From contig SUTL01000003.1 of the NCBI GenBank assembly GCA_015062925.1, positions 1 through 52,505 on the forward strand: a stretch of DNA of 52,505 nucleotides, in the 5' to 3' direction. How positions within the stretch are numbered: position 1 is the first letter of the stretch; each line of letters opens with the position of its first letter. Made by a program: the position numbers and the translations under genes. A model generated the notes under the pieces. It was not told the origin of the DNA. It did not search any database and saw only the letters and a program-made list of their open reading frames with translations. This document shows positions 1 through 52,505 of this stretch, piece after piece. This DNA is from Methanobrevibacter thaueri. Its GTDB lineage: Archaea; Methanobacteriota; Methanobacteria; Methanobacteriales; Methanobacteriaceae.

Positions 1-491
1 ATTTTTTTGAGGGGTTTTTCAGTAGTTTTTTTGTTATATCTATTTTAATTGAATTTTTATAAAATAGACTAATTTTGTTTTATTTCTATTTTTTCATGTT
101 TTAGTACTGTTTTTTTCCCTTTTTTTATAATATGGGATGATGTATTGAGATTTTGTTTTTCAATACTTTCATTTTTAACTTCCATGATTTTAGTTAAGTG
201 TATATTCATATATATTTTTTTGTGATTTTTTGTGTTTTTCATTATTCTGTTTTTTTGCATTTTTTCAAAAAATACAAAAGGTTTATATATTATGAGAATT
301 ATATAATTTATTCACCGTCCGACATATTGTAATTTTTCAAAAAATATATTAAAAATAGTAAACTTTAAATACTATAAGGTATTAAAGTATACTTGCAAAA
401 ATGCACTTTCACTAAAAAAATACATAAAAAACCTTTAGAAAAAAAATTTCTAAAAAAAATAAACCATTGTTAAAAAAAGAGGTACGAAAAT
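1..491. other. AT-rich intergenic region with promoter of the first gene
   Basis: No convincing gene is seen here. The region is almost entirely A and T with long T runs. TATA-like boxes occur near 282-291 and 364-371 and would fit transcription towards the gene at 492. A small inverted repeat (AATAC at 368-372, GTATT at 379-383) sits just downstream of the second box. The only open frame, on the minus strand at 69-260, is Lys/Asn-rich and lacks a ribosome binding site. Confidence 0.5.
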
Positions 492-836
492 ATGAATTCA
501 AAAGTAAATTGGAGCGAAAAAGTAAAAAAACTCGACAAAAAAATAAGAAATGAAATGGGAATGGAATCAGAAAACGAAACAAACCACATACTAATAAAAG
601 TACAAACAAAATCCGCTGAACCAATAGAACCAGCATTCATCATAGACGAAGACGAAACATTCCTAGATTTATTTGTACTATCCCCACACAACGGAGGAAT
701 TACAAGCACAGCAGTATTAAAAAACAACATCCAAAGCATAGGAGTAATAGGGGGAGTATCCACAGAAAAATTAGAATCCTCCGAAACAATTGACCCAACA
801 CCATTAATTGATGAAACATCAAACCTATACCAATAG
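492..836 (+). CDS. Hypothetical protein, first gene of HsdS/HsdM-like operon
   Basis: A 114-residue acidic, soluble protein that I do not recognise. It has no signal peptide, membrane segment or cysteine motif. The start is supported by AGAGGT eight bases before the ATG. Residues 1-30 are charged and probably helical; the middle (about 33-85) looks like an alpha/beta fold with hydrophobic strands; the C-terminus is polar. It reads in the same direction as the HsdS-like and HsdM-like genes, 89 bases upstream of them, and shares their A/C-rich coding strand. A hairpin in the gap may lower downstream expression. A link to the HsdS/HsdM-like pair is inferred from position only. Confidence 0.6.
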   Translation: MNSKVNWSEKVKKLDKKIRNEMGMESENETNHILIKVQTKSAEPIEPAFIIDEDETFLDLFVLSPHNGGITSTAVLKNNIQSIGVIGGVSTEKLESSETIDPTPLIDETSNLYQ

Positions 837-837
837 A

Positions 838-864
838 TAGTTTTGGAACAAAAAACCAAAACTA
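838..864 (+). terminator. Intercistronic hairpin after first gene
   Basis: TAGTTTTGG (838-846) and CCAAAACTA (856-864) form a perfect 9-bp stem with a 9-base A-rich loop, starting two bases after the stop codon at 834-836. No strong T run follows, so it could be an attenuator or RNA-processing site rather than a full terminator. Confidence 0.4.
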
Positions 865-925
865 ATGCTCAATTCAACCACAATTATAAAAAAATAAATG
901 ACAATAAAATATAAGGGATAAAAAA

Positions 926-1486
926 ATGCAAAAAATATCATTAGGAAGTATTGCAGAAATACTATCAGGCCTATCATACAGACGCTATATTAACGAAAAC
1001 GGAATTCAATTCAAAATCATAGTACAAAGATCAATAAAAAAAGACGGTCAAATATCAGATTTTGAAGAAATATCACTAAAAGACAACATCAAAGACAGAT
1101 ATTTCACACAAAAAAACGACGTCCTAATGAAAATGACCTACCCATATAATGTAGTATGCGTTAAAGAAGAAGGATTAATAATAAGTGACAGAATAGCAAT
1201 AATAAGACTGAAAAAAGAATATGATCCAGAATTTATCGCACACCTACTAACCAACACCCATATTAAAAAACAACTCCACGAACTCACAGGTCCTGGAAAA
1301 ATGCCACACATCTCACTAAAAGAAATAAAACAATTAGAACTCAAAATCCCAGATTTAAAAACACAAAAAAAATATGGTGAACTTCTAAACACAATAAACG
1401 ATAAAATTATCCAGGACATACGCCAAATCAAATACGACAGACAACTTAAAGAAGCAATACTAAACAACCTATGGGATGATAAATAA
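926..1486 (+). CDS. HsdS-like protein with a single target-recognition domain
   Basis: 186 residues, about half of a normal type I specificity subunit (around 400). The N-terminus (Q-K-I-S-L-G-S-I-A-E-I-L-S-G) is the usual start of a type I target-recognition domain. The stretch LTGPGKMPHISLKEIKQLELKIPDL (residues about 119-143, split here as LTGPGKMPHIS and LKEIKQLELKIPDL) is the typical end of such a domain, followed by a helical conserved region (about 148-183). Single-domain S subunits can dimerise to recognise DNA. The HsdM-like gene starts immediately after its stop codon, with the ribosome binding site GGGATGAT inside this gene, so the two are translationally linked. The S-before-M order and the absence of an HsdR gene nearby are unusual. 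Confidence 0.75.
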   Translation: MQKISLGSIAEILSGLSYRRYINENGIQFKIIVQRSIKKDGQISDFEEISLKDNIKDRYFTQKNDVLMKMTYPYNVVCVKEEGLIISDRIAIIRLKKEYDPEFIAHLLTNTHIKKQLHELTGPGKMPHISLKEIKQLELKIPDLKTQKKYGELLNTINDKIIQDIRQIKYDRQLKEAILNNLWDDK

Positions 1487-3145
1487 ATGAAAACCAAATC
1501 CACAAACAAAAAAATTGTAAAAGAATTAATTCTAAAATCAAGAAAAACAAAACTCCCAAAACAAATAGACAACATTATCATCTACACATTCCTATACAAA
1601 TACTGCTCAGACAATATAAAAGACCATTTAGCATTAGAACTAAAAAACAAAGAAGTAACAATCGATGAAGCATATGATAATAAACATTACCAGGAAATTC
1701 TCAGTTACGACATTTTAAAACTATACGGATTCCATATTAAAAACTCAAATGCATTCATCGAAGATGTAATAAACAAGTATTACAATTCACCAAAATTCCT
1801 ATCAGTATTCCTAACAATATTTCCTAAAAACCTGATTTTAAACTCAGAATACTATAATAAAAAATACATAGATTTCCTATTCAAAAAAATATTATTAGGA
1901 ATCAACATTCAAAATATTAACGAAGAAGAAATTGAAAACATAAAAGAAATCATATACCTAATATCAAAACTAGATGTTTTTGAATTACAATTTGAATTTA
2001 GCGAAGTATTCCACACCATATCCTCTTCAAGATTAATGCATGTAAATTCAAATCCGGAATTTATCACACAAATCTTATCAAAAATAGTACTATCCGATAA
2101 ATATGAAATTCAAAACATATATGATCCATTCATGAAAAATGCAGATACATTAATCCAATTAAACGGAGCTGCAGAACAGTATTATGGTAAAGAAAAAAAT
2201 TCAATTAACTACTTATATACAATTGCAAGACTATTTATTAATAATTTCTCATTAAACAATGTATTTTTAAAACAAGAAGATGCAACAGAATCAATTGATA
2301 TTAATGGAGCTGTATTTGATGTAATTTTATCAAGAATCCCGATAACAATTAAAAATTACCATACTTCAAATATAAATCAGAATTTAGAAATAGCAAAAAG
2401 AAATAAAAGCAGTGAACTTAAAAACATCCTATTGAAAGAATTGGAATTGGATAATGATTCATTCACACAAAACATTGAATTAAATCAGGCATTAGAAAAT
2501 TTAGTTGAAAAAATAGGTTTTGAAAATGATTCTGCAGAGGAATTTAACGGAGAATATGAGATTTTAAAAGATAGTGAATTTTTATTTTTAATTAATCTAA
2601 TTGACTCATTAACGCCTGATGGAATAATGGCAATAAGCATTCCTGAAAATTTCCTATTTAAAAATTCACTGGAAACATTAAGAAAATATCTGATAGTAGA
2701 GAAAAATTACATTGACACAATCATACGCATACCAAATGAAATCAACAATATAAAACCTGAAGTAATCATAGTATTTAGAAAAAACAAAACAGATGAAAAT
2801 ATACTATTCATAGACATGTCTTATGACTATACAGTACAAAAAACAAAATCACCTTTCCCATTTTTATCCAGAAAACATTTAAAATTATCAGATGAAACTT
2901 TAATTAAGATGAAAAATGTTTTTTCAAAGAAATTAAAACTACCGAAATATTCTAATCTGGTCACTATTGATGAAATTGAAAATAATTACTTTAACTTATC
3001 TGTTTCACGTTATGTTGATACATTTGAAGGGGATTTTATTTCTTTAGATGAATTGATTATTGAGAAAAAAGATATTGAATCTACTATTAAGGATTTGGAT
3101 TCTAAAATTGATAAAATGATGGATGAATTAAATATTAAATTTTAA
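1487..3145 (+). CDS. HsdM-like N6-adenine methyltransferase homologue with degenerate catalytic motifs
   Basis: 552 residues. The order of blocks matches type I methyltransferase subunits: helical N-terminal domain; a motif I equivalent at 211-221; a YGKEKNSINYLYTIARLFINN-like helix (the usual GQE-N-Tx-LarMNL block); the motif IV position at 277-286; then the DSEFLFLINLIDSL...GIMAISIPENFLF...RKYLI block; and a coiled-coil C-terminus. The key residues are lost. Motif I reads IYDPFMKNADT instead of a DPxxGSG-type glycine loop. Motif IV reads FDVILSRIPI, with R-I-P-I at 283-286 where active enzymes have N-P-P-Y/F. The frame is intact and the rest of the fold is preserved, so this looks like a maintained pseudoenzyme that may bind DNA together with the upstream HsdS-like protein. 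No restriction subunit is in the window. Confidence 0.75.
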   Translation: MKTKSTNKKIVKELILKSRKTKLPKQIDNIIIYTFLYKYCSDNIKDHLALELKNKEVTIDEAYDNKHYQEILSYDILKLYGFHIKNSNAFIEDVINKYYNSPKFLSVFLTIFPKNLILNSEYYNKKYIDFLFKKILLGINIQNINEEEIENIKEIIYLISKLDVFELQFEFSEVFHTISSSRLMHVNSNPEFITQILSKIVLSDKYEIQNIYDPFMKNADTLIQLNGAAEQYYGKEKNSINYLYTIARLFINNFSLNNVFLKQEDATESIDINGAVFDVILSRIPITIKNYHTSNINQNLEIAKRNKSSELKNILLKELELDNDSFTQNIELNQALENLVEKIGFENDSAEEFNGEYEILKDSEFLFLINLIDSLTPDGIMAISIPENFLFKNSLETLRKYLIVEKNYIDTIIRIPNEINNIKPEVIIVFRKNKTDENILFIDMSYDYTVQKTKSPFPFLSRKHLKLSDETLIKMKNVFSKKLKLPKYSNLVTIDEIENNYFNLSVSRYVDTFEGDFISLDELIIEKKDIESTIKDLDSKIDKMMDELNIKF

Positions 3146-3153
3146 AAAAGGAT

Positions 3154-3182
3154 GTTAGTAAGATTAATTATAATCTACTAAC
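3154..3182. terminator. Bidirectional hairpin between convergent genes
   Basis: GTTAGT (3154-3159) with ACTAAC (3177-3182), and AGATTA (3161-3166) with TAATCT (3171-3176), form a 12-bp stem with one bulged A and a 4-base loop. It lies between the convergent HsdM-like gene and gfcR and covers the last gfcR codons, so it could end both transcripts. Confidence 0.45.
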
Positions 3183-3779
3183 TTTAATTAATGATTCAAC
3201 AGGAATTCCCTCTATTTCAGATAATCCTGCTTTATCAATTAATACAGTAACGCATGTTGGTTCACCACCAAGATCTTTTACTGTATGAATAACTTCTTTA
3301 ATTGTTCTTCCACTTGTAATTACGTCGTCAACAATAACTACTTTTTTCCCTTCAACGCTTCCGAAATTAGTACTTATTGTACCTTCATCATCACTGTCTC
3401 CAGCGTCTTTTCTGTGTTTGTGAGGGTGGAAAATAGCTAGGGAAGTGTCCAGTCCACACATGTCTTCAATTGTTTCCGCCATAACTGTTGCAAATGGAAT
3501 TCCGCTCACAGCAACACCTACAACAGTATTAATATCTCCATGTGATAATGCCATGTCACTTAATGCACCAGAAACATAATTTAGACGTGTTGAGTTTCCA
3601 CCAATACTTTTCCAATTAATAGCAAAGTCTACTGGTGCTTCAGCTTTGACTTCAGTTGTTTTTTGAAGGGTTAACCATCTGGCAGTGTCCATACTAACAT
3701 TTAATTCGTCAGCAATTTCTCCAGTGGTGAATCCGTGTTGTCTAAGCTCTTGGGCTTTTGCAATTAATTTTTGTTTCAA
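3168..3779 (-). CDS. gfcR: GfcR-type transcriptional regulator (HTH plus PRTase domain)
   Basis: 203 residues. An N-terminal helix-turn-helix (about 8-35, with [13 protein letters not shown]) is fused to a type I phosphoribosyltransferase domain. The PRPP-binding loop [13 protein letters not shown] is at 147-159. These proteins are often annotated as orotate phosphoribosyltransferase-like; in haloarchaea the family member GfcR is a DNA-binding regulator of sugar metabolism that probably senses a phosphosugar such as PRPP. It is the last gene of the minus-strand run after hemC and the Gfo/Idh oxidoreductase (12 bases downstream of the latter). A regulatory rather than catalytic role is inferred from the HTH. 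Its target genes here are unknown. Confidence 0.8.
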
Positions 3780-3791
3780 TTTATCACCTTT

Positions 3792-4748
3792 TTATATTAG
3801 TTCTTCAAAACTGATTGGTTTATGTTCTTTAGAGGATCTATTTGCAGCAATAACCATTTTAAGAGCATTAAGTCCGTCTTCACCAGTTATTTCTGGTTCT
3901 TCTCCGTTCATCACTGCATTTAAGAATGATTTTAATTCACTTTTAAGTGGTTCTTCATGTTTAATTTGGATATCTTGGGCGAATTTACCGTATACTTCAA
4001 TACTTTGTTTAATATAATCTACTGATATGATTCCTGCAGTTCCGGTAAGTTCTAATTCTCTACGTTTGTATGGTGTTAACCAGTTTACTTCAATAATTCC
4101 TGTGGATTCATTATCAAAGTTAACCATAATTTCTGCATGGTCTTCAAATTCACTGTCGTCAAAACTGCTGTTCATACTACCGTAGACTTGTGTGACTTTT
4201 TCTTCAAATAAATAGTTCATAATGTCTAAATCATGAATAGCTAAGTCGATTGAAACTCCAACGTCTTTTATTCTTGGTGGGAGTGGACCTACTCTTTTTG
4301 CAAATGCTGATACTATGTCTCCTATAACACCATCGTCAATAAGTTCTTTTGCTTTTTGAACTGCTGGGTTGAATCTTTCAACATGTCCTGTTGCAAGCAT
4401 AACTCCTGCTTCTTTTGCTGCAGCAATCATTTCTTCAGCTTCTTCAACAGTAAATGCAATTGGTTTTTCAACTAAAACATGTTTTCCATGATTAATTGCT
4501 TCCATTACTACTGCATGGTGGAATGTGGTTGGAACACAAACACTTACTGCTTCAATATCTGGATTTTCAAGTAGTTCACTGTATTCTGTGTATCCTTTAG
4601 CACCGTATTTTTTTTCTATTTTTTTAAGTGCTCTTTCGCTTACATCACTTACAGCGACTAAATTTGCTTCTTCCATTTTATGGTAAACACGAACATGGTT
4701 TTCACCCATTGCTCCTACTCCGACAACTCCTACATTTATAGTTTTCAA
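3792..4748 (-). CDS. Gfo/Idh/MocA family NAD(P)-dependent sugar oxidoreductase
   Basis: 318 residues. The N-terminal Rossmann motif GVVGVGAMGENHVRVY is at about 7-22. The EKP signature (HVLVEKPIAF, about 89-98) that holds the catalytic lysine is intact, as is the C-terminal dehydrogenase domain with the D-x-A-I-H-D-L-D-I motif near 168-176. The closest family I can suggest is the archaeal UDP-N-acetylglucosamine 3-dehydrogenase group, which would feed amino-sugar or cell-wall polymer synthesis, but the substrate cannot be read from sequence. It lies 14 bases downstream of hemC and 12 bases upstream of gfcR, so it is probably co-transcribed with both. Confidence 0.8.
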   Translation of the reverse strand: MKTINVGVVGVGAMGENHVRVYHKMEEANLVAVSDVSERALKKIEKKYGAKGYTEYSELLENPDIEAVSVCVPTTFHHAVVMEAINHGKHVLVEKPIAFTVEEAEEMIAAAKEAGVMLATGHVERFNPAVQKAKELIDDGVIGDIVSAFAKRVGPLPPRIKDVGVSIDLAIHDLDIMNYLFEEKVTQVYGSMNSSFDDSEFEDHAEIMVNFDNESTGIIEVNWLTPYKRRELELTGTAGIISVDYIKQSIEVYGKFAQDIQIKHEEPLKSELKSFLNAVMNGEEPEITGEDGLNALKMVIAANRSSKEHKPISFEELI

Positions 4749-4762
4749 TTTAATTCCTCCGT

Positions 4763-5632
4763 TTAAACATAATCTGCGAAAATTTTTCCGATGCGACCGC
4801 CAAGTTCAATCGCATTTTTAACAGAACCTTTTTCACTTTGCTCTTTAAGGATTTCTCCTTCTTTGGTTAGTAATATTGAATAAATATTAAATTCATTATT
4901 TTTCATTTGTGCTATTGCTCCTATTGGCCATTGACAACCAACACCAAGCTCTTCTAACACTTTTTTTTCACTTAATGCCTCTTGCATTGATATGTAATCA
5001 TTTAATTTTGATATTTCTTCTTTTTTATCACTGTCTTTTCGTGTGATAATTGCTAGTGCACCTTGGCCTGCTGGTGGTGTGATGTAATCTAAGGGGAATA
5101 TATTTTTAATATATTTGGTTAGATTCAATCTTTTTAAACCTGCTTCTGCCATTATGGTTGCATCTAATTCGTTTCCTAAGGCTTTTTTGATTCTGGTTTC
5201 AATGTTGCCTCTTATTGGTTTGAGTTTGAATTCTTTATTGTGATGATTACAGAATGCTTCTCTTCTAAGGCTGCTTGTTCCAAGTCTGCTTCCGGGTTTT
5301 AGTTCATCCCAGTTTTTATTGGAAACTAATACTTCATGTGGAGATTCACGTTTTGGAACAGCTACAATTTCTAGGTCTTCATCTAATTCTGTAGGTAAAT
5401 CTTTGAAACTGTGTACGGTAAAGTCCACTTCTTCTTCTAAAAGCGATATATCCAATTCTTTTGTGAATAGGCCTTTTGAATCCATATTATATAATTGGGA
5501 TGTAGTTATTTTATCGCCTTTGGTTTTAATAATTTCTACATCAATTGGTTCTTTTGTTATTTTGGATAAATCTGCACATACTTTTTGTGTTTGTGCTAAA
5601 GCCAATTTACTACCGCGTGTTCCAACAATCAT
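4763..5632 (-). CDS. hemC: Porphobilinogen deaminase (hydroxymethylbilane synthase)
   Basis: 289 residues, a normal length. It polymerises four porphobilinogen molecules into hydroxymethylbilane, the precursor of uroporphyrinogen III and so of sirohydrochlorin, coenzyme F430 and cobamides. Visible hallmarks are the N-terminal GTRGSKLALAQT, the catalytic Asp78 in HSFKDLP, the substrate-binding arginines in GTSSLRREA and PIRGNIETR, and Cys233 in GVGCQWP, which carries the dipyrromethane cofactor. The ATG is preceded by CGGAG. It follows the CfbE-like gene after a 112-base gap that contains its own TATA box and a perfect inverted repeat, so it can be regulated separately from the upstream genes. 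Confidence 0.95.
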   Translation of the reverse strand: MIVGTRGSKLALAQTQKVCADLSKITKEPIDVEIIKTKGDKITTSQLYNMDSKGLFTKELDISLLEEEVDFTVHSFKDLPTELDEDLEIVAVPKRESPHEVLVSNKNWDELKPGSRLGTSSLRREAFCNHHNKEFKLKPIRGNIETRIKKALGNELDATIMAEAGLKRLNLTKYIKNIFPLDYITPPAGQGALAIITRKDSDKKEEISKLNDYISMQEALSEKKVLEELGVGCQWPIGAIAQMKNNEFNIYSILLTKEGEILKEQSEKGSVKNAIELGGRIGKIFADYV

Positions 5633-5660
5633 TGATTATCTCCGATTTTAAAATTTATTT

Positions 5661-5722
5661 TTATAAGTTTTAACTTATAAGATTTTGTTACATTATTTAC
5701 TTTTAGTATTAATATATATTAA
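5661..5722 (-). promoter_or_regulatory. hemC promoter with 20-bp inverted repeat
   Basis: Read on the minus strand, an AT-only TATA box lies at about 5709-5722. The predicted start of transcription is about 25 bases further on. Just after it is a perfect inverted repeat, TTATAAGTT-TT-AACTTATAA (5661-5680), with 9-bp arms. The ribosome binding site and hemC ATG (5632) follow. The position suits a repressor operator for tetrapyrrole synthesis. Confidence 0.5.
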
Positions 5723-5744
5723 ATGTTTCAATTCGATATATATT

Positions 5745-7163
5745 TCACCTTTGAGAAAGTTTCCTATAATCGGAGCGATATATAAAAAGAAGATTTTTAT
5801 TATTTTTAACAGCTAAATCATAAACATCCATATAATTTTCATAATATGGGCTTTTATCTGTTAGTTTTTCATTAAGGGAAGCTCCCAGATCTCCAGTTAA
5901 AATTAAATTTATCTTGACTGACTCTAAAAATTTCCTTAATTTTTTTTCATCAATTTCCTCACAAGTTATGCCATAATCCCCACCAACAGACACATAAAAA
6001 TCATCCAAACCACTAATCATATTAATAGATTCTTTTATAGCTTCAGTATTCAACCCAGGATTAATTTCCTCAATAACCACCAAATCTCCAATCATTTTTT
6101 TATTGGTTCTACCAGGTATTCCTTTAAAATTCCCAAGTCCATTAATTATTTTATCAGAATCAATTTCCAAACAAAGACAAGTTAAAACCACTCCTAAAAC
6201 ATTACTAACATGATGTCTTCCAGGAGCAAAAGTTTTTAAACTGATAGTTCCGGAAATAACATTATCATTAATAGTTTTAACATTCTTATATTCAGCTTCA
6301 ATACCTGTTAAATTCAGATTATAATCAACATTTTTCACAAATAAATTAGATTCAAAATCATTCAATGAAAATGTATTAATTTTTCCATGTTCAACATCAG
6401 CATAATACTCATCATAAGCTTCTTTTTGAATACAAACACAATCACATCTAAATACTTGTTTTTTTGCCTGTGATGCACTACTTAAACCTTTTGCAATAGG
6501 ATAATCCTCAGCAATATTTAATAAAAGCCCCACATCTCCAATACCACTAACACCAAGTGAAGATTCAAAAATACATGAATTATACTTACGTAAATTTTCA
6601 CTTTCAACATTACCTTCTGCAATCTCACAAACAGGATTTGCAATTTTATATGCTAAATCAACACTTTCTTTAATATTTGCAGGGGTAATGGAAATATCTT
6701 TTTTCAGAGTAATCTCTTTTTTATCATCATATAATAATGCTCCAAGACTTGATAATATTAATGGATTTTCATCAATTAAAATTTCTTTAAGCATGAATAC
6801 TGAAGTGGTTTTACCTTTAACTCCGGTAACTTCAATTTTTAAAATATCTGATAATTCTGATTCTAAAAGATCTTTAATAATTTCATGATGACTTTTAAAA
6901 GTATAATTTAAATTTGGATTTTTTGATTTAATTTCATCAAAGCCTAATGGCATATGAATGGGATAAATTACAGTTAAATCTCCTTTTAAATCTTTTAAAT
7001 CATCTAATTGTATTAATTTAACATTATTCATTTCAAGCATTTTCAAATCAATACTTTTTAAAGTATTGTAAATGTCATATGCAAGGACTTTCTCTCCTTT
7101 TTTAGCTAAGCTAAGTGATATTTTAACTCCGCCGTGGGTTAAATCAACAACAAGGTTATTCAT
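5745..7163 (-). CDS. cfbE: CfbE-like coenzyme F430 synthetase (Mur-ligase family)
   Basis: 472 residues from the ATG at 7163. A short N-terminal Rossmann-like segment (VVDLTHGGVKISLSLAKKG) precedes a Mur-ligase ATP-binding domain with the P-loop GVKGKTT at 114-120 and a C-terminal ligase domain with the GRHHVSN-like block. CfbE closes the six-membered carbocyclic ring of F430, the nickel tetrapyrrole of methyl-CoM reductase, using ATP. The assignment rests on the DLTHGG start, the non-canonical Mur layout and the position next to hemC. A pseudomurein Mur ligase is the main alternative. It overlaps the upstream NAD kinase gene by 8 bases, and the chosen start has GGTG at a suitable distance. 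Confidence 0.72.
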   Translation of the reverse strand: MNNLVVDLTHGGVKISLSLAKKGEKVLAYDIYNTLKSIDLKMLEMNNVKLIQLDDLKDLKGDLTVIYPIHMPLGFDEIKSKNPNLNYTFKSHHEIIKDLLESELSDILKIEVTGVKGKTTSVFMLKEILIDENPLILSSLGALLYDDKKEITLKKDISITPANIKESVDLAYKIANPVCEIAEGNVESENLRKYNSCIFESSLGVSGIGDVGLLLNIAEDYPIAKGLSSASQAKKQVFRCDCVCIQKEAYDEYYADVEHGKINTFSLNDFESNLFVKNVDYNLNLTGIEAEYKNVKTINDNVISGTISLKTFAPGRHHVSNVLGVVLTCLCLEIDSDKIINGLGNFKGIPGRTNKKMIGDLVVIEEINPGLNTEAIKESINMISGLDDFYVSVGGDYGITCEEIDEKKLRKFLESVKINLILTGDLGASLNEKLTDKSPYYENYMDVYDLAVKNNKNLLFIYRSDYRKLSQR

Positions 7164-9012
7164 TATGGCACCGGTTATTGTTAATTCCACCTTCTTTTAA
7201 TTTGTCTTTTACTTTTTCGTAGAAGTATTTGGTGGATGTTCGGATGAAGTAAGCTGATTTATCTGATTTTTTAAATTTAATTTCTTCTTCATAAGCTGCT
7301 TCTTCATTGATTTGTCCGTCCATTACAAACACTGCGGTTTTTCCTTTTTTAAGTAATTTAACGGTGATTTCACTATTGTCTGATACTACAAATGGTCTTA
7401 CTCCTAGTTTATATGGGCAAATTGGAATTATTATGAATCCTGCAACTTTAGGATCAACTATTGGTCCTCCTGCAGACATTGCATAAGCTGTAGATCCGCT
7501 TGGTGTTGATATGATTAATCCATCTGCTCTTACTTCTTCTATTATTTCTCCGTCAACTAGGATTTCAAAGTGAAGCATTTTTGCAGGTTTATCAGTCATG
7601 ACCACTACTTCATTCATTGCAGTGAAGTTATGATTTTCATGTGATACTACTAGTCTTGTTCTTTTTTCTTTATAATAATCTCCTTTTAAAATTTCTTTTA
7701 AAGCATCGAATGTATTTTTAACTTCGATTTCTGTTAAAAATCCTACTGTTCCCATGTTTATTCCGAATATTGGTATTTCAGGGTTCATTCTTGATTGTGC
7801 TCTTAGGAGTGTGCCGTCACCACCTAGTATTGTTGCCATGTCACATTCAAAATTAAATAATTCCTCTGCTAATTTATCATAATCAATTTTAAAATCAATA
7901 TCATTCAGCATTGGCGCAATTTCAGGATATTTTTCTTTTGTTTCTTGGATGATTTTGTCCAGATTAGGGTTTTGTTTAAGTTCATTTAATTTTTGAGCTA
8001 ATCTTTTTTCAATTACTACTTCACATCCGTTTGTTAGGATGTATTCAATTATTTTTGCTGATAATACGATTGGTTTTTCCTGATCAATTCTTGATATGAT
8101 TCCGATTTTACCTATGATGTCTGCTTGATTATCATTTAAAATATCAATTATTTGTTTGTGCATTTCTTGGTTATTTGCAGCTACAATTATTGTTTTTTCA
8201 TATATGCTTAAGACGTTGTTTAGTTTTTGCCCGTATTTGTCTGTTATTATGCATCCTGCTTCTTCAAGGATTAATTTTCCTGCTGCAATATCTATTATTC
8301 TACTTCCCCTAAGGTCGAGGAATGCATCATATCTTCCGCTTGCAACATAGGATAATTCTAAAACAACACTTCCGAGAACTCTCATTCTTCTTGCTCGGTC
8401 AACTAATTTTGATGCTTCGGATGTTCCGGTTTTTGTAAATCCTCCTAGTGTCATTTTGTTTATTTTAACATTGTCACTTGGTTTTACTTTTTTATTGTTT
8501 AATTGACATCCTTTTCCTTTTTCAGCTTCAAAAAAGTTACCGTTAGCCAGGTTATATACGAAACCTAGTTCTATGTCATTTATTGTTGCAAGTCGTCCTT
8601 GGTTAACTTCTGCAATGGCTATTGAAATCGCATATGCTGGGATTTCTTTTATTGCATTGCTTGTTCCGTCAACCGGATCAATTAGAAAGATTAGTTCTGG
8701 AATTTCATCTTCTTTTAAATCTTTTCGAAGTAATTCTTTAGTTAAACTCACACTTCTTTTTGTTCCTTTTCCAAGTTTTAACTCTCCAATTTCTTCACTG
8801 ACTAAGTATGATAATATGTTTGCATTTTTAAGGATGTTGATTATTTTTTCTTCTGCAATTTGATCTATATATGATGTTGGGGTTCCGTCAGCACCTATTT
8901 TAACTTCGGTAGCTCCAAGATCGGTTCCAGCATATTCCCTTGCAATAGGGCCAACCGCTTTAATTATTTTATTGGCTATGTCTTTTGCTATTTTTTTTGT
9001 TTCCCTATCCAT
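7156..9012 (-). CDS. Bifunctional NADP phosphatase / NAD kinase
   Basis: 618 residues, two enzymes in one chain. Residues 1-290 are an inositol-monophosphatase-fold domain, with metal ligands in SEEIG (72-76) and DPVDGTSNA (112-120) and a further Asp in the R-I-I-D-I-A-A-G-K block (about 238-246). Residues about 300-618 are an NAD kinase, with GGDGT at 397-401 and the GSTAYAMSAGGPI block that binds NAD. The fusion matches Methanocaldococcus MJ0917, in which the N-terminal half removes and the C-terminal half adds the 2'-phosphate of NADP, setting the NAD/NADP balance. It starts two bases after pdaD ends and overlaps the CfbE-like gene. Confidence 0.92.
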   Translation of the reverse strand: MDRETKKIAKDIANKIIKAVGPIAREYAGTDLGATEVKIGADGTPTSYIDQIAEEKIINILKNANILSYLVSEEIGELKLGKGTKRSVSLTKELLRKDLKEDEIPELIFLIDPVDGTSNAIKEIPAYAISIAIAEVNQGRLATINDIELGFVYNLANGNFFEAEKGKGCQLNNKKVKPSDNVKINKMTLGGFTKTGTSEASKLVDRARRMRVLGSVVLELSYVASGRYDAFLDLRGSRIIDIAAGKLILEEAGCIITDKYGQKLNNVLSIYEKTIIVAANNQEMHKQIIDILNDNQADIIGKIGIISRIDQEKPIVLSAKIIEYILTNGCEVVIEKRLAQKLNELKQNPNLDKIIQETKEKYPEIAPMLNDIDFKIDYDKLAEELFNFECDMATILGGDGTLLRAQSRMNPEIPIFGINMGTVGFLTEIEVKNTFDALKEILKGDYYKEKRTRLVVSHENHNFTAMNEVVVMTDKPAKMLHFEILVDGEIIEEVRADGLIISTPSGSTAYAMSAGGPIVDPKVAGFIIIPICPYKLGVRPFVVSDNSEITVKLLKKGKTAVFVMDGQINEEAAYEEEIKFKKSDKSAYFIRTSTKYFYEKVKDKLKEGGINNNRCHNE

Positions 9013-9014
9013 TA

Positions 9015-9476
9015 TTAGCCTTCCATAATTTCTTCATTTAAATATACAACTGAAGCTATAACTGATGCAGTTTTTTCAACTGTTGTTGTTGAATATTCTA
9101 CTTTTAATTCTTTAATTTCAACATTTCGTTTATTCATCATGTATTTAACCATATTTTTAGCTTCATCAATCATATCTGAGAGGTTTTTATTAGCTGCTGA
9201 TGTTTCAACAACACATCCTAATTTTTCACCAATGGCCAATGCAATTACTGCAGTTATTGTGTCTCCAGGAGTATCTGAAGTTATTTCTGATAAAACACAG
9301 TTTACCATAGCTCCAGCTTTAAGTTTTGGCAATTCACATATTTCAGTATTGCCTGCAAGCATACTGGATACTTTTATTAGATTAACATCGCCTATTCCCG
9401 CATCACTTAATGCATTATCGAATGCATTTAATTTTGTTGGCCCTTCATTTTTTCCAGAAACGATTGCTATTTTCAT
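9015..9476 (-). CDS. pdaD: Pyruvoyl-dependent arginine decarboxylase
   Basis: 153 residues. The proenzyme cleaves itself between two serines in LIKVSSMLAG (Ser37-Ser38), and the second serine becomes the pyruvoyl group that decarboxylates arginine to agmatine. Conserved features are LNAFDNALSDAGIGDVNL before the cut site and the glutamate in LGCVVETSA (about residue 93), equivalent to the catalytic Glu of the Methanocaldococcus enzyme. It is the first gene of the minus-strand run and is divergent from eIF-5A and agmatinase, which place the next polyamine steps alongside it. The N-terminus is about 15 residues shorter than that of the Methanocaldococcus protein, as I recall it. Confidence 0.93.
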   Translation of the reverse strand: MKIAIVSGKNEGPTKLNAFDNALSDAGIGDVNLIKVSSMLAGNTEICELPKLKAGAMVNCVLSEITSDTPGDTITAVIALAIGEKLGCVVETSAANKNLSDMIDEAKNMVKYMMNKRNVEIKELKVEYSTTTVEKTASVIASVVYLNEEIMEG

Positions 9477-9640
9477 ATTTAATCACTTATTTTTTCTATA
9501 TGTATTTATTTATATATAAATTATTTAAATAAACGAATACTTTATATAAAATGGCAAAGATAATTATTATTAATCTATATAATATTCCTTATTATAAGAT
9601 TAAAAAACCGGTTTTTTATATTAAATATGGAGGAAAATTA
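9477..9640. promoter_or_regulatory. Divergent pdaD / eIF-5A promoter region with 18-bp palindrome
   Basis: A TATA box for eIF-5A (TTTATATAA) lies at about 9541-9549, and a minus-strand TATA box for pdaD at about 9505-9525. The eIF-5A leader of roughly 70 bases contains the perfect palindrome TAAAAAACCGGTTTTTTA at 9601-9618. This is followed by the ribosome binding site GGAGG ten bases before the ATG at 9641. The palindrome may be an operator. It could also fold in RNA, but it has no loop bases. Confidence 0.5.
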
Positions 9641-10036
9641 ATGTCAACAAAAGTTGTAGAAATTAAAACATTAAAAGTTGGTAAATATATTGTTTTAGGG
9701 GGAGAAGCCTGTAAAATTATCAGTTACACCACTTCATCTCCTGGTAAACACGGTGCTGCAAAAGCAAGAATCGAAGCAGTAGGTGTTTTCGACAGTCAAA
9801 AAAGAAGTCTTGTAAAACCTGTGGATAACAAAGTAGATATCCCAATTATTGATAAAAGATTAGGTCAAGTAATATCTATCCAAGGTGACAATGTACAAAT
9901 CATGGATATGGAAAACTATGATACTATTGACTTACCAATGCCTGAAGATTTAAAAGATGCAATCGTTGAAGGTATTGAAGTAGAATACATTGTTGCAATG
10001 GGAAATATGAAAATAATGAGAACCAGAGGATCATAA
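9641..10036 (+). CDS. eif5a: Translation initiation factor 5A (aIF5A/eIF-5A)
   Basis: 131 residues. The N-terminal SH3-like domain carries the hypusination loop [11 protein letters not shown], in which Lys36 is the residue modified with an aminobutyl group taken from spermidine. The C-terminal OB-fold follows (about 70-131). The factor helps ribosomes through difficult peptide bonds and is essential in archaea. The ATG at 9641 is chosen over an upstream in-frame ATG at 9551 because GGAGG precedes it and the family begins here. A T-rich stretch after the stop (about 10045-10065) could be a terminator or a weak read-through site before speB, which starts 47 bases later. Confidence 0.97.
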
Positions 10037-10083
10037 ATTCTCTTCTTCATTTTTTTTCTTATTTTAACATTTAAAGATTAATT

Positions 10084-10950
10084 ATGCTTTTAAATACATA
10101 TGAACCATGGAAATTTGCATTTTCCCAAGAAAATGATGAAATTAAAGAAAATTCATTTGGAATAATCGGTATTCCATTTGACAGTACTACTTCTTATCAT
10201 TCAGGTTCACGTTTAGGACCAATTGTTGTGCGAGAAGCATCATTTGGTTTTGAAAAATATAATACTATTTTTAATAAAGATTTAAACACTACTTTCTATG
10301 ATTTCGGTGATGTTAATGTCGTTCCTGGAAACTGTGAAAAAACATGCAACATCATTGAAGACACCGTTAAAGAACTTATGGATTTAAATGTTAAACCAAT
10401 ATTGATTGGTGGGGAACATTCAGCATCTATTGGTGCCATTAAAGCTGTAAAAGAAAAATATGATAAGTTAACAGTAATACATCTTGATGCTCACAGGGAC
10501 CTTGCATTTGAATTTGTTGGTGAAAAATACTCACATGCAACAGTAATGAGAAGAGTTCATGAATTAGGTGTTGATTTAGTTCAAATAGGAATCAGATCAT
10601 CTTCCAGTGATGAAGAAGAATTTGTAAAATCCACATATAATATTCAAACATTTAAAAACAGGGATGTTCATAAACATATGGATGCTATTGAATATTACCT
10701 GATTAATATAGACACTCCAATTTATATTTCAATAGATATGGATGTTGTAGATCCTGCTTTCGCACCAAGTGTTGGAAATCCAACTCCTGGAGGATTATTC
10801 ATCTCAGAAATCGAAACAATTATTGAAACCTTATCACATAAGAATGTTGTTGGTTTGGATGTTGTTGAAACAGCAAGTGACCAACTTGGAGATAATACTG
10901 CTGTGGTTGCTGCAAAAATAATCTATGATTTTTTAACATTAATTGAATAA
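10084..10950 (+). CDS. speB: Agmatinase
   Basis: 288 residues, ureohydrolase family. It converts agmatine to putrescine and urea in the archaeal arginine-to-polyamine route. The binuclear manganese ligands are present in GGEHSASIG (His), HLDAHRD (Asp-Ala-His-x-Asp) and SIDMDVVDPAFAP (Asp-x-Asp). The substrate loop SVGNPTPGG is typical of agmatinases as opposed to arginases. It lies directly downstream of eIF-5A, whose modification consumes the polyamine product, and close to the divergent pdaD that makes its substrate. The three genes therefore form a functional set. Confidence 0.95.
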   Translation: MLLNTYEPWKFAFSQENDEIKENSFGIIGIPFDSTTSYHSGSRLGPIVVREASFGFEKYNTIFNKDLNTTFYDFGDVNVVPGNCEKTCNIIEDTVKELMDLNVKPILIGGEHSASIGAIKAVKEKYDKLTVIHLDAHRDLAFEFVGEKYSHATVMRRVHELGVDLVQIGIRSSSSDEEEFVKSTYNIQTFKNRDVHKHMDAIEYYLINIDTPIYISIDMDVVDPAFAPSVGNPTPGGLFISEIETIIETLSHKNVVGLDVVETASDQLGDNTAVVAAKIIYDFLTLIE

Positions 10951-10975
10951 GTAAAAGTTTTGATAACATTTAATA

Positions 10976-11008
10976 TTGATATTTTTCAAATATAGTATTG
11001 AATTTCAA
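10976..11008 (+). promoter_or_regulatory. Two TTGA...TCAA-type palindromic sites before the purine permease
   Basis: TTGATATTTTTCAA (10976-10989) and TTGAATTTCAA (10998-11008) are two related palindromic elements 22 bp apart, about two helical turns, just upstream of the permease start. They could be operator half-sites. No regulator is known. Confidence 0.3.
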
Positions 11009-11040
11009 ATAAGTTTTTTTTCCCACAATAAAGGTGCTAT

Positions 11041-12376
11041 ATGTTGAATAATTTTTTTAAGTTTAAGGAAAATGGAACGGATTTCAAAACTGAAATTATC
11101 GCAGGTGTAACTACATTTCTGGCTATGGCATATATTTTGGGTGTGAACCCTACAATGCTTGCTGATGCGGGTATGCCTCAAACAAGTGTATTTTTTCAAC
11201 TGCAATTGTATCTGGTATTGCATGTATAGTTATGGGTCTTGTTTCTAAATATCCTGTTGGATTAGCTCCGGGTATGGGTTTAAATGCATTGTTTACATAT
11301 ACGCTTGTTTTAACAATGGGGAATTCTTGGCAAGCTGCTCTTGCAGCGGTATTTATTTCCAGTATACTTTTTTTAATAATTACACTTTCCGGTTTAAGAG
11401 AATCAATTTTAAATATTATTCCTGTTGATTTGAAATTAGGTATTGGTGCGGGTATTGGTTTTTTCCTTGCATTATTAGGGCTTAGAGGAGCTGGAATTAT
11501 TGTTGCTAATCAGTCTACTCTTATTTCAATGGGTAACTTGTTTGCTCCTCCAACATTTCTTGCTTTAATAGGTATTTTAATAACTTTAATATTTCATTTT
11601 CGAAAAGTTCCGGCTGCAGTGTTTTTTGGTATGGTTATAACTGCATCATTGGTGTGATTATGTCAATTTTCGGATTTGGTTCTGGTAATGAATTGATGCC
11701 TTCTGTTCCTTCACAATTAATAACCACTAATTTTGATACATCGTTATTTTTTGGATTTGCTAAAGGTTTTGAACAGTTATTCTCAAATATTCCGAATATG
11801 TTGATGATGGTATTTTCATTATTGTTTGTAACTTTTTTTGATGCAACAGGAACATTGCTCTCGTTAGGTCGACAATGTGGTTTTATTGATGAAAATGGTC
11901 AGGCTATTGGAATAGAAAAGGCATTTTTATCTGATGCTATTGGTGGGGTTATTGGTTCTATATGTGGTACTAGTACTGTAACTGCATTTGTTGAAAGTGC
12001 AACTGGTGTTGGAATGGGTGCGAAAACTGGGCTTGCAGCAATTATAACTGGTATATTATTCTTACTTTCAATATTCTTCTCACCAATTGTGTTATCATTA
12101 TTCACTTCACCTGTAACTGCTGCTGCTTTATTGATTGTGGGGATCTTGATGATTGAACAGTTAAAAGATGTGTCTTGGGAGAGTAATGTGATTGCGGCAT
12201 CTGTGTTTATAACAATTATTATGATGGTTTTGTCTGGTTCAATTTCTATTGGTATTGCATGGGGTTTTATTACATATGCTGTTGCAACTATTGCCAGTGG
12301 CAGATATAAGGATTTGGGGATTGGGATTTTCCTGCTTATAATTATATTTTTAATTTATTTGTTTTTCGGACTTTGA
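11041..12376 (+). pseudogene. Guanine/hypoxanthine/adenine permease (AzgA/PbuG-like), two frameshifts
   Basis: The three reading frames together give one NCS2/AzgA-family purine transporter of about 445 residues. It starts FKENGTDFKTEIIAGVTTFLAMAYILGVNP, contains GLAPGMGLNALF, and ends in hydrophobic C-terminal helices. The first break is at the T6 run near 11191-11196: one more T restores VFFSTAIVSGIACIVMGL. The second is near 11641-11645: one more A in GCATCATTGG (to GCAATCATTGG) restores VITAIIGVIMSIFGFG. Both are single-base deletions and the frame shifts by the same amount each time. It could be a recent pseudogene or two sequencing errors; the rest of the sequence is well kept, with no other stop. 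Confidence 0.85.
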
Positions 12377-12406
12377 ACTTGGATTATGGGGTTTAATTTT
12401 ATAAAA

Positions 12407-12685
12407 CTAGTCTTTATATTCTTTTTCTACTTTGTTAAGATAATATTTGCCTTTATCTGTAATACTGTAAAATCGGTATCTTTTGTCTTCTTCATTAAGG
12501 CATTCTACTAATTCTGCTTCTTTTAATGTTTTTAAATATTTGGAAACATGGTTGCTATTATCATTAATATCTTTACTAATCTTTGAGGGGATTTTATCTT
12601 CTTTTTCAAGTGATTTTAACACGTTTATTCTTTTTTTAGAGCGAGCTAATAATGATATAATACTCATATTCTCTTTTTGACTCAT
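12407..12685 (-). CDS. Winged-helix (ArsR/MarR-like) transcriptional regulator
   Basis: 92 residues. A single winged helix-turn-helix: the helices span about 8-60 (ISLLARSKKRINVLKSLEKEDKIPSKISKDI, then NHVSKYLKTLKEAELVE), and the wing is at KRYRFYSITDKGKYYL. There are no cysteine or histidine metal sites, so it is not a classical metal sensor. It is divergent from the exported/zinc-ribbon gene run starting near 12794, and two perfect palindromes lie in the shared intergenic region, so it probably controls itself and that run. Its stop lies about 30 bases from the convergent permease. Confidence 0.75.
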   Translation of the reverse strand: MSQKENMSIISLLARSKKRINVLKSLEKEDKIPSKISKDINDNSNHVSKYLKTLKEAELVECLNEEDKRYRFYSITDKGKYYLNKVEKEYKD

Positions 12686-12713
12686 AATTTTGATTATATT
12701 TTTTGGCTATTTA

Positions 12714-12745
12714 ATAGATATCTATATGATATTAGCATGCTAATA
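12714..12745. promoter_or_regulatory. Two perfect palindromes in divergent promoter
   Basis: ATAGATATCTAT (12714-12725) and TATTAGCATGCTAATA (12730-12745) are perfect palindromes only four bases apart. They lie between the divergent winged-helix regulator and the exported-protein gene. A TATA-like stretch at 12751-12760 (TTTATATTAT) serves the plus-strand genes, so the palindromes sit where a repressor would act on both promoters. Confidence 0.6.
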
Positions 12746-12793
12746 GCAATGTTTATATTATGTGTTTAATATAATATTCAATTACAGGACGAG

Positions 12794-13297
12794 GTGATAA
12801 TTATCAACAAAAAATTTTTACTACTACTACCATTTTTAGCATTAATTTTAATAACTCTAATTAATGCAGTTCCAGTATCTAACCAGAATTTTGATGATTT
12901 ATTCACAATGAACGTTCCCATAGGAGAATATTATTCAGATACTGCATACTGCCTTCCAAATGGGGATTTAGGTTGTATAAAAGAATATCGAGATCAAAAT
13001 ACAGGTTGTGAAATTGATGATGATGAAATTGTTATTTATTATTATAATGAATCAGTTTTATGTATGGGGGATTCAAATGTATGGCAACATGCAAAAAACA
13101 CATTAACCCTATCCTATTTGTATAATATAACACAAAAAGATGGAAAATTATTAATTTTAACCAATGACCTTGGAATGTGTAATATTCCACCATATCTGGT
13201 AGGAATATCAAATAATGATGGTAGTGAAGCAGTTTTCGTTGGTGGATATAATCTTGAATATTTAAAAGCATGTGCAAATTCTATAGTTTTCAAATAA
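12794..13297 (+). CDS. Exported cysteine-containing protein of unknown function
   Basis: About 164-167 residues with an N-terminal signal or anchor sequence (NKKFLLLLPFLALILITLINA), then an extracellular domain with six cysteines (in YCLPNG, LGCIKE, NTGCEI, VLCMGD, GMCNIPP and LKACANS) that could form three disulfides. The start is uncertain. GTG at 12794 is the only canonical start, but it lies inside the ribosome binding site GAGGTGAT (12791-12798). The codon at the ideal position, 12803, is ATC. An ATG there would give a textbook MNKKFLLLL signal peptide, so either ATC is used or a start codon was lost. It leads a run of five genes ending at 15915. Function unknown. Confidence 0.65.
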   Translation: MIIINKKFLLLLPFLALILITLINAVPVSNQNFDDLFTMNVPIGEYYSDTAYCLPNGDLGCIKEYRDQNTGCEIDDDEIVIYYYNESVLCMGDSNVWQHAKNTLTLSYLYNITQKDGKLLILTNDLGMCNIPPYLVGISNNDGSEAVFVGGYNLEYLKACANSIVFK

Positions 13298-13309
13298 AGG
13301 TGGAGAATA

Positions 13310-13666
13310 ATGGATTTAAAAAATATTAATGATACAATAACAAATTTCGCAATAGGTTTTGTAATAATCATCTCCCTATTAATCATCGGAGTCATTATCT
13401 ATTTCATAATATCATTCATACAAGCAATAACTATAAACATCCCACAAATAATTGATTTCATATTTAATTCATTATTACTTATTTGTATCATAATTATATT
13501 AGGTACAATAATGTATTATACCGGTAAATTCACTAAAAAACCAATAAAAAACAAATTAAATAATAATTTAAATTCATTTTCTTCTAATAACATATTCTGC
13601 CAAAATTGCGGATTCAAACTAAAAAACAATGATAGATTTTGCAGTAATTGCGGAGAAAAAAATTAA
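13310..13666 (+). CDS. Two-helix membrane protein with C-terminal zinc ribbon
   Basis: 118 residues. There are two membrane helices (about 12-42 and 48-73), then a basic linker (KFTKKPIKNK) and a C-terminal zinc ribbon with two CxxC knuckles (FCQNCGFKLKNNDRFCSNCGEK). The zinc ribbon is expected on the cytoplasmic side. The start has GGTGGAG eight bases upstream. It lies 12 bases after the exported protein gene and 11 bases before the next one, so it belongs to the same transcript. I do not recognise a family beyond the zinc-ribbon class. Confidence 0.75.
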   Translation: MDLKNINDTITNFAIGFVIIISLLIIGVIIYFIISFIQAITINIPQIIDFIFNSLLLICIIIILGTIMYYTGKFTKKPIKNKLNNNLNSFSSNNIFCQNCGFKLKNNDRFCSNCGEKN

Positions 13667-13677
13667 ATGGTGATAAA

Positions 13678-14232
13678 ATGTTAGTGCGTAATTTAGATTT
13701 TTTATCAATACCCAAGCAATTTTCCAAAGTGGAAATTGAAATTCATGACAAAAATTCAATCACTTTAGTGTATATTGAAAACAAGGGATATTCTTTAGCA
13801 TTAAAAAAAGAAGAAAACATTAACTCAGTATTTTTACTTAAAACTGATATTCTTCCAAACAATGTTAATGATCATTCAGATAGAGAAGATTTTATCAATG
13901 TAATTAAAATGCTATTGGATAAAATTTATTCACAAGAGGATATTAAAGAATATGAAAAACAACACCAAGAACATGTATTTTTAAGATTAATGGACATGTT
14001 AAATGAAGGAACAGATGTTGAAATGATTAGTGAAGAAAATTCAAAAATTTACTCAGACATTGAAAAAGGATTCATGAAATTAGAATTGGACATTATGGAT
14101 AATAAAATCAATGCATTAAACAGTTCAATTTCAGATGTTTCTAATAATTTAAAATCAACTGTAGAGGATATTGAAGAAAGTTCTTGGGGAAATAAAATTA
14201 AAAAAACAATAGATCAAAATAATTGGGGTTGA
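13678..14232 (+). CDS. Hypothetical soluble protein in zinc-ribbon cluster
   Basis: 184 residues from the ATG at 13678, chosen because GGTGAT lies just before it; an in-frame TTG 30 bases upstream is less likely. It is acidic and soluble. The first 85 residues look like a beta-rich domain (VEIEIHDKNSITLVYIENKGYSLALKKEE). The rest is helical with probable coiled coil (KLELDIMDNKINALNSSISDVSNNLKS, shown in part). There is no cysteine motif and no recognised family. It is tightly placed between the zinc-ribbon membrane protein and the zinc-ribbon/PH-like protein, four bases before the latter, which suggests a shared complex. Confidence 0.7.
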   Translation: MLVRNLDFLSIPKQFSKVEIEIHDKNSITLVYIENKGYSLALKKEENINSVFLLKTDILPNNVNDHSDREDFINVIKMLLDKIYSQEDIKEYEKQHQEHVFLRLMDMLNEGTDVEMISEENSKIYSDIEKGFMKLELDIMDNKINALNSSISDVSNNLKSTVEDIEESSWGNKIKKTIDQNNWG

Positions 14233-14236
14233 AATT

Positions 14237-15199
14237 ATGGTTAAATGTAAGAAATGTGGATCTGAAGTTGTCGGATCTGATTTTTGTTTTAATTGTGGTG
14301 AAAAAATTGAAAAATATGAAAGTAATTCCAACATTTGCCCAAAATGCGGAGCAAAAAATAATAATGTCACACAATTTTGCAAAGAATGCGGTTATAAATT
14401 CGACCGCAATAATGGTCCAGATTTATCATATAATCAAAAAGAATGGAATGCAAGGCGTGATGAAATTATAAAAAGATATGACATGCTTGCAGAAGAATTT
14501 GGAATTAAAGATGAAGATTACTTTTTAACAAGTGTCAGAAGATTTAATAAACTGGAAAAATCAACAACAAAACATCAATTCACAAATGATACAATTGATT
14601 ATGCAGCAGTTGGATTGCCAGTTAACAGAATTTTCAAACGATTCGCAGGTAATGAAACAATAATTGATGGATTTTTCATAATCAAAGAAGATAAATTTGT
14701 TTTCATGGAAATTGATAATAGGGAATGGGAAAAAGTCAATGCAGGAATAAACAATTTCTATTTCGACAAAATCGTATCGATGCGTGTGACAAAACGTTTA
14801 GGCGATGAAAGCAGATATGAAGATATTACAAAAAGAACACCATATACATCTGCTCATGATATTAAAAGAGCTATTCAAAATGATATTCAATCTCTTAAAG
14901 CAACAAGATTTAAAGATTTAATCACAAATAATGATAGTGCTGATATGTTTGATAGATTATTAATTAAACTGGTTGATAACACCTCTTTTGAAATCAGACT
15001 TCCAAGTTATCAATTCGGTCAAAACCTAATTGATCTATTTGAAACATTAAGAGGAAAACCACAAAAAGTGGTTATTGAAAATCAATCTCCACAACCAACA
15101 AAAGCTCAACAAATTAAAGAATATCAGGAATTATTAGACTCTAATGTAATCACACAAGAAGAATTTGATCAATTAAAACAAGATCTATTATTTAATTAA
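14237..15199 (+). CDS. Double zinc-ribbon protein with PH-like and SHOCT domains
   Basis: 320 residues. It has two N-terminal zinc ribbons (CKKCGSEVVGSDFCFNCGEK, and CPKCGAKNNNVTQFCKECG, about 4-54). A middle region (about 100-280) has the beta-strand pattern of bacterial PH-like domains (FFIIKEDKFVFMEI, YFDKIVSMRVT, SFEIRLPSYQFGQNLIDLFETLRG). A C-terminal SHOCT helix pair (IKEYQELLDSNVITQEEFDQLKQDLL) follows. SHOCT and PH-like domains often mediate oligomerisation or membrane association. The start codon follows the previous stop by four bases. The role is unknown; a cytoplasmic adaptor for the adjacent zinc-ribbon membrane proteins is an inference. Confidence 0.75.
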   Translation: MVKCKKCGSEVVGSDFCFNCGEKIEKYESNSNICPKCGAKNNNVTQFCKECGYKFDRNNGPDLSYNQKEWNARRDEIIKRYDMLAEEFGIKDEDYFLTSVRRFNKLEKSTTKHQFTNDTIDYAAVGLPVNRIFKRFAGNETIIDGFFIIKEDKFVFMEIDNREWEKVNAGINNFYFDKIVSMRVTKRLGDESRYEDITKRTPYTSAHDIKRAIQNDIQSLKATRFKDLITNNDSADMFDRLLIKLVDNTSFEIRLPSYQFGQNLIDLFETLRGKPQKVVIENQSPQPTKAQQIKEYQELLDSNVITQEEFDQLKQDLLFN

Positions 15200-15210
15200 G
15201 GGATGATTCT

Positions 15211-15915
15211 ATGGTTAAATGTAATAACTGTGGTGTAGAAATAGATGACAATACGGATATTTGTCCAAATTGTGGTAAAGATTTAAAATCAAACAATCAG
15301 AAAAATAATCCGGATAATGAATTAAAATGCAGTAATTGTGGTTCAATCATTTCTCAAAACACATTATTCTGTTCAACATGTGGGCAAAAAATTGAAAAAC
15401 AAGAGGATGTTAAAACATGTCCTAATTGTGGGGTGGAAATTGAAAATGATACTACTTTCTGCCATGAATGTGGAACTAATATTTCAACAGGTGAAAAAAA
15501 TAAAACGATTCATAATAGTTCCAATGATAAAGTTAATCTTAGTGTAATAATCAAACCATTAATAGTTTCAATAATATTAGGGATTATATTATCTGTTATT
15601 GGATTGTTAATTGGATTTTCATGGTTTTCATTTGTAATTGCAATTATTTTAACTGTAGGAGTATTCGCAGCAGCAATTGATAATCAAATTAATGCAGTTA
15701 TTTTCGGTGTCGCTGTAGGATTGATTTTAGGGATTTTAGAATCTCCTTTAGTTGAATTTACATACGGTGCTTTTGTTGCAGGTTTTTATAATGGATTTTT
15801 TGGAAGTCATATGATTCTATTCATAATTATTGGAGGGGTTATTGGAACAATTTCTAATATGTATTTTAAAGATAATATTTTAAATATAACCGATAATTTT
15901 AAAGGAATGTTGTAA
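15211..15915 (+). CDS. Triple zinc-ribbon membrane protein (DUF5518-like)
   Basis: 234 residues. Three zinc ribbons in tandem occupy about 1-92 (CNNCGVEIDDNTDICPNCG, CSNCGSIISQNTLFCSTCG, CPNCGVEIENDTTFCHECG). They are followed by about four hydrophobic helices (about 112-225) rich in Gly and Ile, with several acidic residues between them. The C-terminal part resembles the small archaeal DUF5518 membrane family. It starts 11 bases after the PH-like gene with a GGGATGAT ribosome binding site, and it ends the cluster. The function is unknown. Confidence 0.75.
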   Translation: MVKCNNCGVEIDDNTDICPNCGKDLKSNNQKNNPDNELKCSNCGSIISQNTLFCSTCGQKIEKQEDVKTCPNCGVEIENDTTFCHECGTNISTGEKNKTIHNSSNDKVNLSVIIKPLIVSIILGIILSVIGLLIGFSWFSFVIAIILTVGVFAAAIDNQINAVIFGVAVGLILGILESPLVEFTYGAFVAGFYNGFFGSHMILFIIIGGVIGTISNMYFKDNILNITDNFKGML

Positions 15916-15918
15916 ATG

Positions 15919-15970
15919 AAAATAGTTAAAATATAGCTATTTTTATTATTTATTCTTTTTTTTTTAAACA
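15919..15970 (+). terminator. Hairpin and T-run terminator after zinc-ribbon cluster
   Basis: AAAATAG (15919-15925) pairs with CTATTTT (15937-15943), and the stretch up to about 15965 is T-rich with a long T run. This placement directly after the stop at 15915 marks the end of the zinc-ribbon operon. Confidence 0.5.
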
Positions 15971-16040
15971 ATAACCATACCATTAAATATCACCATAAAT
16001 ATAATTATTATATTAATAAAAATAATGGAGCATATATTTT

Positions 16041-17261
16041 ATGAATAAAAGAATTATTGAGCTTTCAGGCCATATTATTGACTCATTGACTTTAACCAGA
16101 ACAATGGGCATTATTATGGATAAAGGCGGAGAATTTGATATATTGGAAATTGATGTTGGACGTAAAAAATCAGATGTAAGTCATGCAAAAATTGAAGTAT
16201 CAGCAAATTCTCCGGAATTATTAGAATCTATTTTAGATGAATTATCTGTGCTTGGTGCGTCAATTGATGAGATTAAAGAGGTTAATCTTATTGCATCAGT
16301 TAAAGATAAGGTTGCTCCTGAAGGTTTTTATTCTTCTTCTAATCATACTACTCATATTTTTTATGATGGGGATTGGATTCCTGTTGAGGAAATTGAAATG
16401 GATTGTTTAGTTGTGGTGGATGAAAATGAGAAAAGGGCTTTTGTAAAGCCTATTGCTAATATTAAGGCTGGTGATAAGATTGTTGTTGGTCTTGATGGTG
16501 TTAAAGTTACTCCACCTCATCGTTCAAGGGATGAACAGCAGGTTTTTGAATTCATGAATAGTGATGTGTCTTCTGAAAAACCTTTAATGAATTTAATTAG
16601 AGGTATTGCTCGTGAAATGAAGGAAATCAAGGCTAAAGGCGGTAAAATAGGTATTGTTGGTGGACCAGCTATTGTTCATACTGGTTCAGGTAAATTTTTA
16701 GCTTCTTTAATTCGTGAAGGATATATTGATGTTATTATGGCAGGTAATGCTTTAGCTACTCATGATATTGAATCTGATTTGTTCGGTACTTCTTTAGGTA
16801 TTGAAGTTGAAACAGGTAAGATTGTTGCTCATGGTCATACTCATCATATGAGAGCTATTAATAAAATTAATAATTCAGGATCTATTAGAAAAGCTGTTGA
16901 GGATGGTACCTTGAAGGGTGGTATTATGTATGAGTGTGTTAAAAATGATGTTCCATATGTTCTTGCAGGTTCTATTCGTGATGATGGTCCTCTTCCTGAT
17001 GTTATAACTGATACTGTGGAGTCTCAGAAGTTAATGAGGCATTATGCTCAGGAGGTTGATATGGTTATTATGATTGCAACTATGCTTCATTCTATTGCAA
17101 CTGGTAATTTGCTACCGTCTAGAGTTAAAAGTATTTGTGTTGATATTAATCCTTCTACTGTTACTAAATTATCTGATCGGGGTAGTGCGCAGGTTGTTGG
17201 TATTGTAACGGATATTGGAACATTTCTACCTCTTCTTTATAATGCTATTCATGAGGAGTGA
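16041..17261 (+). CDS. Ornithine cyclodeaminase, archaeal LOR/SDH (TIGR00300) type
   Basis: 406 residues matching the LOR/SDH bifunctional-enzyme conserved family (TIGR00300). Its archaeal members turn ornithine into proline plus ammonia using bound NAD, and it resembles the C-terminal half of cyanobacterial arginine-guanidine-removing AgrE. Visible features are an N-terminal beta-alpha domain (about 1-100), [15 protein letters not shown] (about 209-223), which looks like a nucleotide-binding loop, and the histidine-rich [14 protein letters not shown]. Its TGA overlaps the adenine deaminase start, so the two are co-translated. The coding strand here is strongly G/T-rich. Confidence 0.8.
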
Positions 17262-18982
17262 TGGGGGTGAGCTTCACTGCTTATATTCTTGATGTTTTAA
17301 CTGATTCTGTTTATCCTGCAAGAATAACAGTTGAAGATGGTGTTTTTAAAGAAATCACTCCTATTAGTGTTTGTGAGGATACAGTAATTGATGTCGAGGG
17401 GTTAATGCTTCCGGGTTTTATTGATGCTCATATTCATGTTGAGAGTAGTATGCTTACTCCGGCGCAATTTGCTAAGGTTGCTGTGAGACATGGTACTACT
17501 TCTGTTATTTGTGATCCTCATGAGATTGCTAATGTTTGTGGAATTGAAGGTATTGAGTTCATGATTGACAATGCTTCTTCGGTTCCTTTTAATTTTTATT
17601 TTTCTGCTCCTTCTTGTGTTCCTGCTACTTTGTTTGAAACTTCAGGTGCTTGTTTAGATTCTTCTGATATTGAGTTTTTACTTAAAAAAGATGAGGTTGT
17701 TGCTCTTGGAGAGATGATGAATTTTCCGAGTGTTTTGAATGGTGATGTTGAGGTTATTCGTAAGTTGGAGTTGGCCAGGTTATATGGTAAGCCGATTGAT
17801 GGGCATGCCCCATTACTTTCCGGTAAAGAATTGGATAAATACCTTGAACAATGTATAGTCACTGACCATGAATGCACCACTTTCACCGAAGCTATTGAAA
17901 AAAAGCAAAAAGGCATGAAAATTATGGTACGTGATGGCTCATCTGCTAAAAATATGGAAGCTCTATTTGATTTTACGCAACGTATAACATATCTGAAAAA
18001 CCAGGACAGCTTCGGCATAATACCTACCGAAGTACTTGAAAGAAGAATCCACTCACCAATATTCGATTTCATAGTAACAGACGATAAAAACTCAAAAGAC
18101 CTTATAAAAGGACATTTAAACAAATCCATAAAAAAAGCAGCTGAAATGGAAATAGACATAATCAAAGCAATAGAAATGGTAACTATCAACCCAGCAACCC
18201 ACTACGGACTGGATGCAGGAGTCATAGTAACTGGAGCAAAAGCAGATTACATAATAATAGATAATCTAAAAGACTTCAACATCCTCAAAACATACATTTC
18301 AGGCAAATGTGTCTTTGACGGAAAAAACGTATTATTCGACGCTCCACAAATCAAAGCAAAAAACACAATAAAAACAACCAAGAAAAATCCAGAAGATTTT
18401 GAAATATACTACGAAGGAGAAGAATGTGAAGTAAACACAATAGAATGCTTCAACACAGAACTATTAACACAAAAAACCACAGCAAAACTAAAATGCAAAA
18501 ACGGTAAAATCCAATCTGACACTAATCAAGACATATTAAAAATAGCGGTTGTAGAAAGATATGGTCAAAACCAAATTGCAAATGCATTCATCAAAGGATT
18601 TGGTCTTAAAAAAGGCGCAATAGCATCATCAATTGCCCATGACTCACACAACATCATAGTCATAGGACACAATGCAGAAATGATGGCTCAAGCAGTGAAT
18701 AAAATCATAGACAACAAAGGAGGAATTGCAGTGGCAAGTGAAAACTTCAAAGACTCATTACCACTACCTATCGCAGGACTAATGAGCAATGAAGATGCAC
18801 ACACAGTAGCCTCCAAATTAGAAATTCTACAAAAAATGTCTTCAGCATTAGGATGTAAAATAGATAATCCATTCATGACAATGGCATTCATGGCATTACT
18901 AGTTATCCCATCCTTAAAAATATCTGATAAAGGATTATTTGATTGTGATGCATTTGAATTTATTGATGTTATTAAAAATTAA
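17261..18982 (+). CDS. ade: Adenine deaminase
   Basis: 573 residues. It deaminates adenine to hypoxanthine in purine salvage. The amidohydrolase metal site is seen in [17 protein letters not shown], and the family motifs [31 protein letters not shown] and the C-terminal [12 protein letters not shown] are all present. The start is taken as the ATG overlapping the upstream stop (TGATG); a GTG at 17258 is possible. The first third of the gene is G/T-rich on the coding strand and the last two thirds A/C-rich, with an abrupt change near 17,800. Its stop overlaps that of the convergent DUF447 gene in a shared TTAA. Confidence 0.93.
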
Positions 18983-19602
18983 GGTTCATAACCTTTTTCA
19001 ATCAATTCTTTTTTAATTTCATTCATGGCCTGAATATCTTCTTTATAACCAATCTTATTAACTACACGTTTGGCTTCCCTAAAATTATCCAAATAAACTT
19101 GTTTCTGATTTTCATCAACCAAATCAAAACGTGTAAAATTAGCTAAACTTTCAACAACATAACCAAAACCCCTATTAAAAGCTTTAACATTATTATTAAT
19201 AATTAACTCAGTGACTTGAGATTTAATCACAATAGCCTCACTACTACTCCTAATAGGATCACTTTGCTTAACCGCTTCAGTAAAACTAATAACTTCACAT
19301 TTAAAATATGCATCAATATTCTTAACAGAACCATTCTCGTTAAAATAATCCTCAGGTAAATTTCCAATAGTTGATAATAAAAACAATTCAGGATCATGAG
19401 TAATATTAACAATAAACTTTTTGTGCAAAAGAATATTATCTAAAGTTTTGCTGCCTTTAAAAATCCGGCAAATAACCCTATCATCACCGGAACATATAAT
19501 TCCAATAGGTGCAGCATTATTTAAATTGTTTAAATCGGCAGTGCTAACAATTGTTTCATATTGTTTTCCTTTTTCCATCCCAATTTCTGATAATTTAATC
19601 AT
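18979..19602 (-). CDS. DUF447 family flavin-reductase-like protein
   Basis: 207 residues. The N-terminal two thirds match the archaeal DUF447 family, which has an FMN-binding split-barrel fold ([27 protein letters not shown], shown in part, and [22 protein letters not shown]). The C-terminal part is helical. Family members have been seen next to cofactor genes, but the reaction is not settled. It is convergent with the adenine deaminase gene and shares its stop-codon bases. AAAGGT about ten bases upstream supports the ATG at 19602. Confidence 0.75.
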
Positions 19603-19674
19603 TTTTAAAAAACCTTTTTATATTTTAATATACATATATTTATTATAATATTTAATTTTAAGGAGTTTAAGCTT

Positions 19675-20685
19675 ATGAAATATAAAATGTATGATGAGAT
19701 GATGGAGCAACCAGACTCATTTAGAAAAACTTTTGAAAGTGAAATGCCCGTCATGGATGAAGTTTCAAAATCAATATTAAATGCTGATAAAGTCTATTTA
19801 ATTGGTTGTGGCAGTTCTATTTCAACCTGTTATAGTGTTAGAGATGCAATAAGAATGGCTGCTACAAATATTGATATTGAAGTATATACCGGTTATGAAT
19901 TTTATTATAATAAAAAATTAGTTGAAAACGAAAATTCTATAGCTATTTTCACATCACAATCAGGTGAAACTGCAGATACTCTTGCTTCACTAAGAAAAGC
20001 TAATGATTTTAACATTCCAACAGTTTCTATTTCAAACGAAAGTGAAAGTTCAATGATTAAAGAAGCTAAAACTCCAATAATAACCAGATGTGAAAGGGAA
20101 ACAGCAATACTTGGAACTAAAACATACATTACTCAACTAGCTTGCCTATATCAAATATTATTCTCTGCAAGTAATTATGAAGAAAAAGAGGAATTATTGT
20201 CACAATTAGCTCAAATACCTGATATTTTAGAAGACTTATTGAAAACTACTGAATATGATAATAGATTATTAGCACAGGACTTTAAAAAAGAAGATATTTT
20301 CTATTGTCTTGGTAGTGGACCAAATTTCGGGCTTTCATATAAACTTGCAATGACTATGCTCATGGAAGGAGCAATTAAACATGCATGTCCGGAATATGCA
20401 GCTGAATTTAGACATGGTTTAATTGAAAGAGCTGAAAAAGGAGTTCCAATTATATTTTTAAAATCAGATTTTGAAGCTGATGAAATAACTCAAAAAGCAA
20501 TTGATTTTTGTGAAAATTTAAAATTAAAATCAATTATTTATGATTTAAAAGATTATGCTGATGTTAATAAATTATTATCTCCATTCATATTTGTTATTCC
20601 ACTTGAATGGTTTGTATATTACTTAGCACATTATAATGGTGAAGATCCTGGTGCAACTAGGCATATTGGTAAAGTAAGATATTAA
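19675..20685 (+). CDS. SIS-domain sugar-phosphate isomerase/deaminase (GlmS/GlmD-like)
   Basis: 336 residues with two SIS (sugar isomerase) domains and no glutaminase domain. The first domain has [15 protein letters not shown] (about 39-53) and [15 protein letters not shown] (about 88-102), which hold the phosphosugar. The second has [30 protein letters not shown] and the acidic EFRHGLIE block (about 243-250), which carries a catalytic Glu and His in related isomerases. The end [12 protein letters not shown] is typical of the AgaS/FrlB/GlmD-like group. It probably acts on glucosamine-6-phosphate or a related fructosamine phosphate; the exact substrate is not decidable. AAGGAG precedes the start. 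Confidence 0.82.
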
Positions 20686-20714
20686 AAATTCTATTTTTTT
20701 AAAATAAGGAAAAA

Positions 20715-20747
20715 AAATGTAGAATGATTTAATTCTATTCTACATTT
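20715..20747. terminator. Bidirectional terminator hairpin
   Basis: AAATGTAGAAT (20715-20725) and ATTCTACATTT (20737-20747) form a perfect 11-bp stem with an 11-base loop. It lies between the convergent SIS and Hsp20 genes and includes the Hsp20 stop codon. Flanking A and T runs fit termination in both directions. Confidence 0.6.
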
Positions 20748-21295
20748 ACTTTGTGTTTTGGTATAATTAATTTTGGAATGGTTATTGTAACAATTCCGTT
20801 TGCGAATTTTGCTGTGATGTTTTCTAAATCAAGGCTGTTTTCAAATCTAATGGTTTTAACACATCTTCCAGTTTTTATTGCTGAAGAAATTAATTCAGCA
20901 GTTTCGTCTTCGCTGAATTCTTCAATGTATGAATCGAATGTGGTTTCAATGGTTATATCATTGTCACCTGCTTCAATTAAAACATCGTCTTTTTCAACAC
21001 CTGGTACTGCAGCTTTTATGTAGTATGTGTTTTTGGTTTCTACAAGATCTATGTCTAAGGTTTGAACAGTTGATTTTTTGTAGTCTGCATATTTTTGATC
21101 TGCAGTTTTTTGCATATTTCTAATGTAATCTTTGAATTCATCTATACTTGAGTATAAATCGTTAATTACATTGTCTGCAATATTTTTACCTTTTTCTTTT
21201 TTTTCATCAAATTTTTCTTTTTGTTCATCGATTTTTTCATCAATTTTTTCTTTTTTGTCTGAAATTTTTTCGTCAATGGTTTGTGAATCTACCAT
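20735..21295 (-). CDS. Small heat-shock protein (Hsp20/alpha-crystallin) with charged coiled-coil N-terminus
   Basis: 186 residues. The alpha-crystallin domain covers about 80-180 (IDLVETKNTYYIKAAVPGVEKDDVLIEA, split here as IDLVETKNTYYIKA and AVPGVEKDDVLIEA) and ends with ANGIVTITIPK, including an I-x-I-type tail that joins dimers into oligomers. The first 45 residues are an unusual Lys/Glu/Asp-rich repeat (DKKEKIDEKIDEQKEKFDEK) predicted to be coiled coil, in place of the hydrophobic N-terminus common in Hsp20 proteins. The ATG at 21295 is preferred over an in-frame GTG at 21304 because AGGAG sits ten bases before it. The protein acts as an ATP-independent holdase. Confidence 0.88.
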   Translation of the reverse strand: MVDSQTIDEKISDKKEKIDEKIDEQKEKFDEKKEKGKNIADNVINDLYSSIDEFKDYIRNMQKTADQKYADYKKSTVQTLDIDLVETKNTYYIKAAVPGVEKDDVLIEAGDNDITIETTFDSYIEEFSEDETAELISSAIKTGRCVKTIRFENSLDLENITAKFANGIVTITIPKLIIPKHKVNVE

Positions 21296-21660
21296 TTGTT
21301 TCACACTCCTTTTTGATGAATTTTTTTAATTGTATATTTTAATTACTTATTGTTAGTATATAAAGTTTTCTATTTTTATAACTAAAAGTAATTAAAACTT
21401 AATTCCTTTAATCTTTGATTTTTTATAGTTATGGATCTTTATTTTATTAATTTCATCAGTTATTTTGTTAATATTTTCAATGAATATTATTTAATGTTTT
21501 GAATTAAATAAAATTAAATTTCAATCTAGTTTAAAAAGCTTTTAATTAATAATAAAAAAATCATATTGGTTGATGATTAAGGTTGATGATTCATATTTTA
21601 TTGAAAACATAATTACTATTTTTCATGTTGTTAAAAATAGAAAAAATAATTAAGAATATC
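21296..21660. other. Intergenic region, Hsp20 promoter side
   Basis: No gene is seen. On the minus strand a TATA box (TTTATATAC) lies near 21355-21364 and would drive Hsp20. A short tandem repeat, GGTTGATGATT at 21568-21578 and 21581-21591, stands out. Otherwise the stretch is plain A/T. It also forms the 3' flank of the glycosyltransferase gene. Confidence 0.45.
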
Positions 21661-22731
21661 TTATCGGTACTGTTTTCTCTGATTCCAGATTTTCCTTAAA
21701 CTACTTAAACCACCACAATCTTGGTCAAATAAATCCGTACTTGTAGTTAATTCCGCTACTTTAAGACTTGCTTTACAACCATTTTTAATTAAACGTTTAC
21801 CTTGAGGTTTTTTCATTCTAGAAACAGCATGATTTATATCGTGTGTAGAAGTAACATTTATTCCTAAATCTTGAGCCAAATCATTACTTGCATGTTGAGC
21901 ATGGAAACCCAAAATTTTCACTGCAGGAACTCCTAAAGCACCAACTTCAATTGTCACACCCATCCCAGCACAATAAATTACTCCCTGTGAAGCATTCATC
22001 AAACTAATTAAATCCACATAACCTTCAATAACAAAAATATTGTTTTTAGTAATATGGGGAGTTATAGTAGATGTTTCAAACCTAAATGGAATGACTAATA
22101 TTGTTTTATCTATTTTTTCCACTTCTTTAATTATTTCAGGAATATCTGAAGCTCTTGTATCTCCACCTAAAAAAAGAACATAAAAATCATCATGTCGATA
22201 CTGTTCATATATTTTTTCAGGTTCTAATATTGGAACTCTGCACACATATTCTGCTAAAGGATATCCTTTTATATTCACAGTATTTGTAATATCATACATT
22301 TTTTTTAATTGTTTCATAGCTTCCTTATTTGGAACAGTAATTAAATCTGCATATGCTATCATTTCTATCGGATTATAAATATCCTGTTCTATATGAAGTT
22401 TAGGTAACCTTAATTTTTTTGATGCAATAATTCCTTTACGCACATCACCTGCATTCCCACAGGTTACTGTTAAATCAGGCTGATGTTTTTTTAAAGCATT
22501 ATATGTGCGAATGGTGTCTTTTAAAACCAATCTGGCGATTGTAAAATTACCTCTTTTCTTTGTTGTGCTCCTTCGACCTTCACCAATTGAAGAAATTTCC
22601 TTACTATACTGACCTAATAATTCCATCGCTCCCTCACTATGAGTTAAAGATAAAATATCAGCATCAACTTTTTCAATAATTGGAATTAAACTTTTTGCAG
22701 GAGCTGTCTCCGCTACAACAGCAATATTCAT
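21661..22731 (-). CDS. GT-B fold glycosyltransferase (MurG/DUF354-like)
   Basis: 356 residues. The shape is that of a GT-B glycosyltransferase or UDP-sugar epimerase. The N-terminal domain has MNIAVVAETAPAKSLIPII and LTVTCGNAGDVRKGI. The C-terminal nucleotide-sugar domain has FYVLFLGGDTRASDIPEI, the strand FVIEGYVDLISLMNASQGVIYCAGMGVTIEVGALGVPAVKIL (shown in pieces in related families as GxGxTxxEA) and a C-terminal basic tail. A role in adding a sugar to a lipid-linked precursor is inferred from its overlap (4 bases) with a Wzy-like polymerase and proximity to a flippase. The donor and acceptor are unknown. Confidence 0.7.
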   Translation of the reverse strand: MNIAVVAETAPAKSLIPIIEKVDADILSLTHSEGAMELLGQYSKEISSIGEGRRSTTKKRGNFTIARLVLKDTIRTYNALKKHQPDLTVTCGNAGDVRKGIIASKKLRLPKLHIEQDIYNPIEMIAYADLITVPNKEAMKQLKKMYDITNTVNIKGYPLAEYVCRVPILEPEKIYEQYRHDDFYVLFLGGDTRASDIPEIIKEVEKIDKTILVIPFRFETSTITPHITKNNIFVIEGYVDLISLMNASQGVIYCAGMGVTIEVGALGVPAVKILGFHAQHASNDLAQDLGINVTSTHDINHAVSRMKKPQGKRLIKNGCKASLKVAELTTSTDLFDQDCGGLSSLRKIWNQRKQYR

Positions 22732-23831
22732 TTATTACTCACCTTTTTTATATTAACTGCATAAATTAATATAATCATTGAAATTAAAAAGAATAAATAC
22801 ACAACCAAATCAGTAGGCCCTGTTTCTATCCATATGATTAAATGAGCCAATAATATTGCATACAATGCAATGAAAAAGCCCTTAACATTAATCTGCACTT
22901 TATAAATTAAGTTTATTATAAATCCTAAGATAATCATTTGCAATAACATAGCATATAATCCAAAATCCAATAATGCAGGTCCAAAAATCATTGAAGTTGT
23001 TGAATGCGCATAACCTAATGTTGTCGAACCAACAATCACTCTTGGATCTGAAGATTTAAAAAAACCCATCAACGTATTATATAATAATTGGCCATGAGTA
23101 CTGCCCTGTAGAAATACTGCACGATCTAAAACTTGTAAAGTATATCCTGCTCTATAAAATAATAATTCAATTGGAGTTGATGACCAGGTTTGCCATTCAA
23201 TGGATTTAACAGCAATATATCCCACTACCACAAGTAATATAAGGATAGCAATAATAGATAATATCAGATATTTCCAAGGCAAATCCCTAGTATAATATAA
23301 TGTTATTAACACACTTATTACAATAGCCATTGCAGTTGTTCTATAACCAGTAGATACAAACAATAATAAACCTAATAGGAATAATAAATAATATTTTTTG
23401 TTATCATATTTTGCAATTAGAATATTAATTGAAGGCAAGAAAATTAAATAACTTAATAACCATATTCTTGTTGCAGCACGTGCTTTAAGATAACCACTAA
23501 ATAAAGGAATTCCTCCCAAGTAAATTAAATTTACTATTTGAAGTAATATTCCAATTATTACCAATGATAAAACTAAACGTTCAGATAAAATCTTATCTAT
23601 TCCGGTTTTAATATTAATTTCTTTATTCTTAAGAAAATAATTTGATAAAACAATACCTAGAATATAAAATACAATTCCTAAAAATATCACGCCAATTGTG
23701 TAAGTATTAACACCAATTAACCTATTTAAATGATAATGAAAGGCTATTTCTGAAAATATTAAATAAATAAGGATCAATAGAACAAATACCATTGGTGAAA
23801 AAATATCATATTTTTTATAATCCATAGTCAT
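22728..23831 (-). CDS. Wzy-like oligosaccharide repeat-unit polymerase (membrane)
   Basis: 367 residues with about ten to eleven membrane helices and one long loop. It resembles the oligosaccharide repeat-unit polymerase (Wzy/O-antigen polymerase) families: GGIPLFSGYLKARAATRIW follows helix 3 or 4, and the large loop with arginines (ELLFYRAGYTLQVLDRAVFLQGSTHGQ, positions about 222-248) is where Wzy proteins hold catalytic arginines. It overlaps the glycosyltransferase by four bases and is divergent from the flippase. In a pseudomurein-containing archaeon this could polymerise a cell-wall or surface glycan. Wzy proteins diverge fast, so the call rests on topology and neighbours. Confidence 0.65.
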   Translation of the reverse strand: MTMDYKKYDIFSPMVFVLLILIYLIFSEIAFHYHLNRLIGVNTYTIGVIFLGIVFYILGIVLSNYFLKNKEINIKTGIDKILSERLVLSLVIIGILLQIVNLIYLGGIPLFSGYLKARAATRIWLLSYLIFLPSINILIAKYDNKKYYLLFLLGLLLFVSTGYRTTAMAIVISVLITLYYTRDLPWKYLILSIIAILILLVVVGYIAVKSIEWQTWSSTPIELLFYRAGYTLQVLDRAVFLQGSTHGQLLYNTLMGFFKSSDPRVIVGSTTLGYAHSTTSMIFGPALLDFGLYAMLLQMIILGFIINLIYKVQINVKGFFIALYAILLAHLIIWIETGPTDLVVYLFFLISMIILIYAVNIKKVSNK

Positions 23832-23939
23832 CTACCATAAAATAGTTAATTAGTCTAAAATAAATACTAAATATATAATTATATTTTTATAAAGTTATAT
23901 AAAACATTTTATTTTAAAATATTCAATTAAGTGAAGAAT

Positions 23940-25502
23940 ATGTCTAATAAGGTACTTAAGAATAGTTTCATTTTATTAATAGGTAACTTACTTTTTAGAG
24001 TAGGAGGTTATATTAATAGACTATTAATGAGTAGAATGCTTGGACCAGAAGGATATGGGTTATATGGATTAACTTTACCCTTTCAAGGAATATTTCAAAT
24101 TCTATCTGCTGGGGGATTGCCTCCGGCAATATCAAAATATGTTGCAGAATACAATGCAACAGATGATAAAGCATTAACTCGACAGGTTATTTACACTGCA
24201 ACCAAGTTCATGGTTTTAATGGCAATATTATTAAGTATTATATTATTATTTTCATCAGATTTTATTGCAAATTCAATATTTCATAAACCTTTAGTCGTAT
24301 GGCCATTAAGAGCGGTTAGTCTTATAACTCCTTTCAGTGTAATTGTAGGTGCTATGAGGGGCGCATTTCAGGGAGTTTATAAAAATGAATATACAGTGTA
24401 TAATAGGATGGCTGAACAGTTAGCAACAATTGTTTTTGCTGTTGTTTTTGTTTATTGTGGATTATATGCTATGGGAGCTGTATTAGGGGGAGCGTTTGGT
24501 TTTATAGTTTCAGCTATAACTGCAGTATTATTATATAAGAAATATATTAGTCCAATGTTTTATTCCGAAGATTCATTAGATTTAAGTTTTAAAGAAGAAT
24601 TAAAATTATTATGGATGTTAATTTGCTTTGCAGTGCCTGTAGCTATTACTGCATTATCTGAAATGGCAATTTATGATGTTGGCACATTAGTTATTGGTGT
24701 TTTCATGTTCTCTGCGGATGTTGGGTTTTATAATGCTGCTGATCCTATTTCAAGAATTCCATTAGTTGTTTCACTATCCATTTCAACAGTTTTGCTTCCT
24801 GCAACAGCTGAAGCTTATGTTTTAAAAAATCAGAAATTATTACAGGAATATGTTGTGGACTGTTTAAGATATTGTATTCTTACAGTTATTCCAATGTGTG
24901 TAATTATAAGCATGTTCAGCATACCACTTATTCAATTACTCTTTGGAAATGTTTATACTCCAGGTTCAGGAGTTTTAAGTATTTTAGTAATAGGAATGTC
25001 TTTTTATAGTGTTTATATGATTAGTAGCAGCATACTTCAGGGCACTGGAAATCCTAGATTGCCAATGTATTTACTGCTTTTGGGCACTTTAATGAATATT
25101 GTATTGAATGTATTTTTCGTTAAAATGATGGGTATTATAGGTGCTGCTATAGCTACAACAATAACTACATGTATATTAATGATTATTATAATGCTATTAG
25201 TAATTAAAACTACTAAAATATCAATTCCTTGGAAAAATATATTACTAGTATTAATTTGCAATTTAATTTTAATGGGGGTATGTTATCTAATTCCTAAAAC
25301 ATTAATCGGTTTAATCATAGGAATTATAATTGGCACTTCAATATATATTCTATCATTAATAAGGTTAAAAGTTTTAACAAAAAGAGATATAAACTTTTTC
25401 ACCCAGTATTTAAACAAGATTCCTATACTAAAAAAATATACTCCTAAAATTGTTAAATATATTGAAAACAAAGAACTAATTTATAAAACAGAAGAAGAAT
25501 AA
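23940..25502 (+). CDS. MurJ/Wzx-like lipid-linked glycan flippase (MOP superfamily)
   Basis: 520 residues with about 14 membrane helices, the normal size for polysaccharide flippases of the MOP superfamily. The N-terminus (NSFILLIGNLLFRVGGYINRLLMSRMLGPEGYGLYGL, given here in outline) has the R-x-L-G-P-E-x-Y-G-L-Y loop typical of SpoVB/Wzx/MurJ-like proteins. The ATG at 23940 is preferred to a GTG at 23931 because AAGTGA lies five bases before it. It would move a lipid-linked sugar precursor across the membrane, matching the divergent polymerase and glycosyltransferase. Confidence 0.85.
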   Translation: MSNKVLKNSFILLIGNLLFRVGGYINRLLMSRMLGPEGYGLYGLTLPFQGIFQILSAGGLPPAISKYVAEYNATDDKALTRQVIYTATKFMVLMAILLSIILLFSSDFIANSIFHKPLVVWPLRAVSLITPFSVIVGAMRGAFQGVYKNEYTVYNRMAEQLATIVFAVVFVYCGLYAMGAVLGGAFGFIVSAITAVLLYKKYISPMFYSEDSLDLSFKEELKLLWMLICFAVPVAITALSEMAIYDVGTLVIGVFMFSADVGFYNAADPISRIPLVVSLSISTVLLPATAEAYVLKNQKLLQEYVVDCLRYCILTVIPMCVIISMFSIPLIQLLFGNVYTPGSGVLSILVIGMSFYSVYMISSSILQGTGNPRLPMYLLLLGTLMNIVLNVFFVKMMGIIGAAIATTITTCILMIIIMLLVIKTTKISIPWKNILLVLICNLILMGVCYLIPKTLIGLIIGIIIGTSIYILSLIRLKVLTKRDINFFTQYLNKIPILKKYTPKIVKYIENKELIYKTEEE

Positions 25503-25632
25503 CATATTATTTTTCGTCCTGAAAGAACAATTAAAGTTTTATAATGATTTCCTCATATTCATAATAAGAGTAATGTTGATTTTTTAATCAATATGCCTCC
25601 AAACTTTAGATAAAATCAGAATAGTTCAATCA

Positions 25633-26475
25633 TTAGGGTTTCTTTTTTAAATATATTATTAAAACAATAATAAATGATAATATCTGTGCTATGAGAATTC
25701 TAATTATCATTAAATCATCAAATCCACCAACAGTAACTACATGAACTAAATTTGTTGCAATACAATTGTTAAAAAAATGATCTGCCATACCAGCATATAA
25801 ATTTCCAGTTATTTTGCGAAGCAAACCCCATTTCAAACCCATAAGTCCAGCTAATATAATATAACCCACACTTAATCCAATAAAACCTCCAAATCCAAGA
25901 CCACCATCTAAATAATTATGAAGAGGAGTTACAATATGCCAGATTCCAAATAATAATACCTGGAATAATATTGCCAGTTTCATAGTATGATTTTCACTAA
26001 GAATATTGATAAAAAGTCCTCTGAATGTTCCTTCTTCCATCACTACATTAATAATATTGAAAATCACACACATTAAAATAAAACCTATTCCAGTATTGAT
26101 AGTAGGATTACCTGTTAGTGAAAATCCTGTTGTGAAAAATCCTAAACTAACAAATTGGCCCTGTCCATTTAAAATTAATATTTCAACTACATATGCAATG
26201 AAAAATGTAGTCAAACCTAAAGCAAATCCTGCCAATATATTTTTTAAAATATTATTTTTTTCAAATCCAATATCTTTCCAGTTCCATTTAAGTAAATATA
26301 AGACTAATCCAATTACAAATATTCCAAATAATTTGTTAATAAAATTTTCAGCAAATATTGTTTCATCCATACGAAGAAAAATAGCTTCACTACCATGAAC
26401 TAACAGTAATACTAAAAATATTATTATACATGCCCATATACTATTTTTAATTATTTTTTCTTTAAAACTCAACAT
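25633..26475 (-). CDS. CPBP family intramembrane metalloprotease
   Basis: 280 residues from the ATG at 26475 (a TTG at 26484 is less likely). About eight membrane helices. The CPBP/Abi signature motifs are intact: EEGTFRG (147-153) with the catalytic glutamate pair and arginine, FGIWHIVTP with the first His, and ADHFFNN near 240, where the last histidine is expected. Relatives include Rce1-type CAAX proteases and bacteriocin-immunity proteins, but the substrate here is unknown. It is a single gene, convergent with the flippase; a short hairpin at 25576-25591 (TTGATT-TTTT-AATCAA) lies between them. Confidence 0.85.
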   Translation of the reverse strand: MLSFKEKIIKNSIWACIIIFLVLLLVHGSEAIFLRMDETIFAENFINKLFGIFVIGLVLYLLKWNWKDIGFEKNNILKNILAGFALGLTTFFIAYVVEILILNGQGQFVSLGFFTTGFSLTGNPTINTGIGFILMCVIFNIINVVMEEGTFRGLFINILSENHTMKLAILFQVLLFGIWHIVTPLHNYLDGGLGFGGFIGLSVGYIILAGLMGLKWGLLRKITGNLYAGMADHFFNNCIATNLVHVVTVGGFDDLMIIRILIAQILSFIIVLIIYLKKKP

Positions 26476-26601
26476 AAATATCAAATATAATGCACTCTAT
26501 TAATGCTGATAACATTAAAACTAATATTTAAAAGTTATTTTCCACATTAACTGATGTTGGGGTAAAATATATTTTTTTGTAGAAAGAGATAAAATTAATG
26601 A

Positions 26602-27636
26602 TTAATAATAATCATCATCTTCATATTCATCTTCTTTTTCAAAATCACGTTCTATTTTTTTTATTTTATCAATTTTCCGGTTGATTTTATCAATACCTTC
26701 TCCTTCAATTGCAGATATGAAAATAGAATTGTTTTCATCATCTATATATTGATTGAGATATTCACTATCTTCAACTAGATCCATTTTATTAAACAGGTAA
26801 ACTACTGGAATTTCAGAAAAAATCTTTTCAATTTGTTTTAATAGATTATATTGATTATCAAGATGGAATCCGCAAGTTTCAGATGCATCAAAAATGAATA
26901 AGATTGCATCAGCTAAATGTTCAAGTGCAACAATAGCATTCATCTCAATATCATTCATTTCTAAAACAGGTCTGTCTAAAAGACCCGGTGTGTCTATAAT
27001 CTGTATATGTTTCCAGTGCCTTTCTGTGTGTCCTATCTGAATTCCTTTGGTGGTGAATGGGTAATTTGCAACCTGGGGATCTGCTCCTGTAATTTGTCTA
27101 AGTAATGTGGATTTACCTACATTTGGAAAACCTGCAATTACAATTGTTGTTGCGTCAAAATCAATTGTTGGCATGTTTCTTAGATTTTGTTTGGCGAAAT
27201 CTAGAAAATCCAAATCTTTTTTGATTTTATTAATAACAGAAGCTATTCTACCATAAGCCTGTTTTTGTATTGCAGTTGCTTTTTCTGATGGATTTTTCCT
27301 GATTTTAGCACCATATTCTTTTTCAAGTTGAGCTATAATTCCATAAGCCCAGTTAAGTCCACCAAGAGCCTGTTTCATATCATCCACACCAACAGTTATG
27401 TCAATGTAGTCCTGATAGAATGGATGTAATTTTTCAATTTCTGGAACTGCATCTAAAATTGATTTTAATTTATCTTTAATTACTTGACAGGAAGTAACAA
27501 CTCTTCTTTCTTCAATTCTTTTTCCTTTCAAGTGTTTTGGTATTTTCTGACTTCTAATTAAATCTGCTTGTTTTTTCCCACGGCTGAATCCTTTATCTAA
27601 TATTTCGTCAGGTGTGGGTATTGTTGGTATCATCAT
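26602..27636 (-). CDS. Nog1-like GTPase
   Basis: 344 residues. The N-terminal helical Nog1 domain (about 1-155) is followed by an Obg-class GTPase domain with G1 GFPNVGKST (169-177), G3 DTPG, G4 NKMD and G5 SAIEG. The C-terminal tail is acidic ([14 protein letters not shown]). Nog1 in eukaryotes acts in large-subunit ribosome assembly, and the archaeal protein is presumed to do the same. ATG at 27636 is chosen because AGTGAT lies four bases before it. It is the last gene of a three-gene run after tldD and the AMMECR1 gene, 12 bases downstream of the latter. Confidence 0.88.
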
Positions 27637-27648
27637 GAGTATCACTTT

Positions 27649-28206
27649 CTATTTAAAAATTTGGCCTTGGAATTTATATACATCACAGCTTTCATCCATC
27701 CAACTGTCTGCACTGATTCCGGCTTTCATACATGTATGTTCTAAAAAATCTTTTATTGTGAAATTATTTTCAACTGCAACTTGTGGTAGTAATAGGCCTT
27801 TTAAATATCCTTTTTGGATAATTAATCCGTCACGTCCTATTTCAATTTCATTAAAGTATTCTTCATAGTTGTTTACTGTTATTATTTCTGGTTTTGTTAA
27901 AACGGTAACTTCAAATTCAAGTTGGTCAAATTCATCATTGGTTAATTGTGGAAATCTTGGATCGTTAAATGCGGCTGATATTGCAACATCCATTGTTGCA
28001 TCAATTGCTGGTTTTACAGGTTCTGCATATCCAATACATCCTCTTAGATTATTATTTTTATTTAATGTTACAAATACTCCTAAATCTTCATTTAATTCTT
28101 TAGGATATTCTGTTGGTTTTTCCATTTTCTGATTTGTTTTTAAATAATGTTTTATTGTTTGTTTGGATAAATTAATTAAATATTCTCCGGATTCGTTACT
28201 TATCAT
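27649..28206 (-). CDS. AMMECR1 domain protein
   Basis: 185 residues. The LRGCIGY signature is at 54-60, and the conserved FNDPRFPQL block and C-terminal DFLEHTCMKAGISADSW also match the AMMECR1 family, named after a human protein. The family's reaction is still unknown; its pairing with the Memo-like and radical-SAM proteins in many genomes suggests a redox or modification role. The ATG at 28206 begins one base after the tldD stop. Confidence 0.9.
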   Translation of the reverse strand: MISNESGEYLINLSKQTIKHYLKTNQKMEKPTEYPKELNEDLGVFVTLNKNNNLRGCIGYAEPVKPAIDATMDVAISAAFNDPRFPQLTNDEFDQLEFEVTVLTKPEIITVNNYEEYFNEIEIGRDGLIIQKGYLKGLLLPQVAVENNFTIKDFLEHTCMKAGISADSWMDESCDVYKFQGQIFK

Positions 28207-28207
28207 T

Positions 28208-29578
28208 TTATCCCATTCCTCCAACAAGTGCATTTAAAATTCTTGTATGTGGTCCTCCATCTCCTACTGGTGCTGTTTGTCCGGATTTTCCACAAAATCC
28301 AACGCTTAATTTAAAATTATTAGCTAGTGCGTCAATGTTTTTCAGTGTTTCCAGTATGTTCCCGGATAAGGATACATCTCTTAGGGGTGTTGTTATTTCA
28401 CCGTTTTTTATGAGATATCCTTCTGCTGCGTTAAATTGGAATATTCCTTTTCCAGTGTCTACTTGCCCTCCTCTTGATCCTTTAAGGTATATTCCGTTTT
28501 CAACGTCTTCGAAGAGTTCTTCAACTTCATGGTCTCCTGGTTGTAGGAATGTATTGCTCATTCTAACTATTGGTTGGTCTGCTATGATTGATCTTGCATT
28601 TCCTGAGGAGGTCATGTTGAGTTTGGATGATGTTTCTCTTGAATTTAGAAGAGATATTAATTCTCCATTTTTTACTAATTGATGAGGTTTTGTTTTTACT
28701 CCTTCAACATCATATGGGTAATATCCGAATCCTTCTTTTAAACTTGCATCGTCGTAGATGTTTACTATGTCTGAGGCGATTTTTTCTCCGATTTTATTTT
28801 TTAGTATGGAGTCGTTTTGCAGGATTAAATCTCCTTCAACTGCATGGCCTAATGCTTCGTGTATTAGTACTCCTGTTAGTTCTGGGTCTGCTATTACTGG
28901 GAATTTTCCGGATGGTGCTGGTTTTGCATCAAGTAGTCTGACGGCTTTTTCTCCGATTTTTCTTCCGAATTCTTCGATGTCTGTTTCTTTTATTACTTCA
29001 AATCCTTTGACTCCTCCAAGACTTCCATGTCCGAATTGGATTATTTTTCCTTCTTTTGCAGATGCATTTAGTGCCATTCTTATTCTTGATGTTTTTACTT
29101 CGATTTCGCTTCCTTCACTGTTCATGAATAATTCGTTTGTTTCGCTGTCTGCGTAGCTTACTGTGGTACTGTTTACTTTTTTTATTGTTGCTGCATCGTT
29201 TGCTTCTTTCATTATGTCTTTTTTTTCATCGAGGGTTATGTCTTTGAAGGGTATTTTTGTTTGGATTTCTACTTTGTCTTTGATTATGTCTGTTTCACTT
29301 AACGTTACATCTCCTTTAAGTGTGTTTGATAGTTTTATTGCGGTTTTTGTTATTTCGTTGATTTTTGATAAGTCTGTTGTGTATGCAAATCCCCATGCTC
29401 CATTGTTCAATACTCTTATTCTTGCAGATATTGTTTTTCCAGTGTTTAATTCCTCTACTTCTCCGTCTTTCATTAGTATTGATGTTGCATTGCCTGTTCC
29501 GGATCGTATGTCCATGTAATCTACTTGGGGGCTTGTTTTTGCAATAATTTTTTCGAATAATTCAGTGTATTCTTCCAT
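28208..29578 (-). CDS. tldD: TldD-type zinc metalloprotease
   Basis: 456 residues, TldD/PmbA (U62) family. The zinc-binding motif HEALGH is at 240-245 (His240, Glu241, His245), and the third ligand cysteine is expected in SVGFCGKSGQ near the C-terminus. TldD forms a heterodimer with TldE (PmbA) and hydrolyses unfolded peptides through a narrow cavity. No TldE is next to it here, though one may lie elsewhere. GGTGAT precedes the ATG. It heads the tldD - AMMECR1 - Nog1-like run. The coding strand is A/C-rich in its first half. Confidence 0.9.
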   Translation of the reverse strand: MEEYTELFEKIIAKTSPQVDYMDIRSGTGNATSILMKDGEVEELNTGKTISARIRVLNNGAWGFAYTTDLSKINEITKTAIKLSNTLKGDVTLSETDIIKDKVEIQTKIPFKDITLDEKKDIMKEANDAATIKKVNSTTVSYADSETNELFMNSEGSEIEVKTSRIRMALNASAKEGKIIQFGHGSLGGVKGFEVIKETDIEEFGRKIGEKAVRLLDAKPAPSGKFPVIADPELTGVLIHEALGHAVEGDLILQNDSILKNKIGEKIASDIVNIYDDASLKEGFGYYPYDVEGVKTKPHQLVKNGELISLLNSRETSSKLNMTSSGNARSIIADQPIVRMSNTFLQPGDHEVEELFEDVENGIYLKGSRGGQVDTGKGIFQFNAAEGYLIKNGEITTPLRDVSLSGNILETLKNIDALANNFKLSVGFCGKSGQTAPVGDGGPHTRILNALVGGMG

Positions 29579-29721
29579 TTATTATCACCAAAAAAAGATT
29601 TAATATAATATTATATATTTTTGATTACATATTAAATAAAAGTTATTTTTTTTTTTGGAGGATAGTTTTTTATAAGAAAAAAAATAATATAACAATCGTT
29701 AAAATTAAAATTGGTGATTAA

Positions 29722-30933
29722 ATGTATATAATCATAGGAACAGGTGCCGGAGGAGCAATCCTTGCAAGAGAACTTACAAAAAACAATTTGCCCGTAACAA
29801 TCATAGAAAAAGGACCATACATAAAATCAAAAGAAGCATACAAATATTATGATAAATACAATAACACAGTAGACCTTTTAACCACAACATGCATCGGAGG
29901 ATCAACAATAGTCTCCATGTCAAACATGGTAAGAGCACTCAACGAAGAATTATACCCATACGGAATAGACCTATCTAAAGAATACGAATACGTAGAAAAA
30001 CTAATAAATGTTCACAACCTAGATGACACACACATAGGAAAAGCAACACAAGCATTCTTGGATGCAGGAAAAGAACTGGGTCTTAAAACCTTAAAAATGC
30101 CAAAAGCAATTCGAGAAAAAGACTGTATACAATGTGGAAAATGTGCATTCGGATGTCCGGCAGATGCAAAATGGTCTGGAAAAGACTTCATCGACGAAGC
30201 AGTTGAAAACGGAGCAACACTAATAACACAAGCCGAAGTAACAAATTTAATAACTGAAAACAATAAAATCAAAGGTGTAAAATACATTAAAAACAATAAA
30301 CAAGAAGAATTATATGGTGAGCATGTAATACTTGCGGCAGGAGCAATATCTTCAGCATTACTACTTAGAAAAATCGGAATCAACACAGGCAAGGAAATAT
30401 TCTTCGACCCATTTGTAAGTGTTGGAGGATACATAAAAGACATAAACTTCAACACAGAAGTTCAAATGGCGGGACTAATAATCGGTGAAAACTTCGTATT
30501 ATCCCCACACTTTTCATCATTCATTAAAAACAACATTCCCGATGAAAACGTAGAAGACAAAGACATATTCAGCATCATGGTTAAAACACCCGATGAATGC
30601 AAAGGATACATTGATGATAACGGAGAAGTATACAAAACAAACACTATCCAAGACATAAGATATTTAGCAGAAGGCGCTGCAACAGCAGGAACCATTCTTG
30701 AAAAAATAGGAGTCGACCCAAAAACAATAGGATCAACAGTTTACAGAGGTGCACACCCTGGTGGAACAGCAAAAATCGGTGAAGTAGTTGACAGTAATCT
30801 TGAAACAAAAATCTCTAATCTATATGTATGTGATGCAAGTGTACTTCCAATATCTCCTGGAAAACCACCAATATTAACAATACTTGCACTATCAAAAAGA
30901 TTAGCCGATTATTTAATAAAAATAATAAAATAA
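29722..30933 (+). CDS. GMC-type FAD oxidoreductase with inserted 4Fe-4S motif
   Basis: 403 residues. The N-terminal FAD-binding motif GTGAGGAILARELTKNN and the C-terminal GMC block with GSTVYRGAHPGGTAKIG and VCDASVLPISPGKPP (active-site His region) are present. Between them is a ferredoxin-like cysteine cluster, CIQCGKCAFGCP (about 134-145), in the CxxCxxC-x3-CP order that binds a 4Fe-4S cluster. This would let the flavin exchange electrons with a ferredoxin-like partner rather than oxygen, which suits a strict anaerobe. The substrate is unknown. GGTGAT lies just before the start. The coding strand is strongly A/C-rich. Confidence 0.8.
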   Translation: MYIIIGTGAGGAILARELTKNNLPVTIIEKGPYIKSKEAYKYYDKYNNTVDLLTTTCIGGSTIVSMSNMVRALNEELYPYGIDLSKEYEYVEKLINVHNLDDTHIGKATQAFLDAGKELGLKTLKMPKAIREKDCIQCGKCAFGCPADAKWSGKDFIDEAVENGATLITQAEVTNLITENNKIKGVKYIKNNKQEELYGEHVILAAGAISSALLLRKIGINTGKEIFFDPFVSVGGYIKDINFNTEVQMAGLIIGENFVLSPHFSSFIKNNIPDENVEDKDIFSIMVKTPDECKGYIDDNGEVYKTNTIQDIRYLAEGAATAGTILEKIGVDPKTIGSTVYRGAHPGGTAKIGEVVDSNLETKISNLYVCDASVLPISPGKPPILTILALSKRLADYLIKIIK

Positions 30934-30938
30934 GAAGA

Positions 30939-31409
30939 TTATTCAAATTGTTTCTCAATATCTTCTGTTTTTATTAATTTTTCACAATAATGACACCTAA
31001 CAACAGGAGGATATGTTTTAATAACATTAAAAATAGGAGTTATAGGTTCATTTTCATAATTACTAATACATTTTGAATTAGTACATTTAAGAATAGATGT
31101 AATTTTATCAGGCAATCCAACCTTATATTTTTTAATAGGTTCAAAATCTCTGATAATATTAATTGTAGCTTGTGGAGCAATTAAAGCAACCTGATTAAGT
31201 TCTTTAGCATCTAATTCTCTATTTTCAATTTTCAAAATATCCTTTCTTCCAATCTCGGCAGATGAAACATTCATAGCTATAGTGACATTTATAATCTGTG
31301 AATCAGGAAGACCTAATATTTTAAGAATATGCAAAGATTTATTTGCAGTAATATGGTCAATAACAGTACCATTTTCAATAGCTTTAATTTTCAATTCGGA
31401 TTTTCCCAT
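30939..31409 (-). CDS. pyrI: Aspartate carbamoyltransferase regulatory chain
   Basis: 156 residues. The N-terminal allosteric domain ([22 protein letters not shown], shown in outline) binds nucleotides. The C-terminal zinc domain has two cysteine pairs (CTNSKC near 109-114 and CHYC near 138-141) that fix the contact with the catalytic chain. It tunes pyrimidine synthesis by CTP/ATP feedback. pyrB is not in the window. It is the last gene of the hisA-ribL-argC-flavodoxin run, 17 bases after the flavodoxin gene, and its end faces the GMC gene five bases away. Confidence 0.95.
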
Positions 31410-31426
31410 AAAACCACCAAAATATT

Positions 31427-31915
31427 TTAATACATATTTAAATCTTTCATTTTAATTATTGCTTCAGTATCTTGAGCTAATTTTTTAGGACTTTTATCTT
31501 TAGTGGCGATTGTGAAACTTTCAATTACTCTAGCTCCACGTAATTTAACTTTTTCCTCAAGTCTTGCAATATTACTTTCACCATGATTTGCATCCATTGT
31601 AGCGAATAAAATAACGTCCTTTGATTTTAAATCACATCTATCGATTATTGTTAAAATTGCTGGTGTTGGATTTCCCGCCCAGGTTGGAGTTCCAAAATAG
31701 ATAGTATCATAATTTTCCAGATTAACTTTTTCAGGTAAGATTTCAGTTTTTGTTTCTCTAAATGCATTAATTGATGCGAATAATTTATTTTTAAATCCTT
31801 TACGATTTTTTAAATCACTAATTCTAACTAAATCAGCATTTAAATTTTTGGCAAGTGTTTTTGCAACTAAATCTGTTCTTCCTCCTTGAGAATAGTAAAT
31901 AATTATTTTTGCCAT
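31427..31915 (-). CDS. Flavodoxin family protein
   Basis: 162 residues. The N-terminal FMN phosphate loop [15 protein letters not shown] (4-18) is long-chain flavodoxin-like, and [12 protein letters not shown] (about 75-86) forms the flavin-stacking loop. It carries electrons in one- or two-electron steps; the partner is unknown. It sits 29 bases after argC and 17 bases before pyrI on the minus strand, with a GGAGG ribosome binding site, so it is part of the same operon, although its role there is unclear. Confidence 0.85.
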
Positions 31916-31944
31916 TGTTTTTTATCCTCCATATTATTTTAAAC

Positions 31945-32967
31945 TTATGGGTGAAGTCCATAATGTGTTAAACCTAATTTCTCATCAATTCCAAGTAAAA
32001 TATTCATGTTCTGTATTGCCTGACCAGATGCTCCTTTAACAAGATTGTCAATAGCTGAAAGCATTACAAGTCTTTTAGTATCATCAATTTCAAATCCGCC
32101 AATGTGAACAAAGTTTGATCCACGAACAGAACTTAAATGAGGAATTTCTCCTTCATCCATGAGTTTAATAAAGAATTCCTTACCATATTCTTTCTGGTAA
32201 AGTTTTCTGATTTCATCTGGTGTAATATCTATATTTTCATCATTTAAAAAACTATGGCTTGTAGTTTGAATTCCTCTAATAACTGGTACTAAATGAGGGG
32301 TGAATGATACTTTAACATCTTCAAAACCATGTAATTCCTGTTGAATTTCTGACATGTGTCTGTGAGAAGATATTTTATATGGGTTCACATTATCAGCAAT
32401 ATTAGGGTAATGTGTAGTTTCTGATGGGTTAACTCCAGCTCCACTAACTCCGGTTTTTGAATCAATTATTATTCTTTCAACTATATTGTTTTTGACTAGT
32501 GGATATGATGATAAAATCGCACCTGTTGGGAAACATCCTGGATTTGCAACAAGTTTTGTTTTTTTAATTTCATCACGGTATAATTCTGGAAGACCGAATA
32601 CTCCTTTATTTTCTTTATCGGTGTGTTCCATTCCATACCATTTTTCATAAACTTCTGTATCGCGGTATCTGTAATCTCCACTTAAATCTATAACTTTAAT
32701 TCCTGCATCTAAAATTTCAGGTACTATTTTCATTGATGCTCCATGTGGTGTTGCTGTAAACACAACATCTGCATCTAGTTCTGATGGGGTTTTGTTTTTA
32801 AATACTAGTCCGCTGTCTCTTATGTGCGGGTGTATTTTATGTGCTGGTGTACCATCATATTTTCTTGAAGTAATGTCTGTTATTTCAACTTCTGGATGGT
32901 TTAAAAGCATTCTTAAAAGTTCTCCACCTGTGTATCCGCTTGCTCCTATAATAGCTATTTTGTTCAT
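31945..32967 (-). CDS. argC: N-acetyl-gamma-glutamyl-phosphate reductase
   Basis: 340 residues. It reduces N-acetylglutamyl phosphate to the semialdehyde in arginine synthesis, using NADPH. The N-terminal [18 protein letters not shown] binds the cofactor and Cys145 in [11 protein letters not shown] is the catalytic nucleophile. [12 protein letters not shown] matches the C-terminal domain. It starts 19 bases after ribL. The arginine it helps make feeds pdaD and the ornithine-linked enzymes elsewhere in the window. Confidence 0.96.
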
Positions 32968-32986
32968 TTTTTTTACTCCTTTTTAA

Positions 32987-33445
32987 TTATTTACAGTTAT
33001 CTAATATTTTTCCTTCAAAGTAGGTTTGTTGTATTTTTTGTATGATTTTACAACTACTGTCGAGTTCACAATCACGATATTTATCAATTCGCACTGCTTT
33101 TGCTTTAAGTCCTCGTTTATCTATGGCTTGTTGTAATTTGCTGATGTCATGGTTTTGATCTGCTCCTACGGTGATTATGTCTGGGTTGATTTCACGCACG
33201 ATTTTAAAAACATCTCCATTTGCATCACCAAGGAAAGCATCAGTTACAGGTTTAAGCATTTTAATTAATTCTAAACGTTGGTCTTCTCCAACAATTGGGA
33301 CTCTTTTTCTTCTTTTAACTGTTGTGTCTCTTGCAACAACAACGTAAAGTTCAGCATCTTCTCCACCAAGTTTTTTAGATTCTTCAAGGTAGACTCCATG
33401 TCCGGGGTGGAGTATATCGAATGTTCCGGTCGCCATTACTTTCAT
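32987..33445 (-). CDS. ribL: FAD synthase (archaeal cytidylyltransferase type)
   Basis: 152 residues. It adenylates FMN to FAD. The nucleotidyltransferase signatures are GTFDILHPGHGVYL (HxGH at 13-16) and the C-terminal ISKLQQAID...R block; the K-R-R-K-R stretch at about 44-49 is typical. RibL is distinct from the bacterial bifunctional RibF and uses cysteines in its C-terminus, which here are the pair around DCELDSSC. It lies two bases after hisA, so the two are translated together, and it precedes the flavodoxin in the same operon. Confidence 0.92.
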   Translation of the reverse strand: MKVMATGTFDILHPGHGVYLEESKKLGGEDAELYVVVARDTTVKRRKRVPIVGEDQRLELIKMLKPVTDAFLGDANGDVFKIVREINPDIITVGADQNHDISKLQQAIDKRGLKAKAVRIDKYRDCELDSSCKIIQKIQQTYFEGKILDNCK

Positions 33446-33447
33446 TT

Positions 33448-34188
33448 TTATATCCTCTTTTGGTATTTTAATGCTTCAGTTAAATCAATTTTATTTTTAT
33501 AAAGTGCAGATCCGATAACTATTCCTTCCACTCCACTTTCATTTAGTTTTTTAACATCTTCTATTGTTGTGATTCCTCCGGAATAAACAATAGGTAAGTC
33601 AACTGATTTTTTAAGTTCTTCTACGGGACTTGTGTAAAATCCGCCTAAAAGGCCTTCAACATCCACATTTGTAAATAAAATACTTCCTGCGCCATGGTTT
33701 TTAAATTCATTAGATAATTCTATTGGGCTTTTATCTATTTTTTCCTGCCATCCTTTAATTACTACTTTGTTATTTTTACTGTCAAGTGAAATCATAATTC
33801 TATCTGAACCGTATTCTTTTGAAAGTTCTTCAATGGTTTCGGGGTGTTGTATTCCCATTGTGCCGATAATTAATCTTTCTATGTCAAGGTCTAATAGTTG
33901 GCGGGCATATTCAACACTTCTAATTCCTCCTCCGAGTTGGATTGGAATTGATATTTCTTTTAGAATTTTTTTAATAACTTCAAAGCTTGCAATACCATTT
34001 ATTGTTCCATCTAAATCAATAATATGGAGGTTTTTAGCTCCTAAATCTTGCCAGTGTTTGGCAACATTTTCAGGGTTTTCAATTTCAACCATTTCACTTC
34101 CAGGTTTGCCTTGAATAAGTTGAACGCATTTGCCGTTTTTAATATCAACTGCAGGCATTATTAACATTTCATCTTTTTTAAATGACAT
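33448..34188 (-). CDS. hisA: Phosphoribosylformimino-5-aminoimidazole carboxamide ribotide isomerase
   Basis: 246 residues, a single (beta/alpha)8 barrel. It opens the ribose ring of ProFAR in histidine synthesis. The first strand AVDIKNGKCVQLIQG holds the catalytic Asp, and PIQLGGGIRS, LDSKNNKVVIKGWQ and PIVYSGGITTIEDVK carry the two phosphate-binding halves. It is the first gene of the hisA-ribL-argC-flavodoxin-pyrI operon and is divergent from the AraC-type regulator, with a shared 90-base promoter region. Confidence 0.96.
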   Translation of the reverse strand: MSFKKDEMLIMPAVDIKNGKCVQLIQGKPGSEMVEIENPENVAKHWQDLGAKNLHIIDLDGTINGIASFEVIKKILKEISIPIQLGGGIRSVEYARQLLDLDIERLIIGTMGIQHPETIEELSKEYGSDRIMISLDSKNNKVVIKGWQEKIDKSPIELSNEFKNHGAGSILFTNVDVEGLLGGFYTSPVEELKKSVDLPIVYSGGITTIEDVKKLNESGVEGIVIGSALYKNKIDLTEALKYQKRI

Positions 34189-34245
34189 TTTGGATTTTTC
34201 CTACTTATTATTATTTTATTATATTATAAGTTTTGTTTTGAAATG

Positions 34246-34278
34246 TTTTTATATGTATTGATTCTATAATATATTATT
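34246..34278 (+). promoter_or_regulatory. Promoter of AraC-type gene, probably leaderless
   Basis: The TATA-like TTTTTATATG at 34246-34255 lies only about 28 bases before the ATG at 34279, so transcription should begin at or next to the start codon. No ribosome binding site is seen, which fits leaderless translation. Confidence 0.45.
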
Positions 34279-35229
34279 ATGAATGATTCTCTTTTTGGAA
34301 TTTTTGATGATGTTTTTATATCTGACTTTTCTGTTAATGAAGATGGCAATAAAACTGTGATTGAATTGGGGGAAAATGGAGAATATGGGAACTTGGAGGC
34401 TTATTCTTTATTTCCTGGTGTTATTCTTGCATATATTGATGTGAATATTGATAATGTTGGGGATGTTTTTTTTGAACAAAAAATTAATCACAGGTTGTTG
34501 GAGATTAATCATTGTGACGAGGGCAGATATTCTTATGCGGTGAATGATGATAAGGTGGTTTATTTTGGTAAGGGGGATTTATGTATTAGTGTTTATGATT
34601 TAACTAAGTCTTTTTCTGATTTTCCTGTTGGTTATTATAAGGGTTTGGAGTTATTTATTGATGTTGATGTGGCTAATGATTATATTGGGGAGTATATTCC
34701 GGATTTTGATTTGATTGAGTTTTATGAGGATTTAAAGTCCTTTGGGGGTTATGTTTTAATTAGGGCTAATGAGAAAATTGATCATGTTATTGGTGAGTTA
34801 TATTCTGTTGATGAGCGTATTAAGGAGTCTTATTTTAAATTGAAATGTTTGGAGTTATTGTTGTTTTTTTCGATTACTGATTTTAAGAGGTTTGATTGTT
34901 ATCCGTTATCTAGGAGACAGGTTGATATTGTTGATAGGGTTAAGGATGATTTGATTTGTGATTTGTCTGTTCAGATTACTATTGATGAGTTGGCGTGTAA
35001 GTATGGTATTAGTAAGACTGGTCTTAAGAATTCTTTTAAGGAGGTTTATGGTAAGCCTATTTTTAAATGGAGGAAGGAGTTTAAGTTAAATTATGCTTGT
35101 AAGTTAATTGAGGATTCTGATTTGAGTATTGGTGAGATTTCAAGGCGTGTGGGTTATTCTTCTCCTTCTAAGTTTTCACAGGCTTTTAAGGATTATGTTG
35201 GTTGTAGTCCTTCGGAGTATAGGGGTTAA
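34279..35229 (+). CDS. AraC-family transcriptional regulator
   Basis: 316 residues. The C-terminal 90 residues form the double helix-turn-helix of the AraC family: ITIDELACKYGISKTGLKNSF, then LSIGEISRRVGYSSPSKFSQAFKDYVGCSPSEYRG (in outline), ending in the standard Y-R tail. The N-terminal 200 residues have the INHCDEGRYSYAV...GDLCI pattern of clostridial AraC proteins that sit beside ABC transporter pairs. AraC regulators are common in bacteria and rare in archaea, and the gene is very G/T-rich (44 of 60 bases in 34921-34980), so acquisition from Firmicutes is plausible. It probably controls the adjacent ABC genes, as YbtA does for ybtPQ. Confidence 0.9.
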   Translation: MNDSLFGIFDDVFISDFSVNEDGNKTVIELGENGEYGNLEAYSLFPGVILAYIDVNIDNVGDVFFEQKINHRLLEINHCDEGRYSYAVNDDKVVYFGKGDLCISVYDLTKSFSDFPVGYYKGLELFIDVDVANDYIGEYIPDFDLIEFYEDLKSFGGYVLIRANEKIDHVIGELYSVDERIKESYFKLKCLELLLFFSITDFKRFDCYPLSRRQVDIVDRVKDDLICDLSVQITIDELACKYGISKTGLKNSFKEVYGKPIFKWRKEFKLNYACKLIEDSDLSIGEISRRVGYSSPSKFSQAFKDYVGCSPSEYRG

Positions 35230-35246
35230 TGTTTTGTTTTTATATT

Positions 35247-35422
35247 TTTGTCTTTTTGGTATATTTTTTGTCTTTTTAGTTCAAATAGATTTATATATTA
35301 ATTTTTATTATAGTTTATAATGTATTTTTGTTTATTTAATTATTTTTTTAATAATTAGTCGGCTTTGTCCTTTTATTTATTTTTTTAATTATTATTAGGC
35401 TTTGGTCTTTTTCGACTAATTA
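35247..35422. promoter_or_regulatory. Repeat-rich AraC/ABC intergenic region
   Basis: A perfect 10-bp inverted repeat, TAATTAGTCG (35352-35361) and CGACTAATTA (35413-35422), is separated by 51 bases. Inside it lie two related direct repeats, GGCTTTGTCCTTTT (35361-35374) and GGCTTTGGTCTTTTT (35399-35413). Further copies of TTTTTGTCTTTTT occur near 35247 and 35268. AraC proteins bind direct repeats, so these are candidate operators; the T runs also fit termination of the araC transcript. Confidence 0.45.
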
Positions 35423-35427
35423 AAATT

Positions 35428-35443
35428 TTTAGGTAAACCTAAA
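35428..35443. promoter_or_regulatory. DtxR/IdeR-like iron box upstream of ABC pair
   Basis: TTTAGGT-AA-ACCTAAA is a perfect inverted repeat with 7-bp arms, 21 bases before the first ABC gene. The TTAGGT...ACCTAA core resembles the binding site of DtxR/IdeR-family iron regulators. An identical copy lies at 39007-39022. Confidence 0.6.
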
Positions 35444-35464
35444 TTAAATTGTAAGGAGTTCAAA

Positions 35465-37255
35465 ATGAAAGAAAAACAAAATAAAAATAAACTAATCAGA
35501 TTACTAAACTACTCAGGAAATTATAAATACCTAACAATAATAGGATGGATATTTTCAGCTATAAGCACCATATGCCTATTAATACCATTCATATTCATAT
35601 GGGATGTAGTAAATGCACTACTAATAGTCGCCCCAGACTTTGCAAATGCACAACACATAACAGAATACGCATTCAATGCATTCCTATATGCAATACTGGG
35701 AATAATCTTCAATTTCATCGGATTAATGTGCACACACCTATCCGCATTCAAAAACGAAAAAAACATGAAAGACACAGCAATAAAACACCTTCTAAAACTA
35801 CCTCTAGGATATTTCTCAAACCATACAAGCGGAGGACTAAGAAAAATAATAGACTACAGTACAACAAAAACAGAAACATTCCTAGCCCATCAAATGTTTG
35901 ATTTAATAGGAGCTATCACAACACCAATAATATTCCTAATCCTACTATTCAGCTTCGACTGGATACTTGGATTAATATGTCTAATACCAATCATATTATG
36001 CTTCATATTCATGTATCCAATGTTTTCAAAAGAATCACAAAATATAATGGTAGAATACCAAACATACCTTGAAAAAATGAACAGCGAAGCAGTAGAATAC
36101 GTAAGAGGAATCCCTGTAACAAAAGCATTCCAACAAAGTATACACTCATTTAAAAACTTTATAACAGCAATAAAAAATTACGGAAAATTCTCAGCACAAT
36201 ACTCACTATCAACACAACTACCAATGACAGCATTCACAGTCTCAATCAACGGATTCTTTGCACTTCTAATCCCTGCAGGAATATTACTCGCAGGATCAGT
36301 TGTAAATATAAAATTCCTATCAAATTTCATTTTCTACATAATATTCACACCAATATGTGCAGTAATGATGAATAGAATAATGTCAGTATCACAAGATTGG
36401 ATGCTAGCAGAACATGCACTAGACAGTATTGAAGAAATATTAAACGAAAAACCATTAACTGAACCAACAAATCCGCAAAAACCTAAAAACCACTCAATAG
36501 AATTTGAAAAAGTATACTTTGACTATGAAAACACATCTTCAGATGAACACATATTAAACAATATAAATCTGAAAATAAATGAAAATGAATCAGTAGCATT
36601 AGTCGGACCATCAGGCAGTGGAAAAACCACAATAGCATCATTAATCCCAAGATTCTGGGATGTAAAAGAAGGATCAATAAAAATAGGGGAAGTTGATGTG
36701 AAAAATATTTCCACAAAAGAACTAATGAAAAACATATCCTTCGTATTTCAAAACACAAAACTATTCAAAGATTCAATATACAATAACGTAGCAATAGGAA
36801 AAAAAGGAGCCACAAGAGAAGATGTTAAAAAAGCATTAACCCTAGCTCAATGTGATGATATAATCAACAATCTGCCAGATGGAATTGATACAATAATTGG
36901 ATCTGAAGGAACATACCTTTCAGGAGGCCAACAACAAAGAATAGCACTTGCAAGAGCAATACTTAAAGATGCACCAATAATTATTTTAGACGAAGCAACA
37001 GCACTTGCAGACCCGGAAAATGAATATTTAATTCAAAAAGCAATATCTGAAATCACCAGAGACAAAACAGTTATCATGATTGCACACAGACTATCTACAG
37101 TTAAAAACGTTGATAAAATCTATGTTGTTGACAATGGAAAAATAATTGAACAAGGAAATCACAACAATCTGGTTGAATCAAAAGGATTATACTCAAGAAT
37201 GTGGGATGAATTCAACCAATCCATTCAATGGAAAGTAAAAAATGAGGCGATATAA
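35465..37255 (+). CDS. ABC transporter, fused permease-ATPase, first half (YbtP/IrtA-like)
   Basis: 596 residues. Six membrane helices (about 15-310) are followed by a nucleotide-binding domain with Walker A GPSGSGKTT (about 381), signature LSGGQQQR (about 485), Walker B IIILDEAT and the H-loop AHRLSTV. The architecture is that of exporter-fold ABC half-transporters. With the partner below, the AraC regulator and the upstream iron-box-like site, it most resembles YbtPQ/IrtAB siderophore importers, but a drug or peptide exporter cannot be excluded. The stop codon overlaps the next ATG by one base (TAATG). AAGGAG precedes the start. Confidence 0.85.
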   Translation: MKEKQNKNKLIRLLNYSGNYKYLTIIGWIFSAISTICLLIPFIFIWDVVNALLIVAPDFANAQHITEYAFNAFLYAILGIIFNFIGLMCTHLSAFKNEKNMKDTAIKHLLKLPLGYFSNHTSGGLRKIIDYSTTKTETFLAHQMFDLIGAITTPIIFLILLFSFDWILGLICLIPIILCFIFMYPMFSKESQNIMVEYQTYLEKMNSEAVEYVRGIPVTKAFQQSIHSFKNFITAIKNYGKFSAQYSLSTQLPMTAFTVSINGFFALLIPAGILLAGSVVNIKFLSNFIFYIIFTPICAVMMNRIMSVSQDWMLAEHALDSIEEILNEKPLTEPTNPQKPKNHSIEFEKVYFDYENTSSDEHILNNINLKINENESVALVGPSGSGKTTIASLIPRFWDVKEGSIKIGEVDVKNISTKELMKNISFVFQNTKLFKDSIYNNVAIGKKGATREDVKKALTLAQCDDIINNLPDGIDTIIGSEGTYLSGGQQQRIALARAILKDAPIIILDEATALADPENEYLIQKAISEITRDKTVIMIAHRLSTVKNVDKIYVVDNGKIIEQGNHNNLVESKGLYSRMWDEFNQSIQWKVKNEAI

Positions 37256-39000
37256 TGATATCAGAATACTTCATAAAAAGATTCGGACTTACAAAAAAAG
37301 GTTCAGATAATTTAATTAAAGGAATAATCTACACAGCACTTCAAAACATATCATTCATGCTTCCAGTAGGTTTATACTCATTACTATTATATATGTGGAT
37401 TGAACCATTAATGGGAGGTGAAATTGTAGATGTGAATCTTGGAATATTTATCGGATTAATATTAATCATTTTAGGAATTATATTCGCATTTTCATGGAAA
37501 CAATATCACTTTGTATATAATACAACATACACTGAAAGTGAAAAAAGAAGAATAAATCTGGGTGAAAATTTAAGAAAATTACCTCTTTCATTTTTTGAAA
37601 ATAGGGATTTAGCAGATTTAACATCAACAATTATGAATGACTGTACAGATTTGGAACATGTATTTTCACATGCAATTCCTCAATTGGTAGGTTCAATTCT
37701 TTCATTAATCTTAGTATCAATAGGATTATTTGTATTTGATTGGAGATTGGCAATTGCATTATTATGGGTGGTTCCGGTTGCATTTATAATATTGATGGTT
37801 TCTAAAAAACTTATAAACAGAGGTTCAGAAATAGTTATGGACGATTTACTTGAATGTGGAGATTCAATGCAGGAATGTATAGAGTCAATTCGTGATATAA
37901 AATCATATAATTATGAAAATGAATATTTATCAAAATTAACAGGGATAACATCAAAAATTGAACATTCAAGAATAAAATCTGAATTAATGGCTTCAGCTGG
38001 AGTGATTACTGGTAAAGTAATATTAAACTTAGGTGTTGTTTCAGTAATATTATTTGGTTCTTATTTGATTATGAATGGTCAGGTATCAATTTATACTCTT
38101 TTAGTATTTCTGATTGCTTCTGCATTAATTTATAATCCTATTGAAAATGGATTAACATTTTTAGCTGAAATATTGATGATGGATATTAAAATAGATAGAA
38201 GTAAAGAAATTGAAAATCAGGTTATTGATGATGGTCTTAAGGAATATGGGCTTGATGGGTATGATATTGAATTTAAAAATGTAGATTTTAATTATGATGA
38301 TTTAAAAAATGTTTTATCTGATATTAATTTCATTGCTCGTCAGGGTGAAGTTACAGCACTTGTAGGGCCTTCTGGTGGAGGTAAATCTACAGTATCTAAA
38401 CTTGCGGCAAGGTTTTGGGATCCTGTTTCAGGTGAGGTTTCACTTGGAGGTCAAAATCTGGCTGAGTTGGATTGTGAAAAGCTTTTGGAAAACTTTTCAA
38501 TTGTATTTCAGGATGTTATTTTATTTAATGAATCAATAATGGAGAATATTCGTGTTGGTAAAAAGGATGCGAGTGATGAGGAAGTAATTCGTGCTGCTAA
38601 ATTAGCTGAGTGTGAAGAGTTTATTGAAAAGCTTCCTGAGGGTTATGATACTGTTATTGGGGAAAATGGTGAATTGTTGTCTGGTGGTCAGAGGCAAAGG
38701 ATTTCTATTGCAAGGGCTTTACTTAAGGATGCTAATGTTATTCTTTTAGATGAGGCTACTTCATTTTTGGATGTTGAAAATGAATCTAAAATTCAAAAGG
38801 CTATTTCGACTTTGATTGAAAATAAGACTGTTATTATTATTGCGCATAGGATGCGTACTGTGGCTAGTGCGGATAAGGTTGTTGTTTTGGATGATGGTAG
38901 GGTAGTTGAACAGGGTAGGCCTGATGATTTGATTTCTCAGGATGGTTTGTTTAAGAGGATGCTTGATTTGCAGAGGTTAAGTGGTGATTGGCAAATATAG
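37255..39000 (+). CDS. ABC transporter, fused permease-ATPase, second half (YbtQ/IrtB-like)
   Basis: 581 residues, same layout as the preceding gene: six membrane helices, then Walker A GPSGGGKST (about 376), signature LSGGQRQR (about 480), Walker B VILLDEAT and AHRMRTV. The two genes overlap by one base, so they surely form a heterodimer. The N-terminal helices contain several charged residues (EPLMGGEIVDVNLG loop). Its coding strand changes from near-neutral to strongly G/T-rich at the 3' end (43 of 60 bases in 38881-38940). The inferred role is uptake of a metal chelate, under the same control as the partner. Confidence 0.85.
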   Translation: MISEYFIKRFGLTKKGSDNLIKGIIYTALQNISFMLPVGLYSLLLYMWIEPLMGGEIVDVNLGIFIGLILIILGIIFAFSWKQYHFVYNTTYTESEKRRINLGENLRKLPLSFFENRDLADLTSTIMNDCTDLEHVFSHAIPQLVGSILSLILVSIGLFVFDWRLAIALLWVVPVAFIILMVSKKLINRGSEIVMDDLLECGDSMQECIESIRDIKSYNYENEYLSKLTGITSKIEHSRIKSELMASAGVITGKVILNLGVVSVILFGSYLIMNGQVSIYTLLVFLIASALIYNPIENGLTFLAEILMMDIKIDRSKEIENQVIDDGLKEYGLDGYDIEFKNVDFNYDDLKNVLSDINFIARQGEVTALVGPSGGGKSTVSKLAARFWDPVSGEVSLGGQNLAELDCEKLLENFSIVFQDVILFNESIMENIRVGKKDASDEEVIRAAKLAECEEFIEKLPEGYDTVIGENGELLSGGQRQRISIARALLKDANVILLDEATSFLDVENESKIQKAISTLIENKTVIIIAHRMRTVASADKVVVLDDGRVVEQGRPDDLISQDGLFKRMLDLQRLSGDWQI

Positions 39001-39006
39001 CATTGA

Positions 39007-39022
39007 TTTAGGTAAACCTAAA
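39007..39022. promoter_or_regulatory. Second identical DtxR/IdeR-like iron box
   Basis: The same 16-base inverted repeat TTTAGGT-AA-ACCTAAA as at 35428, here with TT following in both copies. A TATA box (TTTATATAC) follows directly at about 39024-39032, so a bound repressor would block the promoter of the MacB-like transporter at 39078. Confidence 0.6.
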
Positions 39023-39077
39023 TTTTATATACTTTATTTTACATAACTAAAACATAATCAAAAAAGAAGGAAAAATC

Positions 39078-39782
39078 ATGAATACAATAGTAGAATTTAA
39101 AAATGTGATAAAAGAATACAAATCCGGAGACCACATTTTAAGAGCTATGAACAATGTAAACTTCACAATCAACGAAGGTGAATTTGTAATAATACTAGGA
39201 CCCTCCGGAGCAGGCAAATCCACACTATTAAACCTCCTAGGAGGACTAGACTCACTAACCACAGGAGAAATAATAGTCAACAACCAACACATAGAATCAT
39301 TCAACGACAATCAACTAACAGAATACAGAGCAAAAAACGTAGGATTCATCTTCCAATTCTACAACCTAATCCCAAACCTAACAGCACTAGAAAACATAGA
39401 ATTAATGAAAGACATTGTAGATGTAGACATCAACGGACTTGAAATTTTAGAGTCAGTAGGACTCAAAGACCATGCAAAACAATTCCCCGCACAACTATCT
39501 GGAGGAGAACAACAAAGAGTATCAATCGCAAGAGCAGTTGCTAAACAACCAACAATGCTTCTATGTGACGAACCAACAGGAGCACTGGACTCAAAAACAG
39601 GAATACTAATATTAAACCTCCTGCAAAACATGAGCAACAACAAAAACACAACAGTAATCATAGTAACTCACAATGCAATACTTGCACAAGCTGCAGATAA
39701 AGTTATCAGAATAAAAAACGGTCAAATAGAAAATATAACCATAAATGAAAACCCTAAAAAAATAGATGAACTGGAATGGTGA
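39078..39782 (+). CDS. MacB/LolD-type ABC transporter ATPase
   Basis: 234 residues. Walker [10 protein letters not shown] (about 41), signature LSGGEQQR (about 140), Walker [16 protein letters not shown] and a THN H-loop ([10 protein letters not shown]). The GALD motif is typical of the MacB/LolD/FtsE class that works with FtsX-type permeases, which is encoded next, five bases after the stop. Control by the iron-box-like site upstream is inferred. This class can expel peptides or lipids or transduce force, so the cargo is unclear. The start region is A/C-rich, in sharp contrast to the preceding gene. Confidence 0.9.
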
Positions 39783-39787
39783 GCTAA

Positions 39788-42058
39788 ATGCTTTTTAAAA
39801 AAATGTATAGGGACATTAAAAATCATAAAGCCCAATTCATATCCATATTTCTAATGGCATTTTTAGGAGTATTTGTATTCTCAGGAGTCGGAGGAGAATC
39901 AGTAGGTCTTGAAGTTAATTCCAATCAATTCTATCATGATACAAATTTAGCAGATGGATCAATTTACTCTCCAGTACTAAATGATTTATTTTTATATCAA
40001 GTAGATGCTTTAGGTGCAACCACACAAATGGAAAGACAAGCAGTAATCGACTCGGTTGGAGACTTTAAAAACGACCCTGACATCACACTACACTTCGTTG
40101 AAAACAACACAATATCAAAATTCTATCTAATAGAAGGAAAAAAATTAAATATTCATGATGGAAATGGAGTGTGGTTAGATAAAAGCTTCGCCGATGCCAA
40201 AGGTCTTGAAGTGGGAGATAAAATCACTTTTGAATTTGATAATTATAAAATCACAAAAAAAATAAAAGGTTTAGGATACTCCCCAGAATATGTTTATCAT
40301 GCATCAGCATCCTCAATAATGCCTGATTTTAACAAAATAGGATTCGCATACTTATCCTACAAAGCATTTCCAGATGATAATGTACCATACAATGTATTAA
40401 ATGTCAAATTCGATGGAACACCAGAAACATATTCAGAACTACTGGACTATAGATTGGATGGATATTACAGTTCATTTGTTCCACAATCACAACATCCAAG
40501 TGTTAATCAATTTTCAGAAGAAATAGAACAACATAAAATGATGGGAAATATATTCCCAGTAGTATTCATATTAATAGCAATGCTAATACTTCTAACAACA
40601 ATGACAAGAATAATAAATCATCAAAGAACCCAAATAGGTATTTTAAAAGCTAGTGGATTTAAAAATTCAACAATAATATTGCATTATGTATCATATGGGT
40701 TCTGGTTAGTTTTAATAGGATCAATTCTGGGTTTGATTTTAGGGCCAATGACATTACCTAAATTATTCTATCCATCGATGAGCTCAACATATATTCTGCC
40801 TTCATGGAATCCGGCATGGAGTATGAAATTTGTTTACGTTGCTATATTAATGATAATCATGGCATTAATGGTATCATATTATGCAGTTAAAAACATATCC
40901 TCAGAGAAACCTGCAGATACAATAAGACCAAAAAGTCCAAAAATCTCCACTTCAGGATTTATAGAAAAACTACCATTCTGGAAAAAATTATCATTCAACT
41001 TCCGATGGAACTGGAGAGATGCAAAAAGAAATAAATTCAGAGCACTAATGACTATTGTTGGAGTAATGGGCTGTGTATCATTATTAGTATGTGCATTTGG
41101 AATGTATGATGCAATGAACGATTTAAAAGAATGGGAATATAATCAAATCAATCATTATGATTCAAAATTAGTGTTAAATGAAAATGCAACCACATCTGAT
41201 ATTAACAATATTGTTGATAAAGTTGATGGTGATAAAATAATGGAAGAATCCATTGAATTAAAATCAAATGGTATTAAAAAATCGGGATCTCTTTTGGTGT
41301 TGGATCATACAGATTTAATCACTCCAACAGATTATGATTGGAATAAAGTAAAAATTAAAAATGATGAAGTTTCAATTTCACAAAAAATGGCTGATTTATT
41401 AAATGTTAAAGTTGGTGATAAAGTTAAATGGCATATTATGAATTCAAATAAATGGATTAAAACAAAAATAGATAAAATCCATTCAGATCCAGTATCTCAA
41501 GGATTCATAATGTCTAAAGATAAACTTGATGATTTAGGATTAAACTACACAACAACCAGCATAATTACAGCAGAACATGTTGATAAAGATTATAGTGGAG
41601 TTAAATCAACAAATTCATTAACTGATATGACTTCAAGTTGGGATGAACTTACAGAATCCATGTGGTTATTAATATATATTTTAATATTCTTCGCTTCTCT
41701 GTTAGCTATTGTAGTATTATATAATCTTGGATTATTATCATTCACAGAAATAGAAAGAGAAATTGCAACACTGAAAGTATTAGGTTTTAAAACTGGTGCT
41801 TTAAGAAAATTATTATTAACACAAAACTTATGGTTTACAAGTGTTGGGTTTATATTGGGAATTCCTGTTGGTTATTATATTCTTAAAATAATGTGGGATT
41901 CATCAGGTGAATCATTTTATGTTTTACCATCTATAACTCTTTTAAATTTATTGATAAGTGGAGTTATTACTTTTTCATTATCAATATTAGTGAATTTAAT
42001 GTTTTCACGCAAAATTAAGAAATTAGATATGGTTGAATCTTTGAAGGGTGTTGAATAA
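39788..42058 (+). CDS. FtsX-type ABC transporter permease, two-domain
   Basis: 756 residues. An N-terminal membrane helix (about 15-33) is followed by a large outside domain (about 40-250), then three helices (about 255-372). A second outside domain (about 430-620) and the last helices (about 628-735) repeat this MacB/FtsX pattern. QRTQIGILKASGFKNSTI and EREIATLKVLGFKTGALRKLL are the two FtsX coupling segments. It pairs with the ATPase just upstream. The two-domain form is common in Firmicutes. Substrate unknown; co-control with the adjacent ABC pair is inferred from the shared palindrome. Confidence 0.88.
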   Translation: MLFKKMYRDIKNHKAQFISIFLMAFLGVFVFSGVGGESVGLEVNSNQFYHDTNLADGSIYSPVLNDLFLYQVDALGATTQMERQAVIDSVGDFKNDPDITLHFVENNTISKFYLIEGKKLNIHDGNGVWLDKSFADAKGLEVGDKITFEFDNYKITKKIKGLGYSPEYVYHASASSIMPDFNKIGFAYLSYKAFPDDNVPYNVLNVKFDGTPETYSELLDYRLDGYYSSFVPQSQHPSVNQFSEEIEQHKMMGNIFPVVFILIAMLILLTTMTRIINHQRTQIGILKASGFKNSTIILHYVSYGFWLVLIGSILGLILGPMTLPKLFYPSMSSTYILPSWNPAWSMKFVYVAILMIIMALMVSYYAVKNISSEKPADTIRPKSPKISTSGFIEKLPFWKKLSFNFRWNWRDAKRNKFRALMTIVGVMGCVSLLVCAFGMYDAMNDLKEWEYNQINHYDSKLVLNENATTSDINNIVDKVDGDKIMEESIELKSNGIKKSGSLLVLDHTDLITPTDYDWNKVKIKNDEVSISQKMADLLNVKVGDKVKWHIMNSNKWIKTKIDKIHSDPVSQGFIMSKDKLDDLGLNYTTTSIITAEHVDKDYSGVKSTNSLTDMTSSWDELTESMWLLIYILIFFASLLAIVVLYNLGLLSFTEIEREIATLKVLGFKTGALRKLLLTQNLWFTSVGFILGIPVGYYILKIMWDSSGESFYVLPSITLLNLLISGVITFSLSILVNLMFSRKIKKLDMVESLKGVE

Positions 42059-42096
42059 GAATATTTGTTGTCATGTCATTTTCTAAAAAAATGCTG

Positions 42097-42143
42097 GGTG
42101 AGATTTAACATGTTTCGTGTTTTATTTCACCATCATTTTTTTT
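42097..42143 (+). terminator. Terminator after FtsX-type permease
   Basis: GGTGAGAT (42097-42104) pairs with ATTTCACC (42124-42131, one G-U pair) around a 19-base loop, and a run of eight T follows at 42136-42143. It closes the transporter operon. The rest of 42059-42327 is AT-rich and shows no gene. Confidence 0.55.
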
Positions 42144-42327
42144 ATTCAGTATTTTGATTTTATGATTCATTAAACAATATTCCTATTCTATATTTATATT
42201 TTTAATTAATTGTTTTTACGATTATTTTTTATCTTTATTTTAAAATCATGGTCTTTCTTGTATTTGGTGTATACAATAATTAAATTTAAATATTAATTTT
42301 AGTATATAATTATTTGAAGGTGATAAT

Positions 42328-42741
42328 ATGGTATTAGAAGGTGCAAAAAGAATTGATGAATTCATAAACGATGCAAAAGTATTTTATTTAGCTACTGTTG
42401 ATGAAAATAAGCCTAAAAATAGGCCTCTTGGTTTTCACTTACTAAAAGATGGTAAAATCTATTTTGGAGTAGGTAATCAAAAAGAAGTTTATAGGCAAAT
42501 GTGTGAAAATCCACATGTTGAAATTGTAGCGTTAGTTGAAACTGATTTTTTAAGATACTATGGTAAAGCAGTATTTGAAGAGAATTATGATTTTGCTGAT
42601 AGTATTGTTAAGGGTAATGAATTTTTAGAAAGTATTTATAATGATGAAACTGGTTTTAAATTAGCTATTTTCCATTTGGAGGAAGCTACTGCTGAAATTA
42701 GGAATATTTCTGGGGAAATTATGGAATCTTATAATTTTTAA
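42328..42741 (+). CDS. Pyridoxamine 5'-phosphate oxidase-like flavin-binding protein
   Basis: 137 residues, split-barrel fold. FYLATVDENKPKNRPLGFHLLKDGKIYFG (in outline) is the typical first half, in which the Rossmann-free barrel binds FMN or F420. In anaerobes these small proteins usually act as flavin or F420 reductases rather than as true PNPOx enzymes; the substrate is unknown. GGTGAT precedes the ATG. It is a single gene between the ABC operon terminator and the ArsR promoter. Confidence 0.85.
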   Translation: MVLEGAKRIDEFINDAKVFYLATVDENKPKNRPLGFHLLKDGKIYFGVGNQKEVYRQMCENPHVEIVALVETDFLRYYGKAVFEENYDFADSIVKGNEFLESIYNDETGFKLAIFHLEEATAEIRNISGEIMESYNF

Positions 42742-42774
42742 TTCCCATTATTTTTTTAAAATTTACATATCACA

Positions 42775-42822
42775 ATATCATGATATAACAACATTTAAAT
42801 ACATAAACATATCATAATATGT
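42775..42822. promoter_or_regulatory. Putative ArsR/CadC operators
   Basis: ATATCATGATAT (42775-42786) is a perfect palindrome. ACATAT-CATA-ATATGT (42807-42822) is an inverted repeat with 6-bp arms. A TATA-like TTTAAATA lies between them at 42794-42801, so the second site overlaps the expected start of transcription. Both are close to the metal-sensor gene that follows and could bind it. Confidence 0.55.
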
Positions 42823-42846
42823 AAATATATAATATATGTGATGGCA

Positions 42847-43221
42847 ATGAAAAAAATTAATCTTGAAAACCAAAATGATGATATTTGTGAAGTATTCAAC
42901 TCTCATGAAGATGCAGTTAACCGAGTAAGAGAAAAAATGCCCTCAGAAGAAGAATACTCAGAATTATCAGAATTTCTAAAAATATTTGGAAATCCAACAA
43001 GATTAAAAATTATTTCACTACTTTGTGTAGAAGATCTATGTGTATGTGATATATCAGAAGCTCTTGAACTAAATCAAACAACAGTTTCTAACCAACTAAG
43101 AATCCTACGTGCAAATAATATTGTAAAATACCAAAAAGAAGGAAAAATGGCAAGATACTCACTAACAGATTTACACATTGAAATGATATACAAAATAGGT
43201 TTAGAACATATATTAGAATAA
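42847..43221 (+). CDS. ArsR/CadC-family metal-responsive repressor
   Basis: 124 residues. A winged helix with the CadC-type metal motif: VEDLCVCDISEALELNQTTVSNQLRIL (Cys pair in L-C-V-C-D, about 60-64) is the classical Cd/Pb/Zn-sensing helix. The N-terminus has a further cysteine in DDICEVF, as CadC proteins do. The ATG at 42847 is preferred to GTG 42838 and ATG 42841 because TGTGAT lies before it with the usual spacing. It precedes the metal P-type ATPase by 19 bases and probably represses it until metal binds. Confidence 0.9.
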   Translation: MKKINLENQNDDICEVFNSHEDAVNRVREKMPSEEEYSELSEFLKIFGNPTRLKIISLLCVEDLCVCDISEALELNQTTVSNQLRILRANNIVKYQKEGKMARYSLTDLHIEMIYKIGLEHILE

Positions 43222-43240
43222 TTTTTAATTGGTGATATAA

Positions 43241-45676
43241 ATGTCTGAAAATAGATGTTATGACGCAGATTGTGAAGAAGAAATCTGTCACAATCCACAA
43301 CATTACAACTACATCTGTTTCGACCCAGATTGTAATGAAATTCAATGTAAAAATTCAAAACATTATAATAAGCAATTATTAAAAGATTTCCAAAAAAATA
43401 CTGATTTATCTGTATATGACCATAGTGAAGAAATTAACTATGATGAAGATGTTGAAATAAGTTTATGTGGATGTCCTGATTGTGCAGATGACGACCACGA
43501 CCACTCTCATAATCATGATCACAGTCATGGTCACGAGCATCATGAACATGGGCATTCTCATGAGCATCATGATCACAGTCATGGTCACGAGCATCATGAA
43601 CACGGGCATTCTCATGAGCATCATGAACACAACCATGAACACCATAATCACAATCATGAAACAGACACCTGCACAGACCCAGAATGTGACTGCCATGATC
43701 ATGATGAAGATGTTGAAATAAGTTTATGTGGATGTCCTGATTGTGCAGATGAAGAAAATGAAGACCAACCAGAAGAATTACTAACAGAAGGAAAACCACT
43801 AATAACAAACAGACCAATACAAATTATAATTGGAAGCGGAATATGTTTTGCAACAGGCCACATACTAGACTGGTTATCATTCAATCCAACACTCGTAACA
43901 ATCATTTTCATGATCGGTGCATTAATAGCAGGTTATGAAATAGCAATTTTAGCATATAAATCATTAGTTAAAAGACACACAATTGGTCCTGCTATGCTAA
44001 TGTGTATTGCATGTGTAGCATCATTTATCATAGGGCACCCTGAAGAAGGTGCAGCTGTAACATTCTTATATTATATAGCAGAATTTCTGGAAGACTATGC
44101 TGAACACAGAGCAAAACGTTCAATTAAATCATTAGTTGAAATCGCACCCGAAACAGCAAGAGTTAAAATCAATGATAAAGAAGAAATTAAAAATGTGGAT
44201 GATGTAAATATAGGAGATATTGTTATTGTAAAACCAGGAGATAAAGTTCCACTGGACGGTCAGGTTATATCTGGTTCATCATCAATAAATCAAGCATCAA
44301 TCACCGGTGAAAGCGTACCAGTACTTAAGGAAGTAGGGGATGAAGTATTTTCAGGTACTGTTAATGAAGACGGTTATATTGAAATGGTTGTTACTAAAAA
44401 AGCAAAAGATTCAGTAATCTCAAAAATAGTAACTTTAGTTAAAAGATCACAACTCAACAGATCTGAAACAGAATCTTTAGTTGAAAAAGTAGCAAAATAC
44501 TATACTCCTGTGATGATGGTTCTAGCAGCAATTGTTGCATTCATCCCACCATTACTCTTCGGACAAGCATTAGTTGATTGGGTTTATAAAGCATTATCAC
44601 TTTTAGTAATTTCATGTCCATGTGCATTTTTAATATCAACTCCAGTGGGAATGGTTTCAGCTATCACATCAGCCACCCGTAATGGAGTATTAATTAAAGG
44701 AAGTACATATGTTGAAGAAATGAGAGGAGTGAAAGCAGTAATATTTGATAAAACCGGTACTTTAACAGAAGGAAAACTAGTGTTAAGTGATGTTGAAGTA
44801 TTAGATGAATCATATTCAAAAGAAGATATTTTAAAAATCGCTGCTTCACTTGAAAATCAATCTTCACATCCAATAGCACAGGCAATCATTAACCATGCAA
44901 ATGAATCTGAAATTCAATTTGATGAAATTCAAGAATTTAAAAACATCCCAGGTAAAGGTATAGTGGCTAATATTGATGATGAACAATATTATGCAGCAAA
45001 TGAATCTTTAATTGAAGGAAGTGTGTTTAACATTTCCCGTGAAGAAATTAACAAATACTCAAGTGAAGGTAAAACAGTAATATTTATTGGAAACACAGAA
45101 AAAGTCATTGGAATTATCACAGTATCAGATAAAATAAGATCAAATGTACAGGAAGTTATTCAAGATTTAAACAATCAGGGAGTGCAAACAGTAATGCTTA
45201 CAGGAGATAATAAAATCGCTGCAAAAAGTGTTGCAGATGAAATAGGTATTAAATATGTTTACTCTAATTTACTTCCACAGGATAAATTAAATATTCTTGA
45301 TACTATTAGAAATAAATTTGGTGATGTTGCTATGGTCGGAGATGGTATTAATGATGCTCCGGCATTAGCACGTGCAAATATAGGTATAGCAATGGGTGCT
45401 GCAGGAAGTGATGTGGCTATAGAAACAGCGGATGTAGCATTAATGCAGGATGATATATCAAAACTACCATATTTATTCTCTCTTTCCCGTAAAACTATGG
45501 GAATAATAAAACAAAACATAACAGTTGCTATTGCAATCAAATTATTATGTGTAGTGCTTGCAGTTATAGGTATTATTACATTAATGATGTCTGTTGGTTT
45601 TGGAGATTTAGGATTAACACTTTTAGTTATCTTAAATTCATTTAGAATAGGATTGGTGAAAGACCCACTATTCTAA
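43241..45676 (+). CDS. Heavy-metal (Zn/Cd/Pb) P1B-type ATPase with His/Cys-rich N-terminus
   Basis: 811 residues. The core has the CPC metal motif (SCPCAF, Cys459 and Cys461), the phosphorylated Asp503 in DKTGTLT, GDGINDAP near 701 and HP (SSHPIAQ), as in CadA/ZntA exporters. The first 180 residues have no recognisable HMA domain. Instead there are Cys-x(4-5)-Cys units (CYDADCEEEIC, CFDPDCNEIQC), a long His run (about 82-145) and two copies of DEDVEISLCGCPDCAD. GGTGAT precedes the ATG, and the gene follows the CadC-like repressor. A run of nine T at 45687-45695 ends it. It is expected to pump divalent metal out of the cell. Confidence 0.93.
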   Translation: MSENRCYDADCEEEICHNPQHYNYICFDPDCNEIQCKNSKHYNKQLLKDFQKNTDLSVYDHSEEINYDEDVEISLCGCPDCADDDHDHSHNHDHSHGHEHHEHGHSHEHHDHSHGHEHHEHGHSHEHHEHNHEHHNHNHETDTCTDPECDCHDHDEDVEISLCGCPDCADEENEDQPEELLTEGKPLITNRPIQIIIGSGICFATGHILDWLSFNPTLVTIIFMIGALIAGYEIAILAYKSLVKRHTIGPAMLMCIACVASFIIGHPEEGAAVTFLYYIAEFLEDYAEHRAKRSIKSLVEIAPETARVKINDKEEIKNVDDVNIGDIVIVKPGDKVPLDGQVISGSSSINQASITGESVPVLKEVGDEVFSGTVNEDGYIEMVVTKKAKDSVISKIVTLVKRSQLNRSETESLVEKVAKYYTPVMMVLAAIVAFIPPLLFGQALVDWVYKALSLLVISCPCAFLISTPVGMVSAITSATRNGVLIKGSTYVEEMRGVKAVIFDKTGTLTEGKLVLSDVEVLDESYSKEDILKIAASLENQSSHPIAQAIINHANESEIQFDEIQEFKNIPGKGIVANIDDEQYYAANESLIEGSVFNISREEINKYSSEGKTVIFIGNTEKVIGIITVSDKIRSNVQEVIQDLNNQGVQTVMLTGDNKIAAKSVADEIGIKYVYSNLLPQDKLNILDTIRNKFGDVAMVGDGINDAPALARANIGIAMGAAGSDVAIETADVALMQDDISKLPYLFSLSRKTMGIIKQNITVAIAIKLLCVVLAVIGIITLMMSVGFGDLGLTLLVILNSFRIGLVKDPLF
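43441..43752 (+). repeat. 51-bp direct repeat flanking the His-rich module
   Basis: The 51-base stretch 43441-43491 is repeated exactly at 43702-43752, 261 bases (87 codons) apart, in the P-type ATPase gene. Each copy encodes the DEDVEISLCGCPDCAD cysteine knuckle. Recombination between the copies would delete the His-rich region in frame. Confidence 0.85.
43517..43624 (+). repeat. 54-bp tandem duplication encoding His-rich unit
   Basis: Two units of 54 bases (43517-43570 and 43571-43624) differ at one visible position. Each encodes DHSHGHEHHEHGHSHEHH. The repeat is within the metal ATPase gene and extends a metal-binding spacer. Confidence 0.85.
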
Positions 45677-45739
45677 ATATTATTTCTTTTTTTTTCTTAA
45701 GTGATTAAATTTATATTTAATAATTTTTAATCTATTAAT

Positions 45740-47107
45740 ATGTTTAGTAATGATGCATCAAATGTTGATATGATGCTTGGAAATCCTAAAAAAGCATTAA
45801 TTAGAATGTCAATACCACTTGTTGCATCGTTACTTATTTCTAGTTTTTATAATATAATTGATGCAGCTTGGGTTTCTGGTCTTGGAGCTGATGTTCTTGC
45901 AGGTGTTGGTTTTTTCACACCAATATTTATGATTCTTGTTGGTTTTGGAAATGGTTTAGGGTCAGGTGCTGCTTTTGCAATATCCAAATATATTGGTGAG
46001 GAAAATAAGAAAAAAGCAGATAATGCATCTGTCCATTCAATTTTAATAGATATTATATTATCAATAATAATAACTGTATTTCTTTTAATTTCAGTCACAT
46101 CAATTTTAAATTTAATGGGTGCTGGTCAAACTATAGATTATGCAACTGATTATGGGAATATTATTATTCTAGGTTCAGTTTTCATTATTCTTTCAAATGC
46201 ATTATATGGGATTTATCGTGGAGAAGGGGATTCAAAAAGACCCATGTATGCAATGATGGCGTCAGCTATTTTAAATATAATATTGGATCCAATTTTTATT
46301 TATACTTTAAATATGGGTGTTAAAGGAGCTGCTATTGCAACAGTAATATCATCAGTTTTTGTTATTTTAATTTTAAGTTACTGGTTTTACATTAAAAAAG
46401 ACACATATTTAAAACCAGATTTAAGTAATTTTAATTTTAACAAGTCTATTTGTTTTGATATTGTTAAAGTTGGAATTCCGGCCAGTGTTCAACTTTTAAA
46501 CAATGCATTTTTCGCAGCAGTATTCTGTGCACTTTTAACTTTCATAGGTTCAACTGATTCTGTTGCAGTTTACACTGTAGGTTGGAGAATTGTAATAATT
46601 GGTACAACTCCAATTTTAGCTATTGGAACTGCTTTAATTAGTGTTATTGCAGCTAATTATGGTGCTAGGAATTTTAAAAATATTCAAATTGCCCATAGGT
46701 ATTCTATGAAAATATCTTTGGTTGTTGCAGTTATTGTGATGATTTTAACAAATGTTTTTGCATCAGATATCTCCGGATTATTCACATCTGGTGGAAATAG
46801 TGCTAGAATTGCTTTACAATTAACCAGTTTTCTTTCATGGATTGTAATTTATTATCCTACTATGGCTGTGGGTGTTGCATCTACTTATGTTTTCCAGGGT
46901 GTTGGTAAAGGTGTTACTGCTATGTTTCAAACAATTATGCGGGAAACTGGTTTTACAATTATTATTGCAATAATATTAGGTGTTGTTTTTGATTATGGTG
47001 TGTGGGGTGCTTGGATGGGTATTGTTTTAGGTGAAATAATCTCAAATAATATTACTCTTATCTGGGCTGATTATTATATTAAAAAATTAATTGATATTAA
47101 TGATTAA
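45740..47107 (+). CDS. MATE family efflux transporter
   Basis: 455 residues with about 12 membrane helices in two halves. The N-terminal motifs MSIPLVASLLISSFYNIIDAAWVSGLG and the RGEGDSKRPMYAM loop between helices 6 and 7 are typical of NorM/DinF-like sodium- or proton-coupled drug exporters. A TATA box (TTTATATTTAA, about 45710-45720) lies only about 26 bases before the ATG and no ribosome binding site is seen, so the message may be leaderless. The stop shares TTAA with the convergent ABC ATPase gene. Substrate unknown. Confidence 0.9.
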   Translation: MFSNDASNVDMMLGNPKKALIRMSIPLVASLLISSFYNIIDAAWVSGLGADVLAGVGFFTPIFMILVGFGNGLGSGAAFAISKYIGEENKKKADNASVHSILIDIILSIIITVFLLISVTSILNLMGAGQTIDYATDYGNIIILGSVFIILSNALYGIYRGEGDSKRPMYAMMASAILNIILDPIFIYTLNMGVKGAAIATVISSVFVILILSYWFYIKKDTYLKPDLSNFNFNKSICFDIVKVGIPASVQLLNNAFFAAVFCALLTFIGSTDSVAVYTVGWRIVIIGTTPILAIGTALISVIAANYGARNFKNIQIAHRYSMKISLVVAVIVMILTNVFASDISGLFTSGGNSARIALQLTSFLSWIVIYYPTMAVGVASTYVFQGVGKGVTAMFQTIMRETGFTIIIAIILGVVFDYGVWGAWMGIVLGEIISNNITLIWADYYIKKLIDIND

Positions 47108-47718
47108 ACACCATTAATATCATCAAAATAAATCACATCGTCACATATGGTATCTACCAAATCCATATCATGACTTACAAGTAAAAAACCCATGTTACGT
47201 TCTTTCACGATTTTTAAAACTGCATCTAGGATTTGTACTTGTGTGATTGCATCAAGCATTGTTGTCATTTCGTCAGCTATTAGAAATTTGGTTTTTGGAT
47301 TTAATGATCTTATTACTGAAAATCTTTGCAGTTCTCCACCTGAGAGTTCCTGTGGAAATCTTGTAAACCATGATTTTTGAATTCCAAAATCGGATAATAA
47401 TTTATCATCAACATTCCATGATTCGTCTAGAACATCTTTCATTTTCCATTTTGGGTTCATTACTTTTTCAGGGTGTTGATATATTAATTGTACTGGACAG
47501 AATTCTTTTTGAGGTAATTTTTCACCATCTAATGTTACATTACCATCAAAATTGGTCATGTATCCTGAAAGAATTTCACATAATGTTGATTTTCCAACAC
47601 CACTATCTCCAACTAAGCCTGTGATTTTATTGTTGTTGAGAGTTATGTTAATATTTTTTAACAAATATTCTTTTGCTAAAGGATATTTAAATGAAAGATT
47701 CTCTGCTTTAAGCTCCAT
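47104..47718 (-). CDS. Peptide/nickel ABC transporter ATPase, second (OppF/NikE-like)
   Basis: 204 residues from the ATG at 47718, shorter than the usual OppF (about 260-320). Walker A GDSGVGKST (about 37), signature LSGGELQR, Walker B FLIADEMT and the H-loop VSHD are present. The helical C-terminal extension with the HPY domain is absent, so it is a short form. It overlaps the first ATPase gene by 11 bases, with GGTG before the start. The two ATPases pair in one importer. Its end shares TTAA with the MATE gene. Confidence 0.88.
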   Translation of the reverse strand: MELKAENLSFKYPLAKEYLLKNINITLNNNKITGLVGDSGVGKSTLCEILSGYMTNFDGNVTLDGEKLPQKEFCPVQLIYQHPEKVMNPKWKMKDVLDESWNVDDKLLSDFGIQKSWFTRFPQELSGGELQRFSVIRSLNPKTKFLIADEMTTMLDAITQVQILDAVLKIVKERNMGFLLVSHDMDLVDTICDDVIYFDDINGV

Positions 47719-48667
47719 CTTCAACACCATCCATATATTTAAAGCATCTAACTTTTTTATTTCCAAGATTTATTAATTTTGGTCTTTCTTTTTTACATTT
47801 ATCAAATGCCATTTCACATCTATCATAATATGGGCAACCTTCAGGTATTTCTCCGTGTAAAGGTTGATGACCTTCAGTTAAATTAAATCCATTGCCTGGT
47901 AATGCCTTGTATAATGCTTTAGTGTATGGGTGAAGTAAATTCTCCCCGTCATCGGAAAAGTCTTTATTTTCTGCAATTTCAATTACATAACCTGAATAAA
48001 ATATTCCAATTCTATCAGCTACTTTTAAAGCTGCATTTATATCGTGTGTGATTAATAATACTCCAACACCATCTTCTTTCATCTTTTTAAAATGATTTAA
48101 TGTTTCTGTAACAGTTTCTGCATCAAGACCTGGTGTTGGTTCATCAGCTACTACGAGTTTTGGATTTGAAAATAATGCAGTTGAAACAAGCACTCTTCTA
48201 GCCATTCCTCCAGATAATTGGAATGGATACATATCATCCACTTCAGGGCCTAAGTTATATTTTTCAAATATTTCTCTTTGTTTTTGTTTTTTTGCTTTTT
48301 TTTCTTCTTCACTTTCAGTTTGTCCTATTGCTTGGTCTGAAATTTTCATTAAAGGATCAAGGAAATTAACTGATTGTGGAATTAATGCAATTTCTTTTCC
48401 TCTGATTTCTTCTTTGTCTTTTTGAGATAATTCTTTGCCTTTGTATTTTATTTTTCCATTTAAATTAGCATTTTCTGGTAAAATTCCGAATATTGCATGT
48501 GCAAGTAGACTTTTTCCAGAACCACTTGAACCTAATACTGCTAAAATTTCGCCTTCGGAAATATCAAGTGTCAAATCAGTAATTACTTTTAAATCTCTTT
48601 GATTTAATCCTTTAGTATATTGTATGAATGAAATAGATACATTTTCAACATCTAATAATTTATCCAT
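47708..48667 (-). CDS. Peptide/nickel ABC transporter ATPase, first (OppD/NikD-like)
   Basis: 319 residues. Walker A GSSGSGKSL (about 46), signature LSGGMARR (about 152), Walker B LVVADEPTPGLDA and the ITHD H-loop are present. The C-terminal oligopeptide/dipeptide HPY extension has four cysteines (CPYYDRC, DKCKKE, VRCFKY) that may hold a cluster, as known for the Opp family. GGTGAT precedes the ATG. It is the fourth gene of the importer operon and hydrolyses ATP with the next gene's product. Confidence 0.9.
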   Translation of the reverse strand: MDKLLDVENVSISFIQYTKGLNQRDLKVITDLTLDISEGEILAVLGSSGSGKSLLAHAIFGILPENANLNGKIKYKGKELSQKDKEEIRGKEIALIPQSVNFLDPLMKISDQAIGQTESEEEKKAKKQKQREIFEKYNLGPEVDDMYPFQLSGGMARRVLVSTALFSNPKLVVADEPTPGLDAETVTETLNHFKKMKEDGVGVLLITHDINAALKVADRIGIFYSGYVIEIAENKDFSDDGENLLHPYTKALYKALPGNGFNLTEGHQPLHGEIPEGCPYYDRCEMAFDKCKKERPKLINLGNKKVRCFKYMDGVEDGA

Positions 48668-48685
48668 TATAAATCACCTTTTTTT

Positions 48686-49543
48686 TTACTCATTTGCACT
48701 TGTCGGATCAAGCATCTTTTTAATGTTTTCACCAGCAATATCGAATAACAATACAATTATTAATAATGCTAAACCAGGGAACAATGCTAACCACCAATTA
48801 CCAGTAGCAAGATATTTCATAGATTCAGATAAAATAATACCAATTGCAGGTTCATGTGGAGATAAACCAAATCCTAAAAAGGTTACACTTGCTTCGTGCA
48901 TTATTGCATGAGGGAAAATTAAAATTGTACCCACAATTATTTGTGTAATTACTAATGGAAGAATATGTTTTCTTGCAATCCATATTTTTGATTTTCCAAA
49001 TCTTTGAGATAATTTAACAAATTCTGAGGTGTTGATTTGTTTAATTTCAGCTCTTAAAACTCTTGCAAGTGATGTCCAATGTGTTACAGCAACACCTATG
49101 GTCACACCAAATGCTCCTCCACCTAATGCTATGGATATTAAAATAATTAATAATATATGTGGAATTGATAAGAATAAATCAATTAACCAGGATATTGCTC
49201 CATCTAAAAATTTATTAGTACTAGCAATGAATGCCATTAAAATTGCAATTAAACTGCTTAAAATTGATGCACCAGCACCAATTTGCACACTTAAACCTAA
49301 ACCTTTGATAGTACGTGTAAACATGTCTCTTCCCATCCAATCTGTACCAAATAAATGTTCAAATGATGGGGCTTGATTCATTGCCTGGAAATTTGTTGTA
49401 ATATCAGCTGAATTAATTAATAAACTGGAAATAACAACAGCTATTAGTATGAATACTGTTATTGCGATGGTTATTAATGTTTTTGTACGTAAATTCATTT
49501 TAGCAATAGAATTATAAATACTTCCTTTTTCATTATTCGCCAT
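48686..49543 (-). CDS. Peptide/nickel ABC transporter permease (DppC/NikC-like)
   Basis: 285 residues with about six membrane helices. The family motif EHLFGTDWMGRDMFTRTIKG lies after the first periplasmic-side loop, and EASVTFLGFGLSPHEPAIGIILSE (in outline) contains the EAA loop contact with the ATPase. ATG at 49543 is favoured over GTG at 49552 because GGGAG has the right spacing. It overlaps the DppB-like gene by 11 bases. It forms the channel with the DppB-like partner. Confidence 0.9.
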   Translation of the reverse strand: MANNEKGSIYNSIAKMNLRTKTLITIAITVFILIAVVISSLLINSADITTNFQAMNQAPSFEHLFGTDWMGRDMFTRTIKGLGLSVQIGAGASILSSLIAILMAFIASTNKFLDGAISWLIDLFLSIPHILLIILISIALGGGAFGVTIGVAVTHWTSLARVLRAEIKQINTSEFVKLSQRFGKSKIWIARKHILPLVITQIIVGTILIFPHAIMHEASVTFLGFGLSPHEPAIGIILSESMKYLATGNWWLALFPGLALLIIVLLFDIAGENIKKMLDPTSANE

Positions 49544-50525
49544 CTTCTTCACTCTCCCTTATTCTTGGGTCGACAAAGTTATAAATTACATCAGCCATTA
49601 AATTACCACAATATACGAATATTGCACTGAATATTACAATTCCTAAAAGTAATGGCACATCACTTCTTAATCCTGCAGATACTGCTGCTTGGCCTATTCC
49701 TGGATATGTGAATATTTGTTCAACAAGAACTGCTCCTCCAAATAATTCTGAAAATCCTAAAAATTGTAATGTGATTGCTGGAAGCAGTACGTTTCTAATT
49801 CCATGTCTTTTGATTAAATTCCAACCACTTTCACCTCTTGCTTTTGCAAATAAAAAGTAATCACTATTCATTTCTTCAATTAATTTATCACGTGTGAATA
49901 ATGCAATTGAAGCAACACCAACAATACTTAAAGTTATTGTTGGTAATATTAAACGATTTAACCAATCCCAAATAGATACATTTTGACTTAATGTACCAAT
50001 AGGAACACCTAAACCTGTTGGGAACCAACCGAGATATACACTGAATACCATTAATATAATTAATGCAATCCAGAATGTAGGTGCGGATTGTAAAATATAA
50101 CAATATACTTTTATTATTTTGTCAATAATTGTGTCTTTTTTATATCCGGCTACAATACCTAATAGGAATCCTAAAACACCTGATAATACCCATGAGGATA
50201 ACATTAATGCTAATGATGCGAGGAATCTTTCTTTAATAACATCAATTACTGGGATTCTAAAGATAAGTGAAATTCCTAAATCTCCTTGAACAATATGTCC
50301 AAGCCAATTAAATAATTTTGTAGTTATTGGTTCATTAACTCCCCAATAAGCTTCTAATCGGGCAATTTGATCTTGAGATATTATTACATTACTAATATAT
50401 GATTTCACAGGATTGATTGGAGACATATCTATTAGTATGAAACTTAATAATATGACAAAAATGAGCAAGATAGCGAATCTTACGATTTTTTTACCTAAAA
50501 ATTTCAATAAAAGTTCTTTGTTCAT
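49533..50525 (-). CDS. Peptide/nickel ABC transporter permease (DppB/NikB-like)
   Basis: 330 residues with about six membrane helices. The N-terminal long helix (KKIVRFAILLIFVILLSFILIDMSPINPV, in outline) and ELFGGAVLVEQIFTYPGIGQAAVSAGLRSDVPLLLG (in outline) are the family signatures. It lies 90 bases after the binding-protein gene, with a strong hairpin in the gap, and overlaps the DppC-like gene. It forms the translocation channel in the cell membrane. Confidence 0.9.
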   Translation of the reverse strand: MNKELLLKFLGKKIVRFAILLIFVILLSFILIDMSPINPVKSYISNVIISQDQIARLEAYWGVNEPITTKLFNWLGHIVQGDLGISLIFRIPVIDVIKERFLASLALMLSSWVLSGVLGFLLGIVAGYKKDTIIDKIIKVYCYILQSAPTFWIALIILMVFSVYLGWFPTGLGVPIGTLSQNVSIWDWLNRLILPTITLSIVGVASIALFTRDKLIEEMNSDYFLFAKARGESGWNLIKRHGIRNVLLPAITLQFLGFSELFGGAVLVEQIFTYPGIGQAAVSAGLRSDVPLLLGIVIFSAIFVYCGNLMADVIYNFVDPRIRESEEDGE

Positions 50526-50558
50526 TATTATATGCTCCTATAAAAAGGAAAAAAAGAG

Positions 50559-50589
50559 ATGAGTTAAATTAAATATGAATTTAACTCAT
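50559..50589 (-). terminator. Intercistronic hairpin in importer operon
   Basis: ATGAGTTAAATT (50559-50570) and AATTTAACTCAT (50578-50589) form a perfect 12-bp stem with a 7-base loop, between the binding-protein gene and the first permease gene. Such hairpins commonly let the abundant binding protein be made in excess of the membrane parts. It is not followed by a long T run. Confidence 0.6.
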
Positions 50590-50615
50590 ATTTAGTTCAT
50601 CTGTTTATATTTTTT

Positions 50616-52241
50616 CTATTTTTCGATTGAAGAAACACGATGCCAGTCGCAGATGTTAGAGAAGATGTCTCCACCGTGAGGTTGTAAGAGAGCAGTGTCT
50701 TCTGAAATATCTAAACTGTCGTCAACGAAGTATCCGTATTTGATTTCTCCAACCCATAACCATGCTGCGTCACCTAATGGTGAAATACCGTTTTGACCAT
50801 CCCATGATACATCTGACCATTCACTGTATGATGCTTCACGTTCGGTTTTCATAGCATTATCAATGTGTTGGTCGACAGCACTGTTGTTTTCAAATGCTGG
50901 GTTACTGTAACCTTCACCGGCCATTTTACTGTAGTATTGGTCATACATTGTTGATGGATCTGTTGAACCCCAACCCCATACGATGAGGTCGCTGTTAACA
51001 TGTGATCCCATTTCATCCCAGTTACTACCGGTTGTATTTACTTCAATACCAAATTCCTTGGCTTGTTCAGCAACACTTACAGCAATAGCTTGTCTTTCAG
51101 ATGCATCAGCTGAGTAATAAACATTGATTGATGCTTTGGTTCCGTCTTTTTCAACGATTCCGTCACCGTCAGTGTCTTTCCATCCAGCTTTTTTCAATAT
51201 GTCTTTAGCTTTGTCAACATCACCATCTTTTATTTTGTTTACTTCTTTGTTGGCCCATGGTAATTGATGAGCAATACCGTCGAAGTTAGGATGTCCGAAT
51301 CCGTTTAATGCACCTTTTGCGATTGCAGTTCTGTCGATACCATAGTTTAATGCTTCTCTTATTGCTTTATCTGAGGTTACATTATTTCCTATTGGGTTTC
51401 CATCTGCTGTGGTTTTACCTGTGTCTGGTTGTGTTGGTAATGACATTCCTCTTACATCGATTGTGTCGAGTAAGTCCATTTCATATCCGTCAATAGTTTC
51501 ATTTGCATATGCTAATGGTACAGCAGCAACATCTACTTCATGGTTTTTAGCAGAATTAAATGCAGCATCATTTTGTTCGAATAATATGGTTAATTTGTTG
51601 AATTCAGGTTGTTTTCCATAGTAATCTGGGTTTTTCTCTAAGATTACTTGTTGTCCTTTATCCCATTGTACGAATTTGAATGGTCCGGATCCTACTGGGT
51701 TGGAACCATAGGTTTCGTTGTTATAGGAGTCTGATGGTACAATACCTAAGTATGCGAGTTTGTCAACAAATGTTGAATCAGGTTTGTTTAATTTGAATAC
51801 TACGGTGGTGTCATCAGTAGCTTTTGCTTTATCAAGGCTACCGAAGTTTAATTCACTTGCTCCACTGGATGCTGCTTCATTGTATGTGAATGCTACATCT
51901 TCAGCGGTTAATGGTGTACCGTCAGTAAATTTAACGTCGTCTCTGATTTTCACGGTATATTTTGTGAAATCATCATTTGCTTCCCAGCTTTTTGCCAAAT
52001 CATTTTCATAGGTCATGTTTGGGGTCATCTTTAATAATGTTGATTGTATTAAAGGTTCTGCTAAATAGTTCCACCCAAGTATTGGGTCAAAACCAGATTC
52101 TGGTTCTCCTCCGTGACTGTAAGCGGCAACTACAAGTTCGTCGTCAGCTCTGTGTGTGGATGATCCTCCCATGAGGACTGCTCCAGCGATAATTGCTATT
52201 ATAATTACAGCGATTATTCCAATAATGTATTTTGAATCCAT
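50616..52241 (-). CDS. ABC transporter substrate-binding protein, family 5 (peptide/nickel)
   Basis: 541 residues. An N-terminal membrane helix (about 5-28, IIGIIAVIIIAIIAGAVLMGG) anchors the protein. There is no lipobox cysteine, so it is not a lipoprotein. The extracellular part matches the SBP-5 family (Opp/Dpp/Nik): SWEANDDFTKYTVKIRDDVKFTDGTPLTAEDVAFTYNEA (in outline) is the family signature. ATG at 52241 is chosen over TTG at 52256 because GGAG lies seven bases before it. It heads a complete five-gene importer. The substrate is peptide or nickel; nickel is attractive in a methanogen but is not shown by the sequence. Confidence 0.9.
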   Translation of the reverse strand: MDSKYIIGIIAVIIIAIIAGAVLMGGSSTHRADDELVVAAYSHGGEPESGFDPILGWNYLAEPLIQSTLLKMTPNMTYENDLAKSWEANDDFTKYTVKIRDDVKFTDGTPLTAEDVAFTYNEAASSGASELNFGSLDKAKATDDTTVVFKLNKPDSTFVDKLAYLGIVPSDSYNNETYGSNPVGSGPFKFVQWDKGQQVILEKNPDYYGKQPEFNKLTILFEQNDAAFNSAKNHEVDVAAVPLAYANETIDGYEMDLLDTIDVRGMSLPTQPDTGKTTADGNPIGNNVTSDKAIREALNYGIDRTAIAKGALNGFGHPNFDGIAHQLPWANKEVNKIKDGDVDKAKDILKKAGWKDTDGDGIVEKDGTKASINVYYSADASERQAIAVSVAEQAKEFGIEVNTTGSNWDEMGSHVNSDLIVWGWGSTDPSTMYDQYYSKMAGEGYSNPAFENNSAVDQHIDNAMKTEREASYSEWSDVSWDGQNGISPLGDAAWLWVGEIKYGYFVDDSLDISEDTALLQPHGGDIFSNICDWHRVSSIEK

Positions 52242-52334
52242 TATTTTATTCTCCAAATTTTAATTAATATGTAATAATTGTCATAATTTTTATTAAAAAA
52301 ATAATATTTAAATTAATAACAATTAATTATAATT

Positions 52335-52426
52335 TATTACTTCTATCATTATATAAATATTTCTAATAAAGTATTACTCAATATAATATTTATTTATAAA
52401 ATAGTATTACTAATGTTTTTGTAATA
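52335..52426 (-). promoter_or_regulatory. Importer promoter region with repeated TATTAC/GTAATA half-sites
   Basis: AGTATTACT, a palindrome around a central T, occurs twice, at 52370-52378 and 52403-52411, 33 bases apart. TATTAC also occurs at 52335-52340, and GTAATA at 52421-52426, which forms an inverted pair with 52405-52410 over ten bases. The sites lie upstream of the importer start at 52241 and may be operators. The rest of 52242-52505 is AT-rich, with no gene. Confidence 0.4.
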
Positions 52427-52505
52427 TAGTTGAATAATAGGTTATAATTAATTAAATCATTTTTTTAGCTCTTGTTATATTTTTTAAAAATTTAGATTAA
52501 ACTAT

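Follow-up and report, generated by a model that had tools for sequence, protein, structure and literature searches.

A half-HsdS/HsdM operon of Methanobacteriaceae with lost methylase motifs and palindromes in its own promoter: a putative autoregulatory DNA-binding complex

Type I restriction enzymes act on sites composed of two half-sites with an N5-N8 gap, and neither the S nor the M subunit binds DNA alone (PMC3874165). In the Type 1½ methyltransferases M.AhdI, M.BsaBI and M.PshAI, which are M2S2 complexes, M is accompanied by a separate half-HsdS (PMC3874165, PMC2878638). Palindromes read by half-HsdS dimers include GAA-N7-TTC (PMC3320862) and ACC-N5-GGT (PMC6158711), and such dimers have been likened to BmrR-like regulators (PMC6158711). 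Restriction systems can also be self-regulated: C proteins act on their own promoter by cooperative binding to repeated operators, and some modification enzymes carrying an N-terminal helix-turn-helix bind and repress the promoter of their own gene (PMC3874152).

The locus studied here is part of a window, i.e. the whole stretch of DNA that was analyzed, of 52,505 nucleotides from Methanobrevibacter thaueri. It consists of a small gene U, a half-HsdS gene (S) and an HsdM-like gene (M), and is related to the Type 1½ methyltransferases but lacks their defining catalytic feature. M and half-S are separate as in those enzymes, and by analogy an assembly of two M and two S with a palindromic bipartite target would be expected; the differences are the loss of motifs I and IV, the conservation of specificity across species and the target-like sites in the promoter. 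With Type I restriction-modification U-S-M shares the HsdM fold and homology, but it has no HsdR at the inspected loci, no NPP(Y/F/W) motif and no HsdS with two target recognition domains (TRDs). As in C-protein-controlled systems tandem operators lie upstream of the first operon gene, but a helix-turn-helix protein and an active restriction or modification enzyme are both missing. Self-repressing modification enzymes are active and read their promoter with the added helix-turn-helix, whereas in U-S-M, where promoter binding is only proposed, the TRD would read and M is dead. Split palindromic targets are a feature shared with BmrR-like homodimeric regulators, which are of unrelated origin; U-S-M would be an HsdS-derived regulator. 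No precedent for a dead HsdM/half-HsdS regulator was found in the open-access literature, which was searched by titles and abstracts.

Active half-HsdS/HsdM systems also occur in the Methanobacteriaceae (e.g. loci L114 and L116). Their S and M are homologous to those of U-S-M and S likewise precedes M, but they keep GSG and NPPF and their S diverges faster than M. At the inspected active loci an HsdR-like gene lies upstream, and L114 has a second HsdS as well. The order of S before M, which had been pointed out in an earlier note on the window, is therefore real but not special.

The U-S-M locus and its distribution

The unit comprises the following features, all on the forward strand:
492-836, +, gene U, 114 aa, without Pfam or NCBIfam match
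839-863, +, U-S hairpin, perfect inverted repeat AGTTTTGG-N9-CCAAAACT
865-884, +, conserved non-coding block between hairpin and S, ATGCTCATTCAACCACCAT in close relatives
926-1486, +, half-HsdS (S), 186 aa, one target recognition domain and a C-terminal helix
1487-3145, +, HsdM pseudo-methylase (M), 552 aa, motifs I and IV lost

According to the open reading frame positions in the window, the S stop codon directly adjoins the M start codon. The three open reading frames of the earlier note (a 114-residue gene, an S-like and an M-like gene) with their positions and the tight S/M coupling held, as did the hairpin preceding S.

Of 139 genomes of the family, 40 contain a full-length M homologue; all 40 belong to the genus of the window and have open frames. 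The other 39 M proteins are 35-64% identical to window M. The order U, S, M is kept in all 40 genomes, and the unit is single-copy and syntenic, occupying one chromosomal place across the genomes compared. By sequence resemblance the left flank holds a nitroreductase-like gene, a 96-aa gene and an MtrA-like gene, and the right flank convergent GfcR-like, dehydrogenase-like and hemC-like genes. At none of the loci inspected was an HsdR-like gene found beside the unit, which has U upstream and the convergent GfcR-like gene downstream; in some of them one to a few other convergent genes precede the GfcR-like gene, none of which is HsdR-like. An extra basic gene, c9 (ca. 130 aa), lies between U and S in 14 of the 40 genomes.

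In a tree of two neighboring genes the S-M carriers fall in one branch (SH-aLRT 99) of 38 genomes, with 34 having U-S-M, three having U only and one having none. G041, the fourth genome with U only, falls outside this branch. G043 has a clean empty site at the locus and G042 lacks the unit. From the neighbor-gene tree and the empty site we infer a single origin followed by a few losses, with vertical inheritance. Viral contigs were searched for S and U relatives, without a match.

The U-S hairpin is conserved in the subclade of the window, with a loop of 7 in relatives. It was rejected as a distributed site, being single-copy in the genome with a loop length unlike that of relatives, and block 865-884 was rejected as a conserved peptide as its reading frame shifts among clades. 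An Rfam search of window positions 1-4000 gave no match. Gene c9 is found for example at L068:9206-9601 and at 13 more loci, and in G027 (L057) a c9 homologue lies close to a U gene and a TFB-like gene.

Lost catalytic motifs in M and conservation of S

M matched Pfam N6_Mtase (2.4e-25), the best stretch being residues 361-514. The top fold match of its AF2 model (pLDDT 85) was HsdM of S. thermophilus (3lkd), and EcoR124I HsdM also scored high. Motif I reads YDPFMKNADT in window M vs. YDPTCGSGSL in active relatives, and motif IV reads SRIPI vs. ANPPF. The catalytic Asn of motif IV is absent from all 40 M proteins, being replaced by Arg (18), Lys (19), Glu (2) or His (1), i.e. by a basic K/R residue in 37. 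Among the other HsdM proteins of the family it is kept in 18 of 20 (NPPF/Y), both exceptions being a pair from genus g8 discussed below. The first glycine of motif I is lost in 38 M proteins and kept in two, while the second is kept in 24; window M has lost both. The PP dipeptide is still present in some orthologues. In the M tree the 40 proteins form one clade with support 100, apart from the 20 canonical HsdM. The alignment thus shows the catalytic residues to be missing throughout one old clade, a loss that goes back to an ancestor shared by dozens of species. Conservation within M is highest in the latter half of the core (361-444) and in 489-519 (66-67%), as compared to 42% for the region of motifs I-IV. 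The C-terminal region, which is expected to contact S, is conserved (NFNLSVSRYVDTFEGEF in the family).

The earlier note had claimed that window M lost the motif I glycines and has RIPI in place of motif IV, and both motifs are altered as described. The check it proposed, whether RIPI is fixed across orthologues, came out negative, only the loss of the Asn being fixed with the replacing residue varying, and the glycine loss extends beyond the window only in part. It had also named two findings that would speak for simple decay. Orthologues with NPPY/F were not found (0/40), so the lost-catalysis reading passed, and there was no frameshift history or rapid loss, dN/dS being far below 1. Its statement that the frames are intact and not an obvious decaying pseudogene held as well.

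S matched Pfam Methylase_S (1.6e-9) as a single domain with one TRD, and is 54-95% identical among genomes. For the seven closest genome pairs dN/dS was 0.02-0.12 for M, 0.04-0.11 for S and 0.02-0.09 for U, which shows that each of the three genes is under purifying selection. Since the 40 M frames are intact and dN/dS is this low, the unit is not decaying. In each of the 780 genome pairs S is better conserved than M, with median identities of 66% for S, 45% for M and 79% for U. The other half-S/M systems of the family show the reverse: M is more conserved than S in 77 of 78 pairs (medians 73% for M and 34% for S), and the lone exception is again the g8 pair. Pairs that share phylogeny are not independent; nonetheless, the reversal is complete. 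The better preservation of S implies that the target sequence is constrained while the methylase body drifts.

Palindromes in the operon promoter

A scan for symmetric sites upstream of U gave two palindromes, which we regard as putative operators, each followed by a TATA-box-like element:
255-277, no strand, operator 1, palindrome TTGCATTTTTTCAAAAAATACAA (GYATTT-N7-AAATRC), 0 mismatches to the consensus
280-291, +, TATA-box-like element of promoter module 1, GGTTTATATATT
327-349, no strand, operator 2, imperfect palindrome TTGTAATTTTTCAAAAAATATAT, 72 bp from operator 1
362-373, +, TATA-box-like element of promoter module 2, ACTTTAAATACT

We searched 67 genomes of the genus for the consensus TTGYATTTTTTnAAAAAATRCAA (= GYATTT-N7-AAATRC), allowing up to 2 mismatches. 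Operator 1 is the sole match in the genome of the window, and matches at the U locus were found in 24 of the 40 S-M genomes. In G068 a match lies next to the MtrA-like gene where the contig breaks off, at the point where U-S-M would come next. Genome-wide there were no matches at ≤2 mismatches in the 26 other genomes of the genus without S-M. The only matches away from the locus were a weak one each in G050, G072 and G075, and one in G094 where a contig ends; the reversed-consensus control gave one match each in five genomes. Strong copies beyond the own operon are thus essentially lacking in this genus-wide scan, so that a wider regulon is not evident.

In the 420 bp preceding U the closest operator match had 0-5 mismatches in all 40 S-M genomes (≤4 in 39). 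In the same region of the four U-only genomes the best match had 6-8 mismatches, equal to background, and in shuffled sequence a match at ≤4 mismatches occurred in 1.1%. Since the consensus was derived from S-M genomes the fit in these is partly circular, but the U-only and genome-wide comparisons are not. The U-only control is made up of four genomes, three of which fall within the S-M clade. Paired operators were present in 37 genomes, spaced 69-72 bp apart in 28 and 80-82 bp in 8, two classes that differ by one helical turn. Behind site 1 there is a TATA-like box in 35 of these 37 genomes, and the count for site 2 is also 35 of 37. These results show that operator presence follows S-M presence and that the sites adjoin both TATA boxes of the operon. 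In archaea a site just upstream of a TATA box can activate, or repress by blocking the BRE. The half-sites, at ca. 6 bp, exceed the 2-5 bp of the Type I enzymes described so far, and the gap contains an A/T tract that is conserved too; both points count against S-M as the factor that binds them.

The half-HsdS/HsdM pair of genus g8 (G013, L118:1118-3517; G012, L119:1317-3840) lies beside a Tsr3-like gene and has no adjacent U. Its HsdM motifs are CNSG vs. CGSG and AKPPF vs. ANPPF. The dN/dS between the two copies was 0.10 for S and 0.39 for M; dS is small, and the direction agrees with the U-S-M identities. Because the M tree places this pair within the canonical systems, its catalytic loss is separate. 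Three GTCATA-N7-TATGAC palindromes lie in its promoter, at spacings of ca. 40 and 34 bp; one mismatch is present in the third. Genome-wide counts of GTCAT-N9-ATGAC at one mismatch were equal to the control, so this case rests on the three clustered sites.

G041 carries an S-M relative at another locus (L063:2585-4663) that branches at the base of the M clade on a long branch. Its S is 48% identical to window S, and its M has an intact motif I with VPPF at motif IV. This may be an evolutionary intermediate in which motif IV was lost before motif I, a reading weakened by the long branch. Operators of the U-S-M type were looked for at this relative and not found. Strong palindromes upstream of active half-S genes were absent except for one hairpin in L113, which is weak evidence because those S genes may sit inside longer operons.

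Proposed role, rival explanations and gene U

On balance we favor the view that S-M, as a complex of the M2S2 type, has been exapted to serve as an autoregulatory factor that binds DNA without methylating it. Binding is inferred here, as there are no binding data. Two half-HsdS and two HsdM would form a complex like that of Type 1½ enzymes in which methylation has been lost. S would dimerize and read the palindrome, and the operator gap of N7, within the Type I range of N5-N8, supports this. Dead M would be kept as a structural DNA clamp for S, because in Type I enzymes S and M each fail to bind DNA on their own. A pair of complexes on the same DNA face may bind the phased operators cooperatively and control U-S-M transcription with either sign. 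U would be the main output and probably acts separately, as it persists alone in some genomes. The comparative data favor the sequence-specific DNA-binding complex without methylation that the earlier note proposed. Of its three suggested roles regulation is now best supported, since the operon's promoter itself contains palindromes of the matching kind. Defense is disfavored by the fixed housekeeping locus, vertical inheritance, conserved specificity and the failure to find S or U relatives in viral contigs. Against regulation it can be said that a large complex governing only itself and U seems costly, and that an unlinked factor could possibly read the operators.

In this last case S-M would be a non-catalytic DNA binder with another job, such as chromosome structure or marking. 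That strong operators are confined to one locus, leaving no wider role of their reader in sight, fits this view, and an A-tract palindrome would also suit ordinary dimeric regulators. This is nevertheless unlikely, since the palindromes disappear with S-M in U-only genomes, S is the sole recognized DNA-recognition protein of the operon and the separate g8 pair has a matching layout. U itself might be the reader, as a functional analogue of restriction-system C proteins; the layout, with U first in the operon and tandem palindromes upstream, is C-protein-like. We consider this very unlikely because U-only genomes have U without palindromes, the g8 pair has operators but no adjacent U, and U is predicted to be an Sm-like barrel rather than a helix-turn-helix protein. 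Little speaks for a defense device in which the dead complex binds and blocks invading DNA, beyond the descent of its parts from a restriction system and its mention in the earlier note. A fixed syntenic locus of single origin between housekeeping genes, specificity that is conserved rather than diversifying and viral contigs without S or U relatives make it very improbable.

M might alternatively be the non-catalytic partner of an active HsdM encoded elsewhere, as in hetero M1M2S enzymes of the PacII type, which do exist (7vru/7vs4; PMC9613975), and some S-M genomes additionally carry an active HsdM. However, several S-M genomes (G046, G055, G056, G064; 93-96% complete) have no other N6_Mtase match, which excludes a trans partner as a general explanation and leaves this option with very little support. 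Methylation through a rearranged active site is hardly more credible, with the caveat that catalysis is judged from sequence: the methyltransferase fold is retained and some orthologues keep PP, but the change of Asn to a basic residue, the loss of the first motif I glycine and the faster drift of M than of S all argue against it. Finally, the absence of an adjacent restriction gene and the loss of S-M in a few species would fit a decaying restriction-modification remnant, an explanation all but excluded by 40 intact frames, low dN/dS and conserved operators.

A bolder form of the exaptation reading, for which the evidence could tip either way, is that half-HsdS/HsdM pairs gave rise at least twice in the Methanobacteriaceae to archaeal transcription factors of a new class, a methylase-inactive M2S2 reading tandem palindromes in its own promoter, which in one clade controls the small Sm-like protein U. 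If the exaptation reading is true, the conversion of a restriction-modification core to a host regulator becomes traceable, with known subunits, a predicted site and an independent parallel, and the DNA clamp for the specificity subunit gives a reason for keeping a dead methylase. The proposed likeness of half-HsdS dimers to homodimeric regulators becomes directly testable, and for orphans annotated as HsdM/HsdS it would be advisable to inspect the catalytic motifs and to look for palindromes in the promoter before counting them as defense systems.

The AF2 model of U (pLDDT 76) has an N-terminal helix, five strands in the order of an Sm-like small barrel and a disordered tail. Foldseek matches were weak (best E 0.03-0.3), with a diheme cytochrome on top and Gemin6, Hfq and RimP among them, so that the Sm-like assignment is a model prediction. 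U ends in Leu-Tyr-Gln (window 825-833) in 39 of 40 S-M genomes and in all four U-only genomes; because the latter retain it, the tail serves something besides S-M. Distant paralogues in the same genomes also end in Leu-Tyr-Gln, and those of genus g9 mostly in Leu-Tyr-X. A hydrophobic-Tyr-X ending was found in 43 of 629 neighboring ORFs (≥100 aa), 32 of these 43 being U or paralogues. The tail resembles the HbYX proteasome-docking motif, and a role in docking is no more than a possible lead; MFG is the ending of the PAN-like ATPase encoded in this genome.

The 96-aa neighbor c5, with C-terminus DLYF, was ruled out as a U paralogue by profile comparison. In G087 (L008:3803-4087) U lacks the last ca. 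22 residues through a local change, and S and M are intact. A distant paralogue, U2 (L136-L145, ca. 97-104 aa), also ends in Leu-Tyr-Gln and has a conserved neighborhood of zinc-ribbon proteins, an HExxH-containing protein and a 97-aa partner, d1. In the U leader (e.g. L019, L024, L029), ca. 20-60 nt before the start, CCAC-loop-GTGG or CACC-loop-GGTG hairpins recur; traces of them remain in some U-only genomes, and control at the RNA level is possible.
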